DNA of 64,000 nt from Apostichopus japonicus (lineage: Eukaryota > Echinodermata > Holothuroidea > Aspidochirotida > Stichopodidae): NCBI RefSeq assembly GCF_037975245.1, contig NC_092573.1, forward strand, positions 26,443,265 through 26,507,264, given 5' to 3'. The notes below the pieces were generated by a model, which was given only the letters and a program-made list of their open reading frames with translations, was not told where the DNA came from and searched no databases. Below, piece by piece: positions 1 to 64,000 of the stretch. Position 1 is the first letter of the stretch, and the number at the start of each line of letters is the position of its first letter. Position numbers and translations under genes: made by a program.

Positions 1-1013
1 TTGTTGAAAATGATTTTGTTCAAAATTCATCAGATCATTGAGTCTACAAGAAGCAGATTAAAAATGACATGATCATAGTCATTATTTGGGTTGATGATCT
101 GATTATGGCAGCTAGTGACACACACTTGCTAAATCAGTTCAAGGAAGTTATGCAGAAGAAATTTAGAATGAAAGATTTGGGTAAGATATCATATTTTCTT
201 GGAATCCATTTTGAGCAAAAAGAGGGAGAAATCAAGATGAGCCAGGACAAATATATCAGCAAAATGCTAGAAAGATTTGGAATGGTAAACTGTAAGCCCA
301 GATCCACTCCATGTGAACAGAAATTGGAATATAACAGTAGTGAAGCTGTTGATCCAAAGAATTACCGTGAAATAGTTGGAAGTTTGATTTATGCCATGAC
401 ATGCACTAGACCAGACCTAAGTTGGGTGGTAAGTAGATTGTCACAGCATTTGTCAGAACCTAAAGCAGAGAACATGAATACTGCCAAACATGTTCTTAGG
501 TATCTAAAAGGTACAATTGATCACAAATTATGCTTCAAGAAATCAAGTCAACCCTTAAGGTTACTTGCTTACAGTGATTCAGATTGGGCATCTTCAGTGG
601 AGGACAGAAGAAGTACAACTGGTTATTGTTTTAGTTTGACTGGGGATGGTCCACTCGTTTCATGGAAATCTAAGAAGCAACCAACAGTTACATTATCCAC
701 TTGTGAGGCTGAATACATGGCATTGGCAGCTACAACACAAGAAAGTTTGTTGAATGGTATGGACAAGAAAATTTTTCACTGTACTAATATTTTTGAAGAT
801 AACCAGGGTGCTATTTCATTGAGTAAAGATCCTGTTCACCGACAAAGATCAAAACACATTGATGTCAAGTACCATTTTATTCGTACAATGGTCAATGAGG
901 GTAAGGTTAACATTACATATTGCCCAACAGAGGATATGGTTGCAGATAATTTTACAAAACCAGCAACAAAATCAAAGATCAACAAGTTCAAGCGATTCCT
1001 GTTTGGTAACTGA
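1..1013 (+). pseudogene. Ty1/copia retrotransposon pol, RT end plus RNase H (3' fragment)
   Basis: C-terminal part of a copia-type polyprotein, cut by the window edge. The reverse transcriptase palm ends with WVDDLI (the usual YVDD), followed by SYFLGIHF and GSLIYAMTCTRPDLSW. The RNase H part has AYSDSDWASS, STTGYCF, the acidic STCEAEYMAL, DNQGAI and RSKHIDVKYHFIR, all typical of copia RNase H. The frame is open from 69 to 1013. It also runs upstream to the window edge but is interrupted by TGA at 39-41, probably where family members have a codon for Cys. Between EAEYMAL and DNQGAI the spacing looks shorter than usual and degenerate (QESLLNGMDKK), suggesting a small deletion. Family assignment is secure. 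That the copy is inactive is inferred from the stop. Confidence 0.9.
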
Positions 1014-1109
1014 TGTATTTAACATTTGAACACTCTGAACACAAGAAGTTACAATATGCATATTGCTTTAAAGTAATTTTCATACAAGGATGTTTATTAT
1101 TATGAGAGC

Positions 1110-1310
1110 AAGTGGGGGTGTTAGTTGTGTGCTCCCAAGTCACGTGTTTTTTGTTATGCTATTAACGTTGTAAATACACACGAGTTCGTTACACCATTCC
1201 CTCGTAGAAATGTTGTCTCTTATGTCGCTTCTAAAGCCATTAAAATCACCGCACTTTCAATACAACGATGGCAGATCCAACATCCACAGCATATCAAAAT
1301 TACTTTGTGA
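1110..1310 (+). repeat. Probable polypurine tract and start of copia 3' LTR
   Basis: A purine run AAGTGGGGG (1110-1118), about 95 bases after the pol stop, is followed at 1119 by TGTTAG, the usual start of a copia LTR. No matching 5' LTR is in the window, so the LTR end (somewhere after about 1270) and target duplication cannot be fixed. The end coordinate is a guess. Confidence 0.4.
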
Positions 1311-3680
1311 TTAAAGAGTCATCCTTTAAGCTTGATATATACCCGACTTGATATGCAGGACAGCAGATCGACATAGAGGCCTACACCCATCAGTTGATGG
1401 AATAATAACTTTGCAGTCTGTACGAAGTTGCTATCAAAGTGGTTTAATTAAGGTGAAATGTGAACTTTACATTGGTAAAGTAGCATTAATCTCCTCTTCT
1501 TCACTCCAAAGTCAATTAAACGAACTGATTTTATTGATGTTTCTACGAGTCAAACCATCATCTTTTAAAACATATTAATAGCTACATATATAAACATTGT
1601 GACGAATTTCATTCAAGTAATTGGTGCTTTAGCAGGTAGTTATATTACATACAGCCCAACGCTGACGTTTAATTTTATGCAAATCACATCACGTGCTGGG
1701 ATCAATTCACCTGGAAAAGTTGTTTGCAGCGGCAGCAGCAGTATTGACCTATACGTTGTAATGTTAATGTGTGAACTTTGTAACTGATTATTATGACAAT
1801 TTTGTGCTACTAAATGTTACCGTTCAGAGCAATCCATGTAACCGTGATCCTGGATCCCAACAGAACGATGAAATTACGCATGAATTACAAATAATCGCAG
1901 TTAATACAAGATACAGTTATTCCATTAAATTAAACAAGTTGAATGTATCTACCATTATTGTTTATAACTCACTATAATTCTTTGTTTCTTGTAGGGATCT
2001 TCACGCACAAAAAATACATAGAAAATTATAAGAGGGGGGACCTTTACCCCTTCCCTGATATCCTAAACCCCGGCAATATTTTTACAATGTACACGAAAAT
2101 GTCCATACCATAGTCATCATACGAGCCCCTCTTTATATTTTCATTTGCTGTGAACTGAAAATCGCTCGTACATTTCAAGATGCTACAAAAATGGGGTAAA
2201 AGATGAAATAATGACAATTTTGAGAATTGTTTGTGTCTGAAATAAACTAGCACGGTCATTTATTGCCTCAAACTTTGTATCCAGACCAGAAAGGCGAAGT
2301 TTTCAAGACAAGTCAAGAGACACACTCAAAGAACGTGAAGTGTAATTTACCGATTCTATCGGTATGCTCGGACCGGGTTTGTATGTGATGCAATGTTTTA
2401 CGTTCCTGTTTTACAATGTTTTACGTTCCCGTTTTACACAAATTGCAAGCGTATCTGAAGTGTGCAAACCATAGCTCCATATGATCGTTGAACTGTTACA
2501 GTTTTGAAATGGCTGTAAATTTGTCAATACGTATCAACGAAATGTCAATTCGGTGCTTCAACGGCGTCGATTATTTTCATCTGCAATGCAAACTTAATCA
2601 CAATGCACACCATGGTCACATATTTATCCATCTTAGCTCCAATTGTTGGAATCTTGGATGGGTGATGTATAATCTGTCATAAATATATACGATATGTGCA
2701 ATTTTATGCCGTATATACCGAAACTTTGCCTATAAGGTTACCGTCACGAACTCATATAACTACATATTCATGTCTCGACAGTTGTTCCCTAAGCTAAGTG
2801 ACGTTCAATAAAATCGCATTTATTTGATCAGCATTTAAGATACATCTAATATGGGTAAGGATACGGAATGAACCTAATATCAACATGGTACAAGACAAGG
2901 TTATAAACAATGTGCATAAGTCATTAGCTTCTGCCTAGATATATTCATAAAAAATAAAAGAAGCCATGTCCATGTGTGTTTTTGGTTCCCGGGAAGCACG
3001 AAATGATTTCTCAAAAAGATATAGAACTATCGAACGGAAATCACAACTTTTGATTTATTTATCACAAGATTTCAGACAGAAGCCAAAAAAAGTAGAAAAG
3101 GCCACTTTATGTAATCTAATCAAAATATTTTGACAATGATGACTTCGACGACAAAGGGATGAATGAAATGATTTCTCTGGCTTCAGATCGGAATCGTACA
3201 TATTCAATTATTGTGGTTGATCGTCTCGGCTTCTAATTGACCAGTTTGGATATTCCAGATCGGTTACCAGCTTGACATTTGAATGATTTATCTCATCCCT
3301 GTCGAGACTTACTTTCCACGACATCATCTGTTAGGCTAGTTTGTACGTGCCAACATCTGTTTAATTGATGAAATGCGTTGCATTCTTCTAAAGTCAGGTT
3401 TCATGATCGCTTGATAAAGTTGGCTGCCAGTACGATATTGATAATCAGCGTACACACTTTCACTGCAGGCATGTATGGTGACGACCTTTGTGCTGGCCGA
3501 CCTGTTTTTCTCAACTTATTTGAAAATCCTGTCTCACCTTTCATGCTTTGATTGTGACTCTACCAAAAGTAGACGTGGTCAGCAATATTTAGAGAATTAA
3601 ACAGTAATGCCTCCGCAAAGATAATACTAGCCTGTACTATTTTATTATCTCATCCCAACATTGCGTTTTACTGGGGATAA
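1311..3680. other. Anonymous sequence, no gene recognised
   Basis: AT-rich sequence with only short open frames (under 80 codons), none with recognisable domains. No tandem array or terminal inverted repeat was seen. Confidence 0.5.
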
Positions 3681-3735
3681 AATATAATAATAATAACAAC
3701 AATAATAATAATAACCATAATAATAATAATAATAA
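3681..3735. repeat. AAT/AAC microsatellite
   Basis: Imperfect run of AAT and AAC triplets followed by a GAAGAA purine stretch. Confidence 0.9.
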
Positions 3736-4299
3736 AAGGAGAAGAAGAATATCATCATCTTCTTTATTCCATGAAACACTTGGTAACCCTAATTTTGTTA
3801 TCATGCAAGCCAAGTCGGTTTTTTCTGGAAAAGCTTTTTTTTATTAGTTACTGTCGAACACAGTTCAGGGAAAGATCACGCAGCCCGCTGAATCAGCATG
3901 TTACACAGTTGCGCTCCTAACGCTGTGGTGGCCAAACACATAAATATTGGATGCATGGCACTGAGTTCGAGGTATCTAATCCACCTTAACAGTTCACGAG
4001 CTGAACTGACAACCTAGAATTGCGTTTCTTACTGCGAAACTGCCAGGTTCTGAAAGCTATGGTTCGTATGAGTTACATACCGTCCAGTGGCGTGAAAAAA
4101 AAAACATTTCTGGGACGAAACGGCAAAAAAAAGCGTCAATAGATAAATTAACAGCTATGAAACATGATAGGCGAATTGTTTTTATTGGACTTTGTAATGT
4201 GCTCTCATTAGGTGTTACTCATTTAGCCATACTAGGTATAGGAAAATGTTCTCTAAATAAGTTAACTTTGATCAATAATTGACACTTCTATTATCAAAG

Positions 4300-4376
4300 C
4301 CTTCCGCTTTATATGCGGACACCCAATAACCAACTAGGCTATGGAGGCTGATTGAATGTCCGAGGTTCGAAGCCGG
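4300..4376 (-). repeat. Possible tRNA-like SINE head fragment
   Basis: Read on the minus strand, TAGCCTAGTTGGTTA resembles a pol III A box, followed by GTCCGC and TATAAAGCGGAAGG as in tRNA-derived SINEs. The expected downstream B box (GGTTCGA-type) is missing. A reversed B-box-like GAGGTTCGAAGCC lies at the other side (4362-4374, plus strand). This could be a rearranged SINE fragment; it is not a functional tRNA gene. Confidence 0.25.
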
Positions 4377-4435
4377 TAAGAAAATTCGTAATTCAAATGT
4401 AGGCATTTGCCACCTGTATTGAACAATGCTTGTTC

Positions 4436-4552
4436 TGCTTTGGTGACATACTAGGCCTAAGGCCTTACTCTAGAGATCAATCACAAATGATTTTCGAGTT
4501 GGTTAGCATCATGATTGATCTCTAGAGTAAGGCAAACTATGTCACCAAAGCA
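4436..4552. repeat. Imperfect hairpin (possible foldback/MITE remnant)
   Basis: Outer arms TGCTTTGGTGACATA (4436-4450) and TATGTCACCAAAGCA (4538-4552) are exact complements. Inner arms CCTTACTCTAGAGATCAATC and its complement (up to about 4535) are also paired, around a loop of about 35 bases. Confidence 0.8.
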
Positions 4553-5328
4553 AAAAAAAGGACAAGGATGCCGTTCTTGTTGACGCACAGACTAAACAAT
4601 AGGACAGTGACAAGACTTATGACGAAGTCTAGACAGTCATATCGACTTTCACATCCCGCTAAGTTCACCAAGTTGTTCCCGACAACTTTCTCAGAAATAT
4701 CTCTTGGGTTTTCTTTCACACAGAGTTCACGCAAGTGCAACCTTGAAATTTGTTGGAAAACACGTAAAAATGTTCTTTACCAGTTAAGTGGAAGAAACAT
4801 CGTTGATAACTTGATTTAGCAGGGCTTAAATACTAGTGCATTAAGGGAGTTCATGGGAATATCTAAGATGTTATTGTAGATATAGTTTAGAGGGACGTTA
4901 ATTTCGGTGGCTGAGGTCCAAGATTGATGTGGGAACTTTCTGCAATTTAAGTTAAAACCACACTTGTTAACAGCCACGTGCACAGGATTGCAAAGGTGCG
5001 TGTGGGGATTCCAAATTTTGAGACTGACTTTGGTAGGGACATTAATGTTTATCGAAAGATAAAAATGTTACTACGAAAGATGAGTGTGACAAGTGGTTCT
5101 TTGAATGCGATTTCCATGGATGGGGTCTGGGGAACTCCCCCCCCCAAAAAAAATATATATATATACATATACGTCAGTTGATGAGTTCTGAGGCATATTC
5201 ATACTATAGATTAGGTCTACAGTTAGGTATTTACGCGAGGTTGTGCAACAAATAATGATGAATTTGAAGAAACAAAACGCCGTATCGAATGTTTTCCCTG
5301 ATTGGCGATAGGGTGAGGCCATGTCCCC

Positions 5329-5387
<59 letters not shown>

Positions 5388-6534
5388 TTATTTATGGAAG
5401 AGGATAGCGTTGTGCATTTGTTGTGATTTCATGTTATTCTACTACATACTAACAAAAACGCGGCGATAGTTAACTGCTAGCGAGGGTGGATTTTGAGCGG
5501 ATCGACAACTTGATGCCATTTTTATTATTAAATTTTCCTTCTCATGCAGTGATTTACAGTCCTTGCCGGCCAGATTTGTAGGCTCTTTGAATATTTGGTG
5601 GGTTTTTTCTTGCTCTTAAATACGCCCACGACGACGATCTTAGGGACGAAAGAACTTCAGCTCCGTGGACACCTGTCCATGTGACCCGATTAATATTTCA
5701 CTCGCCCATTTGGAAGGACAACTTGCCAGTTGTTCGGATTCCCATGAATGAGACTTCCCAAAGAGCAGTAGCGTAACAAGTAAGAGGCGAAAGCGGGTTT
5801 TGAGGTAGATTAGTAGGAGCAATTGCATTTCCTTTCTTTCTTATAGGCCTACATAACTGTTCCATGATATAAGACTTTAAATGACACGATACAATGTGTG
5901 TTACATCTAACTGTCGGAATAAACGTCAGCATGCCGAATTAGCGTGGTTGACTCTTTGTTTTTACTTCTCAATGCGGGTTGGGGTAGGAGGAAGGATGAT
6001 AAGAGGTTTGACTGAAGATTTTTCTTCTGCCATCACAGACAGTAGAAGTAGCAATAGCTCAGAACAGATGAATCGGTGAGGAAATTTATACCTGCGTATC
6101 GAGGAGAATTTCATACTTGTTTTAAACATTTATATGCTGTTCCAGCTTTCAGCAGGTACAGGCCCTTCATCCGTGTAGCAGTTAGGCTATTTGCGACGTG
6201 TATACCATGACCTTTTCTTTTGAAGAGAAAACTTCAATGATAGATAACACTACAACTAGCTATGTTACGGCTTATTTGATATCAACAGTGAAGATCATGA
6301 ACAAAGTATAACATAATTTTTTTCAAATTTATTATATAGTAAATATTTCATATTTTTAATCATTGCGATACAAAAATGTAATCGTTTAATCATAACTGTG
6401 ATAAATATGACAAAGATTTATTTTACACCCCTCATAAGTTGGCTAATTTAGCATTTTTAATATATTACGATACGGTTACTGCTTATGAACTTAAATTATA
6501 ATATTCTCGATAATTACGCCTAAAATAAAAGCAG
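4553..6534. other. Anonymous sequence with TA microsatellites
   Basis: Short open frames only. A homopolymer/TA stretch lies at 5140-5175 and a long (TA)n at 5331-5392. No coding exon was recognised. Confidence 0.5.
5331..5392. repeat. (TA)n microsatellite
   Basis: More than 25 TA dinucleotides followed by TTTA repeats. Confidence 0.95.
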
Positions 6535-6985
6535 TCAACATAGTCCAAACCCCAATGGGCCAGTGTGAAACCTAGTTCAACCCCAACAGGGCAAGTTCAC
6601 CAGTAAACATAGTTCAAACCCAGTTGGGCTTGTGCAAACCAGTGAAACCTAGTTAAACCCCAGCTGGGTCAGTTCACCAGCCAATAGTCCAAACCCAGTT
6701 GGGCCAGTGCAAAACCAGTGAAACCTAGTTCAACCCCAACAGGGCAAGTTCACAAGTCAACATAGTTCAAACCCAGTTGGGCTAGTGCAAAAACCAGTGA
6801 AAACTAGTTGAAGCCCAACTGGATCAGTTCAAACATAGTTCAAACTCAGTTGGGCCTGAACAAACCCAGTTGAACATTGTGTAAACCCAGTTGAACCTAG
6901 CTCATGTACAGCATAGCCCAGTTGGAACCCAGTAAGACCCAGTTAAAAACAAGTTAAACATAGTAGGCCCTAGTAGAACCTAGTT
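6535..6985. repeat. Degenerate short tandem repeat rich in CCCAGTTGGG
   Basis: Loose repetition of AAACCCAGTTGGGC, AACCTAGTTCAA and AACCCCAACAGGGC-type units. Phrases alternate between CCCAGTTGGG and its near-complement CCCAACTGG, so the block can form many small hairpins. No protein-coding content. Confidence 0.75.
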
Positions 6986-7139
6986 GATTTTGTAACTGGG
7001 TTCTACTGGAATTTCTACCAGGGCACTGGTCAAGTTGTAAAGCGGCTGGAATACTATGCTAGTACCAATGGTTGTGTGTCATTTACTAGTTTTATACATT
7101 TTAATATAATTTGAACATAACAACTATCATGGCAACTAA

Positions 7140-7460
7140 CACAGGGGCGATCCACGGAGTTGCAGATCTCATCTCATCCGCACCTACCCACCAAGTTTAA
7201 ACGTGATCGGACTTATTTTGTAGGAGTTCTCGACACACAGTTTTTGCGCAATTTAACCTTTAACCTCAATTGACCTTTGAGCCCGACCCTACAAAGTTGA
7301 CAAGCAGGAAATGACTAAAAACCAAATTTTTAGGTTTCTTGACAGTTGACCTCTGACGTCAACAATCACACAGGCATGAGTTTACAAGGTCATGTACCTA
7401 CTCACTGAGTTTGAACTTGATCGGACATACGGTACGTGCTTACTAACACACACGCCCCGC
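7140..7460. repeat. Diverged relative of the TGACCTTTGACC repeat family
   Basis: Contains TTGACCTTTGAG, AACCTTTAACCTC and TTGACCTCTGACG, and phrases such as CTACCCACCAAGTTT near a GACACACAG run. It shares wording with the larger block at 9350-11240 but is too diverged for a clear unit. Confidence 0.5.
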
Positions 7461-7492
7461 ACCCACACTTCCTTATGTGGGATGAAGTCCAA

Positions 7493-7533
7493 TATCTCAT
7501 CTCCCTATACATTACATGTAGGGAGATGAGATA
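7493..7533. repeat. Perfect 15-bp stem hairpin
   Basis: TATCTCATCTCCCTA (7493-7507) and TAGGGAGATGAGATA (7519-7533) are exact reverse complements around an 11-base loop. Confidence 0.9.
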
Positions 7534-7869
7534 ACAATTTCACTAAGTTATTTTGCCCAAAACCCTGATATGATTGATGGATTTGATGTGTGAGGACAAG
7601 AGCAATGTTACTGCCCCTGCACACCTGTTTAACAACGGATGCATTCCACGGCAATGTTAAACCATTCAGCAGGATCCTTTGTTTTACCAAGTGTGCCTTA
7701 AATGAAAAAAGTTTAACCAACGGATGCCAAACAAATCCATATAAATGGGGCAAAAACAGTTGACACAGTTGTAGAGACCTGCATGCATATCACTTCAAAG
7801 TAAATGTCAGAAAGATTTTATGAGATTTGTGCAGTTTTTATCATTTTTATGTATTATTGTCATATTTAA

Positions 7870-9095
7870 TGAGGGTAGTCCTGCTCAGTGCAGAAGCACT
7901 GCTTTCCAGAGGAGCCTTCTGTACTCCGAGAACTTTGGAAGGTCGATGAGTAGTCTCGAGAGAGCGTCTGCCTCTTTATCGGATCTACCAGGCAGATAGC
8001 GGATCACAAGTTACAGTCCGCTACTAGTGCCACCAATCTTTGTCCTGTGGCATTCAGACATAATATTGTCGTCACATATGTCAGTGGGTTATTATCTGTA
8101 TAAACAGTGAATGATGGAGAATAATACAGATAATCATGGAACTGATCGGTAATCGCCACTTCAGAGCCAGCATTTGAAAGTGTTCATGACCCATATCATA
8201 TGAACTTCATCATTCCATCCTGTCCTTGGTATAAGACGACTCCAATACCATCAGTTGACGCATCAGTGTATAGGATGAATGGCTTCTCGAAGTCTGGAAA
8301 ACCCATGATTGGTGGATTTAAGTACGGTATGGTGTTGCTTAGTCCAGCAACTTGGGGTTTGGAGAGTGTGTGATTGCTTATTGCTGGTTTCCCCTTTTGC
8401 CTCTGGTTGATGGCTCAGCTGGTAAGGGTTTTACCAGTAAGGAATACAATGTTCTTGCCCTCTTGGAGAAATCTTGGATGTTTCTCCTGTGGGAACCTAC
8501 TAACCCAAGGATTTGCTTAAGCTCCTCCACGTTTCTTGTTGTGTTCTCTTTCAGGCTGATTAAATCAGATACTATAGGGTCAGCACGATTGCAATCAGCT
8601 TTTCCAGGTATTGACCACTCTTGGATTAGTCTGCATTTCTCTGGTCTGAGTTGCACACCGTGTTGGGTCATCCTCTGTAGGACCTGTCGGAGCCGTTGCA
8701 AATGCTGCTCATGTCTTGTTGTATACCAGCACATCATCCAGGCATGTAACGCACACTTTGTAAATTAGACCATCCAAACTTTCTTCAATGCATCGATGGA
8801 ACACAGCTGGTGCGTTCTTCAGGCCAAACGGGATTCGAACCCATTCGTCAAGACCTCATGATGTGACGAACGCCGTAAGGTGTCTGTTGTCAGCATCCAT
8901 AAAGCCTTGGTGGTAAGTTTTACTTTGGTCAAGGGTTGAGAACCGGGTATGCCCTCTTAGACTATGAAGGACATATTTCATCCCGGGGATGGGCTGGCGG
9001 TCAGGTCCAATGCTCTGAAATCCACGTATAGTCGGAAGGTTCCATCCTTCTTCCTGACACAGACAAGTGGAGACGAGTAGGATTTTTTTTTTATC
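7870..9095 (-). pseudogene. Ty3/gypsy retrotransposon pol fragment (RT and RNase H), degenerate
   Basis: Reading the minus strand from about 9090 downward gives RT motifs PLVCVRKKDGTFRLYVDFRA, then [33 protein letters not shown] and the catalytic block [11 protein letters not shown] (8720-8750). Next come EHLQRLRQVLQRM, RPEKCRLIQE and IQDFSKRARTLYSLL, the RT connection. RNase H follows with ILYTDASTDGIGVVLYQ near 8250 and VYTDNNPLTYV near 8090. Several in-frame stops and frameshifts (for example TGA just after the T of VYNKT, another after TAFVTS) break the frame, so this is a dead copy. No LTRs were recognised. The order of domains matches gypsy pol, and integrase is absent. Confidence 0.88.
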
Positions 9096-9349
9096 CTTCC
9101 TCGGTTAAGAAGGTCTTAAAGATAAGATCTTACTTCCTTGTAAAATTCTAAAAAAAAATGTAAAAGTCTAAACAGAGCCAGTGCTTACATGGTTTGATGA
9201 CTGGGAATCATGTGCCACTATACCACAACCATTAAAGACAGAGGGAACACTGTTTGTTGTTGGTGATTTATTTAACATGCTCACTCTGCAACAAAGAGCT
9301 GAATATGCATTTGTAGTAGTTAATCTGATGAGATCCAATTTATATTTTG

Positions 9350-11240
9350 ACCCCAATGACCTTTGAAATCCACCGAAAATAATAGGGTTCTTTAATCACT
9401 ATAAGGAAGACATATGCCAAAGATTAGCTACGTGATGTAACCTATCTTTGAATACCCTGTTTACAGGGTTTGTGTTTATAAGGCTTTCCAGAGTGTGACC
9501 TTTGATGACCCTTAAAGACCTTTGACCTCGACCAAAACAATAGGGTTCTTGCTATCATTATAGGAAAGCCACATGCAAAATATGAGAGCCAAAAATTTCA
9601 CCAAAAAAAATCACGTTTTGACCGCTGGTGACCTTAAATGATCTCTAATCTACACTAACATCAGTAGAAACTTTACAATACAACAGGCTATCCTTCCATG
9701 CACATATGAGCTACGTTGATGTTCAGGTCCTGGGGAATATCCGATTTTACAATTTGGCCTCTGCTGACCCCAAATGACCTTTAACCTCCAAAAAAACAAT
9801 AGGGTTCTTGTACTCATTATAGGGAAGCCACATACAAAATAAGAGAGCCAATCAAGCTTCATATCTGGAGATATCAGTTTAAAAGGACACTAAATGACCT
9901 TGGCCTCCACCAATAACAATAGGCTTCTTGAACAGATTATGGGAAAGCCACATGCCAAATTTGAGCACTACAGAGGTTACGTATCTTGAGATATCGTGTT
10001 TACAAGCTAGTGTGTCACACACACACCTACAAAGAACAAATGAGAACTACAGAGGTGACAATTATCTTGATATATCGTGTTTACAAGCCAGGGCGCCACA
10101 CACACACCTACAAAGAACAAACTAGTGCTGTTGAGGTTTTGAAGATATTTACCTTTAACCTTTCACTTATGCTGAGACTCTGGAATGCTTCTTTAAGCCA
10201 TCAAAGATAATGAAATATGAAAATGTTGTTAAAAAGTTGGTTTCGATACAAAAGCAAATTGTTGTAACATAGGTGCAAATTTCTAGCCAAAAGATCAATT
10301 TTGAGATAAAATTGCAAGATAAACCAGAATGCATTGTGGTATCGATGAAGTAATGAGCAGTTTTCTTCTTGAATCTGACGTAATGTATAGTGAGGGTGTA
10401 CAGCATAGGGCCTACTTGATCTTAGTAATACAGTGAAAAGCAGTGTGATGTGACAAACAATAAATTCACATTGACACAGACTGTCCTGAAATGACCATTG
10501 ACCTCAACAACAGGCTTCTTATACTAAATGTGATAGATACATCAACATACTAAATATGACATCTGTCCTTGTTGAAATATTGTATAAACATGGTTTTCAA
10601 ATACTTGACCCCTGGTGAACTCAAACGACCATTGACCTTTGTCCAAAACATTAGGTTTCTTGTACTCTATATGGTACAATTACATACCAAATATGCGATA
10701 TGTCCAAGCTTCCCTTGCAATATTGTCTAGGAAGGTGCATTAGTGTAGAGAGACAGGTAAGAGGGGAGTGAAGAAAATGTTTGGCTTTTGTTGACTTCAA
10801 GTGTCCTTTGACCTCCACTAAAAGCAATATTAAGCTCCTTAAATTGATATGTTACATCTACAAACCAAATATGAGATCTGTCCAAGGTTCCCTTCTTGCA
10901 ATATCATGTTTACAAGGTTTTCACAATTTGACCTCTGATGACCCCAAATGACCTTTGACCTCCACCAAAAACAATAAGCTTGTTGTACTCAATGTGGTTC
11001 ATATGCATATCAAATATGAGATTTGCCCGAGCTTACCTTCATGAGATATCGTGGTTACAAGGTTTTCACAATTTGACCCCTGGTGACCACATATGACTTT
11101 GACCTCCACAAGAAAATAGGCTTCTTGTACTCAATGTGGTACTTCTACACACCAACTATGAAATTGGTTCGACCTTCCCTTCTTCAGACATCGTGTTTAC
11201 AAGCCGGGCGTCACAAACACACACACACATACAAAGGTTA
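9350..11240. repeat. Degenerate ~130-150 bp tandem repeat with TGACCTTTGACC motifs
   Basis: About ten diverged units share, in order, AATTTGACCCCTGGTGACC, AAATGACCTTTGACCTCCAC, AACAATAGGCTTCTTGTACT, CATACCAAATATGAGAT, and GAGATATCGTGTTTACAAGG. One unit at 10949-10961 carries TGACCTTTGACCT, a perfect direct repeat of TGACCT with one-base spacing. ACACACACCTACAAAGAACA blocks occur near 10020 and 10100. No protein-coding content recognised. Confidence 0.8.
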
Positions 11241-11346
11241 AGATTATCATCGAAACCAAAAGTAAACATTTTAATGTCCCATCTGGGCCACTGAAGCATA
11301 TACAAAACTAAAAATTCCTCTTGGGAATACTCCTCAAACCATGGAG

Positions 11347-11838
11347 GTTAACCTCCATGCTGAAACTAATCAGTGTCCTGTCCACTTTCTGTTGAATAGC
11401 TTCCTACACCACTGATAACAGTTGGTGTCTTAACCTCCATGCTGAAACTAATCAGCGTCCTGTCCACTTTCTGTTGAATAGCTTCCTACACCACTGATAA
11501 TGGTTGGTGTCTTAACCTCCATGCTGAAACTAATCAGTGTCCTGTCCACTTTCTGTTGAATAGCTTCCTACACCACTGATAATAGTTGGTGTTTTAACCT
11601 CCATGCTGAAACTAATCAGCGTCCTGTCCACTTTCTGTTGAATAGCTTCCTACACCACTGATAATGGTTGGTGTCTTAACCCTAATGCTGAAACTAATCA
11701 GCGTCCTGTCCACTTTCTGTTGAATAGCTTCCTACACCACTGATAATGGTTGGTGTCTTAACCCTAATGCTGAAACTAATCAGCGTCCTGTCCACTTTCT
11801 GTTGAATAGCTTCCTACACCACTGATAATGGTTGGTGT
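11347..11838. repeat. 82-bp tandem repeat, 6 copies
   Basis: Six near-identical units starting TTAACCTCCATGCTGAAAC and ending CTGATAATGGTTGGTGT. The span of 492 bases is exactly 6 x 82. Variants are single substitutions (CAGTGTCC/CAGCGTCC, CCTCCATG/CCCTAATG). Confidence 0.95.
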
Positions 11839-13033
11839 ATGTGACAGATATACACTGCTTTAGTTAAGAGAAGACAATCCTTGCAGACTTGAGTGATAAA
11901 CGCAACAAAACTTTATTCAATCATCTCAAAATGATTCAGATACAGGTAAAACACAAGGAATTTTAAAGAGCTATCAAGGAGAGGATATCAATCCAATAAT
12001 TACAACAGGGAGCTAATCCCTCTACATTAACAATAAACTAAAGAATTCACACTATGTTTAATTGTAAATAGAACAGGTTTTATGGTCTCAGTGGCCACTC
12101 AGAACATGAGTTTTACAAGTTTTCATGTGTAAACAAATCTAAAATACTCCAGTTGTCATTTTGTAGTGTAAGCAGATGTTACTCTATGTTGTATTGATAT
12201 ACTACCATCAATGTCCTACAGTAAAAATGAGTTTTGGGTTTATACTTAATTATTTTCTTCATGCCAAGTTAATGTTTTAATGTGTTTCACATTTATGTTT
12301 GTTTTATGGATTGATTGCTGTTGCTGTGTAGGAAGAAGACCCTTTAATTGAATGTCAAAACTGACAGTATCTATTTCATCTACACTCTAATCAGTTGTAA
12401 TCTCTTGTAAGCTAGGGAGATCTGGTCTGAACAGCACAGCAAGTGAAAGTATCAGACAACAAAGTATGAAGCTAGCAACAAACACCACCCTGTGATTTAT
12501 GTTAGTACCGCAAAGGTCACAACCATAGATTGGCATGTAATCATCAATATGGCATGGATATTCCATAATCAACAAGTAAGACAGAAGTAATCCAGAATTG
12601 GTTCAACTAATAAATCTTATTCCTCCTGCCTTACCAATAAACTTGACCTTCACTAAGTTCACTTCCCAGAATCAATCTTTCCTTAAAAAATAACAAAAGA
12701 AGAAGTGGTACATCTTTGTAATCTGATGTTAAGAAAACTATACATTAGATATGGTACAGTATATGTACTGTACAGAAGTAACCAAAGTACATATTCAAAC
12801 TGCCTGGGTGAGGGGATTAGGGTTAGGAACCCTAACCCTAACTATACAATTAGATATGGTACAGTATATGTACTGTACAGAAGTAACCAAGTAACCAAAG
12901 TACATATTCAAGCTGCCTGTCAACAGTCAAATACAGCATGTTATATTCTTAATGATGGGGGGCTGTTATTATTTCTTCCTTCAGATGACTTGTTGCATGT
13001 TGAATCTCCCCATCTGATCTTCTACGCAGTCCA
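11839..13033. other. RBM8A downstream region (3' UTR or flank), no separate gene certain
   Basis: Downstream of the RBM8A stop. A minus-strand AATAAA at 11912-11917 is a candidate polyadenylation signal. A minus-strand 62-codon frame at 12387-12575 has one hydrophobic stretch (VVFVASFILCCLILSLAVLF) after a CDLCG motif, but no homolog was recognised and its start is not convincing. A ~65-bp duplication (12744-12806 and 12849-12919) flanks a telomere-like inverted repeat. Confidence 0.4.
12817..12841. repeat. Telomere-like inverted repeat
   Basis: TTAGGGTTAGG followed three bases later by CCTAACCCTAA, a perfect 11-bp inverted repeat of the animal telomere hexamer. Confidence 0.85.
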
Positions 13034-13052
13034 TCATCGTCTTCGTCCACCT
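13034..13052 (-). CDS. RBM8A: RBM8A terminal coding exon 6 (short Gly-Arg tail)
   Basis: Acceptor TTCTATAG precedes AGGTGGACGAAGACGATGA. Joined to the GG left over from exon 5 it reads Gly-Gly-Gly-Arg-Arg-Arg-stop. It fits the Arg-rich end of Y14 proteins in position and phase, but 19 nt is little evidence and a different acceptor could be used. Confidence 0.6.
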
Positions 13053-16000
13053 CTATAGAATATAACAAGGTTGAACAACATTAATGCTGTTAATTTGCTA
13101 CATTGTCAGCTAACTGGGACCATCACACTATAATATACCAGACTAGTAAACAGATTACAAATTTCTGACTACCTGCATATACAATTGCACAAAATCTGAA
13201 GTAACTTGATCCATGTCAGTGCACCGATGACATACAAACACAAGGATAACATCTTTTAGGTTTATTTCTGACTCTTTTAATCATATACCACTATAACAAT
13301 CATTATTGATTACAAAATATTTGAGGAGATCAATTTGCCAAGCCCATTATTATGGAGAGCCTAATAAATGACTTTGATGTTGATATTTCCCACAATCTGA
13401 AGTACTGAATTTTCAGCAATATCAAGTACATTAGCCAAAGAGGATCCCATCTTTACAGTGCAGCAATATCAAGTACATTAGCCAAAGAGGATCCCATCTT
13501 AACAGTGCAGCAATATCAAGTACATTAGCCAAAGAGGATCCCACCTTAACAGTGCAGCAATATCAAGTGCATTAGCCAAAGAGGATCCCATCTTTACAGT
13601 GCATCAATATCAAGTACATTAGCCAAAGAGGATCCCATCTTTACAGTGCAGCAATATCAAGTACATTAGCCAAAGAGGATCCCATCTTAACAGTGCAGCA
13701 ATATCAAGTACATTAGCCAAAGAGGATCCCATCTTTACAGTGCATCAATATCAAGTACATTAGCCAAAGAGGATCCCATCTTAACAGTGCATCAATATCA
13801 AGTACATTAGCCAAAGAGGATCCCATCTTAACAGTGCATCAATATCAAGTACATTAGCCAAAGAGGATCCCATCTTTACAGTGCATCAATATCAAGTACA
13901 TTAGCCAAAGAGGATCCCATCTTTACAGTGCAGCAATATCAAGTACATTAGCCAAAGAGGATCCCATCTTAACAGTGCATCAATATCAAGTACATTAGCC
14001 AAAGAGGATCCCATCTTTACAGTGCAGCAATATCAAGTACATTAGCCAAAGAGGATCCCATCTTAACAGTGCAGCAATATCAAGTACATTAGCCAAAGAG
14101 GATCCCATCTTTACAGTGCATCAATATCAAGTACATTAGCCAAAGAGGATCCCATCTTAACAGTGCATCAATATCAAGTACATTAGCCAAAGAGGATCCC
14201 ATCTTAACAGTGCATCAATATCAAGTACATTAGCCAAAGAGGATCCCATCTTTACAGTGCATCAATATCAAGTACATTAGCCAAAGAGGATCCCATCTTT
14301 ACAGTGCATCAATATCAAGTACATTAGCCAAAGAGGATCCCATCTTAACAGTGCATCAATATCAAGTACATTAGCCAAAGAGGATCCCATCTTAACAGTG
14401 CAGCAATATCAAGTACATTAGCCAAAGAGGATCCCATCTTTACAGTGCATCAATATCAAGTACATTAGCCAAAGAGGATCCCATCTTAACAGTGCAGCAA
14501 TATCAAGTGCATTAGCCAAAGAGGATCCCATCTTTACAGTGCATCAATATCAAGTACATTAGCCAAAGAGGATCCCATCTTTACAGTGCAGCAATATCAA
14601 GTGCATTAGCCAAAGAGGATCCCATCTTTACAGTGCAGCAATATCAAGTACATTAGCCAAAGAGGATCCCATCTTAACAGTGCAGCAATATCAAGTACAT
14701 TAGCCAAAGAGGATCCCATCTTTACAGTGCAGCAATATCAAGTACATTAGCCAAAGAGGATCCCATCTTAACAGTGTAGCAATATCAAGTACATTAGCCA
14801 AAGAGGATCCCATCTTTACAGTGCATCAATATCAAGTACATTAGCCAAAGAGGATCCCATCTTTACAGTGCATCAATATCAAGTACATTAGCCAAAGAGG
14901 ATCCCATCTTAACAGTGTAGCAATATCAAGTACATTAGCCAAAGAGGATCCCATCTTTACAGTGCATCAATATCAAGTACATTAGCCAAAGAGGATCCCA
15001 TCTTAACAGTGCATCAATATCAAGTACATTAGCCAAAGAGGATCCCATCTTTACAGTGCATCAATATCAAGTACATTAGCCAAAGAGGATCCCATCTTTA
15101 CAGTGCATACAAAATATGTTGATACAGTATTTAAACAGGGGCAGTTCCGTAAACTAGTAAACCTTTTCACCAAAACTTAAAAAACGTTGAATCATTACAT
15201 ATAGGGTATCAGATGAAAGCTAAAACTCTGAAGTTTCATTATATTTAGCTAATTTTCACAGAACAAATTGTTTTCAGGCAGATTAAGGTGTGTATTAGTC
15301 AACCAAAAAAATCTCAAATTTGCTTCACAAAAATTACCCAAAAACAAAATGCCTATTTTTGCCCGTGTATCTTCAGATGAATAAATATTCTTGGATTTGC
15401 TGAAGTGATATAATATATAAATTCAGTTGACAAACAAATAAAGTTGCAGGGATTTTCAGTTTTCTGAGAATAACTTTTTGTACAAATGTAAATTGTCGTC
15501 CGTCACAGAAAAATCACATTTTTTAAAATTTCATACAGAAGGAGGTACCCAGATTTCAAGACATCTACAATTCAATGCACATTTTGAACACTCAATAACT
15601 ACATAATGTGCCTTTAATCCCTAGGATTTTATTTTTTCAGAAAATGCTGTGACAGACATACGTATTTTTGTACGTCCGTCACGTACGTCCGTCACGCGTA
15701 CGTCCGTCACATTATTTTTGTTTAGATAAACAATGTATTTTAACATGTTTATCACTACAGTACCTCTGAATTTAATAATCAAACCCATTTAGTCATTAAC
15801 ACAGATATTAGGTAGTTTTGCGGTTGCTTCATTAGCATAAATGTAGTGGTATGCAAACATTGCATACTTCAGTGTCAACTAGCATATTTGTGTTATTGGA
15901 ATTAGCACTTGGCAAAATATCAAAGAAATGGCATGGTATTGAACCACATGTTCAGTATGCTATTGTCTACATTGATATAACACTTTCACCTGAAAGCCTT

Positions 16001-19000
16001 GTTCACATTAGAAACAATGAGGTAAATGAATCTGGAGGATTCATGTCAATTGGGTGTGCGCGTACCATGTATGGAGGGTCATGTGATGTGTTCCAGGGTG
16101 GTACTATACTGATATTTCTCTGTAGCAGTTCGAGAACAGTGTTAGTGACTTTGTGAAAGATTGGTCGGTTCGGACATGGGAACTAACGGCATAAGAAGGT
16201 ACTGGTACTTCAGGCCTACGAAATAGTGCTAATATGCTAACGTTCAACCTTATTCTCTTAAATGAAGGCAGGCTTTCTACATAATCTTACTTATTAATAC
16301 AGCTCTAGGGGCAAGCTTTGTCTCATATGGCCTAACGTTATTACTACACGCTATAAGTGAATGTAGAAATGGGAAATGTGGGGAAATGTTTAGTTCAGTG
16401 CAACCACGGAATTCTCCATGGAACAGAGCCTAATGCTGCTCGACGGGAATATTGCTATCACGTTAGGCTACAGGCACGGTTATTGCTAGGTAACGGGTGT
16501 CGTCTGCTGCTCTAAGCACGCAAACACATTTACGTACTAGTTGGGTGAAATCATCATGCGTAATAGGGAGAGTAGTATATTAGTACCCCCCTGGAACACA
16601 TCACATGACCTTCCATACATGGTACGCGCGTACGCGCGTATTTACTGTGTGATAGTTCCTCCAGATTCATTTACCTCGTTGATTAGAAAACACACAGAGG
16701 GGATCCGACCGAATCATATCCCCTGCTCGAGATCAACATCCTAATGTAAATACTATCCTTCTCAGGGTCAGACCGCGACATGTTGGTCCCCTGTTCTGGG
16801 GGGTATCAGTTCCAGAGTGTGAAGACTCGGGGACCAAAGTGACCGGAGATCAAGGCAAACAAACTACATAACACCATGTCTGTTCAACTCACTATTAGGC
16901 AAACTTACCATGGACATATATGGAACTATTAGCTACAAACTATTTGTTTGTGTACAAGATTGTTTCTTGTAGTTCTGCGATTTATTCTTCCCTCTGACCA
17001 TAAGGTTTCCTTTCAATATCCAACACAATATTTTACACTGTGTTCAACTAGTTTTAGTAAATAATAAATCAGTTTTAGAAGATTGTCTGAGAGTCATCAA
17101 GAACTGTTATTGCAATTGTTAGTATTTTGTTACCGCTGTAGTATGCATGTTATAGTTTTGATGTAATTTGTTCTACATTTGCTTTAGGTTCATTACCTTT
17201 TGTGTTGGGTTTCAGGTATCATTATGTGGAAGAACAGTTAATTTTGAACCACATGTGCTCATAGTTTTATGTTGGTGGACAGAGTTACCAGATGGTTCTT
17301 CCTTAACTTCACAGTGTTTGTGTGTATTACTGTACCTTTATACATGTTTCATAGTTGCTATACTAACCAAGGGTGTGCCGCTGTATCTCTGTATCTTGAC
17401 ATGAGATATTTAAGAACTATTGCCAGTTAATGCTCTCATAGCTATTCAGCAGTACTGCTGAATAGCTATTTGTAGTATGCACACCCTAGTTATAACACTG
17501 ACTTCACTTGTTATAACAGTGTTATAACACTGACTTCTTTCTCCCACTTTCACCTCAATATTGAATCAATATACTGTACACTGCATGCAGAAGTTAGTGA
17601 CACTCATCTTTATTAGAAATTTGCCATAAACTTTTTGCATTTGCACTTTTGTGAGAGTAACCATACAAATATTGTAACTTCTTTTTCATTGACTCAGAGT
17701 GGGAAATCAGAGCTGGAGCATGAGTTCAAGTGTGAACACTAAAATAGGAGATTTTGGAAACATATTTGTGGTTAAATTGTCAACACAGGACTAAGAACAG
17801 GGGATCCAATGTGAACACAGCCTAAGAGCTCCTGAAGCAATACAACACAATGTATCACACATCTGAAGTTCTGAATTTCTTGTTTGCTGAAATGTGCTGT
17901 TAAGTCATCCATACAGATGCTTGCAGCATGTATGTATTTTAATATAAAAAAATTGTCAAGTAAATAAACAGGGTGTGAAGAAAAGTGAAAGAAAAATGGT
18001 TTGGTGCTCATACCATTAATAAAGACCCATCATTCTGATCCACTAAAGAACTTCAACTCCCTAGGGGTCTAACATCTGTATTGTTTGAAATGATGCACAC
18101 AAAATTTTAAATGAGCTTACCATTGATGATTTGCATAAAACTTAAAGTAAAATATAGATTTCCAATAGAATAGAAATTTTGTGAGAGGGTAAACCTTCTT
18201 TTTACTATTACTTTTACCTAAGTTGTTCCATTAGCCACAAGTAAATGAGCTGCATTATTGTTTACATCTGTCAACAATGGAAACTCTGGGTAAAGCTCTG
18301 TCACAAATTAAAATTTTAGGGATACCAAGTAGCACTTTTTTTTGTGACGGACGTACATTTACTATATAATTTCACACGTGTACGTCCGTCACAAAAAATT
18401 GTACGTCCGTCACAGAGGAATTTTTGAATATATTGCAGGGAAGTGATATAGGTTTCAACTGCTTGTTTACTGATATGTGTAGTTAAGAGTCTTCTTCATA
18501 ACATGTATAGAAGTTTTAAATTGCATCCCATCCCAATTCACAGAAATTTTCAAAAGAAAATTACGATCTGAAAAAGTCACTTTCTCTGGGTACGTCCGTC
18601 ACAGGGAGGTTTTTTGAGTATTTTTGTAGTTTATTTAGATAGACAAGGAATGAAACTCCATACAAGAATAGTACAAGGTAGATGTTCCATAAAACCCAAA
18701 TGAAAAGTTATCTCCTATATATAGCCATTGAGATATGGATCAACAAACTGTCCGAAATGTACGTCCGACTTTACGGAATTGCCCACAGTTTGATGCAGTC
18801 CTTTGAGGAGACAACATTCAAACTTCATCTCTGATTTTAATTTTACAGTGCATTGCTTGCTTGTGCCCCTAGTTTACTGACACACATTTTCTTATGCCTG
18901 TGTAGCTCTACAGGGTAAACTGAATGATCAAATAGATCATATATAGCTCCTGGCATGAAAAATAATATCTGAGATCAACTGTCATGTAAGACTCCTTCAT

Positions 19001-22000
19001 GTTCAGATAAATCAAGCCACAAGGTTTCCATTAGTAGGTCATCATCCAGACAAAGATATTATATCAACCAACATCATGATATCAAATGACAATACATCAT
19101 CATGTAAATACCAAGGAAAATTAATGTGAGACATTGTCAATTGATGGACAGTTCCTTCTAACCTTCACTGCACCTTTATGTCTAACATAAATAACAGCTT
19201 CCTCCTAGTGGATGACTGTCATAGTGACAGCCACATAAATCAATTAAATGAAGTTGGTGTTGGGAAAGACTCCATGCTGTCTTTCCCAGAATGCCTCTAA
19301 CATTACATGATATACTCTGTTAAGACCTATTGATGTTGTTGAAAGAGAAATGTACAAAGCCTTAATTAAAATACACATCCCTATACTAACAGCAGTTACT
19401 ACACCAACTAACACTATATATTATACACGTTGCTGTCATATCAATAAACATATTCCTTATAACATCTGTTCAGAGCTAGTGGGCCTCTGCATGTGATTAT
19501 GAAGCCTGTAAACATTTAGCTTTTCTCCATCTAGAATGTTAATTGAAAGGGGGGGGGGTGGGGATTGTTGTGTTGGTGTACTATTTGCTTAGCCATAGAT
19601 TCCTTCAGCAGTTGTCACAAGTCTCTAAGGTTGAGTCTATAATCCCAGGGGAACTCAGTGATGGTACCCATTGGCTAACAGGGGAACTCAGTGATCATGG
19701 TACCTATTGGCTAACAGGGGAACTCAGTGATGGTACCCATTGGCTAACAGGGGAACTCAGAGATCATGGTACCCAATGGCTAACAGGGGAACTCAGTGAT
19801 CATGGTACCTATTGGCTAACAGGGGAACTCAGTGATGGTACCCATTGGCTAGCAGGGGAACTCAGAGATCATGGTACCCAATGGCTAACAGGGGAACTCA
19901 GTGATCATGGTATCTATTGGCTAACAGGGGAACTCAGTGATGGTACCCATTGGCTAACAGGGACACTCAGTGATGGTACCCTTTGGCTAACAGGGGAACT
20001 CAGTGATCATGGTACCCATTGGCTAACAGGGGAACTCAGTGATGGTACCCTTTGGCTAACAGGTCACTTCCAGAAATTCTAGAAGAAATGTGCTTCCACC
20101 AACCTGACAGGTGACATCATCAAGACCTTTACAACAAATCATTTCCTTCATTCACAGCTTATTTTGATAATGGAGCTCCCTCTATTGTTTGCATAATTTT
20201 ATGAATTACTCTTGGTGGATGAGCAGTTAGTTTCCTTTGCCATATCTCTATTTCTATTACCTAGAATGTAAATGACTTTGTTTTATGAATCTGTGGAGAA
20301 GAAACAATGGTGCTTGACTTTTGTCAGTTTGAGCAAACAAAAGAAACAGGTGTATGATAAAGGTGTATGATATGTGGGGTGTATGATATATATATATAAG
20401 GTGTATGATATATATATATACAGGCCATAAGAAAACTTAGAATTATATGGTGTGATATAACTTACATCATCACCTTGTCAAGCACTGTAACACTTGGTGT
20501 ACACATGACCTATTGAATCTGTGGTGCTTAAAATCTGATGGACCTTGTCCCATTTTCTTTATCACAAAAGAATCTAAAAAAATGTATGCGGTAGTGGCAG
20601 ACTACAAATGTTTAAGATAGTTTGTTTATTCTTACCCTCCTCTTCTCTTGCCTCTCACGAAGGACCAATCAACACTGATAGATTGTCCTAGGATTTCTGT
20701 TCCATTTAGAGCATCGATTGCTTTCTGAGCCTCCTTGAATGTTTCATACTCTACCAAAGCATATCCCTGAAATAGAAGTCAGTAAAACCTAAACAGTATT
20801 GTACAGTAGAACATAGATACAAAATGGGACTAGAACTTTGTCATCACTAAACAGGTCTGTGGCACATTTCCATGGTCAGATTTCCAGGCTGTGTTCTTAC
20901 CTCTCATTGGCTGTACTTACATGTAGCATTCAGTTCAATCACTTTCTATGGGGGACCTAGCTTTCAGACCATCTGGTTTTAATCCACTTCAGCCAATTTT
21001 GGTCAACTTGTGGAAACAACTGCTGTCAATTTGTTTTGAGAATGGAGATTAAAAGTGTTTGTTGAAACTAAAACACATATCCTTCTCTGTGTCTTCCTTG
21101 ATTTTGTGGTCACAAACATAACTGGAGTCTTGTCCAGAAAGAAATCAAAGGGAGAATACTGCTAGTTATGTATTAGATCACGTAGCATACAAACTTATTA
21201 ATACTATATACTTAGTATATACTTAGTTTGTAGTGGGTCTGCCATTCTACTCACCCTGGTGGCTCTGTACTTATACAGCACTTGTACTTGGGGCATTTGG
21301 AATGTAGTAGAGGTACAAATGAAAGATTTAGTGTTTCCTAGTGTATAGCCTTGTACTCCTAATCACACTTATATCAAGGAGAATTCAATTGTACTAATTC
21401 TCATGCTGCTGGACGCATACTACAAGTCAGTTGGACAATATTATGAACTAAAACTAAAATTATTCCACAAGTGATCGGCAGTACAAAACAATCTGAAAAA
21501 GACAATGATTTTGCGAATAAACCAACCAACACTTTCACCATTTTAACTAATAAGAACAAAACTAATAACTTCTTTGCTTAAGAACCTAGACACCTGATGT
21601 ACAGATGTATTACTTTACCTTGAGGAATCCAGTTCTCCTATCCAAGTTGACATGCATATTTTTTATTTCCCCATATTCACCAAACTTGTCAGTGATGTCC
21701 TCTTCAGAAGCTTCTTCATGAACTCCTGTCACAAACAAAATCCATCCTTCAACAGCTTTTGGAAAAAGAGAGAATTATTAAGGATTATCAATCATTGAGG
21801 TTTCGCTGGCCACACCAACAAAAGGATTATAAACTTGAATAGAAAGTACAGGTACTGTACCACGGCAGGAGTAATTTAGTGTTCCAATTTGGTGTAGTAT
21901 TTTCCAAGGCTGTGAATTTTTCCCTCATGGAATACTATAATTCCTGTTGAGTGAACGCTGTACATATTTACACTTATATAGCAACTTGACCAATTTGAAA

Positions 22001-25000
22001 TGCGATAAAATGGGATATAATTGTTCCCCATATGGCATATGAGAGGAACCAAAACATTCTTATTCAGCATCTTTCCTAAGCACTCTACTGCACAGTTAAA
22101 ATAAAATACATTCCTCACTATTTCTACAGTACAAGTTTTCATTCTGCAAGCCTTACAGTACAAGTAATATACTGTAGTGAATGATGGGCAAGGCCAGTTT
22201 GCATAAACTACTCACATCTTTGTGGGCCACTCTCACTTGTGTCAACTTTCAATGGTTCAAAGTCATCATCAGCTGTCCTGATTCCTCCTTCTAAATGCAG
22301 ACATAAATAAAATCATACTGAACGTGTATGTGTATACTGTACATGCAGTACTATCTGTGTTACTTATGTGGTTAGTACTCAGTATGTGAATAGTAGTTAA
22401 GTAATTTGTTTACAAGTATTCTGTTTCACACCTGAACGTACTTGGATACTAAAGTACTCATACCATGTTCATCACTCAGTGATCAAGCTCAGATGCTAAT
22501 GTAGTCATATTGTTATTGATTTAAAGTATTTGGTACTAGCTCAGGACAAGCACTTAACAAACACTTACATCATAAACTTGTAAGGTAAAACTGACATTAC
22601 AACTTCAAGCTTTCAGTCCTTTTAGCATTCTATGGTGCTACTCTACTGTATAATAGCGCTATGTTCACTTATGTCTCTATTCCAGTACAGTATCATGGAT
22701 AGTGGATAGTGTGGTACTCATAATACAATCAAGTAAGAATGTAAAGATTGGTGCATTCATTAGTTTTGCATTTTTGATGCACTAAGTTACCTATAAAGTA
22801 TGTATTCTTTTGCCACCCTTCTCTCTGTCTATGATCAAAAGAAGTCCTTCAGCTAGTTAATGATATGCATTTATAAATGTGTACAGCCAGACAGTTTGCT
22901 GTGACCTGTTGATGTCAAGACTTCAAACTATAATTCTAAACCTTCTGTGGACTGGCATCAACAATACTCTATTTAAGTAAAATTAGAGGCAACCATGGCC
23001 AGAACTGAATTTTGAAAATGATCCAATAACAGTTTCCCTTTAATTCTTAAAATGTGTTCAAAGAAAATGAAATACTGTACACAAATGAAATAGAAATCCA
23101 CAATTAATCTTACTTTAATACCTGTGTATCAAAACTAGATTTAAAGTAACTTACTGTAGGTTGCCATCATTGTAAATAAGCAGTTGCTCTTCTGATAACA
23201 TACCGACTCCTCGACTGGTGTTATATGCTGTTATTGCACAAATCTATTAATTTTGAGGAAATTGCAATGACACTGCCAGTACAACTAAGATAAGTCCAAT
23301 TGGTACTGTACTTCCAGTATGTATTTCAATGCAAGCAAAACAGTAGAAACACATACTAACATCTCAAAAGTGCAAAATGGACGTTTAACTCAAAGATCTA
23401 AGCCTGAAGGAATTAAAACTGAGTTATGTAGTTTAAAACAAAAGAAGATAATACCAACCTTGACCAAAACCTCTTCCTTTCTTCTTCTTCACATTTTCTT
23501 TTAGCTTTTGAATTCCTTCTGTAAGATAAATTAAATGAAGTTCTTTATACACAGTAGAGGGTTTTTTCAGTCCCTTTCCCAGTAAATTACATTTCAATCA
23601 ACATTGACTCAATAAGTCAAGCTTCAATTACTGCTTTTGGCAATATGTGATGGATAAATTAACACACAAAATGTAGTTCAGAATTTTAGAAAACTATAAG
23701 TGAACCATGGGATCTGAAGAGCTGCAAACAAGTAGGCAAGTTCACAAGCAAACAATTGAGTGCTGTAATACTAATGCATGTTTTATTTAGGATCTTTCAA
23801 TCTGAACGAACATGCTGTGAAATCGTATGTCACAGTCACAGTGAAGCTACACATCTAGGCTGGTACAGACTTCTTTGGCAATAACATGGCAAATAATAGT
23901 GAACTGTGGACTTGTCATATTAGCTCTACAAGCCACATGTAATAACTCATGGATCCATATTAAATACTGCTCTTGAACTTTTATGTCAATTCACTCCAAT
24001 CATACTTCTTTTGTGACTAGACAAAGAGCATTAACTATGTAGGATTATAGATAATGCTTGCGAGGACAAACAATGGACTTCTCACCAGAGCTGCAGAATA
24101 GACTTAACTGCATTAATCCCTGATAAACAGTTTATCGCAATGATCACAATCTTACAATGCTAAACAAAAGGAGGTGAGCTTGATAACTGCAATTATTGCA
24201 ATTATTGCAGTTCACACACCTCAAATGTTTGGTTGCTTTGGAATAGTAGTGTAGCTGAAACATGAATTGCAGTGCATTGTTTGGTCGTCAAATCTAAATG
24301 TTACTGTACTTGCCAGTTGGCGAGTGTATTGGATCCAGTCTCTCATCTTTCACCGGTGGTATATGTCCATATAAGTATTAGCCTAGATATTTTTTTTGGT
24401 ACTTAGTATATAACATGACTGTGCACATTTCAGAATGTCAATGCCTCTTTGCCAAACTTTCTTCAAGAAGCATTATTGAATGGACAATTATATTCCCCCC
24501 CCCCCCAAAATTAATATGCATGAAACTGTGTGCTTGCAATCTATTTTGAAAAGTACAAGCCTATCCCTCCCATGACTTTGTTGTAGGGATGCACCGGATC
24601 CAAATTTTTGGATCCGGCTGGAACCGGATTTTGCCGGACAGTACATGAAATCCGGCCGGACCGGATTTTTTCATTACACAAAAGAAAATCATTAATAAGA
24701 AGTAGAAGTATGAAACAAGTAGCAAATCTTTGGTGAGGTATACGCATATTATAGAGAAGGTGAAATTAAGACCCCATTTATGAGATTAAATATAAATTAA
24801 ACATGTTATGTTAAATCTAATTTTTCTTTACTTTGAATGTTTTTATTAATTTTTGGAAATAGTTTATATTGATTTAAGTTAATACCAACACCTTTTCAAG
24901 GAATAATTCAGGCCAGATTTTGAAAAAGATCCAGCCGGATTTTGAAAAATATCCGGCCGGAACCGGAACCGGATAATTGCTCACTATCCGGGCCGGATAT

Positions 25001-26795
25001 CCGGTGCATCCCTACTTCGTTGTATGATTCCTTACTCTGTTTGACCAACTGGGTTTAACTCAAGAAGAAAACACTTAGACTTAAGTCTTTAAATTTGTAG
25101 TAAAACAGGGTCGCTTTTATATTGTTTTCTAGTACTGAATATTAATAAATTATGACAAGGCATAATTGGCCTCGGTATATTTCATGTTTACTTTTTTTCC
25201 ACAGATGTTACAAATATTGATAAAAGATAAAAAATATCGAACACGAAGCCCCAACATGACTGAAGAACTGTCAAATTTGCACTTAAATGGAGATGGAAGT
25301 AGAAATGTCACTGACACTTGTGCAGTGCCCAACCCCCTCCCCAAACACACACATGCCCCCCACTACTGTGGGGATGGTACAAATGTCATGATTAGCCCCA
25401 CCTCTCACCCCCCCCCTACTTATGTACAATATTGTAATGATTAAATTGTAAACAATACTGGTAAGTCGGTAACAGTCAGTTCAAACAACCACAAAGAACA
25501 TTGTTTAAAGATTAAACAAAAAAGCCCTCAATACTTTCACTAAACTGTTCCTTCAGCATCAATACTAGTTTCTGCTCATTGGATTGCTTAGAAAGAAAAG
25601 AAAGGCCATAATGCGATTATGAAAAGTGTTTGCATTACAGCAGCTGGCATCAATTACACACAAGCTATTGTTCCTGTTAGCCGCATGACAATGGTGCAAA
25701 GTTATACAGAGAATTGATCTATGGAATTGTTTGTTAGGTCAAGTTGTGTGTTTTCATTGTATGATTGAAGAATATACCCATTTTGTTAACCTGTTTACAT
25801 AAACATGGGTCAGAGTTCTCTACAAGTGTTTTGATGGTTCAACAGTGAATAGGGGTGATTCCATTTAGCATAAGGTGGAATTGGCAGCTAAATTCTTTGG
25901 TGACATTGTGCTATTGTTCCTCAGTTAAAAATCTGATAGAAACACAAAAGTGAAGAGAAGAATAACTATTGTCTTATATTGTTCATAACAGGGACTCATA
26001 ATAAAAGGCTTGTTACTTGCTATTGTAAAGATGCAAGCATGACAGTAAAATGAGTAAACATGTTGCTTTGAATTACTTGTGGGGCTAGTCAATTCGAAAT
26101 GTCACGCCAACTTACTTTTACACGGGCTAGTCAATTGTGAGATAAAGTCAAGAATGTATCAAAATTTCATGATTTTTTTAAGAATATTCAAAATAAAAGG
26201 ATGCAGAGATAACAAATATCTATAATATCTTGACAAACCCACATTATTCATCATGACCATAAGAATGGGGGCTTGTATACCACAAAACAAACACATAAAG
26301 GGGATGTTGTAAATAAATTCGATCATCTGAATTTTTCACGTATCCGTACGTACCACAGTCCCAACTGGTTCGGATCAACAAGGTTTTGCTGTATCACCAA
26401 ATGATGAAATTAGCGAAGAATACACATGATTTCCCCCCCTCATTGTCACTGATGATGGAGAACGATGTGTATGAGTTTTACGAATTTCGTGTAGTAAAGG
26501 CTTGGCCCGCGTCGTACTTTTTTTCGGTCGGCTCCAGGGTACCCGTATCACTAGTAATATCAAAGCGGTTATGAGCTTAGGCTTTACAAAATAATGTAAG
26601 CATGTACGCAATATTCACTGTACCCCAATGCGTTAGGCAGGATAGGGAAACCTACGGAACGGACGCCAGCATGGGTTATCATAAAATCAACATTTTGTCA
26701 TTCAACACAAAGTTTTACACACGTTACTTACGATCTGACTCTTCATCGACAGCAAACTCTTCATCTACTTGGACGTCTAAAACATCAGAGGACAT
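13034..26795 (-). CDS. RBM8A: RNA-binding protein 8A / Y14, exon junction complex core (6 exons)
   Basis: Six coding segments joined by GT-AG introns: 26732-26795, 23459-23518, 22216-22290, 21619-21755, 20636-20766 and 13034-13052. They total 486 nt, giving 161 residues plus stop (human Y14 has 174). The N-terminus [14 protein letters not shown] is acidic, then comes a KKKKGRGFG basic patch as in Y14. [20 protein letters not shown] leads into a single RRM with RNP2 ILFVTG and RNP1 KGYALVEY, ending [16 protein letters not shown]14 pairs with MAGOH, marks spliced exon junctions and takes part in mRNA localisation and nonsense-mediated decay, mostly in the nucleus. All phases agree across the junctions. 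The last exon supplies only a short Arg tail after a 7.6-kb intron and lacks the RSRSPD-type ending of vertebrate Y14; this last join is the least certain. Introns carry satellites and transposons. Confidence 0.93.
13414..15105. repeat. 47-bp satellite, 36 copies (RBM8A intron 5)
   Basis: Units such as CAGCAATATCAAGTACATTA...CATCTTTACAGTG repeat without gaps; 1692 bases equal exactly 36 x 47. Each unit has a BamHI site (GGATCC). Nearly all variation is at two positions: CAGCAATA versus CATCAATA, and CATCTTTAC versus CATCTTAAC. No spacers are present, so it is not a CRISPR array. Confidence 0.97.
16014..16690. repeat. Internal inverted repeat inside the TIR element
   Basis: A stretch from AATGAGGTAAATGAATCTGG (about 16016) to GTTCCAGGGTGGTACT (about 16105) reappears reversed at about 16575-16680 (CCCCTGGAACACATCACATG to CAGATTCATTTACCTCGTTG). 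Arms are roughly 90 and 105 bp with small indels, and the right arm adds ACGCGCGTACGCGCGTA. The arms are separated by about 460 bp. Confidence 0.8.
17438..17469. repeat. 32-nt perfect palindrome
   Basis: ATAGCTATTCAGCAGT followed directly by its exact reverse complement, with no loop. Confidence 0.95.
19648..20062. repeat. 33/36-bp tandem repeat rich in KpnI sites (RBM8A intron 5)
   Basis: Twelve units of the form GGGGAACTCAGTGATGGTAC (33 bp) or with an extra 3 bases giving GATCATGGTACC (36 bp), each ending TTGGCTAACA. Because both lengths are multiples of three, a plus-strand frame (19543-20082) stays open and reads [11 protein letters not shown] or [12 protein letters not shown] units. It is antisense to RBM8A and starts after a poly-G tract. 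I treat it as repeat, not gene. Confidence 0.92.
20365..20425. repeat. GTGTATGA/TA microsatellite
   Basis: GGTGTATGATATATATATAT-type units repeated about three times. Confidence 0.85.
20636..20766 (-). CDS. RBM8A: RBM8A exon 5 (second half of RRM)
   Basis: Acceptor CTATTTCAG, donor GTAAGAAT. Encodes [20 protein letters not shown] and [15 protein letters not shown], covering RNP1 to the end of the RRM; exit phase 2. Confidence 0.97.
21619..21755 (-). CDS. RBM8A: RBM8A exon 4 (first half of RRM)
   Basis: Acceptor TTCCAAAAG, donor GTAAAG. Encodes [19 protein letters not shown] and ends [10 protein letters not shown]; contains RNP2. Confidence 0.97.
22216..22290 (-). CDS. RBM8A: RBM8A exon 3 (acidic linker)
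   Basis: Acceptor GCATTTAG, donor GTGAGTAG. Encodes [16 protein letters not shown] and ends SGPQR plus the first base of Ser; phase 1 in and 1 out, matching both neighbours. Confidence 0.93.
23459..23518 (-). CDS. RBM8A: RBM8A exon 2 (Lys-rich segment)
   Basis: Acceptor TATCTTACAG, donor GTTGGT (weak). Encodes [19 protein letters not shown], the Y14 basic segment before the RRM. Confidence 0.93.
23519..26731 (-). other. RBM8A intron 1
   Basis: Contains the hAT-like MITE at 24584-25014, a C-run at about 24495 and otherwise unremarkable AT-rich sequence. Plus-strand frames at 25166-25444 and 26386-26574 show no domain. Confidence 0.7.
24576..25022. mobile_element. hAT-like MITE in RBM8A intron 1
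   Basis: Ends TAGGGATGCACCGGAT (24584-24599) and ATCCGGTGCATCCCTA (24999-25014) are exact inverted repeats. Flanks CTTTGTTG and CTTCGTTG form an 8-bp target duplication with one mismatch, as for hAT elements. The 431-bp interior repeats CCGGATTTTG and GGCCGGAACCGG near both ends and codes for nothing. Confidence 0.9.
26732..26795 (-). CDS. RBM8A: RBM8A exon 1 (start codon)
   Basis: ATG at 26793-26795 opens [20 protein letters not shown]. Donor GTAAGTAACG at 26731. The acidic start matches Y14 proteins (MADVLD-type), which fixes the start. Confidence 0.93.
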
Positions 26796-26989
26796 GATGA
26801 GTCGACAAAAGAAGTTTATTAGAAAATATCGTGTATTGTATATCAAACTGATTAAACGCCAAGACTGTAGCTTAGTTCAAAGCGTCATATACACAGTAGT
26901 TCCGCTAAAAATCCTCAGGTAACCAAAATACAGTAACTTTGAAATGCTGGAAAGCTGCTGAACGAACCTATGGAACGCCAAAAGAAGGA

Positions 26990-27245
26990 GAGTTGGCGTC
27001 ACTACCCTAAACAGGTAGTGTTACTATACTAACCTAAACAGGAGATGCCTAAACAGGAGGTGCTACTACTAATATTTGACGGTGCTACTGTAAAATGGTA
27101 GCGCTGCTACTCTAAACAAGTGGCGTTACTGCTACTGCAGGTGGCGATGTTACAGTAAAGTAGTGGCGTTACTACCCTAAACGGAAGGTGCTTCTACTGT
27201 AAATTTTGGTCGCTCCTACCCTAAACAGAGGTCGATACTACTCTG
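26990..27245. repeat. Degenerate short repeat (CCTAAACAGG / GGTGCTACTAC)
   Basis: Repeated CTAAACAGGAGGTGCTACTA-like phrases with variable spacing, about ten copies of roughly 22-35 bases. Confidence 0.7.
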
Positions 27246-28044
27246 CAACTACGACGCGTGTTTCGAAAGCAAACCGTAGTAAAGGATAATGACTTATAAT
27301 CTTCGGGTAATTTTTTTGGGAATACATGTTCTCACCGTTTGGCCGCATTAAAGAGGTACTTGAACTAAAATGTTAAAATTTGCCGCACTGATATTGCACT
27401 CTGCCAATTTCTGTAATATCTTTGCCAAGAAAATGTTCTTCACGTGTTGCCAAAGTGTGGTACACTGATCATTAATCTGTAATACGGCCATTAGCGTATA
27501 TGTGGTTTATTTTCTCAGCTACCAGCTTATTGTTTGTGGTAACCTGCTGAGGTCACACAATGAACCACTTTTCTTATCAAAGAAGAACTACTCTGGAAGA
27601 ATAGCCATATACGGTAGTGTGGTCGTTATCATTATTATAAGCACAATTTTATCATTGATGAAAGTTGTAGGAGAGGAATGTTACTCTTTACGATCGAGTT
27701 CAGTGTTATTTTCCTACTTTGCAAACATGTGTACAAAGAAAACTAAATAACTTCGAGGTAACAGCATTTTTCACAGTTGAAAATTATTTTGCCAAAAGTT
27801 AACTTGAAGCAAACAGGTACGTGTGATGTCAAAAATGTTGAACATGAACAACTTAGTTTTCACACTGGCTGAAAACTTGTCTAATGCTAAAGTCTAAACA
27901 TGACATCATCCAGCCACATGTGCTCGATTTTTTTTGTTTTATGTCTTTGCTTTATTTATTACGATACTTATTTTCAGTATTATATATAGCATGCGTACAT
28001 CCAAGTTTGAGCCCCCCCCCCCCATTGTTGTAGTTCATCAAAAA

Positions 28045-28270
28045 TAAATGTTCTCCTTCAACATAAATTTTTATCGACAAAAATAAATTTTCATCGACAA
28101 AAATAAATTTTCATTGTCAAAAATAAATTTACTCTGTCGAAACTAATTTTACCCCGCACGTATTAAATCTACCCGTCCGATATTAACTCATCCCGCATCC
28201 CGTCCTAACAAAAAATTACCCCCGGAAATAAATCCGAACCAAAATAAATTCCTCCCGTCAAAACTAAATT
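28045..28270. repeat. Degenerate ~20-bp AAATAAATTTTC repeat
   Basis: About ten units of ATCGACAAAAATAAATTTTC decaying into variants such as CCGTCAAAACTAAATTCAC. Confidence 0.75.
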
Positions 28271-30829
28271 CACCACTGACCAGTTGAATAGACCACCAGC
28301 GATTTCAAGCACGCCATTTTGGTTTCTGACGCGGGCAGCAACACGTAATGTTTGTATGTACTCACGCGTCCTGTGAGTGCATACAAAATGGCAGCATCTC
28401 GTCTTTCATTTTCTACTTATATCCAACAAAATTGGTTGGTTAGTATATGCGAACGTTTAATGTTTATTCTGCAATAGCTTGAAAACTACCTAACTGACCG
28501 TGGATCAGATTTTAAACTAGTACGATACCGTTTAGATAGTTTATGCCGAGATATTGCTCAATACGAATAGGAGGCAATACCCCCTGACGGTGTCGTTCAA
28601 AGCACAGTCTATTATTATCGCCAATTATATCAATGTGTATTAGTGCCAGTGAGACAGATTTGAGAAACTCATTCTCATCACCAATCTGTCGGACAGGTTT
28701 GCCGGGAAGACCTCTGTCGTTCATTATTAAATGTGAACAACTAATGGAGATTTCTACAGGCAGGCAGCTGGTGCCTAAAGAAATCTTGCTCATCAGTGAT
28801 GCAATGTATCACAAACACAATTCCCACACTTCAAATATGATTATTCACTGTGCTTTCTGCCATTAAGTAATCAGAAATATATGCTTACGTTCATGCCTCT
28901 GGTAGCCACCACCACTCACCCTCCCGAATGCATGGCTTGTGAATGTACAAGTAAAACCCTATTTGATCAATCAATAGAATGAAATTGTGCTTTCCTGACA
29001 TAGATTAAGCAATTAAAGAAGTTTTGACCATATGTTGGGTGCGTCATTCAAGAACTCCAGGGTTCTATGATGCCGCTTTCACATACTTAGGCTATATAGA
29101 TAAAATTTGCACAAGCAATCAGTCTTAGGAGTATATGGGAACGAATAAAGGACACAACACAAGAAAAGTAAGATTTCCTAAAAAATATTACTATTTTAGA
29201 GAGTTCCAAGACTATGCACTATTCAGCTATAGGTGAACAAAGTACAGTATAATATATCACTGATCGACCTTTTTACTCCTTTGATTCGGTCAACTACAGT
29301 TACGCTTTGCTCTTCCAATCATCCGCATTTGCAATTAACTCCTGGTCCACGTACCCGCACTATGACGATCGTGCCTTTCCTGTCGCTGTAATTTATTATT
29401 ATTATTATTATAATTGAGTAAAATGTAAAGCAAGGATCTCACAACTTAAAAGGAAGCTTGAGTAAACTCAGTCAAGAAAGCTTCCATGCATCCAATTATA
29501 CTCATCTAACAAACAAAGCATGCATGTTATGATATACCCCTTTTACTTCCTCCAAAGTGCTAATAAAACAATTTAAGAATTTTAGACTGAAGGTGAACAT
29601 ATTTGAAAATCGGGCAAATTTGGGGCCAATACAGCATAACTTTAAGCTTACTTAAATGTTTGACATGAAATAAATAACTGTAGGCAGGGATGTGCACGTG
29701 TTCTGTCTCTGCCAGCTTAGTGTTGGAGTTTTTTTCTTCATTTTTTAAATTATTTTTTTATTTATTGTTCATCACTTATATTATTTGATGTGTCTAGTGA
29801 TTGACCTATTGCCTAACGATCGGCCTTCAAAATCTGCAAATTCGAAGTATTAAAACATTTGCTTTTAAAGTCTAGCCTATGGCTGCAAGGATAAAAAACA
29901 AACAAAAACAGTGCATGTTATTCTTTTAGCCTGGCCCGACATGGTCTACAATAATTAACGGCTTCACAGTCGATATAACTGTCACCATTAATGTGTAAAT
30001 GCAGCGCGCAATTAGTAAAACGATTTTCACATAGACTATATAATTAAGTACGGTAAAAATTCTTTCACTTGAGCAGGTAAAACTTGGCATGAAGAATATT
30101 GCATGTAATGTGCTTTGACTTAACAAGTTAACATTGTACTGGCAAACGGGGTAATTAAAGCCTTGTTCTTATATCTTTCTCATGATATAATTTTGACTTC
30201 CGTCCAGAAAACTGTATCCATTAAACTTTCTCAAATATGTTAAGCGACTGGAAATTAATTTTTAGACCATATGATGTTCCATATTATGCTCCACTCTGAC
30301 ATTCGCCTTTAAGTGACCACTGAAGTAAAATAACATGGAAGGATGATAACTATTGACAACACGCACAGTACAATGCGACCGAAATCCACGCTACGACGCC
30401 ATTTTCCTTAGCTCACGAAATATCGACGCGCCGCATGCAGAGCCATATGGCAACAGGTACGAATCAAACGGAGGATTGTTAAAACAAACTTACTCATTTG
30501 TGTGAATCTATTGTGGGATCCTGGTTACTGGCCAGCTGGGAGGGGTCCTGACTGAGGGGAAACCTCGGAGGCTCCGGGAAATTGGACATGTTGAAAGCAT
30601 GAAATGCATTATCATGTCAGACCTTTCGATCTAGGATTAAATGGGTCAGCAGATATCTTGCACTGATAGTAAAACAAGGATTGTTACTTATATGATTGGG
30701 CAAAAGCCCACATTACGTATTCGTTCTTGACAACTTTCTATGAGTTCCTACTAAATTTGATATATAACTGTGACGTCTAGATTTTCAAATACTTATAGAT
30801 ATGTGGTCAATGATCATTGCACGACAAAA

Positions 30830-31115
30830 TGACTCGGATGATAACGGCCGTATAGGCCTACCTACTATCAAATGCCTTGGATGATAAAAGCCGTATACCT
30901 ACTATATTTCAAATACCTTGGATGATACTGGCTTTATACCTACTATATTTCGAATGCCTTCGATGATAAAGGCTTTGTACCTACTATATTTCACATGCCT
31001 TGGATGACAAAGGGCTTATACCTACTATTTCAAATGCCTTGGATGATAAAGGGTTTATACTTACTATATTTCAAATGCGAAATGCCTTGGATGATAAAGG
31101 CTTTATACCTACTAT
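30830..31115. repeat. 41-bp satellite, left part
   Basis: Units of CCTTGGATGATAAAGGCTTT followed by ATACCTACTATATTTCACATG, about six to seven copies. The array stops at 31115 because a mobile element is inserted there and resumes at 32324. Confidence 0.93.
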
Positions 31116-32331
31116 CATGGGCGGCGATCCTGGGGGGGATGGGGGGGATATATCCCCCCCATGAAAATGGGTGGAGGGGATGTAATACACCATATCCCCC
31201 CCACCAAATGCCAGGAATAAGAATATTTTCATGCCTTCATTTATGCATCATCGTGAATGTACGGCTCTTTTTAGCTTCATTTCTCGCCTATACCATAAAC
31301 GCAGTGCGATCTTTTCAAATAAACCGTCTTTATAAAGCAAGAATAGTTGACTGTAGGCTTCATTGGCCCTATAACAACAAAATGTATTATTGCGCCCACG
31401 GTATTGATATAGTACATATATGCACCCTCATAGTATTCATATAGGCCCTATAGTAGGCCTACACACGTACATGTACCCTCGAACAGCTGAGAATCTCATG
31501 TTACCAGGGTAATGCTTAATTAGGGGCGTCGGAGCGGTTCGCCGGACCAATATTCACGGCGCAAAAAAAAAAGGAGAAAAAAGTAGCACTAAGAAGAAAA
31601 AAAGGCAAAAAATAAAGAACCAAAATGAAAACATACTTCAAAATGTGTTTCAGAAGATTAATCGGGTACAAAAACAGACAAGGGAGAATGCACAGAAGAA
31701 AAGCTCCGGAAGTGCCATTTCCTGCAATCTGGGAGGCATTTTTTCAAAATTTTCTCCATTACGATACGCGCCAACCAATGGTGGCGCGTAGCGTAGTTTG
31801 ACCTTCCAAACGTCCCCCCCCCCGATAATTATGGTAGATGGCCACACTCTGATCTTCCGTACCAATCCCAAATAGCTTCCGACGCCCCTGTTAATACACG
31901 TACGTTTCACCTGGATGCCCTAGCAATCGGTACCTAGGAATGTAACTATGTGTAATTATGTATAGGCCTATAATAGCCTGCATGAGGCCATTTTCTTCAT
32001 CGAATAATATAAAGAGCTCTCGAACATTCTAACGTAGCGCCTGAAACAAGATTGACAGGGGCAATTTTCCCAAAATAACACCCGAAATTTAAAAAAAAGT
32101 ATTTTGGATCCTGATTATGAGATATTTCGGACATGAAATCCCTATTTTAAAGTTGGGTATATGCCGCTTGGAAACCTCGGCAAGTGCCGTTTCCGGCCAT
32201 CTAGAGGGTTTGTAAATCCCAAAATTTTCTTGTACGCTTCGCGCCAACTCATGGTGGCGCTACGCTTAGATAGTCAACAAGGTCATATCCCCCCCCACTC
32301 GGAAGTACGGATCGCCGCCCATGCCTACTAT
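31108..32331. mobile_element. TIR element inserted in the 41-bp satellite
   Basis: Ends CATGGGCGGCGATCC (31116-31130) and GGATCGCCGCCCATG (32309-32323) are exact inverted repeats. The 8-bp direct repeat CCTACTAT (31108-31115 and 32324-32331) is target sequence from the satellite and is duplicated once more than the array phase predicts, so it is a real target duplication. The 1208-bp element has G-runs and C-runs just inside the ends and contains a second TIR element at 31522-31889. No transposase was found. TIR length and 8-bp duplication suggest a hAT-type relative. Confidence 0.9.
31522..31889. mobile_element. Nested TIR element
   Basis: Ends AGGGGCGTCGGAGC and GCTTCCGACGCCCCT are inverted repeats with one extra base. 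Flanks share TTAAT but no clean 8-bp duplication. Contains one copy of the shared ~95-bp module (31708-31797). Confidence 0.75.
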
Positions 32332-33040
32332 ATATCAAATGCCTTGGATGATAAAGGCTTTATACCTACTATATTTCACATGCCTTGGATGATACTGGCT
32401 TTATACCTACTATATATCAAATTCCTTGGATGATAAAGGCTTTATACCTACTATATATCAAATTCCTTGGATGATAAAGGCTTTATACCTACTATATTTC
32501 ACATGCCTTGGATGATAAAGGCTTTATACCTACTATATTTCACATGCCTTGGATGATACTGGCTTTATACCTACTATATTTCACATGCCTTGGATGATAC
32601 TGGCTTTATACCTACTATATTTCACATGCCTTGGATGATACTGGCTTTATACCTACTATATTTCACATGCCTTGCATGACAAAGGGCTTATACCTACTAT
32701 ATTTCAAATGCCTTGGATGATAAAGGCTTTATACCTACTATATTTCAAATTCCTTGGATGATACTGGCTTTATACCTACTATATTTCACATGCCTTGGAT
32801 GATAAAGGCTTTATACCTACTATATTTCACATGCCTTGGATGATAAAGGCTTTATACCTACTATATTTCACATGCCTTGGATGATACTGGCTTTATACCT
32901 ACTATATTTCACATGCCTTGGATGATAAAGGCTTTATACCTACTATATTTCACATGCCTTGGATGATACTGGCTTTATACGTCCTTCTATATTTCAAATT
33001 CCTTGGATGATAAAGGTCGTATACCTACTATACTTTACAC
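32324..33040. repeat. 41-bp satellite, right part
   Basis: About 17 copies of the same unit as 30830-31115, with two main variants GATAAAGGC and GATACTGGC. Decays at 33000-33040 before an A-run. Confidence 0.95.
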
Positions 33041-33631
33041 AAAAAAAAAACTATGATGGGCATTTTGTATAAATGTGTGTACATATATGTGTCAGATTAA
33101 TTGTTTGGTAATTTTTGCCTCTCTTTGGTTGAATATTTGCCCACCTGCTTCGACACTGAGACAAACTGTCTTTGACTAACGTTGGACAATTTTTACCTAA
33201 CACTGGGGGTATGTGTCCGATCAAATTGGGAAACTGTTTACCAAGTTTGCTTGAATATATGCCAATATGCTGGGATACATGCAAATCTTAACTCCAGGGA
33301 ACTGTCAACGTTTGGTGCCAAAATCATGGCAAAGGACCTTTCCCCCATTAACCACATATTGTTCCACCCTGAAATTTCATTTGGGAGCCAAAGTTTCAAC
33401 CACAATACTTGTGTCAAATGTGTCAAGCTAAAAACTGATCTGTCACTACTCTGTGAAGAGACATCCAACAAGAGTCCTCTGTATCACCCATCCAATATTG
33501 TGTTGAACTTTCTTGATACAGATCTATTAAACGAGTGTGTATCCTAAACTATGTTGCCTAGCTGCCTTAAACATTTTGAACTCTGTGATTTCAATTAAAT
33601 AGGCTTAGATAGATATCGGATCTACATATAG
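33041..33631. other. Anonymous sequence
   Basis: Open frames on both strands at 33182-33547 show no recognisable domain; no exon assigned. Confidence 0.4.
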
Positions 33632-33662
33632 CAGGTGCGTATCCAGGGGGGGGGGGCGTTGG

Positions 33663-33845
33663 GGGCGCGCGCCCCCCGGGTAAGAAAAAGAGAATAGGGA
33701 AAAAAAAGAAGAAAAAAGGAAAAAGAGGGGAAAAAAGAGAAGGAGAGGAAGGAAGGGAAAAGAAAAAGAAGAAAGAGAGAAAAAGGAGAAAAAGAGGGAG
33801 TAAAAGCAAAACGCGAAGACACCGGGAAGAGAAAGAGGAACAGTG
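33663..33845. repeat. Polypurine (GA-rich) tract
   Basis: About 180 bases almost entirely A and G on the plus strand, inside the TIR element. Confidence 0.95.
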
Positions 33846-34758
33846 ACATCATTACAGCGCTGAAGGGTAGCCAGTGACGGATCAATGATTTCGTAAAAGT
33901 GTGACTCACCTTACCCCTTACACCGACAACTCCATTTTTTGACGTTTCCATTTTCCTCTCTCACTAATGATCTATATATATACTATATATGGTCTATCAT
34001 AACGCGTGTGTAGAATTGTGCTATGAAACCAACTGTGGCTGGTCTCGAACTCGACCGTGTCGTCGGGGAACATGACGCATTTTGGGATGGGGGCGACCGC
34101 CCGCCCCCCCCCCCATTCAGCATTTTTTAAATGATATCGCTAAGTAATTTCAAAATAGAAAGTGCTTAGAGGCAACTTACAAGGCCTGGGAAGTGTCATT
34201 TCCAGCGATCTGGGAGACATTTTCGGCCAAAATTTGCTTGTACGCTTCGCGCTAACAAATGGTCCTGGGTAGTGCCATTTCCAGCGGTCTGGGAGGCATT
34301 TTCGGCCAAAATTTTCTTGTACGCTTCGCGCCAACCTATGGTGGGGCTACGCTTAGATAATTTGCCTACAGGCTTCGCCCCTCCCTTGGCAAATTCCTCG
34401 CTACGCGCCTGTTCGAATTTGTAACGCAAACAGCAGATATCACATCATATCAGTGAGCATGAAAATGGCGTTCCAGGATGAAAAGCCTCAAAACTGTCCG
34501 ACTTGCCTGAAAAAATAACCAAAACTTTTCGCGCGCTTCGCGCGCGTTCAACGTGTTCATGTAAATATCATATAAGCAAGCATCGGTTATTACATCGCAT
34601 ACCATCATGTACCGTACGGTCCGTTAAAATTGCGCAGTATACCGCGGGATGCTAATGTAAACAACGACATGTCTCATGTAGATGTATAAAAAGCATGGAG
34701 GTCCAATTATGTCAAAACTCTCTTTTACATTAGTAATGGCGAATTAGGGCCTGTACCC

Positions 34759-35155
34759 CCGCCGCGCAGTGGCGGAGCGTCCATATGGTCAGGGGGCGGA
34801 TGCCCCCCCCCCCTGACGGACTCAAATGGACTGCTGGCGCCTTTTTCAGCTCTTTACCACTTTTTAATTATTCTAGATTATTGACTTTTTTATTGCGCTC
34901 TCATCTACTTATTGACATTTGTCACATTTTGTTGGTGTAATTTGGCGATGACATCTTATTCTTCGTTTATCTGCAAATTAGCCAGGCCCGGAAAGGGTCA
35001 TTTCCTGCGATCTAGGGAGTATCTTTACTCAAAAATTTTCTGTATGCTACGCGCCAACCAGTGGTAGCGCTCAGCTTAGATAGTGTCGAAAGCGCCCCTT
35101 TAGACCATTCTCGCCACTCCTGACCAATACCCCTAGCTCCGCCACTGCCGCCGCG
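34759..35155. mobile_element. hAT-like MITE nested in the 33.6-35.8 kb element
   Basis: Ends CAGTGGCGGAGC (34767-34778) and GCTCCGCCACTG (35136-35147) are exact inverted repeats, with a perfect 8-bp target duplication CCGCCGCG (34759-34766, 35148-35155). 381 bp, non-coding, carries one copy of the shared module (34986-35084). Confidence 0.93.
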
Positions 35156-35833
35156 CCTCCTACGCCTATGTGTGTAGTGTTCGGTTTCGGAAATATCTGC
35201 TATTTTTCATTTCCTTCAACCAAGTTTTATAATAGCCGTTATAACAGCTTTTAATATTTGTACACCAATAAATTAACTGTGTCTGAATTTTCGAAAATTT
35301 CTGACCAACATTCTACATCACACTTCCCTCTACTCGTGCAATTTTGACCGGTCTGTTAGGGGTTGAAGTAAGTTTTTTCTATATTGGTTGTCCACAGATG
35401 ACATTTTGTACAAGATTATGGGTATGTTTTGAATTGAGTTTATTCACGAGAAATGTGAATTTTCAAATTCTGAACAAATATGGGGCTTAAAACCTTGAAA
35501 AGTGGGGCTGACGGGTATTGTGGGCCGCGACGTAGAATCACCTACAAAAGCAAAGACCCACAGGAGATGCGATCAGGTCGAACATGATGTGTGCCGGGTT
35601 GACAATCTTCAAAAAGGTTATGGATGGAAAAAAAACTATTAGGAAATACTTGGTTCTCAGGCAAAAAGTGTACATCTGGTTGGTCATTTCAAGCCCGAGA
35701 AGTGCCGTTTCCGGTGATCTGGGGGGTTTCAAAACAAGAAATTTTCTTGTACGCTGCGCGCCAACCGATGGTGGCGCTCCGCTTAGATAGTAATTCGCGC
35801 CCCCTGGGTTTGAAAATCCTGGATACGCGCCTG

Positions 35834-37995
35834 CATATAGTGTTACTGTTACATATTTGCAGACCTGTTATAGATTTGCATTGGCCCAGCCAGGGCACTA
35901 GGCCTAGTGGTTTCAAGAAAATAATCAGTTTGAATTGCAATTGGCAGTGTCCACATTTAGCAAAGTAATGAAGGCCAACTTTGTTTTGCTAAATGGCCAA
36001 GGCGAACATCAAATGTAATGAGCATAGAGGCTAGCAATTTATTTAGATAATTTGATCCATCATGGGTAAAGAAATTGGGATGAACCCTGCATACAAAGAA
36101 CCTTCCTAATTAGTACCAAAGCCTTATTGTGTTTAGCATAAAGAGCACCTGAAATGGTATTTAACATGCATATCATTGGTATATTTGGACACTTTGATAT
36201 CACATTGTTTACCTTCCATGGAAAAGTCTCCAACTCTCCAACATAAAAAGTCATTGGTCATCTAGTGACAAAGAGTACCTATATGGGAGTCACATTGTCT
36301 CAGCTAGCTACTATTTGCAATGAATCATCTTACAAGGTTTGGCATGTCTGTTACCAGAGCAAATTGCAGCAAATCACTGTCATCACTGACCTCTTCATCA
36401 TCGTTCATATTCTCTTGAATGGAGCAGTCAGATTTGGGGTCAAATCATTTTCAATTGTTTTGTTTTTTTTGCAATAGGATCCATCAAAAAGAAATAAATC
36501 TTATCATTTCTTGAATTTGCCTTGTTTGATTTGTTAAGTTTTTATGTGCCCATCAATAAGGTAAGATTTGAGTGGCAGTGTTGCTCAAGTGAAGGAGATT
36601 TGGAGCTTGTTTCAAAGCAATTATACTCTGCCAGTAACAGTTTAACTGTTTAAACACAAATGTATTAAAACACTTCTCTTATAGTGGGCAATTGTAGGTC
36701 AGTAACCTTTGAATGCTCAAGTTTTGTGAGGAAATGTATGCAGTGATGGCATTAGCATGTATGTGCATGCTACCAACCTCCTTCTGGGGGTATTGTGATT
36801 ACAAGCAAGGCGTCAGGCTATCATGATGTATAATTGTCATTGAAAGAAAAACACATCTAATGTAAAGAAGGGAAACTATGATGTATCATTTTCCTGCCAT
36901 GGGGATGTCTCAAAATGAAAACAAGCACATCATTTAAAGTCAAAGTGTTATATCAAATATTGCATATCAACATTGGGATATGTACCTTCAATTCAACTAA
37001 TACATCATCACAACCTCAAATATTTCCATATACCATGTATTAACACATATGTAACCTTACTGCTGCATGTATATGTAACAAGTTACTGCTGCATACTTTT
37101 CAATCAGTTATCTGTTTTGTCTCCAGGTTATCAAATTCATCGAACATGTCAGAAGACCACCTTAGTGTTGCCCTTACTATAATTGGTAGGAAACATGTCA
37201 AATTTGTTAGGTATGATGGTTATCATAGTCAAACAGAATGCACTTAAGAAGGCTTGTAATGTGTGTTTCTGTAATTTAATTGTTACATTGCACACAGGTT
37301 GTGTTTCCTCCTATACAATTGTCAAGTTCCATGAAGAATCTGTCATCGTCTTGTATATTATGGCAAATATCAAAAATATGATGAAAGTGGCATAGCATTT
37401 GAAATTTTGAAGTTTTCACAAAAATGTAGAACTCTTTGGTATAGTTTTATTCACATTAAAGCTTTTATTATATTCCTTGTCATCTGCATATTTTCATATT
37501 TGAATACTTAATGTGCAAAAATATGTGCAGGTGATGTTTAACTCTCCTGATAATGGACTCTCCATACTAGTAAGGATTATCTACATGCTTGATTTGTTTA
37601 AATTAATTTGGAAATCTACTGAAATATTTACCACTGGGTGTTATCACCTTTTTTAATTGCAATTTCTATCATCAGAATCAGTAATATATATTTTTTGAGT
37701 TATATGAAGCAACTTTTTTGTTGTTGAAGTCTTGTTTTTAATTGGCAAATTTATTTAAGTCTTATGGTGTGGTATTACCATAAATAGAAGGAGGTATGTT
37801 CTAAAGTTGTCACTATAGTTTTAAGTGGTGACTACTTGAACCTACAATGTAAGATGCCGACAATATGTAAGATGTCTTGACCCAAAGCATAGCCATACAA
37901 CCTCAGTCACCATATCAGAATGAAAGATAGCTAACAATTCAGACATTACTTAAATTGTAGAGATACAAGTGGGCTCTTCCACTTACTGGTGATTT
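35834..37995. other. Anonymous sequence, possible plus-strand exons
   Basis: No gene recognised. A stretch at 37146-37185 could be a first exon on the plus strand (ATG reading MSEDHLSVALTIIG, then donor GTAGGAAAC), and 37299-37395 has an acceptor-like start, but neither has a recognisable product. Confidence 0.3.
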
Positions 37996-38008
37996 ATGAT
38001 TAATTCAG

Positions 38009-38253
38009 AAATTTGTTATTTAGTTATACTGTCCATTGTGGCTGGATTTGTATTAATTTCAAAAGTTAACATACTACTAACAAACTTATTAACATCACTA
38101 GAGATTAAGCTGTTTTTGGAAAAGAGTAAAGACAAAGTGAAGCTGAAAAATGTTTGTTTAGTTTATGTACACATTGCTAGTGCCATGTTAGCTGCTCTGC
38201 GTGTCCTAAAGTCCCAGGAAATCACTGCTGAGGAGCTTTCAAGACTCAAATAA
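38009..38253 (+). CDS. Hypothetical 3' terminal exon of an unknown plus-strand gene
   Basis: Open frame after an acceptor-like TTGTTATTTAG at about 38008, ending in TAA at 38251-38253. The last 50 residues look like real protein: a charged segment LFLEKSKDKVKLKNV, then helical LVYVHIASAMLAALRVLK and the end ITAEELSRLK. AATAAA at 38392-38397 would be a polyadenylation signal 139 bases past the stop. I do not recognise the family. If real, this gene converges tail-to-tail on the thioester protein gene. An alternative acceptor CATCACTAG at about 38101 would give a shorter exon. Confidence 0.35.
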
Positions 38254-38465
38254 CCAAGGTTGGGTTTGAAATCATCTCGCCGTATATCAGAGAAATCATC
38301 CACTACCAAGACTGCAGAGCCTATCATAGATGAAAGCAATTTATGAATTTAAACCATTAGAAAAAATGCAAATCTATAGATAATTGAAAACAATAAAACA
38401 CCCTGAAAGCACCCATGTACATTAAACAGGAAGTGATGTGAGCTCTATACATGTTAAGTGGACAT

Positions 38466-38800
38466 TCAAATATTGCTATTGTAGTCTCTCCTGAAACCTT
38501 TATTCCACAGTTCAAATTCTTTCATATTGTAAGTTACATTGAGACACAGATTGATAAAAATGATGCAAATTAAAATAGCATTGGGCAATAAAGCAACGTT
38601 GTTGAAACCCATATCATTGTGCCACATATTTGAGTGAGGTAATAAGTAATCTATCCCACCTGCTTTCACTAGGTCACAATTACATCCTTCAGGAAACTCC
38701 AGGGCCAAGTAGATAGGGACGTTAGCTGGACTGCTGCCATCATCTTTGAGATTTCCATACAACTGCAGGTTACCACGCTGCCCAACCAGTGCTTTATATA
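38466..38800 (-). CDS. Thioester protein terminal exon (NTR-like end, hydrophobic tail)
   Basis: Acceptor AATTTTAG before TATATAAAGC. Encodes VYKALVGQRGNLQLYGNL, FPEGCNCDLVKAGGIDYLL, then VALLPNAILICIIFINLCL, a likely membrane segment or GPI-type signal, and a basic tail FRRDYNSNI. An AATAAA lies inside the reading frame (38499-38504), 31 bases before the TGA, so the last ~30 residues may not be the real end; another splice is possible. Confidence 0.75.
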
Positions 38801-41800
38801 CTAAAATTGTAAAGGAAATTTAAGTCATGTACCCATACCAAGGCAAGATCACATAAATTTCCCATCACTTTGTGCCATATATTAGCAATGTTGTTTTACA
38901 TGTATCTATGACTAATATCTTTTTCACAATATTAGTGTTACTGCAGACAAATGTAGATTAATGTTGTCTATCAACACTGAATGTTATATACTAACCTTTG
39001 TGGATTAATGTTGTCTATCAACACTGAATGTTATATACTAACATTTTTGGATCAATTTTGTCTATCAACACTAAACCTTGTATACTAACACTTGTAGATC
39101 AATGCTGTCTATCAACACTGTATCTTGTATACTAACACTTGTGGATCAATTCTGTCTATCAACACTGAATCTTGTATACTAACATTTGTGGATTAATGTT
39201 GTCTATCAACACTGAATGTTATATACTAACATTTTTGGATCAATGTTCTCTATCAACACTGAATGTTATATACTAACACTTGCAGATCAATGCCGTCTAT
39301 CAACAATGAATCTTAACACTTGTGGATCAATTCTGTCTATCAACACTAAATCTGGTATACTAACATTTATGGATTAATGTTGTCTATCAACACTGAATGT
39401 TATATACTAACACTTGTGGATCAATGTTCTCTATCAACACTGAATCTGGTATACCAACATTTGTGGATTAATGTTGTCTATCAACGCTGAGTGTAATATA
39501 CTGACATTTGTGGATCATGTTGTCTATCAACACTGAATCTTGAATCCTATCACTTGAGGATCAATATTGTTTATCAATACTGAATGTTGTATATTAAAAC
39601 TTGCGGATGATCAATATTGTCTATCAACACCTAATCTTGTATACTTACACATGTGGATCAATGTTGTCTATCAACACTGAATCTGGTATACTAAAATTTG
39701 TGGATTAATGTTGTCTATCAACAGTGAATGTTATATACTAAAACTTGTAGATCAATGTTGACAATCAAAACTGAATGTTGTATACTAACACTTGTAGATC
39801 AATTTTGTCTATTTACACTGAACCTTGTATACTAACATTTGTAGATCAATGTTGACTACCAATACACACAGATCAATGCTCTTATACTGACAATTATATA
39901 TCTACTAACACTCACAGATTACTAGTGCTGTCTCCCTACAAGTCTACAGGTAGTATGCACACTACCCCTGCTGATCAATGCTCTTATACTGACAATTATA
40001 TATCTACTAACTCTCACAGATTACTAGTGCTGTCTCCCTACAAGTCTACAGGTAGTATGCACACTACCCCTGCTGATCAATGCTCTTATACTGACAATTA
40101 TATATCTACTAACTCTCACAGATTACTAGTGCTGTCTCCCTACAAGTCTACAGGTAGTATGCACACTACCCCTGCTGATCAATGCTCTTATACTGACAAT
40201 TATATATCTACTAACTCTCACAGATTACTAGTGCTGTCTCCCTACAAGTCTACAGGTAGTATGCACACTACCCCTGCTGATCAATGCTCTTATACTGACA
40301 ATTATATATCTACTAACTCTCACAGATTACTAGTGCTGTCTCCCTACAAGTCTACAGGTAGTATGCACACTACCCCTGCTGATCAATGCTCTTATACTGA
40401 CAATTATATATCTACTAACTCTCACAGATTACTAGTGCTGTCTCCCTACAAGTCTACAGGTAGTATGCACACTACCCCTGCTGATCAATGCTCTTATACT
40501 GACAATTATATATCTACTAACTCTCACAGATTACTAGTGCTGTCTCCCTACAAGTCTACAGGTAGTATGCACACTACCCCTGCTGATCAATGCTCTTATA
40601 CTGACAATTATATATCTACTAACTCTCACAGATTACTAGTGCTGTCTCCATACAATTCTACAGGTAGTATGCACACTACCCATGCTGATCAATGCTCTTA
40701 TACTGACAATTATATATCTACTAACTCTCACAGATTACTAGTGCTGTCTCCCTACAAGTCTACAGGTAGTATGCACACTACCCCTGCTGATCAATGCTCT
40801 TATACTGACAATTATATATCTACTAACACTCACAGATTACTAGTGCTGTCTCCCTACAAGTCTACAGGTAGTATGCACACTACCCCTGCTGATCAATGCT
40901 CTTATACTGACAATTATATATCTACTAACACTCACAGATTACTATTGCTGTCTCCCTACAAGTCTACAGGTAGTATGCACACTACACCTGCTGATCAATG
41001 CTCTTATACTGACAATTATATATCTACTAACTCTCACAGATTACTAGTGCTGTCTCCCTACAAGTCTACAGGTAGTATGCACACTACCCCTGCTGATCAA
41101 TGCTCTTATACTGACAATTATATATCTACTAACTCTCACAGATTACTAGTGCTGTCTCCCTACAAGTCTACAGGTAGTATGCACACTACCCATGCTGATC
41201 AATGCTCTTATACTGACAATTATATATCTACTAACACTCACAGATTACTAGTGCTGTCTCCCTACAAGTCTACAGGTAGTATGCACACTACACCTGCTGA
41301 TCAATGCTCTTATACTGACAATTATATATCTACTAACTCTCACAGATTACTAGTGCTGTCTCCCTACAAGTCTACAGGTAGTATGCACACTACCCCTGCT
41401 GATCAATGCTCTTATACTGACAATTATATATCTACTAACTCTCACAGATTACTAGTGCTGTCTCCCTACAATTCTACAGGTAGTATGCACACTACCCATG
41501 CTGATCAATGCTCTTATACTGACAATTATATATCTACTAACTCTCACAGATTACTAGTGCTGTCTCCCTACAAGTCTACAGGTAGTATGCACACTACCCC
41601 TGCTGATCAATGCTCTTATACTGACAATTATATATCTACTAACTCTCACAGATTACTAGTGCTGTCTCCCTACAAGTCTACAGGTAGTATGCACACTACC
41701 CCTGCTGATCAATGCTCTTATACTGACAATTATATATCTACTAACTCTCACAGATTACTAGTGCTGTCTCCCTACAAGTCTACAGGTAGTATGCACACTA

Positions 41801-43889
41801 CCCCTGCTGATCAATGCTCTTATACTGACAATTATATATCTACTAACACTCACAGATTACTAGTGCTGTCTCCCTACAAGTCTACAGGTAGTATGCACAC
41901 TACACCTGCTGATCAATGCTCTTATACTGACAATTATATATCTACTAACTCTCACAGATTACTAGTGCTGTCTCCCTACAAGTCTACAGGTAGTATGCAC
42001 ACTACCCCTGCTGATCAATGCTCTTATACTGACAATTATATATCTACTAACTCTCACAGATTACTAGTGCTGTCTCCCTACAAGTCTACAGGTAGTATGC
42101 ACACTACCCATGCTGATCAATGCTCTTATACTGACAATTATATATCTACTAACTCTCACAGATTACTATTGCTGTCTCCCTACAAATCTACAGGTAGTAT
42201 GCACACTACCCCTGCTGATCAATGCTCTTATACTGACAATTATATATCTACTAACTCTCACAGATTACTAGTGCTGTCTCCCTACAAGTCTACAGGTAGT
42301 ATGCGCACTACCCCTGCTGATCAATACTGTCTACACTCTTGTGATTTGATTCTTGCAGATCAATTGTCTACAAACACTTAATGCTGTCTACTAGCAATCA
42401 CTTATTACTAGATATGAAATACCTTATATACATACCAAACTTAGAGGAGCATAACAACTCTTCAAAATTATCTGGTATGTCATGGCTGCAGATTGGACAT
42501 TCTTGGAGAAGGAAAATAAAACCAATGGATTAATAAATGTCATGTTGAAAGCGTAACAAGTGTTTATCATCAATGGTGAAGTGAATGAACGTAACCATCA
42601 TGAATGAGATACTTTGACAGTAGACAACATCTCTGAAATATCAAGTTGAAGGAACATTAAGGTAATTTTCACATGCCTGGCAATTCATAATTGTAAAATC
42701 CATGCAACTGAAATTGCAGTTAAATGACTCTTTACAGTGATGACATTGGTATATGCATTTTACAAGATCCCAAACTTCAGTTCAAAGTACTGATAAGGTG
42801 ACCAAGTACCCTGCGGATGTTTTATAGATTGGCTTATCAAACACATGGATCCACTAAATGCTCAATTGTAAGCTGCCAGTCAGACTGTAGCCCTGATCAG
42901 CCCATCTGGTTGTAACACTATTTCTAGCTTCTCAACTACTTAAATACACCTGGGCATTTTAAACCTCACCACAGCTGTCCCTCCAAATATAGAAATAGCC
43001 TAGGAATGTAGTGAGGCAGAGTTTACAATACAAACCAACATTTGAAATATTGTATTGGAGGCTTTTAGCAACTGCTTGTTAATTCTAATGTGATGATTTT
43101 AACCTACCTTAAGATTGTACCCTTCAGACAGCGGACTCAAGGATTGGTGGTCGTTTGTGTGCAATGTCACTCAAAGAACACAGCATAATTATCCAGTCAC
43201 AATGCATTGACTGTCTTTATCTTATTACAGATATGATGTAAAAGCTGACCGTCATATGACAAATGACTTATGCCAAAAATCTGTATAAAAGTAATAGAGT
43301 ATCGTCTTACTGTTCAATGATAAGGAACTGTTATCAGGTTCTTCAATATAGTAAAGGACACTTGTAACCAGATCTGCAAGACAAAAGAATTTAAATTTAG
43401 TAGTTTTCAAAATTGAAATTGTGGCTAAGATAAATTGTCCATAAGAATCGATTTGTTAGCGTGAACTCAAATTAGTTTAATATGAGGAAATTACTGAGGT
43501 TTCTATGGTAAACATATGTATCGTTTCAAATGCGAAAATTATTTAAAATATCAGGTTTACACATTTTGTGACATCTTGACAAACTCTAATAAACTGGAAA
43601 TGAAAGCACTATTGTTGTTGGTAAGTCATCACAGTAATGTCTCTTCAACATTTCCGTACATAGATACCTCTGTTGCCAAGTAACAGTCCTTACATTTAAC
43701 CAGTGAGGCCAGTATGTGTATGTTATAGAACTGTATAGACCAATCTAAGTTTCCTCCAACTTGTTTGTCACTTTTAGACCCTAAACATTGAATTGTTGCA
43801 AACATAAACATGACAACAGAAATAAGGAGGCAAGAAAACATTAACATTTTGCTGATTTAATATGCTAGATCTTTCAGGAAAGTAACATT

Positions 43890-43945
<56 letters not shown>

Positions 43946-46900
43946 TATATTTACTTAAGTACATGTTGGGGTCATTGCTGGGAGGCCAGCCTGCAGTAAG
44001 GATCATGTTACCATGGAAATGACTAGGACTGCCACGAGGTATGTTTAATGTGAACAAATCCTATTATGGACCTACCTTTCTCATAGTAGTCGAAAACAGT
44101 TAGAATTCCTTTTCTTGCCAATTGTACATTGAAACTTTTCTCAACATCATATGATACACAATCACCAGAGTAGGTAAGCTAAAGAAAGAAAATAAAATAA
44201 TATCTTAAAGACAGACAAACATATTGGAAGAAAGATAATTACAAATAAAATACTTACAAGTCTCCTCACAACATCTACACTCTCAATCTCCATTGTCTAG
44301 AGTACTGCTTACCAACTATCACTGTCCTCTCTTGGTGACCAGACCATTCTGGTCCACTACCATCCTCATGAAACCATACCTCCCAAGTTGTCTACAGTAT
44401 TCCTTGTCTACTTATCACTGTCCTCTCTTGGTGACCAGACCATTCTGGTCCACTGCCAACCTCATGAAACCATACCTCCCAAGTTGTCTACAGTATTCCT
44501 TGTCTACTTATCACTGTCCTCTCTTGGTGACCAGACCATTCTGGTCCACTACCATCCTCATGAAACCATACCTCCCAAGTTGTCTACAGTATTCCTTGTC
44601 TACTTATCACTGTCCTCTTGGTGACCAGACCATTCTGGTCCACTACCATCCTCATGAAACCATACCTCCCAAGTTGTCTACAGTATTCCTTGTCTACTTA
44701 TCACTGTCCTCTCTTGGTGACCAGACCATTCTGGTCCGCTACCATCCTCATGAAACCATACCTCCCAAGTTGTCTACAGTATTCCTTGTCTACTTATCAC
44801 TGTCCTCTCTTGGTGACCAGACCATTCTGGTCCACTACCATCCTCATGAAACCATACCCTCAAGTTGTCTACAGTATTCCTTGTCTACTTATCACTGTCC
44901 TTATTTTGGTGACCAGACCATTCTGGTCCGCTACCATCCTCATGAAACCATACCTCCCAAGTTGTCTACAGTATTCCTTGTCTACTTATCACTGTCCTTA
45001 TTTTGGTGACCAGACCATTCTGGTCCACTGCCAACCTCATGAAACCATACCTCCCAAGTTGTCTACAGTATTCCTTGTCTACTTATCACTGTCCTCTCTT
45101 GGTGACCAGACCATTCTGGTCCACTACCATCCTCATGAAACCATACCTCCCAAGTTGTCTACAGTATTCCTTGTCTACTTATCACTGTCCTCTTGGTGAC
45201 CAGACCATTCTGGTCCACTACCATCCTCATGAAACCATACCTCCCAAGTTGTCTACAGTATTCCTTGTCTACTTATCACTGTCCTCTCTTGGTGACCAGA
45301 CCATTCTGGTCCGCTACCATCCTCATGAAACCATACCTCCCAAGTTGTCTACAGTATTCCTTGTCTACTTATCACTGTCCTCTCTTGGTGACCAGACCAT
45401 TCTGGTCCACTACCATCCTCATGAAACCATACCCTCAAGTTGTCTACAGTATTCCTTGTCTACTTATCACTGTCCTTATTTTGGTGACCAGACCATTCTG
45501 GTCCGCTACCATCCTCATGAAACCATACCTCCCAAGTTGTCTACAGTATTCCTTACCAACTATCACTGTCCTCTCTTGGTGACCAGACCATTCTGGTCCG
45601 CTACCATCCTCATGAAACCATACCTCCCAAGTTGTCTACAGTATTCCTTACCAACTATCACTGTCCTCTCTTGGTGACCAGACCATTCTGGTCTGCTACC
45701 ATCCTCATGAAACCATACCTCCCAAGTTGTCTACAGTATTCCTTGTCTACTTATCACTGTCCTCTCTTGGTGACCAGACCATTCTGGTCCACTGCCAACC
45801 TCATGAAACCATACCTCCCAAGTTGTCTAGAGTACTGCTTACCAACTATCACTGTCCTCACTACCATCCTCATGAAACCATACCTCCCAAGTTGTCTACA
45901 GTATTCCTTGTCTACTTATCACTGTCCTCTCTTGGTGACCAGACCATTCTGGTCCGCTACCATCCTCATGAAACCATACCTCCCAAGTTGTCTACAGTAT
46001 TCCTTGTCTACTTATCACTGTCCTCTCTTGGTGACCAGACCATTCTGGTCCACTACCATCCTCATGAAACCATACCTCCCAAGTTGTCTACAGTATTCCT
46101 TGTCTACTTATCACTGTCCTCTCTTGGTGACCAGACCATTCTGGTCCACTGCCAACCTCATGAAACCATACCTCCCAAGTTGTCAAGAGTATTCCTTACC
46201 AACTATCACTGTCCTCACTACCATCCTCATGAAACCATACCTCCCAAGTTGTCTAGAGTACTGCTTACCAACTATCACTGTCCTCACTACCATCCTCATG
46301 AAACCATACCTCCCAAGTTGTCTACAGTATTCCTTGTCTACTTATCACTGTCCTCTCTTGGTGACCAGACCATTCTGGTCCACTGCCAACCTCATGAAAC
46401 CATACCTCCCAAGTTGTCAAGAGTATTCCTTACCAACTATCACTGTCCTCTCTTGGTGACCAGACCATTCTGGTCCGCTACCATCCTCATGAAACCATAC
46501 CTCCCAAGTTGTCTACAGTATTCCTTGTCTACTTATCACTGTCCTCTCTTGGTGACCAGACCATTCTGGTCCACTGCCAACCTCATGAAACCATACCTCC
46601 CAAGTTGTCTACAGTATTCCTTGTCTACTTATCACTGTCCTCTCTTGGTGACCAAACCATTCTGGTCCACTACCATCCTCATGAAACCATACCCTCAAGT
46701 TGTTTTCTATAACATAGCAACAGCTCCTCTGCATGCACCTGTACCCGAAATAAGTATGCTAAGTGAAGCTGATGGATAGGATGACATAGAATGCCAGGTA
46801 CTAATGGGTCTCCAAAAGAAAGATAATTAAAGATAGAAAATAGACAATTTTGGCAGCTTGATGAGGTCAGTAGACACAGTTGGGTCATTGAGAGAGTTCA

Positions 46901-49900
46901 GTGCTAATTGGTGAATACTAAGTCTCATAATGGGGTACTGTAAAGGGAGTGTGGTTGTAAGGAGACAAGGAATGGGGTGAAGTAATTAAACAGATTACCT
47001 CTTGAAAGTAAACAATGACTCTTCCCTTTTCTAGATCAACCTGCTTTAAGTTGTCAGTGATGAGCCCTGTCAAAGAATCCTCAACAAGTGTAAAACCAGA
47101 TTGGGGTTTGTTCTCCACCAAGGCCATATTAGATCTTTTGTCATTTCCAGTGTAGCTGGTTGCAAAAGAAAACAGACAAATCATTACTCAAAGACTAGAA
47201 TAGCACTACTTGATAACACATTATAATATATACATCCAATCAAGTGCACTGCCATTGAGAATTAACCCTCCAGTATTATGGTTTACTAACCTTGCACAAA
47301 TTGTGATGTGGTATTTTGAAACTTCATTTTCAACAGGTATAATGGTATGGTTGAGGGTAAATGGTGCATCATTTCGAGTTTCTGGGAACACATTGTACTT
47401 CCATGATACCTGTGCATGTGATGAAAAGATCTTTATTTCTCTTTTTCTTCAATCTTCTGCACAAAACTGAATGATTCTGTTATTGGACATATATATTAGT
47501 ATTTGAAATACTTCAGGACATTGTATTTGATACCTGTCCTCTCCTATTCCAATAACTATTGGTGTGCTGGGTATTACCTTGCCAATCGCACATCCTGTTC
47601 CTACTGCTGCAATCTGAACAAATGTTGGCAGCACCTGGATGGTCTGTTCCTGCAGGACAAATTTATTTTCATTTGATATACTAAGCTCAGAGACTTCGCA
47701 AGGAGGACTAGCCACAACTGTAACCTGAATGTCCTGGTCACCAGCATAGACTAATGCTGCATACTCAGCCAAGACCTGCAAGCCCACAACAGTGTCCTGT
47801 AATGAGATCAAACACAAATTTATGAAGATAAACACTGATGCATATATTAGATATTACACAGGCAAGTTAATAAGACAGGTGCACAACCACAGAGTGCTAG
47901 CAATGATAGCTACAAAATATATGGATGAACACTCAGTTTTCCAATAGCTACAAAATATATGGATGAACACTCAGTTTTCCAATAGCTACAAAATATATGG
48001 ATGAACACTCAGTTTTCCAATAGCTACAAAATATATGGATGAACACTCAGTTTTCCAATAGCTACAAAATATATGGATGAACAGTTTTCCAATAAGCTAC
48101 AAAATATATGTATGAACACTCAGTATTCCAATAGCTACAAAATATATGGATGAACACTCAGTTTTCCAATAGCTACAAAATATATGGATGAACACTCAGT
48201 TTTCCAATAGCTACAAAATATATGGATGAACAGTTTTCCAATAAGCTACAAAATATATGTATGAACACTCAGTATTCCAATAGCTACAAAATATATGGAT
48301 GAACCCTCAGTTTTCCAATAGCTACAAAATATATGGATGAACAGTTTTCCAATAAGCTACAAAATATATGGATGAACACTCAGTTTTCCAATAGCTACAA
48401 AATATATGGATGAACACTCAGTTTTCCAATAGCTACAAAATATATGGATGAACACTCAGTTTTCCAATAGCTACAAAATATATGGATGAACACTCAGTTT
48501 TCCAATAGCTACAAAATATATGGATGAACACTCAGTTTTCCAATAGCTACAAAATATATGGATGAACACTCAGTTTTCAAATAGCTACAAGATATATGGA
48601 TAAACACTCAGTTTTTACAAAATATATTGATGAACACTCAGTTAATTTTCACAAAATATATGGATGGACATTCAGTTTTCCAATAGCAGCAAAATATATG
48701 AAGGAAAACACTCCGTTTTCCAAAAGCTAAAGAATATATGGATGAACCCTCAGTTTTCCAATAGCAAAAGAATATATGGATGAACACTCACTATTCCAAT
48801 AGCTACAAAATATATGTATGAACACTCAGTTTTCAAATAGCTACAAAATATATGTATGAACACTCAGTTTTCAAATAGCTGCAAAATATATCTATGAACA
48901 CTCAGTTTTCCAATAGCTACAAAATATATGTATGAACACTAAGTTTTCCAATTTTTAAAATAAGTAGTTATGTCCTGTACTAGTGATACTGCATAGGCAC
49001 TCATATGTAATTTTGCTAACATGCTCTTGCATTGAATTAAATTCACATACAGACAATTGAATCTACAAGAAATCAAGTCTAGTGCAACAACAATGTTCAG
49101 GTTCTAATATTGCTAATAGTACACGAAATATGCAGAATGTGACACATGCACAGCTTAGACAAACATGTTTACTTGCCACTCTCTCATGACTGAACCACAT
49201 TTACATATAGGATATTCATCAGTTCTGTACTCCTGATCAATATTACCTGTGTTGAAGAGAATCCACCATAAGGATTCTGTTGTTGAATGAGCCACTTAAC
49301 AATAGGAGAAGATTCAGTGATAGCATCAGATAGTTCATAGTATGCAAGGTAACTCAATAGAGCATAAGCAGTTATCTCAACTTGAATGGCAGGGTTGTGA
49401 CTTTGGTAGTAGTGTGTGAAGCTTGGTATATCTTCTCTATTGGATTTCCAATGAACCAATCCTGTAATGGAACATCAAACTATCAAACATGCAGTCATAC
49501 TTTTCAATCATTAATACACCTACCCTGATCAGCAATAGCTGCTGCTTCTATATTCACAGACCTAAGATAATATCAATCAATCATTAATACACCTACCCTG
49601 ATCAGCAATAGCTGCTGCTTCTATATTCACAGACCTACACAATATCCATCAATCATTAATACACCTACCCTGATCAGCAATAGCTGCTGCTTCTATATTC
49701 ACAGGCCTACACAATATCCATCAATCATTAGTACACCTTCCCTGATCAGCAATAGCTGCTGCTTCTATATTCACAGACCTACACAATATCCATCAATCAT
49801 TAATACACCTTCCCTGATCAGCAATAGCTGCTGCTTCTATATTCACAGACCTAAGATAATATCCATCAATCATTAATACACCTACCCTGATCAGCAATAG

Positions 49901-52900
49901 CTGCTGCTTCTACATTCACAGACCTAAGATAATATCTATCAATCATTAATACACCTACCCTGATCAGCAATAGCTGCTGCTTCTATATTCACAGACCTAA
50001 GATAATATCTATCAATTATTAATACACCTACCCTGATCAGCAATAGCTGCTGCTTCTATATTCACAGACCTAAGATAATATCCATCAATCATTAATTCAC
50101 CTACCCTGATCAGCAATAGCTGCTACTTCTATATTCACAGACCTAAGATAATATCCATCAATCATTAATACACCTACCCTGATCAGCAATAGCTGCTGCT
50201 TCTATATTCACAGACCTAAGATAATATCTATCAATCATTAATACACCTACCCTGATCAGCAATAGCTGCGGCTTCTATATTTACAGACCTAAGATAATAT
50301 CCATCAATCATTAATACACCTACCCTGATCAGCAATAGCTGCTGCTTCTATATTCACAGACCTAAGATAATATCCATCAATCATTAATACACCTACCCTG
50401 ATCAGCAATAGCTGCTGCTTCTATATTCACAGACCTAAGATAATATCCATCAATCATTAATACACCTACCCTGATCAGCAATAGCTGCTGCTTCTATATC
50501 ACAGACCTAAGATAATATCTATCAATCATTAATACACCTACCCTGATCAGCAATAGCTGCTGCTTCTATATTCACAGACCTAAGATAATATCTATCAATC
50601 ATTAATACACCTACCCTGATCAGCAATAGCTGTTGCTTCTATATTCACAGACCTAAGATAATATCCATCAATCATTAATACACCTACCCTGATCAGCAAT
50701 AGCTGCTGCTTCTATATTCACAGACCTACTCAATATCCATAAATCATTAATACACCTACCCTGATCAGCAATAGCTGCTGCTTCTATATTTACAGACCTA
50801 AGATGATATCCATAAATCATTAATACACCTACCCTGATCAGCAATAGCTGCTGCTTCTATATTTACAGACCTAAGATGATATCCATAAATCATTAATACA
50901 CCTACCCTGATCAGCAATAGCTGCTGCTTCTATATTTACAGACCTAAGATAATATCCATCAATCATTAATACACCTACCCTGATCAGCAATAGCTGCTGC
51001 TTCTATATTCACAGACCTAAGATAATATCCATCAATCATTAATACACCTACCCTGATCAGCAATAGCTGCTGCTTCTATATTCACAGACCTAAGATAATA
51101 TCTATCAATCATTAATACACCTACCCTGATCAGCAATAGCTGCTGCTTCTATATTCACAGACCTAAGATAATATCCATCAATCATTAATACACCTACCCT
51201 GATCAGCAATAGCAGCTGCTTCTATATTCACAGACCTACACAATATCCATCAATCATTAATACACCTACCCTGATCAGCAATAGCTGCTGCTTCTATATT
51301 CACAGACCTAAGATAATATCAATCAATCATTAATACACCTACCCTGATCAGCAATAGCTGCTGCTTCTATATTCACAGACCTAAGATAATATCTATCAAT
51401 CATTAATACACCTACCCTGATCAGCAATTGCTGCTGCTTCTATATTCACAGACCTACTCAATATCCATAAATCATTAATACACCTACCCTGATCAGCAAT
51501 AGCTGCTGCTTCTATATTCACAGACCTAAGATAATATCCATCAATCATTAATACACCTACCCTGATCAGCAATAGCTGCTGCTTCTATATTCACAGACCT
51601 AAGATAATATCCATCAATCATTAATACACCTACCCTGATCAGCAATTGCTGCTGCTTCTATATTCACAGACCTACTCAATATCCATAAATCATTAATACA
51701 CCTACCCTGATCAGCAATAGCTGCTGCTTCTATATTCACAGACCTAAGATAATATCCATCAATCATTAATACACCTACCCTGATCAGCAATAGCTGCTGC
51801 TTCTATATTCACAGACCTACTCAATATCCATAAATCATTAATACACCTACCCTGATCCCTAATAGCTGCATCTTCTAGCTTTTCAAATATATCTATAGCT
51901 CTGTAGCTCCTCATCTTCACCAATGCAAAAGTCACCAATGCAATGGCATAGTTGTCAGTGATATTATCCACCCTTACTTCCAAACACTGGATGCCATTCA
52001 CAATGGTCTCATCCTGTTGACAACAGAAAGATAAGATCATAATAAAGAGATATTCTGGTGACTGATTGCTTAGCATCTGCAGTTAGAAACCATATCCAAA
52101 TAGCATTTTGTATTGTGATTATAGGAAGTTTTCAAATTTGGTGATATTTACTAAATGCCTCTGGCAACAGCAGGATGAATGATGATGTCATGGCAAATGA
52201 GGTGACAGTAACATTTTTCTTGGTGATATTTCAACCACTTAGCACCACAGAGGAACTAATATTTACACAAAAAAAGATGCATTTTGATGAAATTCTAACT
52301 ACAGAGAAAATTGACAGCAATTAATACAAACAATGTAAATGTATCAAGTTTCAAGAATAAATCAACAGGAAGATGACAATAGCCTATGAAGTGAACCTTT
52401 GCAAGTCATCTGCCTGATGACATCACAGACAATAAGGCAGATGGACTTCAAAACTTGTGGTACTGCACCAGGGTTCTGGCTGTTGTTGTCATAATATCAG
52501 AGCTCAAAAGGTTTAAACCAAATTTGTTGTGTGCAATAATTTTGGTTGTGCCAAATCAGCTAAAAGCACTCAAACCAATGAAGAAAATGAAATTCCATGT
52601 TCGTATTCAGTTTATTAATGTAAAATATAGTCAAATGTAATTAAATTTGTGCAAAAAGGGGATTCACAAACTTTGTATTCCTTGGTAAGGGCTGTTAAGC
52701 CTCCATGAGTGGTGATGTCATAGGGCCTAAGATCATAGGGCCTAAAATTCAGCAAATATGTGTTGCAAACTCCTCCTAACTGTAAGGGTCATAGGAATAT
52801 CACATGGAATCAGTCCACTCAACTAACTGTTCTTAACATCTATTAATTAAATGAATAGGGGGTATGTCACAAACAAGAAAATCATATTTATCCTGGCTGG

Positions 52901-55900
52901 TATCTTTCAGGGTCATATCCAGGTGAAGAAGAATCAATCTTTATCATGATTTTCACACACATGTTTTGTTTTAACTATCACTGTGTATGGTTGCTGTGTT
53001 TTAGTTCTTTCAATAATAACTTTCAAGGAAACCATAGTTTGTTTAAGTTGTTGTTTTTTGTATCCCCTGTCATCGGTACTTGAAGTTCATGGATGTGTGC
53101 CTGTGCATGAGCAGTTTGTGCCTAGTCTGCATCATACCCTCAAAGTTCACATAACCACATCATGGGACAGGATCTTTAAATCTAAGCATTGCCTAGTTTT
53201 ATATTATAGTTTTTCTCAACCCATAGTGAAGAGAAGGGAAGCACAGATATTCACATAAGCAGGGTGAGGCTATAGGATGCAGATCATTGTCTGGAAAAAA
53301 GAACAATTGTCTTATCAGGAAGGGGCTTTAAGTTGAATGAGTGCACTTATAGATCAAAGGGGTTTTACAATTAAATTTATACTGACTAATACACCATGCC
53401 TGAATTTCTTTTGAGCATGTATACGCAACCAACAAAACTAGTTTGTTTCTTTGATATCTGAGCACTTATGTCAAATTTGCAGTAATCTACCTTAGACATG
53501 TTGCATTTAGCCAATATTACTGCAAATTTGCTCTCTTATACAAGTTTTCAAGAGGCAAGGTAAGCCCACCCACAACATTTTTTGCCTGATGCCAACATGC
53601 CAGAAGCCATAGCGGCCCCTAGGAATGCTGGTATTAATTGTGCAACTAATTGGCCTCTAAGAATCTTGATGCTTAAGTAGTTGAATGTACACACAGGCCA
53701 AGCTGACTGTGTAATTGTGATGAAAAATGGCAGATGAAGTTAGCTAGACCAGACGGAGCCCAACATCATTTAGGCGGTGTATCTAATATGTTTGACACAA
53801 CTACTTAGGCATATATGGTCGGGTTGGAGGTTTCCCCCTCTAGCATAGGGCAGGAAAATACGCTATGGGTGTGGAACAATTGCATTAGACCTGAAGCCTA
53901 ACTTGTAGTTTAAATCATATCATTGCAAATTTTGCTAGTGACATGTTGGTCCAACCATTTATAGCTTGTTCTCAATTCTGCAAGTTTAACAAATTAGTTG
54001 AGGTGCCTGGTAAACTCAGCGACTAAATAACACTTTCAATGTTCAATTTAATTTACTTGGATTGATATAATTACTATGTAGATATAGTGCATGGTTATAC
54101 TTAATACGCACATACTGTGCATTGGAGAGAGACTATGTGGGCCCTACAGGCTGTGCATTGGTAATTGTCACTATGTACTATGTACATAAATGTCATGGGT
54201 GCTAATTACTACTGTATGTGAAGTTCATGGGTGAGTACTATATATATACAATGCTAAGGTGATAGCTACTTTGTACCTACAGTACATGGGTGAGGATAAT
54301 TACTACATGAATATGTACATACAGCATGTTAGTGTTGCATGATATGTTACATATATACTTAAATATATCTAATCAGTAAGCACTACTTCAGCATAGTGCA
54401 AATAGACATCTCAGCATGAAGCTTACCTGTAAGTCAATTCCTGTTTCACAAATTGCAAGTAAAATGTAAGCAGTTAAAGTAATTTCATCATTGACACCAC
54501 CCTGCAACAGAATGAAGAGGATGTCCATTTGGTGCAACAGATATTCAACAATTATACACAACAGACAATGTCTAATTAATGTAGGCCTATTGTTTGACTG
54601 GATAAAAATTCTGACCGATGAGCCTTTTGCAAGAAATCAACCAACTTGGCAGCTTAATTTTAACGATATGATATTTTAATAATATAATTTTACTGATGTA
54701 ACAAGCTCAAATGTTGTATTTTTGAAATATGGTAAAGTCAAAATGTAAAACTGATTGAAACATTATCTTTAATCTTTCAAGAGAATGACAGCTAAAAGAT
54801 CTCCAAAAGTTCCAATAGCCAATATACAGTTTCAAATTTGTTGAAATGTGTGATTATCTCTAGCAAAGGGTAGATAAAATGACATCACATGGTCTTAACG
54901 ACAAAAATAACTTTTCTCTACAACTAGAGTTAAAATTTCTTCTAGTCACTACATAAATGAACTCATTAATGAATATTCAAATCATCATTTGCATAAGTTA
55001 TTTAATTAACTAGAAAGCAGTGCATATATTAAGTTATGGTACAGTATTTGAGCAGTTTCCCTAATATCTGATCTTCAACCTTTGGTGGTGTAATGCTAAG
55101 CAAGCATATATACAAACTTGTAACTAATTCTAGCAGCTTCTGAAGAGTGAAAACAAAGAGTTATCTAGAATATATGCAAAATCTCAAATAAGCTCGATCT
55201 CCCAAAAATTTATGGACATTGTGCCTGGAAACTGCAGTATGATGACAGAGGAAGGGTAGAGTCAGTACCGCTAAATGCCTGTGATCTACAACAATAAATG
55301 TGGTGTTGCTTGATACTTACCTGCATGGCTTTGTGAATGACTCGCCCCCTATTTCTGAAACATCCTGTGGTGGAGTCTTGCAGTGAGCTCAACCATCTTA
55401 CACTCACAAGCAAATCTTTTTCATCAATTGTTACAAAATTTTGTGCTTGAGCAAAGGAGCGAACCACAAAGGCTGTAAGCCATGCACTTCCTTCACCATC
55501 ATAGCTTCCAAATGCTGAGTATGAACCATCAGCATGACGAAACTTCAACTCTTTCTGGTAGCCAATCAAAATATTTTCTCTGGCTTTGGTCTCTATAGCA
55601 ACATTGTTTTGGTCAGAGTTGATGAAGTAAAGTAGGACGTATATGTTGGGTACCAGTCCAAGCATGTTTTGCTCACCGCATCCACTAGGAATTCTTATCA
55701 AATTTTCTAAGTTTGAAAGGGTTGGGCCCAGTAGGTCACCTAGAAGGAAAAGAAAGAAGATTTAAAACAAGCCTGGCAGAATCCTGATGGAGCCAAAAGT
55801 CCTACAAGATCTCTGTACAGCCTGCAAATTGTTTAAGTTGCTTTTTGAATGTCCAAGCAATGTAAAATAAACAAATTACATTGAAATAATTAAATCAAGT

Positions 55901-58900
55901 GATATGCACTGTCATTGTTAAACAATAAGGACATCCCTTTTGCAGGAATTATCAAACAATCACCCTTTCAATCTATTATGTTTCACTGACCAATCATATC
56001 AGAGTAGAATGTCTTAACAGAAATCCCTGCACCATGTATGGACTAATGTTGTACAAATCATGTACATTATTTCCAGGACTCAGACCTGGTTGTGAAGGAT
56101 TCAGAGTCAGTATCAGCAGACTAATTTACGACAGAATCATTGTATTTCACAAAAATATCCATGTCCATAAATGCTTTTTGTCTCCAGTATTTGAAGTTTA
56201 CTCTGTAATCTCCTTCTGCTGGTGCATTATCGTGGAATATTTACAAGTCACAATGTTCCTTTTAACACAGCTCAGGTAATTAGGGATTTGAAAGGGTGTT
56301 GCTATTAAGCTTTCTCATGCTTGTGTAGGCCTATTCATTTTTATCAGATTTTGTTTGACATAAGAACAAAAAGGCTGCTTAGTAATGTTGTTAGCATTGT
56401 TATTTCATGTGTATTATGATCTAATCATTGTAGTCTATTCAATGTACATGAAACAACCAAGAAGCCAAATGGCTAATTAGTGATTCCTTGCCACATTTCA
56501 TATTAGGATATTACTGTAACACTGCAGATTTCAAGTACTGACCACAGCTGAATTTGCATGATCAGCTGGGTTATTGTACTCGAGTGGACCTCTTTATGTG
56601 GTTTCATACCTTGACCTCTGGTAACCTCAGCTGACCACCTCTGCAAAAACTTTGTAGAGAGTAGAAACCCAAACAGTCCATCAAAGTTTCAATTACAGAA
56701 TAAAGATCTTATCAGTGTTCTCACTAAGATACACCCACATACCAAGCATGAAGTTAATGCATCATGCCCTTCTGAGTTATAGTGTTTTCAAACCAAGGGC
56801 AATTACACACATGCCATCGCTACCACATAGATTCCTTGTTTATTGCCTGGCACTCTCTTAGCTACATCAACCAATCCAGCTGACTGATCTAGTGGGTCCA
56901 TGCAGTGCATCACAATGTTAGACAACATTGGTAAAGGGGCTTGAAACATTTTACAACAATGATATTTCCACATCAAATGTTTGACAGGGCAAGCAGGGGG
57001 TATCCTGACAAGATTAATGAGGGATCATGCCCCATTCCATTCATGTTTGACAGGGCAGGCAGGGGGTATCCTGACAAGATTTATGAGAGATCATGCCCAT
57101 CCCTTTCATGTTTGACAGGGGAGGCAGGGGGTTTCCTAACAAGATTAATGAGGGATCATGCCCCATCCCTTTCATGTTTGACAGGGCAGGCAGGGGGTTT
57201 CCTAACAAGATTTATGAGGGATCATGCCCCATCCCTTTCATGTTTGACAGGGCAGGCAGGGGGTTTCCTAACAAGATTAATGAGGGATCATGCCCCATCC
57301 CTTTCATGTTTGACAGGGCAGGCAGGGGGTTTCCTAACAAGATTTATGAGGGATCATGCCCCATCCCTTTCATGTTTGACAGGGGAGGCAGGGGGTTTCC
57401 TAACAAGATTAATGAGGGATCATGCCCCATCCCTTTCATGTTTGACAGGGCAGGCAGGGGGTTTCCTAACAAGATTTATGAGGGATCATGCCCCATCCCT
57501 TTCATGTTTGACAGGGCAGGCAGGGGGTTTCCTAACAAGATTAATGAGGGATCATGCCCCATCCCTTTCATGTTTGACAGGGGAGGCAGGGGGTTTCCTA
57601 ACAAGATTAATGAGGGATCATGCCCCATCCCTTTCATGTTTGACAGGGCAGGCAGGGGGTTTCCTAACAAGATTAATGAGGGATCATGCCCCATCCCTTT
57701 CATGTTTGACAGGGCAGGCAGGGGGTTTCCTAACAAGATTAATGAGGGATCATGCCCCATCCCTTTCATGTTTGACAGGGCAGGCAGGGGGTTTCCTAAC
57801 AAGATTTATGAGGGATCATGCCCCATCCCTTTCATGTTTGACAGGGCAGGCAGGGGGTTTCCTAACAAGATTAATGAGGGATCATGCCCCATCCCTTTCA
57901 TGTTTGACAGGGCAGGCAGGGGGTTTCCTAACAAGATTTATGAGGGATCATGCCCCATCCCTTTCATGTTTGATAGGGGAGGCAGGGGGTTTCCTAACAA
58001 GATTAATGAGGGATCATGCCCCATCCCTTTCATGTTTGACAGGGGAGGCAGGGGGTTTCCTAACAAGATTAATGAGGGATCATGCCCCATCCCTTTCATG
58101 TTTGACAGGGCAGGCAGGGGGTTTCCTAACAAGATTAATGAGGGATCATGCCCCATCCCTTTCATGTTTGACAGGGCAGGCAGGGGGTTTCCTAACAAGA
58201 TTTATGAGGGATCATGCCCCATCCCTTTCATGTTTGACAGGGGAGGCAGGGGGTTTCCTAACAAGATTAATGAGGGATCATGCCCCATCCCTTTCATGTT
58301 TGACAGGGCAGGCAGGGGGTTTCCTAACAAGATTAATGAGGGATCATGCCCCATCCCTTTCATGTTTGACAGGGCAGGCAGGGGGTTTCCTAACAAGATT
58401 TATGAGGGATCATGCCCCATCCCTTTCATGTTTGACAGGGGAGGCAGGGGGTTTCCTAACAAGATTTATGAGGGATCATGCCCCATCCCTTTCATGTTTG
58501 ACAGGGGAGGCAGGGGGTTTCCTAACAAGATTAATGAGGGATCATGCCCCATCCCTTTCATGTTTGACAGGGGAGGCAGGGGGTTTCCTAACAAGATTAA
58601 TGAGGGATCATGCCCCATCCCTTTCATGTTTGACAGGGCAGGCAGGGGGTTTCCTAACAAGATTAATGAGGGATCATGCCCCATCCCTTTCATGTTTGAC
58701 AGGGCAGGCAGGGGGTTTCCTAACAAGATTTATGAGGGATCATGCCCCATCCCTTTCATGTTTGACAGGGGAGGCAGGGGGTTTCCTAACAAGATTAATG
58801 AGGGATCATGCCCCATCCCTTTCATGTTTGACAGGGGAGGCAGGGGGTTTCCTAACAAGATTAATGAGGGATCATGCCCCATCCCTTTCATGTTTGACAG

Positions 58901-61900
58901 GGGAGGCAGGGGGTTTCCTAACAAGATTAATGAGGGATCATGCCCCATCCCTTTCATGTTTGACAGGGGAGGCAGGGGGTTTCCTAACAAGATTAATGAG
59001 GGATCATGCCCCATCCCTTTCATGTTTGACAGGGCAGGCAGGGGGTTTCCTAACAAGATTAATGAGGGATCATGCCCCATCCCTTTCATGTTTGACAGGG
59101 CAGGCAGGGGGTTTCCTAACAAGATTTATGAGGGATCATGCCCCATCCCTTTCATGTTTGACAGGGCAGGCAGGGGGTTTCCTAACAAGATTAATGAGGG
59201 ATCATGCCCCATCCCTTTCATGTTTGACAGGGGAGGCAGGGGGTTTCCTAACAAGATTAATGAGGGATCATGCCCCATCCCTTTCATGTTTGACAGGGCA
59301 GGCAGGGGGTTTCCTAACAAGATTAATGAGGGATCATGCCCCATCCCTTTCATGTTTGACAGGGGAGGCAGGGGGTTTCCTAACAAGATTAATGAGGGAT
59401 CATGCCCCATCCCTTTCATGTTTGACAGGGCAGGCAGGGGGTTTCCTAACAAGATTAATGAGGGATCATGCCCCATCCCTTTCATGTTTGACAGGGGAGG
59501 CAGGGGGTTTCCTAACAAGATTTATGAGGGATCATGCCCCATCCCTTTCATGTTTGATAGGGGAGGCAGGGGGTTTCCTAACAAGATTTATGAGGGATCA
59601 TGCCCCATCCCTCTCCCGACTGGTTGGGCTACTGAACATAAATAACCCTGATACATTTGGAAATTTGCTTATCTGTCAATACTCTCTGTAAATTTTTTAT
59701 TTTTATCTCCTACCTCTCCTCTACCCATGGATTCTTTCTTTCTTCTCTCCATCCCTTGTTTACTAATCCCCTTAGATCTATCTCTGTGTGTACACCATGC
59801 TCATTAACCTGTCTGTATTCTGTGCGTGCATGTATTTGTCCTTTCTGTTACTGTACATAGCGTGTCATTCAGCTTCTGTACAGTTCTACATTACAAGCAT
59901 GGCTTTAACTGGACAGTGCAGTTCTACATTACAAGCATGGCTTTAACTGGACCAGTGCAGTTCTACATTACAAGCATGGATTTAACTGGACAGTGCAGTT
60001 CTACATACAAGCATGGATTTAACTGGACCTGTACAGTTCTACATTACAAGCATAGCTTTAACTGGACCAGTGCAGTTCTACATTACAAGCATGGATTTAA
60101 CTGGACCAGTACAGTTCTACATTACAAGCATGGATTTAACTGGAGCAGTGCAGTTCTACATACAAGCATGGCTTTAACTGGACCAGTGCAGATCTACATT
60201 TCAAGCATGGATTTAACTGGACCAGTGCAGTTCTACATTACAAGCATAGATTTAACTGGACCTGTACAGTTCTACATTACAAGCATAGCTTTAACTGGAC
60301 CAGTGCAGTTCTACATTACAAGCATGGATTTAACTGGACAGTACAGTTCTACATTACAAGCATAGCTTTAACTGGACCAGTGCAGTTCTACATTACAAGC
60401 ATGAATTTAACTGGACAGTACAGTTCTACATTACAAGCATGGCTTTAACTGGACCAGTGCAGATCTACATTTCAAGCATGGATTTAACTGGACCAGTGCA
60501 GTTCTACATTACAAGCATAGATTTAACTGGACCTGTACAGTTCTACATTACAAGCATAGCTTTAACTGGACCAGTGCAGTTCTACATTACAAGCATGGAT
60601 TTAACTGGACAGTACAGTTCTACATTACAAGCATGGATTTAACTGGAGCAGTGCAGTTCTACATACAAGCATGGATTTAACTGGACCTGTACAGTTCTAC
60701 ATTACAAGCATGGCTTTAACTGGACAGTGCAGTTCTACATACAAGCATGGCTTTAACTGGACCAGTGCAGATCTACATTTCAAGCATGGATTTAACTGGA
60801 CCAGTGCAGTTCTACATTACAAGCATAGATTTAACTGGACCTGTACAGTTCTACATTACAAGCATAGCTTTAACTGGACCAGTGCAGTTCTACATTACAA
60901 GCATGGATTTAACTGGACAGTACAGTTCTACATTACAAGCATGGATTTAACTGGAGCAGTGCAGTTCTACATACAAGCATGGATTTAACTGGACCTGTAC
61001 AGTTCTACATTACAAGCATAGCTTTAACTGGACCAGTGCAGTTCTACATACAAGCATGGATTTAACTGGACCTGTACAGTTCTACATTACAAGCATAGCT
61101 TTAACTGGACCAGTGCAGTTCTACATACAAGCATGGATTTAACTGGACCTGTACAGTTCTACATTACAAGCATAGCTTTAACTGGACCAGTGCAGTTCTA
61201 CATTACAAGCATGGATTTAACTGGACAGTGCAGTTCTACATACAAGCATGGCTTTAACTGGACCAGTGCAGTTCTACATTACAAGCATGGCTTTAACTGG
61301 ACAGTGCAGTTCTACATACAAGCATGGCTTTAACTGGACAGTGCAGTTCTACATACAAGCATGGATTTAACTGGACCTGTACAGTTCTACATTACAAGCA
61401 TAGCTTTAACTGGACCAGTGCAGTTCTACATTACAAGCATAGCTTTAACTGGACCAGTGCAGTTCTACATTACAAGCATGGATTTAACTGGACAGTGCAG
61501 TTCTACATACAAGCATGGCTTTAACTGGACCAGTGCAGTTCTACATTACAAGCATGGCTTTAACTGGACAGTGCAGTTCTACATACAAGCATGGCTTTAA
61601 CTGGACAGTGCAGTTCTACATACAAGCATGGATTTAACTGGACCAGTGCAGTTCTACATTACAAGCATGAATTTAACTGGACAGTGCAGTTCTACATTAC
61701 AAGCATAGATTTAACTGGACCAGTGCAGATCTACATTACAAGCATGGCTTTAACTGGACAGTGCAGTTCTACATTACAAGCATGGATTTAACTGGACCTG
61801 TGCAGTTCTACATTACAAGCATGGATTTAACTGGAGCAATGCAGTTCTACATTGCAAGCATGGATTTAACTGGACCAGTGCAGTTCTACATTACAAGCAT

Positions 61901-62879
61901 GGCTTTAACTTTACCAGTACAGTACGAGCATGGATTTAACTGCAAGCTAAGCAATAAATGACTCCAGGGTATTTGCTAAATGTGTCCTTTATTACTATTA
62001 TTAGATGATATTTATATGGCACTTATTCTAAAAGTAAGCTCTAAGTGCTTTAAAAACAAAAGAAACTTCATAACTTCATGAAAGAAAATGACAATGAAAT
62101 TAAATAGATAAGACAATAAAAATGATAAACAAAAACTATCAACAATAAGAGCAAACTAGAGATACTGCAAAATCTAAACTAACAAGAGCAACATGAAAGT
62201 TCAGAAATAAATGCAAACAGAGAAACACAACAAGGGGATCATTAAAAAATATGTTAAAAGAACAAAGAGAAATATTAAATCTGATTTAAAAAGGGGGGGG
62301 GGAGTGATTCCATACTTTGGGGGCATAAACTTCAAAGGACCGATCTCCTCTTTTAGTGGAGCTTGGTTTTTGGTGTTTCCATAGAATTTTATCCCTTCTA
62401 TTAAGTAGTTAGGGGCAGTGCCTTTAAGACATTTGAAGTAAAGTACTAAAATCTTATACCCCACATGATATTTTTATCTCAGAATAATTTCATATGGTTA
62501 CATCATTGGCATTTGATGATAGGGATTGCATTTCCCTGATATTGCACCTGTTGCCAATTAAAAGGAACTCAATTTTATCATAATTTATGTTTAAGAAATT
62601 CATTATTATCCATCGTTTAACCTCCCTGATGCAAGCATCTAGAGTTAGAATCTGGTCCTGCATGTTAGAGCCATTAAATGCAACATAACATTGAGTGTCA
62701 TCAGCATAGAAATTGTATCGGACACAATAATGATATCAGCCTGAGATGCCTTATACAATGTATCCATCAAAAATAGTCAATCTTACCAATCACTGTCATT
62801 TTACCACTGGCAGAATCTGGAACATAATTTTCTGGCAACAGCAAGGCAGCAGTATCCAAGAATATGCCGGATTCATAAT
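38466..62879 (-). CDS. CD109/alpha-2-macroglobulin family thioester protein, 3' half (12 exons)
   Basis: Coding exons, 5' to 3': 62787-62879, 55321-55739, 54427-54501, 51851-52013, 49247-49461, 47578-47796, 47291-47409, 46999-47155, 44076-44178, 43311-43373, 42436-42501, 38466-38800. All introns are GT-AG and phases agree; they encode about 674 residues to the stop. The 5' half lies beyond the window. The thioester domain has GCGEQNM (55669-55683) and RVIHKAMQGG with the reactive-region His (55333-55335), so the thioester is of the His type as in CD109 and insect TEPs. Downstream are QQNPYGGFSSTQ, the receptor-binding-like segment SYTGNDKRSNMALVE and VFDYYEK. The tail has Cys pairs (KCPICSHDIPDNF, GCNCDLVKAGGIDYLL) like an NTR/C345C domain and a hydrophobic stretch near the C-terminus. 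Family members trap proteases, bind surfaces covalently or act in innate immunity. CD109-like is the closest fit; a divergent C3-like protein is the alternative. Confidence 0.92.
38940..39905. repeat. Degenerate ~46-bp tandem repeat (last intron of thioester gene)
   Basis: About 20 diverged units around TTGTCTATCAACACTGAATG, TATACTAACACTTGTGG and ATCAATG. It grades into the ordered 102-bp array and shares GATCAATG and CTACTAACACT(T/C) with it, so the longer unit probably grew from two of these. Confidence 0.85.
39906..42330. repeat. 102-bp satellite, 24 copies (last intron of thioester gene)
   Basis: Near-identical units with CTCACAGATTACTAGTGCTG, CTACAGGTAGTATGCACACT and GATCAATGCTCTTATACTGA; successive starts at 39911, 40013 and so on. 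Since 102 is 34 codons, an 818-codon plus-strand frame stays open; it runs antisense through an intron and varies only at repeat-wide sites, so it is not called a gene. Confidence 0.96.
42436..42501 (-). CDS. Thioester protein exon (Cys-rich start of NTR-like tail)
   Basis: Acceptor TTCTCCAAG, donor GTATGTAT. Encodes CPICSHDIPDNFEELLCSS; three Cys in 20 residues. Confidence 0.85.
43311..43373 (-). CDS. Thioester protein exon (linker)
   Basis: Acceptor GTCTTGCAG, donor GTAAGACG. Encodes LVTSVLYYIEEPDNSSLSLN; phase fits both neighbours, homology weak. Confidence 0.75.
43890..43950. repeat. (TA)n microsatellite
   Basis: Long TA run with one TG interruption, in an intron of the thioester gene. 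Confidence 0.95.
44076..44178 (-). CDS. Thioester protein exon (end of receptor-binding-like domain)
   Basis: Acceptor TTCTTTAG, donor GTAGGTCC. Encodes LTYSGDCVSYDVEKSFNV and ILTVFDYYEK; the DYYE ending is the family hallmark. Confidence 0.9.
44303..46702. repeat. 96-bp satellite, about 25 copies (intron of thioester gene)
   Basis: Units contain TTGGTGACCAGACCATTCTG, CATCCTCATGAAACCATACC, CCAAGTTGTCTACAGTATTC and CTACTTATCACTGTCC. Indels of 1-3 bases and a shortened variant lacking the TTGGTGACC part occur (for example near 45860 and 46220). GACCAGA-CCAT-TCTGGTC in nearly every unit is a small perfect hairpin. Open frames here switch often and are not coding. Confidence 0.96.
46999..47155 (-). 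CDS. Thioester protein exon (receptor-binding-like domain)
   Basis: Acceptor TGCAACCAG, donor GTAATCTG. Encodes YTGNDKRSNMALVENKPQSG and GRVIVYFQE, matching the A2M/CD109 C-terminal domain. Confidence 0.92.
47291..47409 (-). CDS. Thioester protein exon
   Basis: Acceptor CATGCACAG, donor GTTAGTAA. Encodes VSWKYNVFPETRNDAPFTL and HITICA; the W-KYN motif follows the CUB-like region in family members. Confidence 0.9.
47578..47796 (-). CDS. Thioester protein exon (end of TED, CUB-like region)
   Basis: Acceptor TCTCATTACAG, donor GTAATACC. Encodes DTVVGLQVLAEYAALVYAG and VQIAAVGTGCAIGK; joins STQ of the previous exon to give the family STQDTVV. Confidence 0.95.
47903..48955. repeat. 38-bp minisatellite, about 27 copies (intron of thioester gene)
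   Basis: Units ATAGCTACAAAATATATGGA plus TGAACACTCAGTTTTCCA; occasional 31-bp short units lacking CACTCAG, increasingly degenerate after 48570. Confidence 0.95.
49247..49461 (-). CDS. Thioester protein exon (TED, GGFSSTQ)
   Basis: Acceptor CCATTACAG, donor GTAATATT. Encodes VHWKSNREDIPSF, VEITAYALLSYLAYY and QQNPYGGFSSTQ, all typical of the thioester domain. Confidence 0.95.
49507..51850 (-). repeat. 72/73-bp array derived from the adjacent exon end and 5' splice site
   Basis: About 32 tandem units fill the intron between exons 51851-52013 and 49247-49461. On the gene strand each unit carries GAAGCAGCAGCTATTGCTGA then TCAGGGTAGGTGTATTAATG. The true exon ends GAAGATGCAGCTATTAGGGA then TCAGGGTAGGTGTATTAATG, so unit and exon end are homologous across the splice site. 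The protein reading is also alike (IEAAAIADQ versus LEDAAIRDQ). Variants of 72 bp (CTACTCAATATCC or CTACACAATATCC on the plus strand) and 73 bp (CTAAGATAATATCC) are interspersed. The array begins directly at the exon's donor, so the exon end is in effect its first unit. Confidence 0.97.
51851..52013 (-). CDS. Thioester protein exon (TED), parent of the neighbouring array
   Basis: Acceptor TTGTCAACAG, donor GTAGGTGT. Encodes IQCLEVRVDNITDNYAIALV and FEKLEDAAIRDQ; ISDNY-type motif is shared with CD109. Exit phase 1. Its last ~25 bases and donor are homologous to each unit of the 49507-51850 array. Confidence 0.95.
52014..54426 (-). other. Intron of thioester gene without array
   Basis: No exon, ordered tandem repeat or transposon ends recognised; a loose repetition of TACTATGTAC/CATGGGTG phrases at 54100-54330. 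Confidence 0.6.
54427..54501 (-). CDS. Thioester protein exon (TED)
   Basis: Acceptor CTGTTGCAG, donor GTAAGCTT. Encodes GGVNDEITLTAYILLAICE; 25 codons, phase 0 both sides. Confidence 0.95.
55321..55739 (-). CDS. Thioester protein exon carrying the GCGEQ thioester
   Basis: Acceptor CTTCTAG, donor GTAAGTAT. Encodes DLLGPTLSNLENLIRIP, GCGEQNMLGLVPNIYVL, HADGSYSAFGSYDGEGSAWL, TAFVVRSFAQAQNF and GCFRNRGRVIHKAMQ. Cys and Gln of the motif form the internal thioester; the His of RVIH is at the position that directs reactivity to hydroxyls in CD109-type proteins (family knowledge). Confidence 0.97.
55740..56977 (-). other. Intron of thioester gene, unordered part
   Basis: No exon recognised; around 56610 a single copy of the CTTGACCTCTGGTAACC-type phrase resembles the 9.35-11.24 kb repeat. 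Confidence 0.5.
56978..59612. repeat. 66-bp satellite, 40 copies (intron of thioester gene)
   Basis: Units of TGTTTGACAGGGCAGGCAGG, GGGTTTCCTAACAAGATTAA and TGAGGGATCATGCCCCATCC. Variation is almost confined to two sites: GGGCAGG/GGGGAGG and GATTAATG/GATTTATG; first units differ more. 66 is 22 codons, so two plus-strand frames (up to 916 codons) and stretches of a minus-strand frame stay open together; this argues against coding. Confidence 0.98.
59881..61942. repeat. 39-bp minisatellite, about 54 copies (intron of thioester gene)
   Basis: Units CAGTTCTACATTACAAGCAT plus GGATTTAACTGGACCAGTG; 39-, 37- and 36-bp versions occur (loss of CC in GGACCAGT, loss of TT in CATTACAAG). The mixed lengths break any reading frame. 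Confidence 0.97.
61985..62760 (-). pseudogene. LINE (CR1-like) reverse transcriptase fragment
   Basis: The minus strand reads FYADDTQCYVAF at about 62675-62710 (RT catalytic YADD), then ILTLDACIREVKRWI and MNFLNINYDKIEFLLIG, then after frame breaks YKILVLYFKCLKGTAPNYL and RGDRSFEVYAPKVWNHSP (62304-62351), the usual C-terminal end of non-LTR reverse transcriptases. The end near 61985 carries a TTATATGGCACTTATTCTAA motif and ATT repeats, typical of a LINE 3' tail. Endonuclease and 5' part are absent and the frame shifts at least twice, so it is dead. Confidence 0.88.
62787..62879 (-). CDS. Thioester protein first visible exon
   Basis: Acceptor TGTTTGGTAG, donor GTAAGATT. Encodes YESGIFLDTAALLLPENYVP and DSASGKMTVIG, matching the LP-(N/E)-x-V-x-DSA segment that precedes the thioester domain. 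More exons must lie beyond 64000. Confidence 0.88.
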
Positions 62880-63221
62880 CTACCAAACATGAAAATATTT
62901 ATCACATGAGTGCTGATAAGTTATTATGACATAAAAGAAACTATCATGTATATATATGTATAGATCATATATAATGTAAAGTACGATAGAAGTGAAGGCT
63001 AGCGCAACTCTCTCAGTTAAATGTTTCGGATATCAGAATAGTACACATGCTGAGGTGATCAGTGGATATCTGACAACCTACAGTATTGTGTATTCATCAA
63101 TGAGATCAGTACTGCAGAAGTTTGAAATCTGCACTGAACTGATAAATAGTAAGAGAGCCATCTTTGAAGAACTGCACACTATGATTTCAGTGCTATACTA
63201 ATCAATAATATCACATAGCCA

Positions 63222-63448
63222 TTTATGCTGCACTGATTACTAGAATCTGATAATCTATTCTTACTGATCAATGGGATCTGCTGGTAATTATTCTGTACTG
63301 ATGAATGGGATTTAAACCATTTATGCTGCACTGATGACTGGAAACTGATAATAATTCATTTGTACTTATCAATGGGATCTGTTAGTGAATATGCTGTATT
63401 AATCAATGGGATCACAAAACCCTTTATGCTGCACTGATCACTAGAATC
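63222..63448. repeat. ~100-bp tandem repeat, 2.3 degenerate copies
   Basis: TTTATGCTGCACTGATNACT recurs at 63222, 63320 and 63423 with ATCAATGGGATC blocks between; the third copy is cut off at 63448 by the palindrome and mobile-element sequence. Confidence 0.8.
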
Positions 63449-63482
63449 GGCCGGTCCAGGTAGTATACTACCTGGACCGGCC
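63449..63482. repeat. 34-nt perfect palindrome
   Basis: GGCCGGTCCAGGTAGTA followed directly by its exact reverse complement. It sits exactly where the ~100-bp repeat stops and different sequence begins. Confidence 0.95.
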
Positions 63483-64000
63483 ACAACCACCTCCTCATTT
63501 GACACAAGCTGTTTGTTTACCCTTTCACTAAAATCCTGGATTTAGGCACCTGGCAAAAGACCCATTTTGCTCTATCCACCCGACAGAACTCTCTGTCCAC
63601 ATACCGCATCAGTGAATCCCCACACAATACCATTCTTCCTTTAGATGTCTCCCCTCCTTACTGAGCACTATTTTCAACTACACTTCAGCCATCATTCACA
63701 TCCAAATCAACATGTGTCCACTACTTATCCACTCACCCTGGGAGACTTCATTACCATCATACCCATCACAAACACCATGCAACTCTTCCACAGGTAACAC
63801 CTCAAATCCATTCCTACTTGGAACATTCTCACAAAAATCCCTTTCAACAACTGCACTACTCACACTATTCCTGACTTCAATCCATTCACAGCTTTCAATA
63901 GCTCCTCTAATTCCTTAAATTTCATACGCATTTTGCAAACATACGCAAACTCAACGACGCTGCATTTAAAATCACATTCCAAGCCAGACATCTCAAACTC
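63483..64000 (-). pseudogene. Mobile-element ORF fragment with GDSL-type motif
   Basis: On the minus strand a coiled-coil-like stretch MRMKFKELEELLKAVNGLKS (about 63900) is followed, after stops, by MVLCGDSLMRYVDREFCRVD (about 63570-63632), resembling the GDSL-hydrolase-like ORFs of some invertebrate mobile elements. It has several stops and is cut by the window edge. Superfamily unknown; assignment rests on motif resemblance only. Confidence 0.35.

Follow-up and report, generated by a model that had tools for sequence, protein, structure and literature searches.

The thioester gene and its repeat-filled intron

On the minus strand of the window, by which the whole 64,000-nucleotide stretch of the sea cucumber Apostichopus japonicus analysed here is meant, lies an immune-type thioester gene of the alpha-2-macroglobulin/CD109-like kind. 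Two of its exons flank an intron that is filled almost wholly by a tandem array with a repeat unit of 72/73 bp, and the presence in this intron of an array of copies of the exon end and its donor is confirmed. The features are as follows, all on the minus strand:

51851..52013: 163-nt coding exon, TED domain, one open frame, ending in ...DAAIRDQ plus G, phase 1
51851..51877: exon tail of 27 nt with which the array begins, sharing 22/27 positions with the unit
51850-49462: host intron, 2389 nt, 3' of exon 52013-51851
51845..51850: authentic donor GTAGGT, junction DQG/LVHW, in agreement with A2M and CD109
49504-51877: array as found by TRF, period 73, 32.6 copies, 95% matches, single array
49504..51850: 32 repeats (72/73 bp) followed by a partial unit of 20 nt
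51779..51850: first unit, 72 nt with an open frame
49462..49523: 20-nt partial unit and 42-nt array-free intron tail, acceptor TTACAG
49247..49461: next exon, 215 nt, LVHWKSN...GGFSSTQ

When joined, the two exons hit the Pfam family PF07678 (TED_complement, E 1.2e-26) and align to the A2M and CD109 chains through the junction, with no gap there; judged on these alignments, the exon tail is conserved protein-coding sequence. A genome search for thioester-gene loci returned 12 places, two of which are the query itself. In the two paralogues measured, L003 and L010, an intron occurs at the same place and in phase 1, its length being 138 and 650 nt, respectively; no array is found in the L003 intron, and that of L010 contains, instead of the 72/73-bp array, a short repeat with a 21-bp unit. 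As both share the place and phase of the intron and lack this array, the intron predates the array, on the evidence of these two measured paralogues. The preceding exon also has matches in L005, L006, L009 and L011, and a different, 9-bp array lies 5' of the L006 exon.

The same comparisons bear on the opposite order of events, in which the array came first and the end of the exon was taken from it by exonisation of the first unit. Exon and unit are indeed homologous in register, as such an order would have it, yet the exon tail aligns gapless to A2M and CD109, and the position and phase of the intron are common to two paralogues, so that exonisation is highly improbable.

Cutting the array at every GATCAGGG[T/A]AGG yields 33 donor sites, of which the authentic one has its GT at 51850 and 32 are copies, with a donor-to-donor spacing of 72 or 73 bp. 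These figures, together with the TRF copy number, agree with the original prediction of about 32 tandem 72/73-bp units in one intron of the thioester gene. The motif GTAGGT is intact in 31/33 donors (the authentic one and 30 of the copies within 49504..51850), GAAGGT being found in units 29 and 30. It had also been claimed that the copies of the authentic 5' splice site are 32 in number and near-perfect: the number stands, but the full 20-mer TCAGGGTAGGTGTATTAATG is present in 28 copies only. This 20-mer has 29 occurrences, every one within 49504-51877, and a whole-genome pattern search found none elsewhere in the genome as searched.

The 32 units fall into 18 distinct types, a 72-bp type with TTTATGG accounting for four of them (units 1, 3, 6 and 16), and 6/864 cells in the exon-like columns are variant. 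The diversity of types speaks against an assembly artefact, in favour of which nothing was found and which is the least credible of the explanations considered for the array. PacBio HiFi reads normally exceed 2.4 kb. Also against an artefact is that the probable source assembly was, according to an excerpt of its description, built with reads of this kind (PMC10344927).

Variant cells are unevenly placed along the unit, with 11/1440 in the donor, intron-head and exon-like columns and 52/896 in the filler, a distribution that would suit selective maintenance of the donor copies, which might act as U1 snRNP binding sites restraining premature polyadenylation. Counted by variable column, however, the difference (9/45 versus 11/28) is not significant (P 0.11), the variants of the filler amount to few shared events, and the even spread of exon overlaps described below speaks against a selected register; selection of this sort is very unlikely.

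Homology between the exon end and the repeat unit

The array had been thought to start directly at the true donor; it starts 27 nt inside exon 51851-52013 instead. When the end of the exon is aligned to every unit, as the original prediction proposed, each of the 32 later tails has 21 or 22 positions identical to the last 27 nt of the exon, and the match is not limited to the splice consensus. The unit consensus differs from the exon tail at 5/27 positions, and intron bases 1-18 after the authentic donor are those of the consensus. Exact sharing, as claimed for exon end, donor and intron head, is thus borne out for the first 18 bases of the intron and fails for the exon part (22/27). Given that the exon tail departs from the consensus at five positions and that the units are near-identical, either the copy that founded the array had already diverged when it was amplified or the exon was altered afterwards.

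Free local alignment of the exon against the unit, run without the last 3 nt and with shuffles as null, gave a borderline result: under a loose scheme 95/2000 shuffles reach the observed score, and under a strict scheme the observed score is 24, the shuffles having a mean of 16.2 and a maximum of 30. As the claim could not stand on this alignment by itself, the register was then fixed by the donor, and 19/24 positions upstream of the last three agree in it (binomial P ~2e-7). The exon-unit match extends beyond the splice consensus.

An origin of the array from the exon's own 3' end and donor, as originally proposed, is therefore supported by the in-register match, and likewise by the alignment of the exon tail as protein to the A2M and CD109 chains, gapless at the intron, by the two measured paralogues with the same intron place and phase and without this array, and by sister cases in the same genome (see below). 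A part of the unit stands apart from this homology. The 28-nt filler upstream of the matched part has no homology to the preceding exon sequence by alignment, 27-28 bp of the unit have no counterpart seen outside the array, and the end position of the array is not the one expected from plain tandem duplication. At the 3' end, the partial unit and the 42-nt tail (49462..49523) are probably a remnant of the intron as it was before the expansion.

A paralogous thioester gene was also considered as the source of the unit and is not supported. One candidate appeared at a first look; a 129-nt query made of the exon end and the first unit led to no other locus.

Arrays crossing exon boundaries elsewhere in the genome

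Two motif searches bear on the recurrence of such arrays. The first, for three perfect copies of CAGGTAAGT spaced 34-63 bp apart, gave 61 matches and six arrays, three of which have their start in a coding exon and run across the donor of that exon, no exon being recognised at the start of the others (L014, L017 and L018). The second, for AGGTAAGT at 63-92 bp spacing, gave 362 matches genome-wide; the 100 listed amount to 19 arrays on contigs 1-7, roughly a quarter of the genome, and among these listed matches 12/19 arrays begin within a coding exon, 4-58 nt before its end (a range that takes in the three of the first search), with no exon recognised for the other seven (L017, L026, L030, L031, L032, L033 and L034). 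L017 belongs to both sets. Whether an array is anchored to an exon was judged, not blind, by open frames, by splice signals and by hits to families. The donor-crossing arrays are listed here with the exon in which they start:

L013, CAGGTAAGT search: Kri1_C, E 4.8e-28
L015, CAGGTAAGT search: open exon, no family hit
L016, CAGGTAAGT search: no family hit, presumably VPS39-like
L019, AGGTAAGT search (as are all below): Aa_trans (amino-acid transporter), Pfam/PDB support
L020: near-identical duplicate of L019, counted by that likeness
L021: Glyco_transf_21, Pfam/PDB support
L022: serine palmitoyltransferase 1 hit, Pfam/PDB support
L023 and L025: tyrosine phosphatase, Pfam/PDB support
L029: VBS, Pfam/PDB support
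L035: Aldolase_II, Pfam/PDB support
L027: EGF, weak, below the curated cut-off
L028: TSP1, weak, below the curated cut-off
L036: TPR-like PDB hits, weak
L024: open frame as sole basis

L019 and L020 lie ~41 kb apart on C1, where the duplicated amino-acid transporter exons each have their own copy of the array. Scaling the 12 anchored arrays by 362/100 would give some 40 in the genome for AGGTAAGT at 63-92 bp.

Match totals are near those of the reversed patterns, 61 versus 50 in the CAGGTAAGT search and 362 versus 417 in the AGGTAAGT search; the counts hence prove nothing, and only the starts of the arrays are informative. For the starts, the control consisted of 12 arrays from the 100 listed of 417 reversed-motif matches, the motif 5' end being fetched. 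None of the 12 adjoins a recognised coding exon, and four open frames taken from these arrays were without a Pfam hit. The exon-anchored share, 12/18 donor arrays without L017 versus 0/12 reversed-motif arrays, gives a Fisher P of 0.0003, to be read with the weakness of this control, half of which (6/12) are 4-bp repeats and for which 1.5 kb upstream was fetched versus ~2.5 kb in the case of the donor arrays. With L017 added, 12/19 are anchored, and with L019 and L020 taken as one duplicated locus 11 independent arrays of 18 are.

On the acceptor side, 15 arrays with the acceptor motif TTTTTNCAG were examined, 12 from a first search and three new ones from a second. L039 (C9:36038500-36041100) clearly spans acceptor and exon: its 57-bp units, of which the piece fetched holds ~10, share the opening 29 nt of an eIF2-alpha exon, the register being kept after the AG. 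L061 (C3:6560800-6562500) probably does so as well, being a diverged 85-bp array that ends at an amino-acid permease exon, 24/40 first bases of which match an upstream unit in register, the AG of that unit being lost. In L037 the repeat covers the acceptor region, the exon match being 18/40 at best and without a family hit, and no exon was seen at the 3' end of the remaining 12/15. Comparison of 12/18 donor with 3/15 acceptor arrays gives a Fisher P of 0.013, from which no asymmetry between donors and acceptors is claimed, because TTTTTNCAG is, at a rough estimate, probably rarer among true acceptors than AGGTAAGT is among donors. L018 (C10:508500-511500), a 19/38-bp array of the donor motif, lies beside a RanBP1-domain exon on the opposite strand and, by my reading, adjoins the acceptor of that exon.

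Origin of the arrays and choice of donor

Where an array falls relative to the exon end is informative as to how it arose. The ratio of exon overlap to period is consistent with a uniform distribution (n=15, L020 left out as a duplicate; mean 0.48, KS P 0.45, a test of low power at this sample size), and an even spread over the repeat unit is what random seeding of minisatellites predicts. Nine thioester loci, taken without regard to arrays and together 28,974 bp long, hold four arrays (20-110 bp, at least 3 copies), and the window holds 16. With one array per 4-7 kb, random seeding could explain the pattern without splice-guided copying, and a given exon end would have a chance of ~1% of lying within one unit of an array start. 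Donor-crossing arrays would survive, the exon retaining a complete donor.

Arrays of this kind have a name. Tandem repeats across exon-intron boundaries were called mirages in amphioxus Adh3 (PMC3087553), and excerpts of two papers report them in Adh3, in globin genes, in PGBD5, where the lancelet mirages are similar, and in TnC (PMC3087553, PMC3902484). Many of the amphioxus units, not all, copy an AG or GT splice signal; unit lengths are 10-72 bp in Adh3 and 150-160 bp in the globins, in which mirages sit at either exon boundary and haplotypes of BflGb6 have 3 or 6 units (PMC3087553, in excerpt). On the features tested and by its sequence, the array of the thioester gene is a mirage minisatellite: its repeats span the exon-intron boundary and hold exon sequence, its units copy the splice signal (31/33 donors intact), its unit length of 72/73 bp is within the published range, and its inner units are homogenised with the cluster boundary excluded (tails 21-22/27 versus 6/864 cells). 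So far as the excerpts go, the amphioxus mirages resemble it as minisatellite-like tandem duplications that span the boundary and copy the splice signal, at either exon end, and also in the homogenised inner units and excluded cluster boundaries. They differ in that the sea cucumber belongs to another phylum and has 33 donors in one array versus the 3 or 6 units of BflGb6, and in that the sea cucumber cases were found in several genes by genome search. Tandem duplication of a segment that bears a splice site is likewise common to the systems of PMC4974935 and to the internal tandem repeats of human exon-intron boundaries (PMC2812944), as excerpted; a new intron arises there, whereas an existing intron grows in the sea cucumber.

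The reading preferred here, at a probability of about 0.82, is that the array is a mirage minisatellite which began as a chance tandem duplication across the exon-intron boundary, and that its first donor is most likely the one spliced. The order of events I infer is that a founding segment, made up of ~27 nt from the end of the exon and ~46 nt from the intron, was tandemly duplicated by chance, after which slippage or unequal exchange raised the copy number, whereby the intron would have grown from perhaps 60-90 nt to 2389 nt; the coding sequence would have stayed whole because the first donor, adjoining the full exon, persists. Most likely the spliceosome takes this donor almost every time, for the exon has an acceptor and enhancers of its own that define it, and the later donors would be neutral or nearly so. 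Along the same line, RT-PCR and Adh3 data on the amphioxus mirages suggest regular splicing (PMC3087553, PMC3902484, in excerpt), and by this parallel splicing at the thioester-gene array may be undisturbed as well (PMC3087553). Counting against the preferred reading are the open frame kept by donor 2, the five differences between exon tail and consensus, the 27-28 bp without a counterpart, the place where the array ends, and the arrays for which no exon was recognised.

Donors 1 and 2 are identical across the 14 nt compared; donor sequence cannot separate donor 1 from most of the copies, and the choice must accordingly rest on context. Exon definition favours the exon-adjacent donor; when U1 occupies two donors at once, the intron-proximal one can be favoured. 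If donor 2 were used, 72 nt, or 24 amino acids, would be added in an open frame; donors 3-33 each meet a stop in unit 2, which leaves donor 2 as the sole open-frame alternative, and a donor-2 isoform may exist.

The human IFI6 (6-16) minisatellite, with a unit of 12 bp, was reportedly described by Turri in 1995 as having multiple splice donors. An excerpt on IFI6 tells of a minisatellite with several donors and of isoforms that use the downstream repeat units (PMC4526556); like the array studied here, it offers repeated donors at an exon end, though use of downstream donors is reported there and the sea cucumber array is known from DNA alone. By this precedent the thioester-gene array might serve alternative splicing, donors 1 and 2 both being used to give two forms of the TED domain, one with an insert of 24 residues ahead of the conserved HW and one lacking it, and the other donors leading to message decay that tunes the level. 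Such a role would draw on the open first unit of 72 nt, on the identity of donors 1 and 2 over 14 nt and on the isoforms of IFI6 itself. Against it, the 72-bp TTTATGG type makes up 4/32 units and thus had a 1 in 8 chance of standing beside the exon, the insert would land within the TED domain, and the next copy keeps an open frame in only 3/14 arrays; an IFI6-like function is unlikely. In the other 11/14 arrays with an assigned frame (L016 has none, and in L019 the next copy has lost its GT), the next in-register copy would shift the frame or introduce a stop. Dependence on the first donor is therefore predicted for genes like that of Kri1 type.

A chance mirage with its first donor spliced, as preferred here, could be part of something wider. 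It is conceivable, and put forward tentatively, that steady genome-wide formation of mirages lengthens introns, starting at their 5' side, in anything from scores to hundreds of genes, some of them housekeeping genes, the first of many identical donors being reliably picked. No less tentative is the extension of this idea to the subset with an in-frame first unit, thioester gene included, which might make length-variable isoforms that differ between individuals.

No report of mirages in echinoderms was recognised by title or start of the abstract among the open-licence papers listed, and the papers naming mirages speak, in the excerpts at hand, of lancelets (PMC3087553, PMC3902484). What is new is the mirage in Apostichopus japonicus and its recurrence across the genome, probably a new lineage for a kind of array that is itself already known; the recurrence suggests that mirages are not peculiar to lancelets. 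Arrays of this type are natural test pieces for 5' splice-site choice, as dozens of equal donors compete in one intron with a copy number set by nature, and they illustrate one route of intron growth.

In the window as a whole (1-64000), 16 tandem arrays with a period of 20-110 bp and at least 3 copies are found, examples being 13417-15108 (47 bp), 39871-42325 (102 bp), 56977-59612 (66 bp) and 59881-61923 (39 bp). Very long open frames of 841 and 918 codons occur on the plus strand at 39856-42381 and 56935-59691; they are most likely not genes, their length being due to an array period that is a multiple of 3. On the minus strand, an open frame at 62490-62735 has a YADD motif, suggestive of a reverse-transcriptase fragment.
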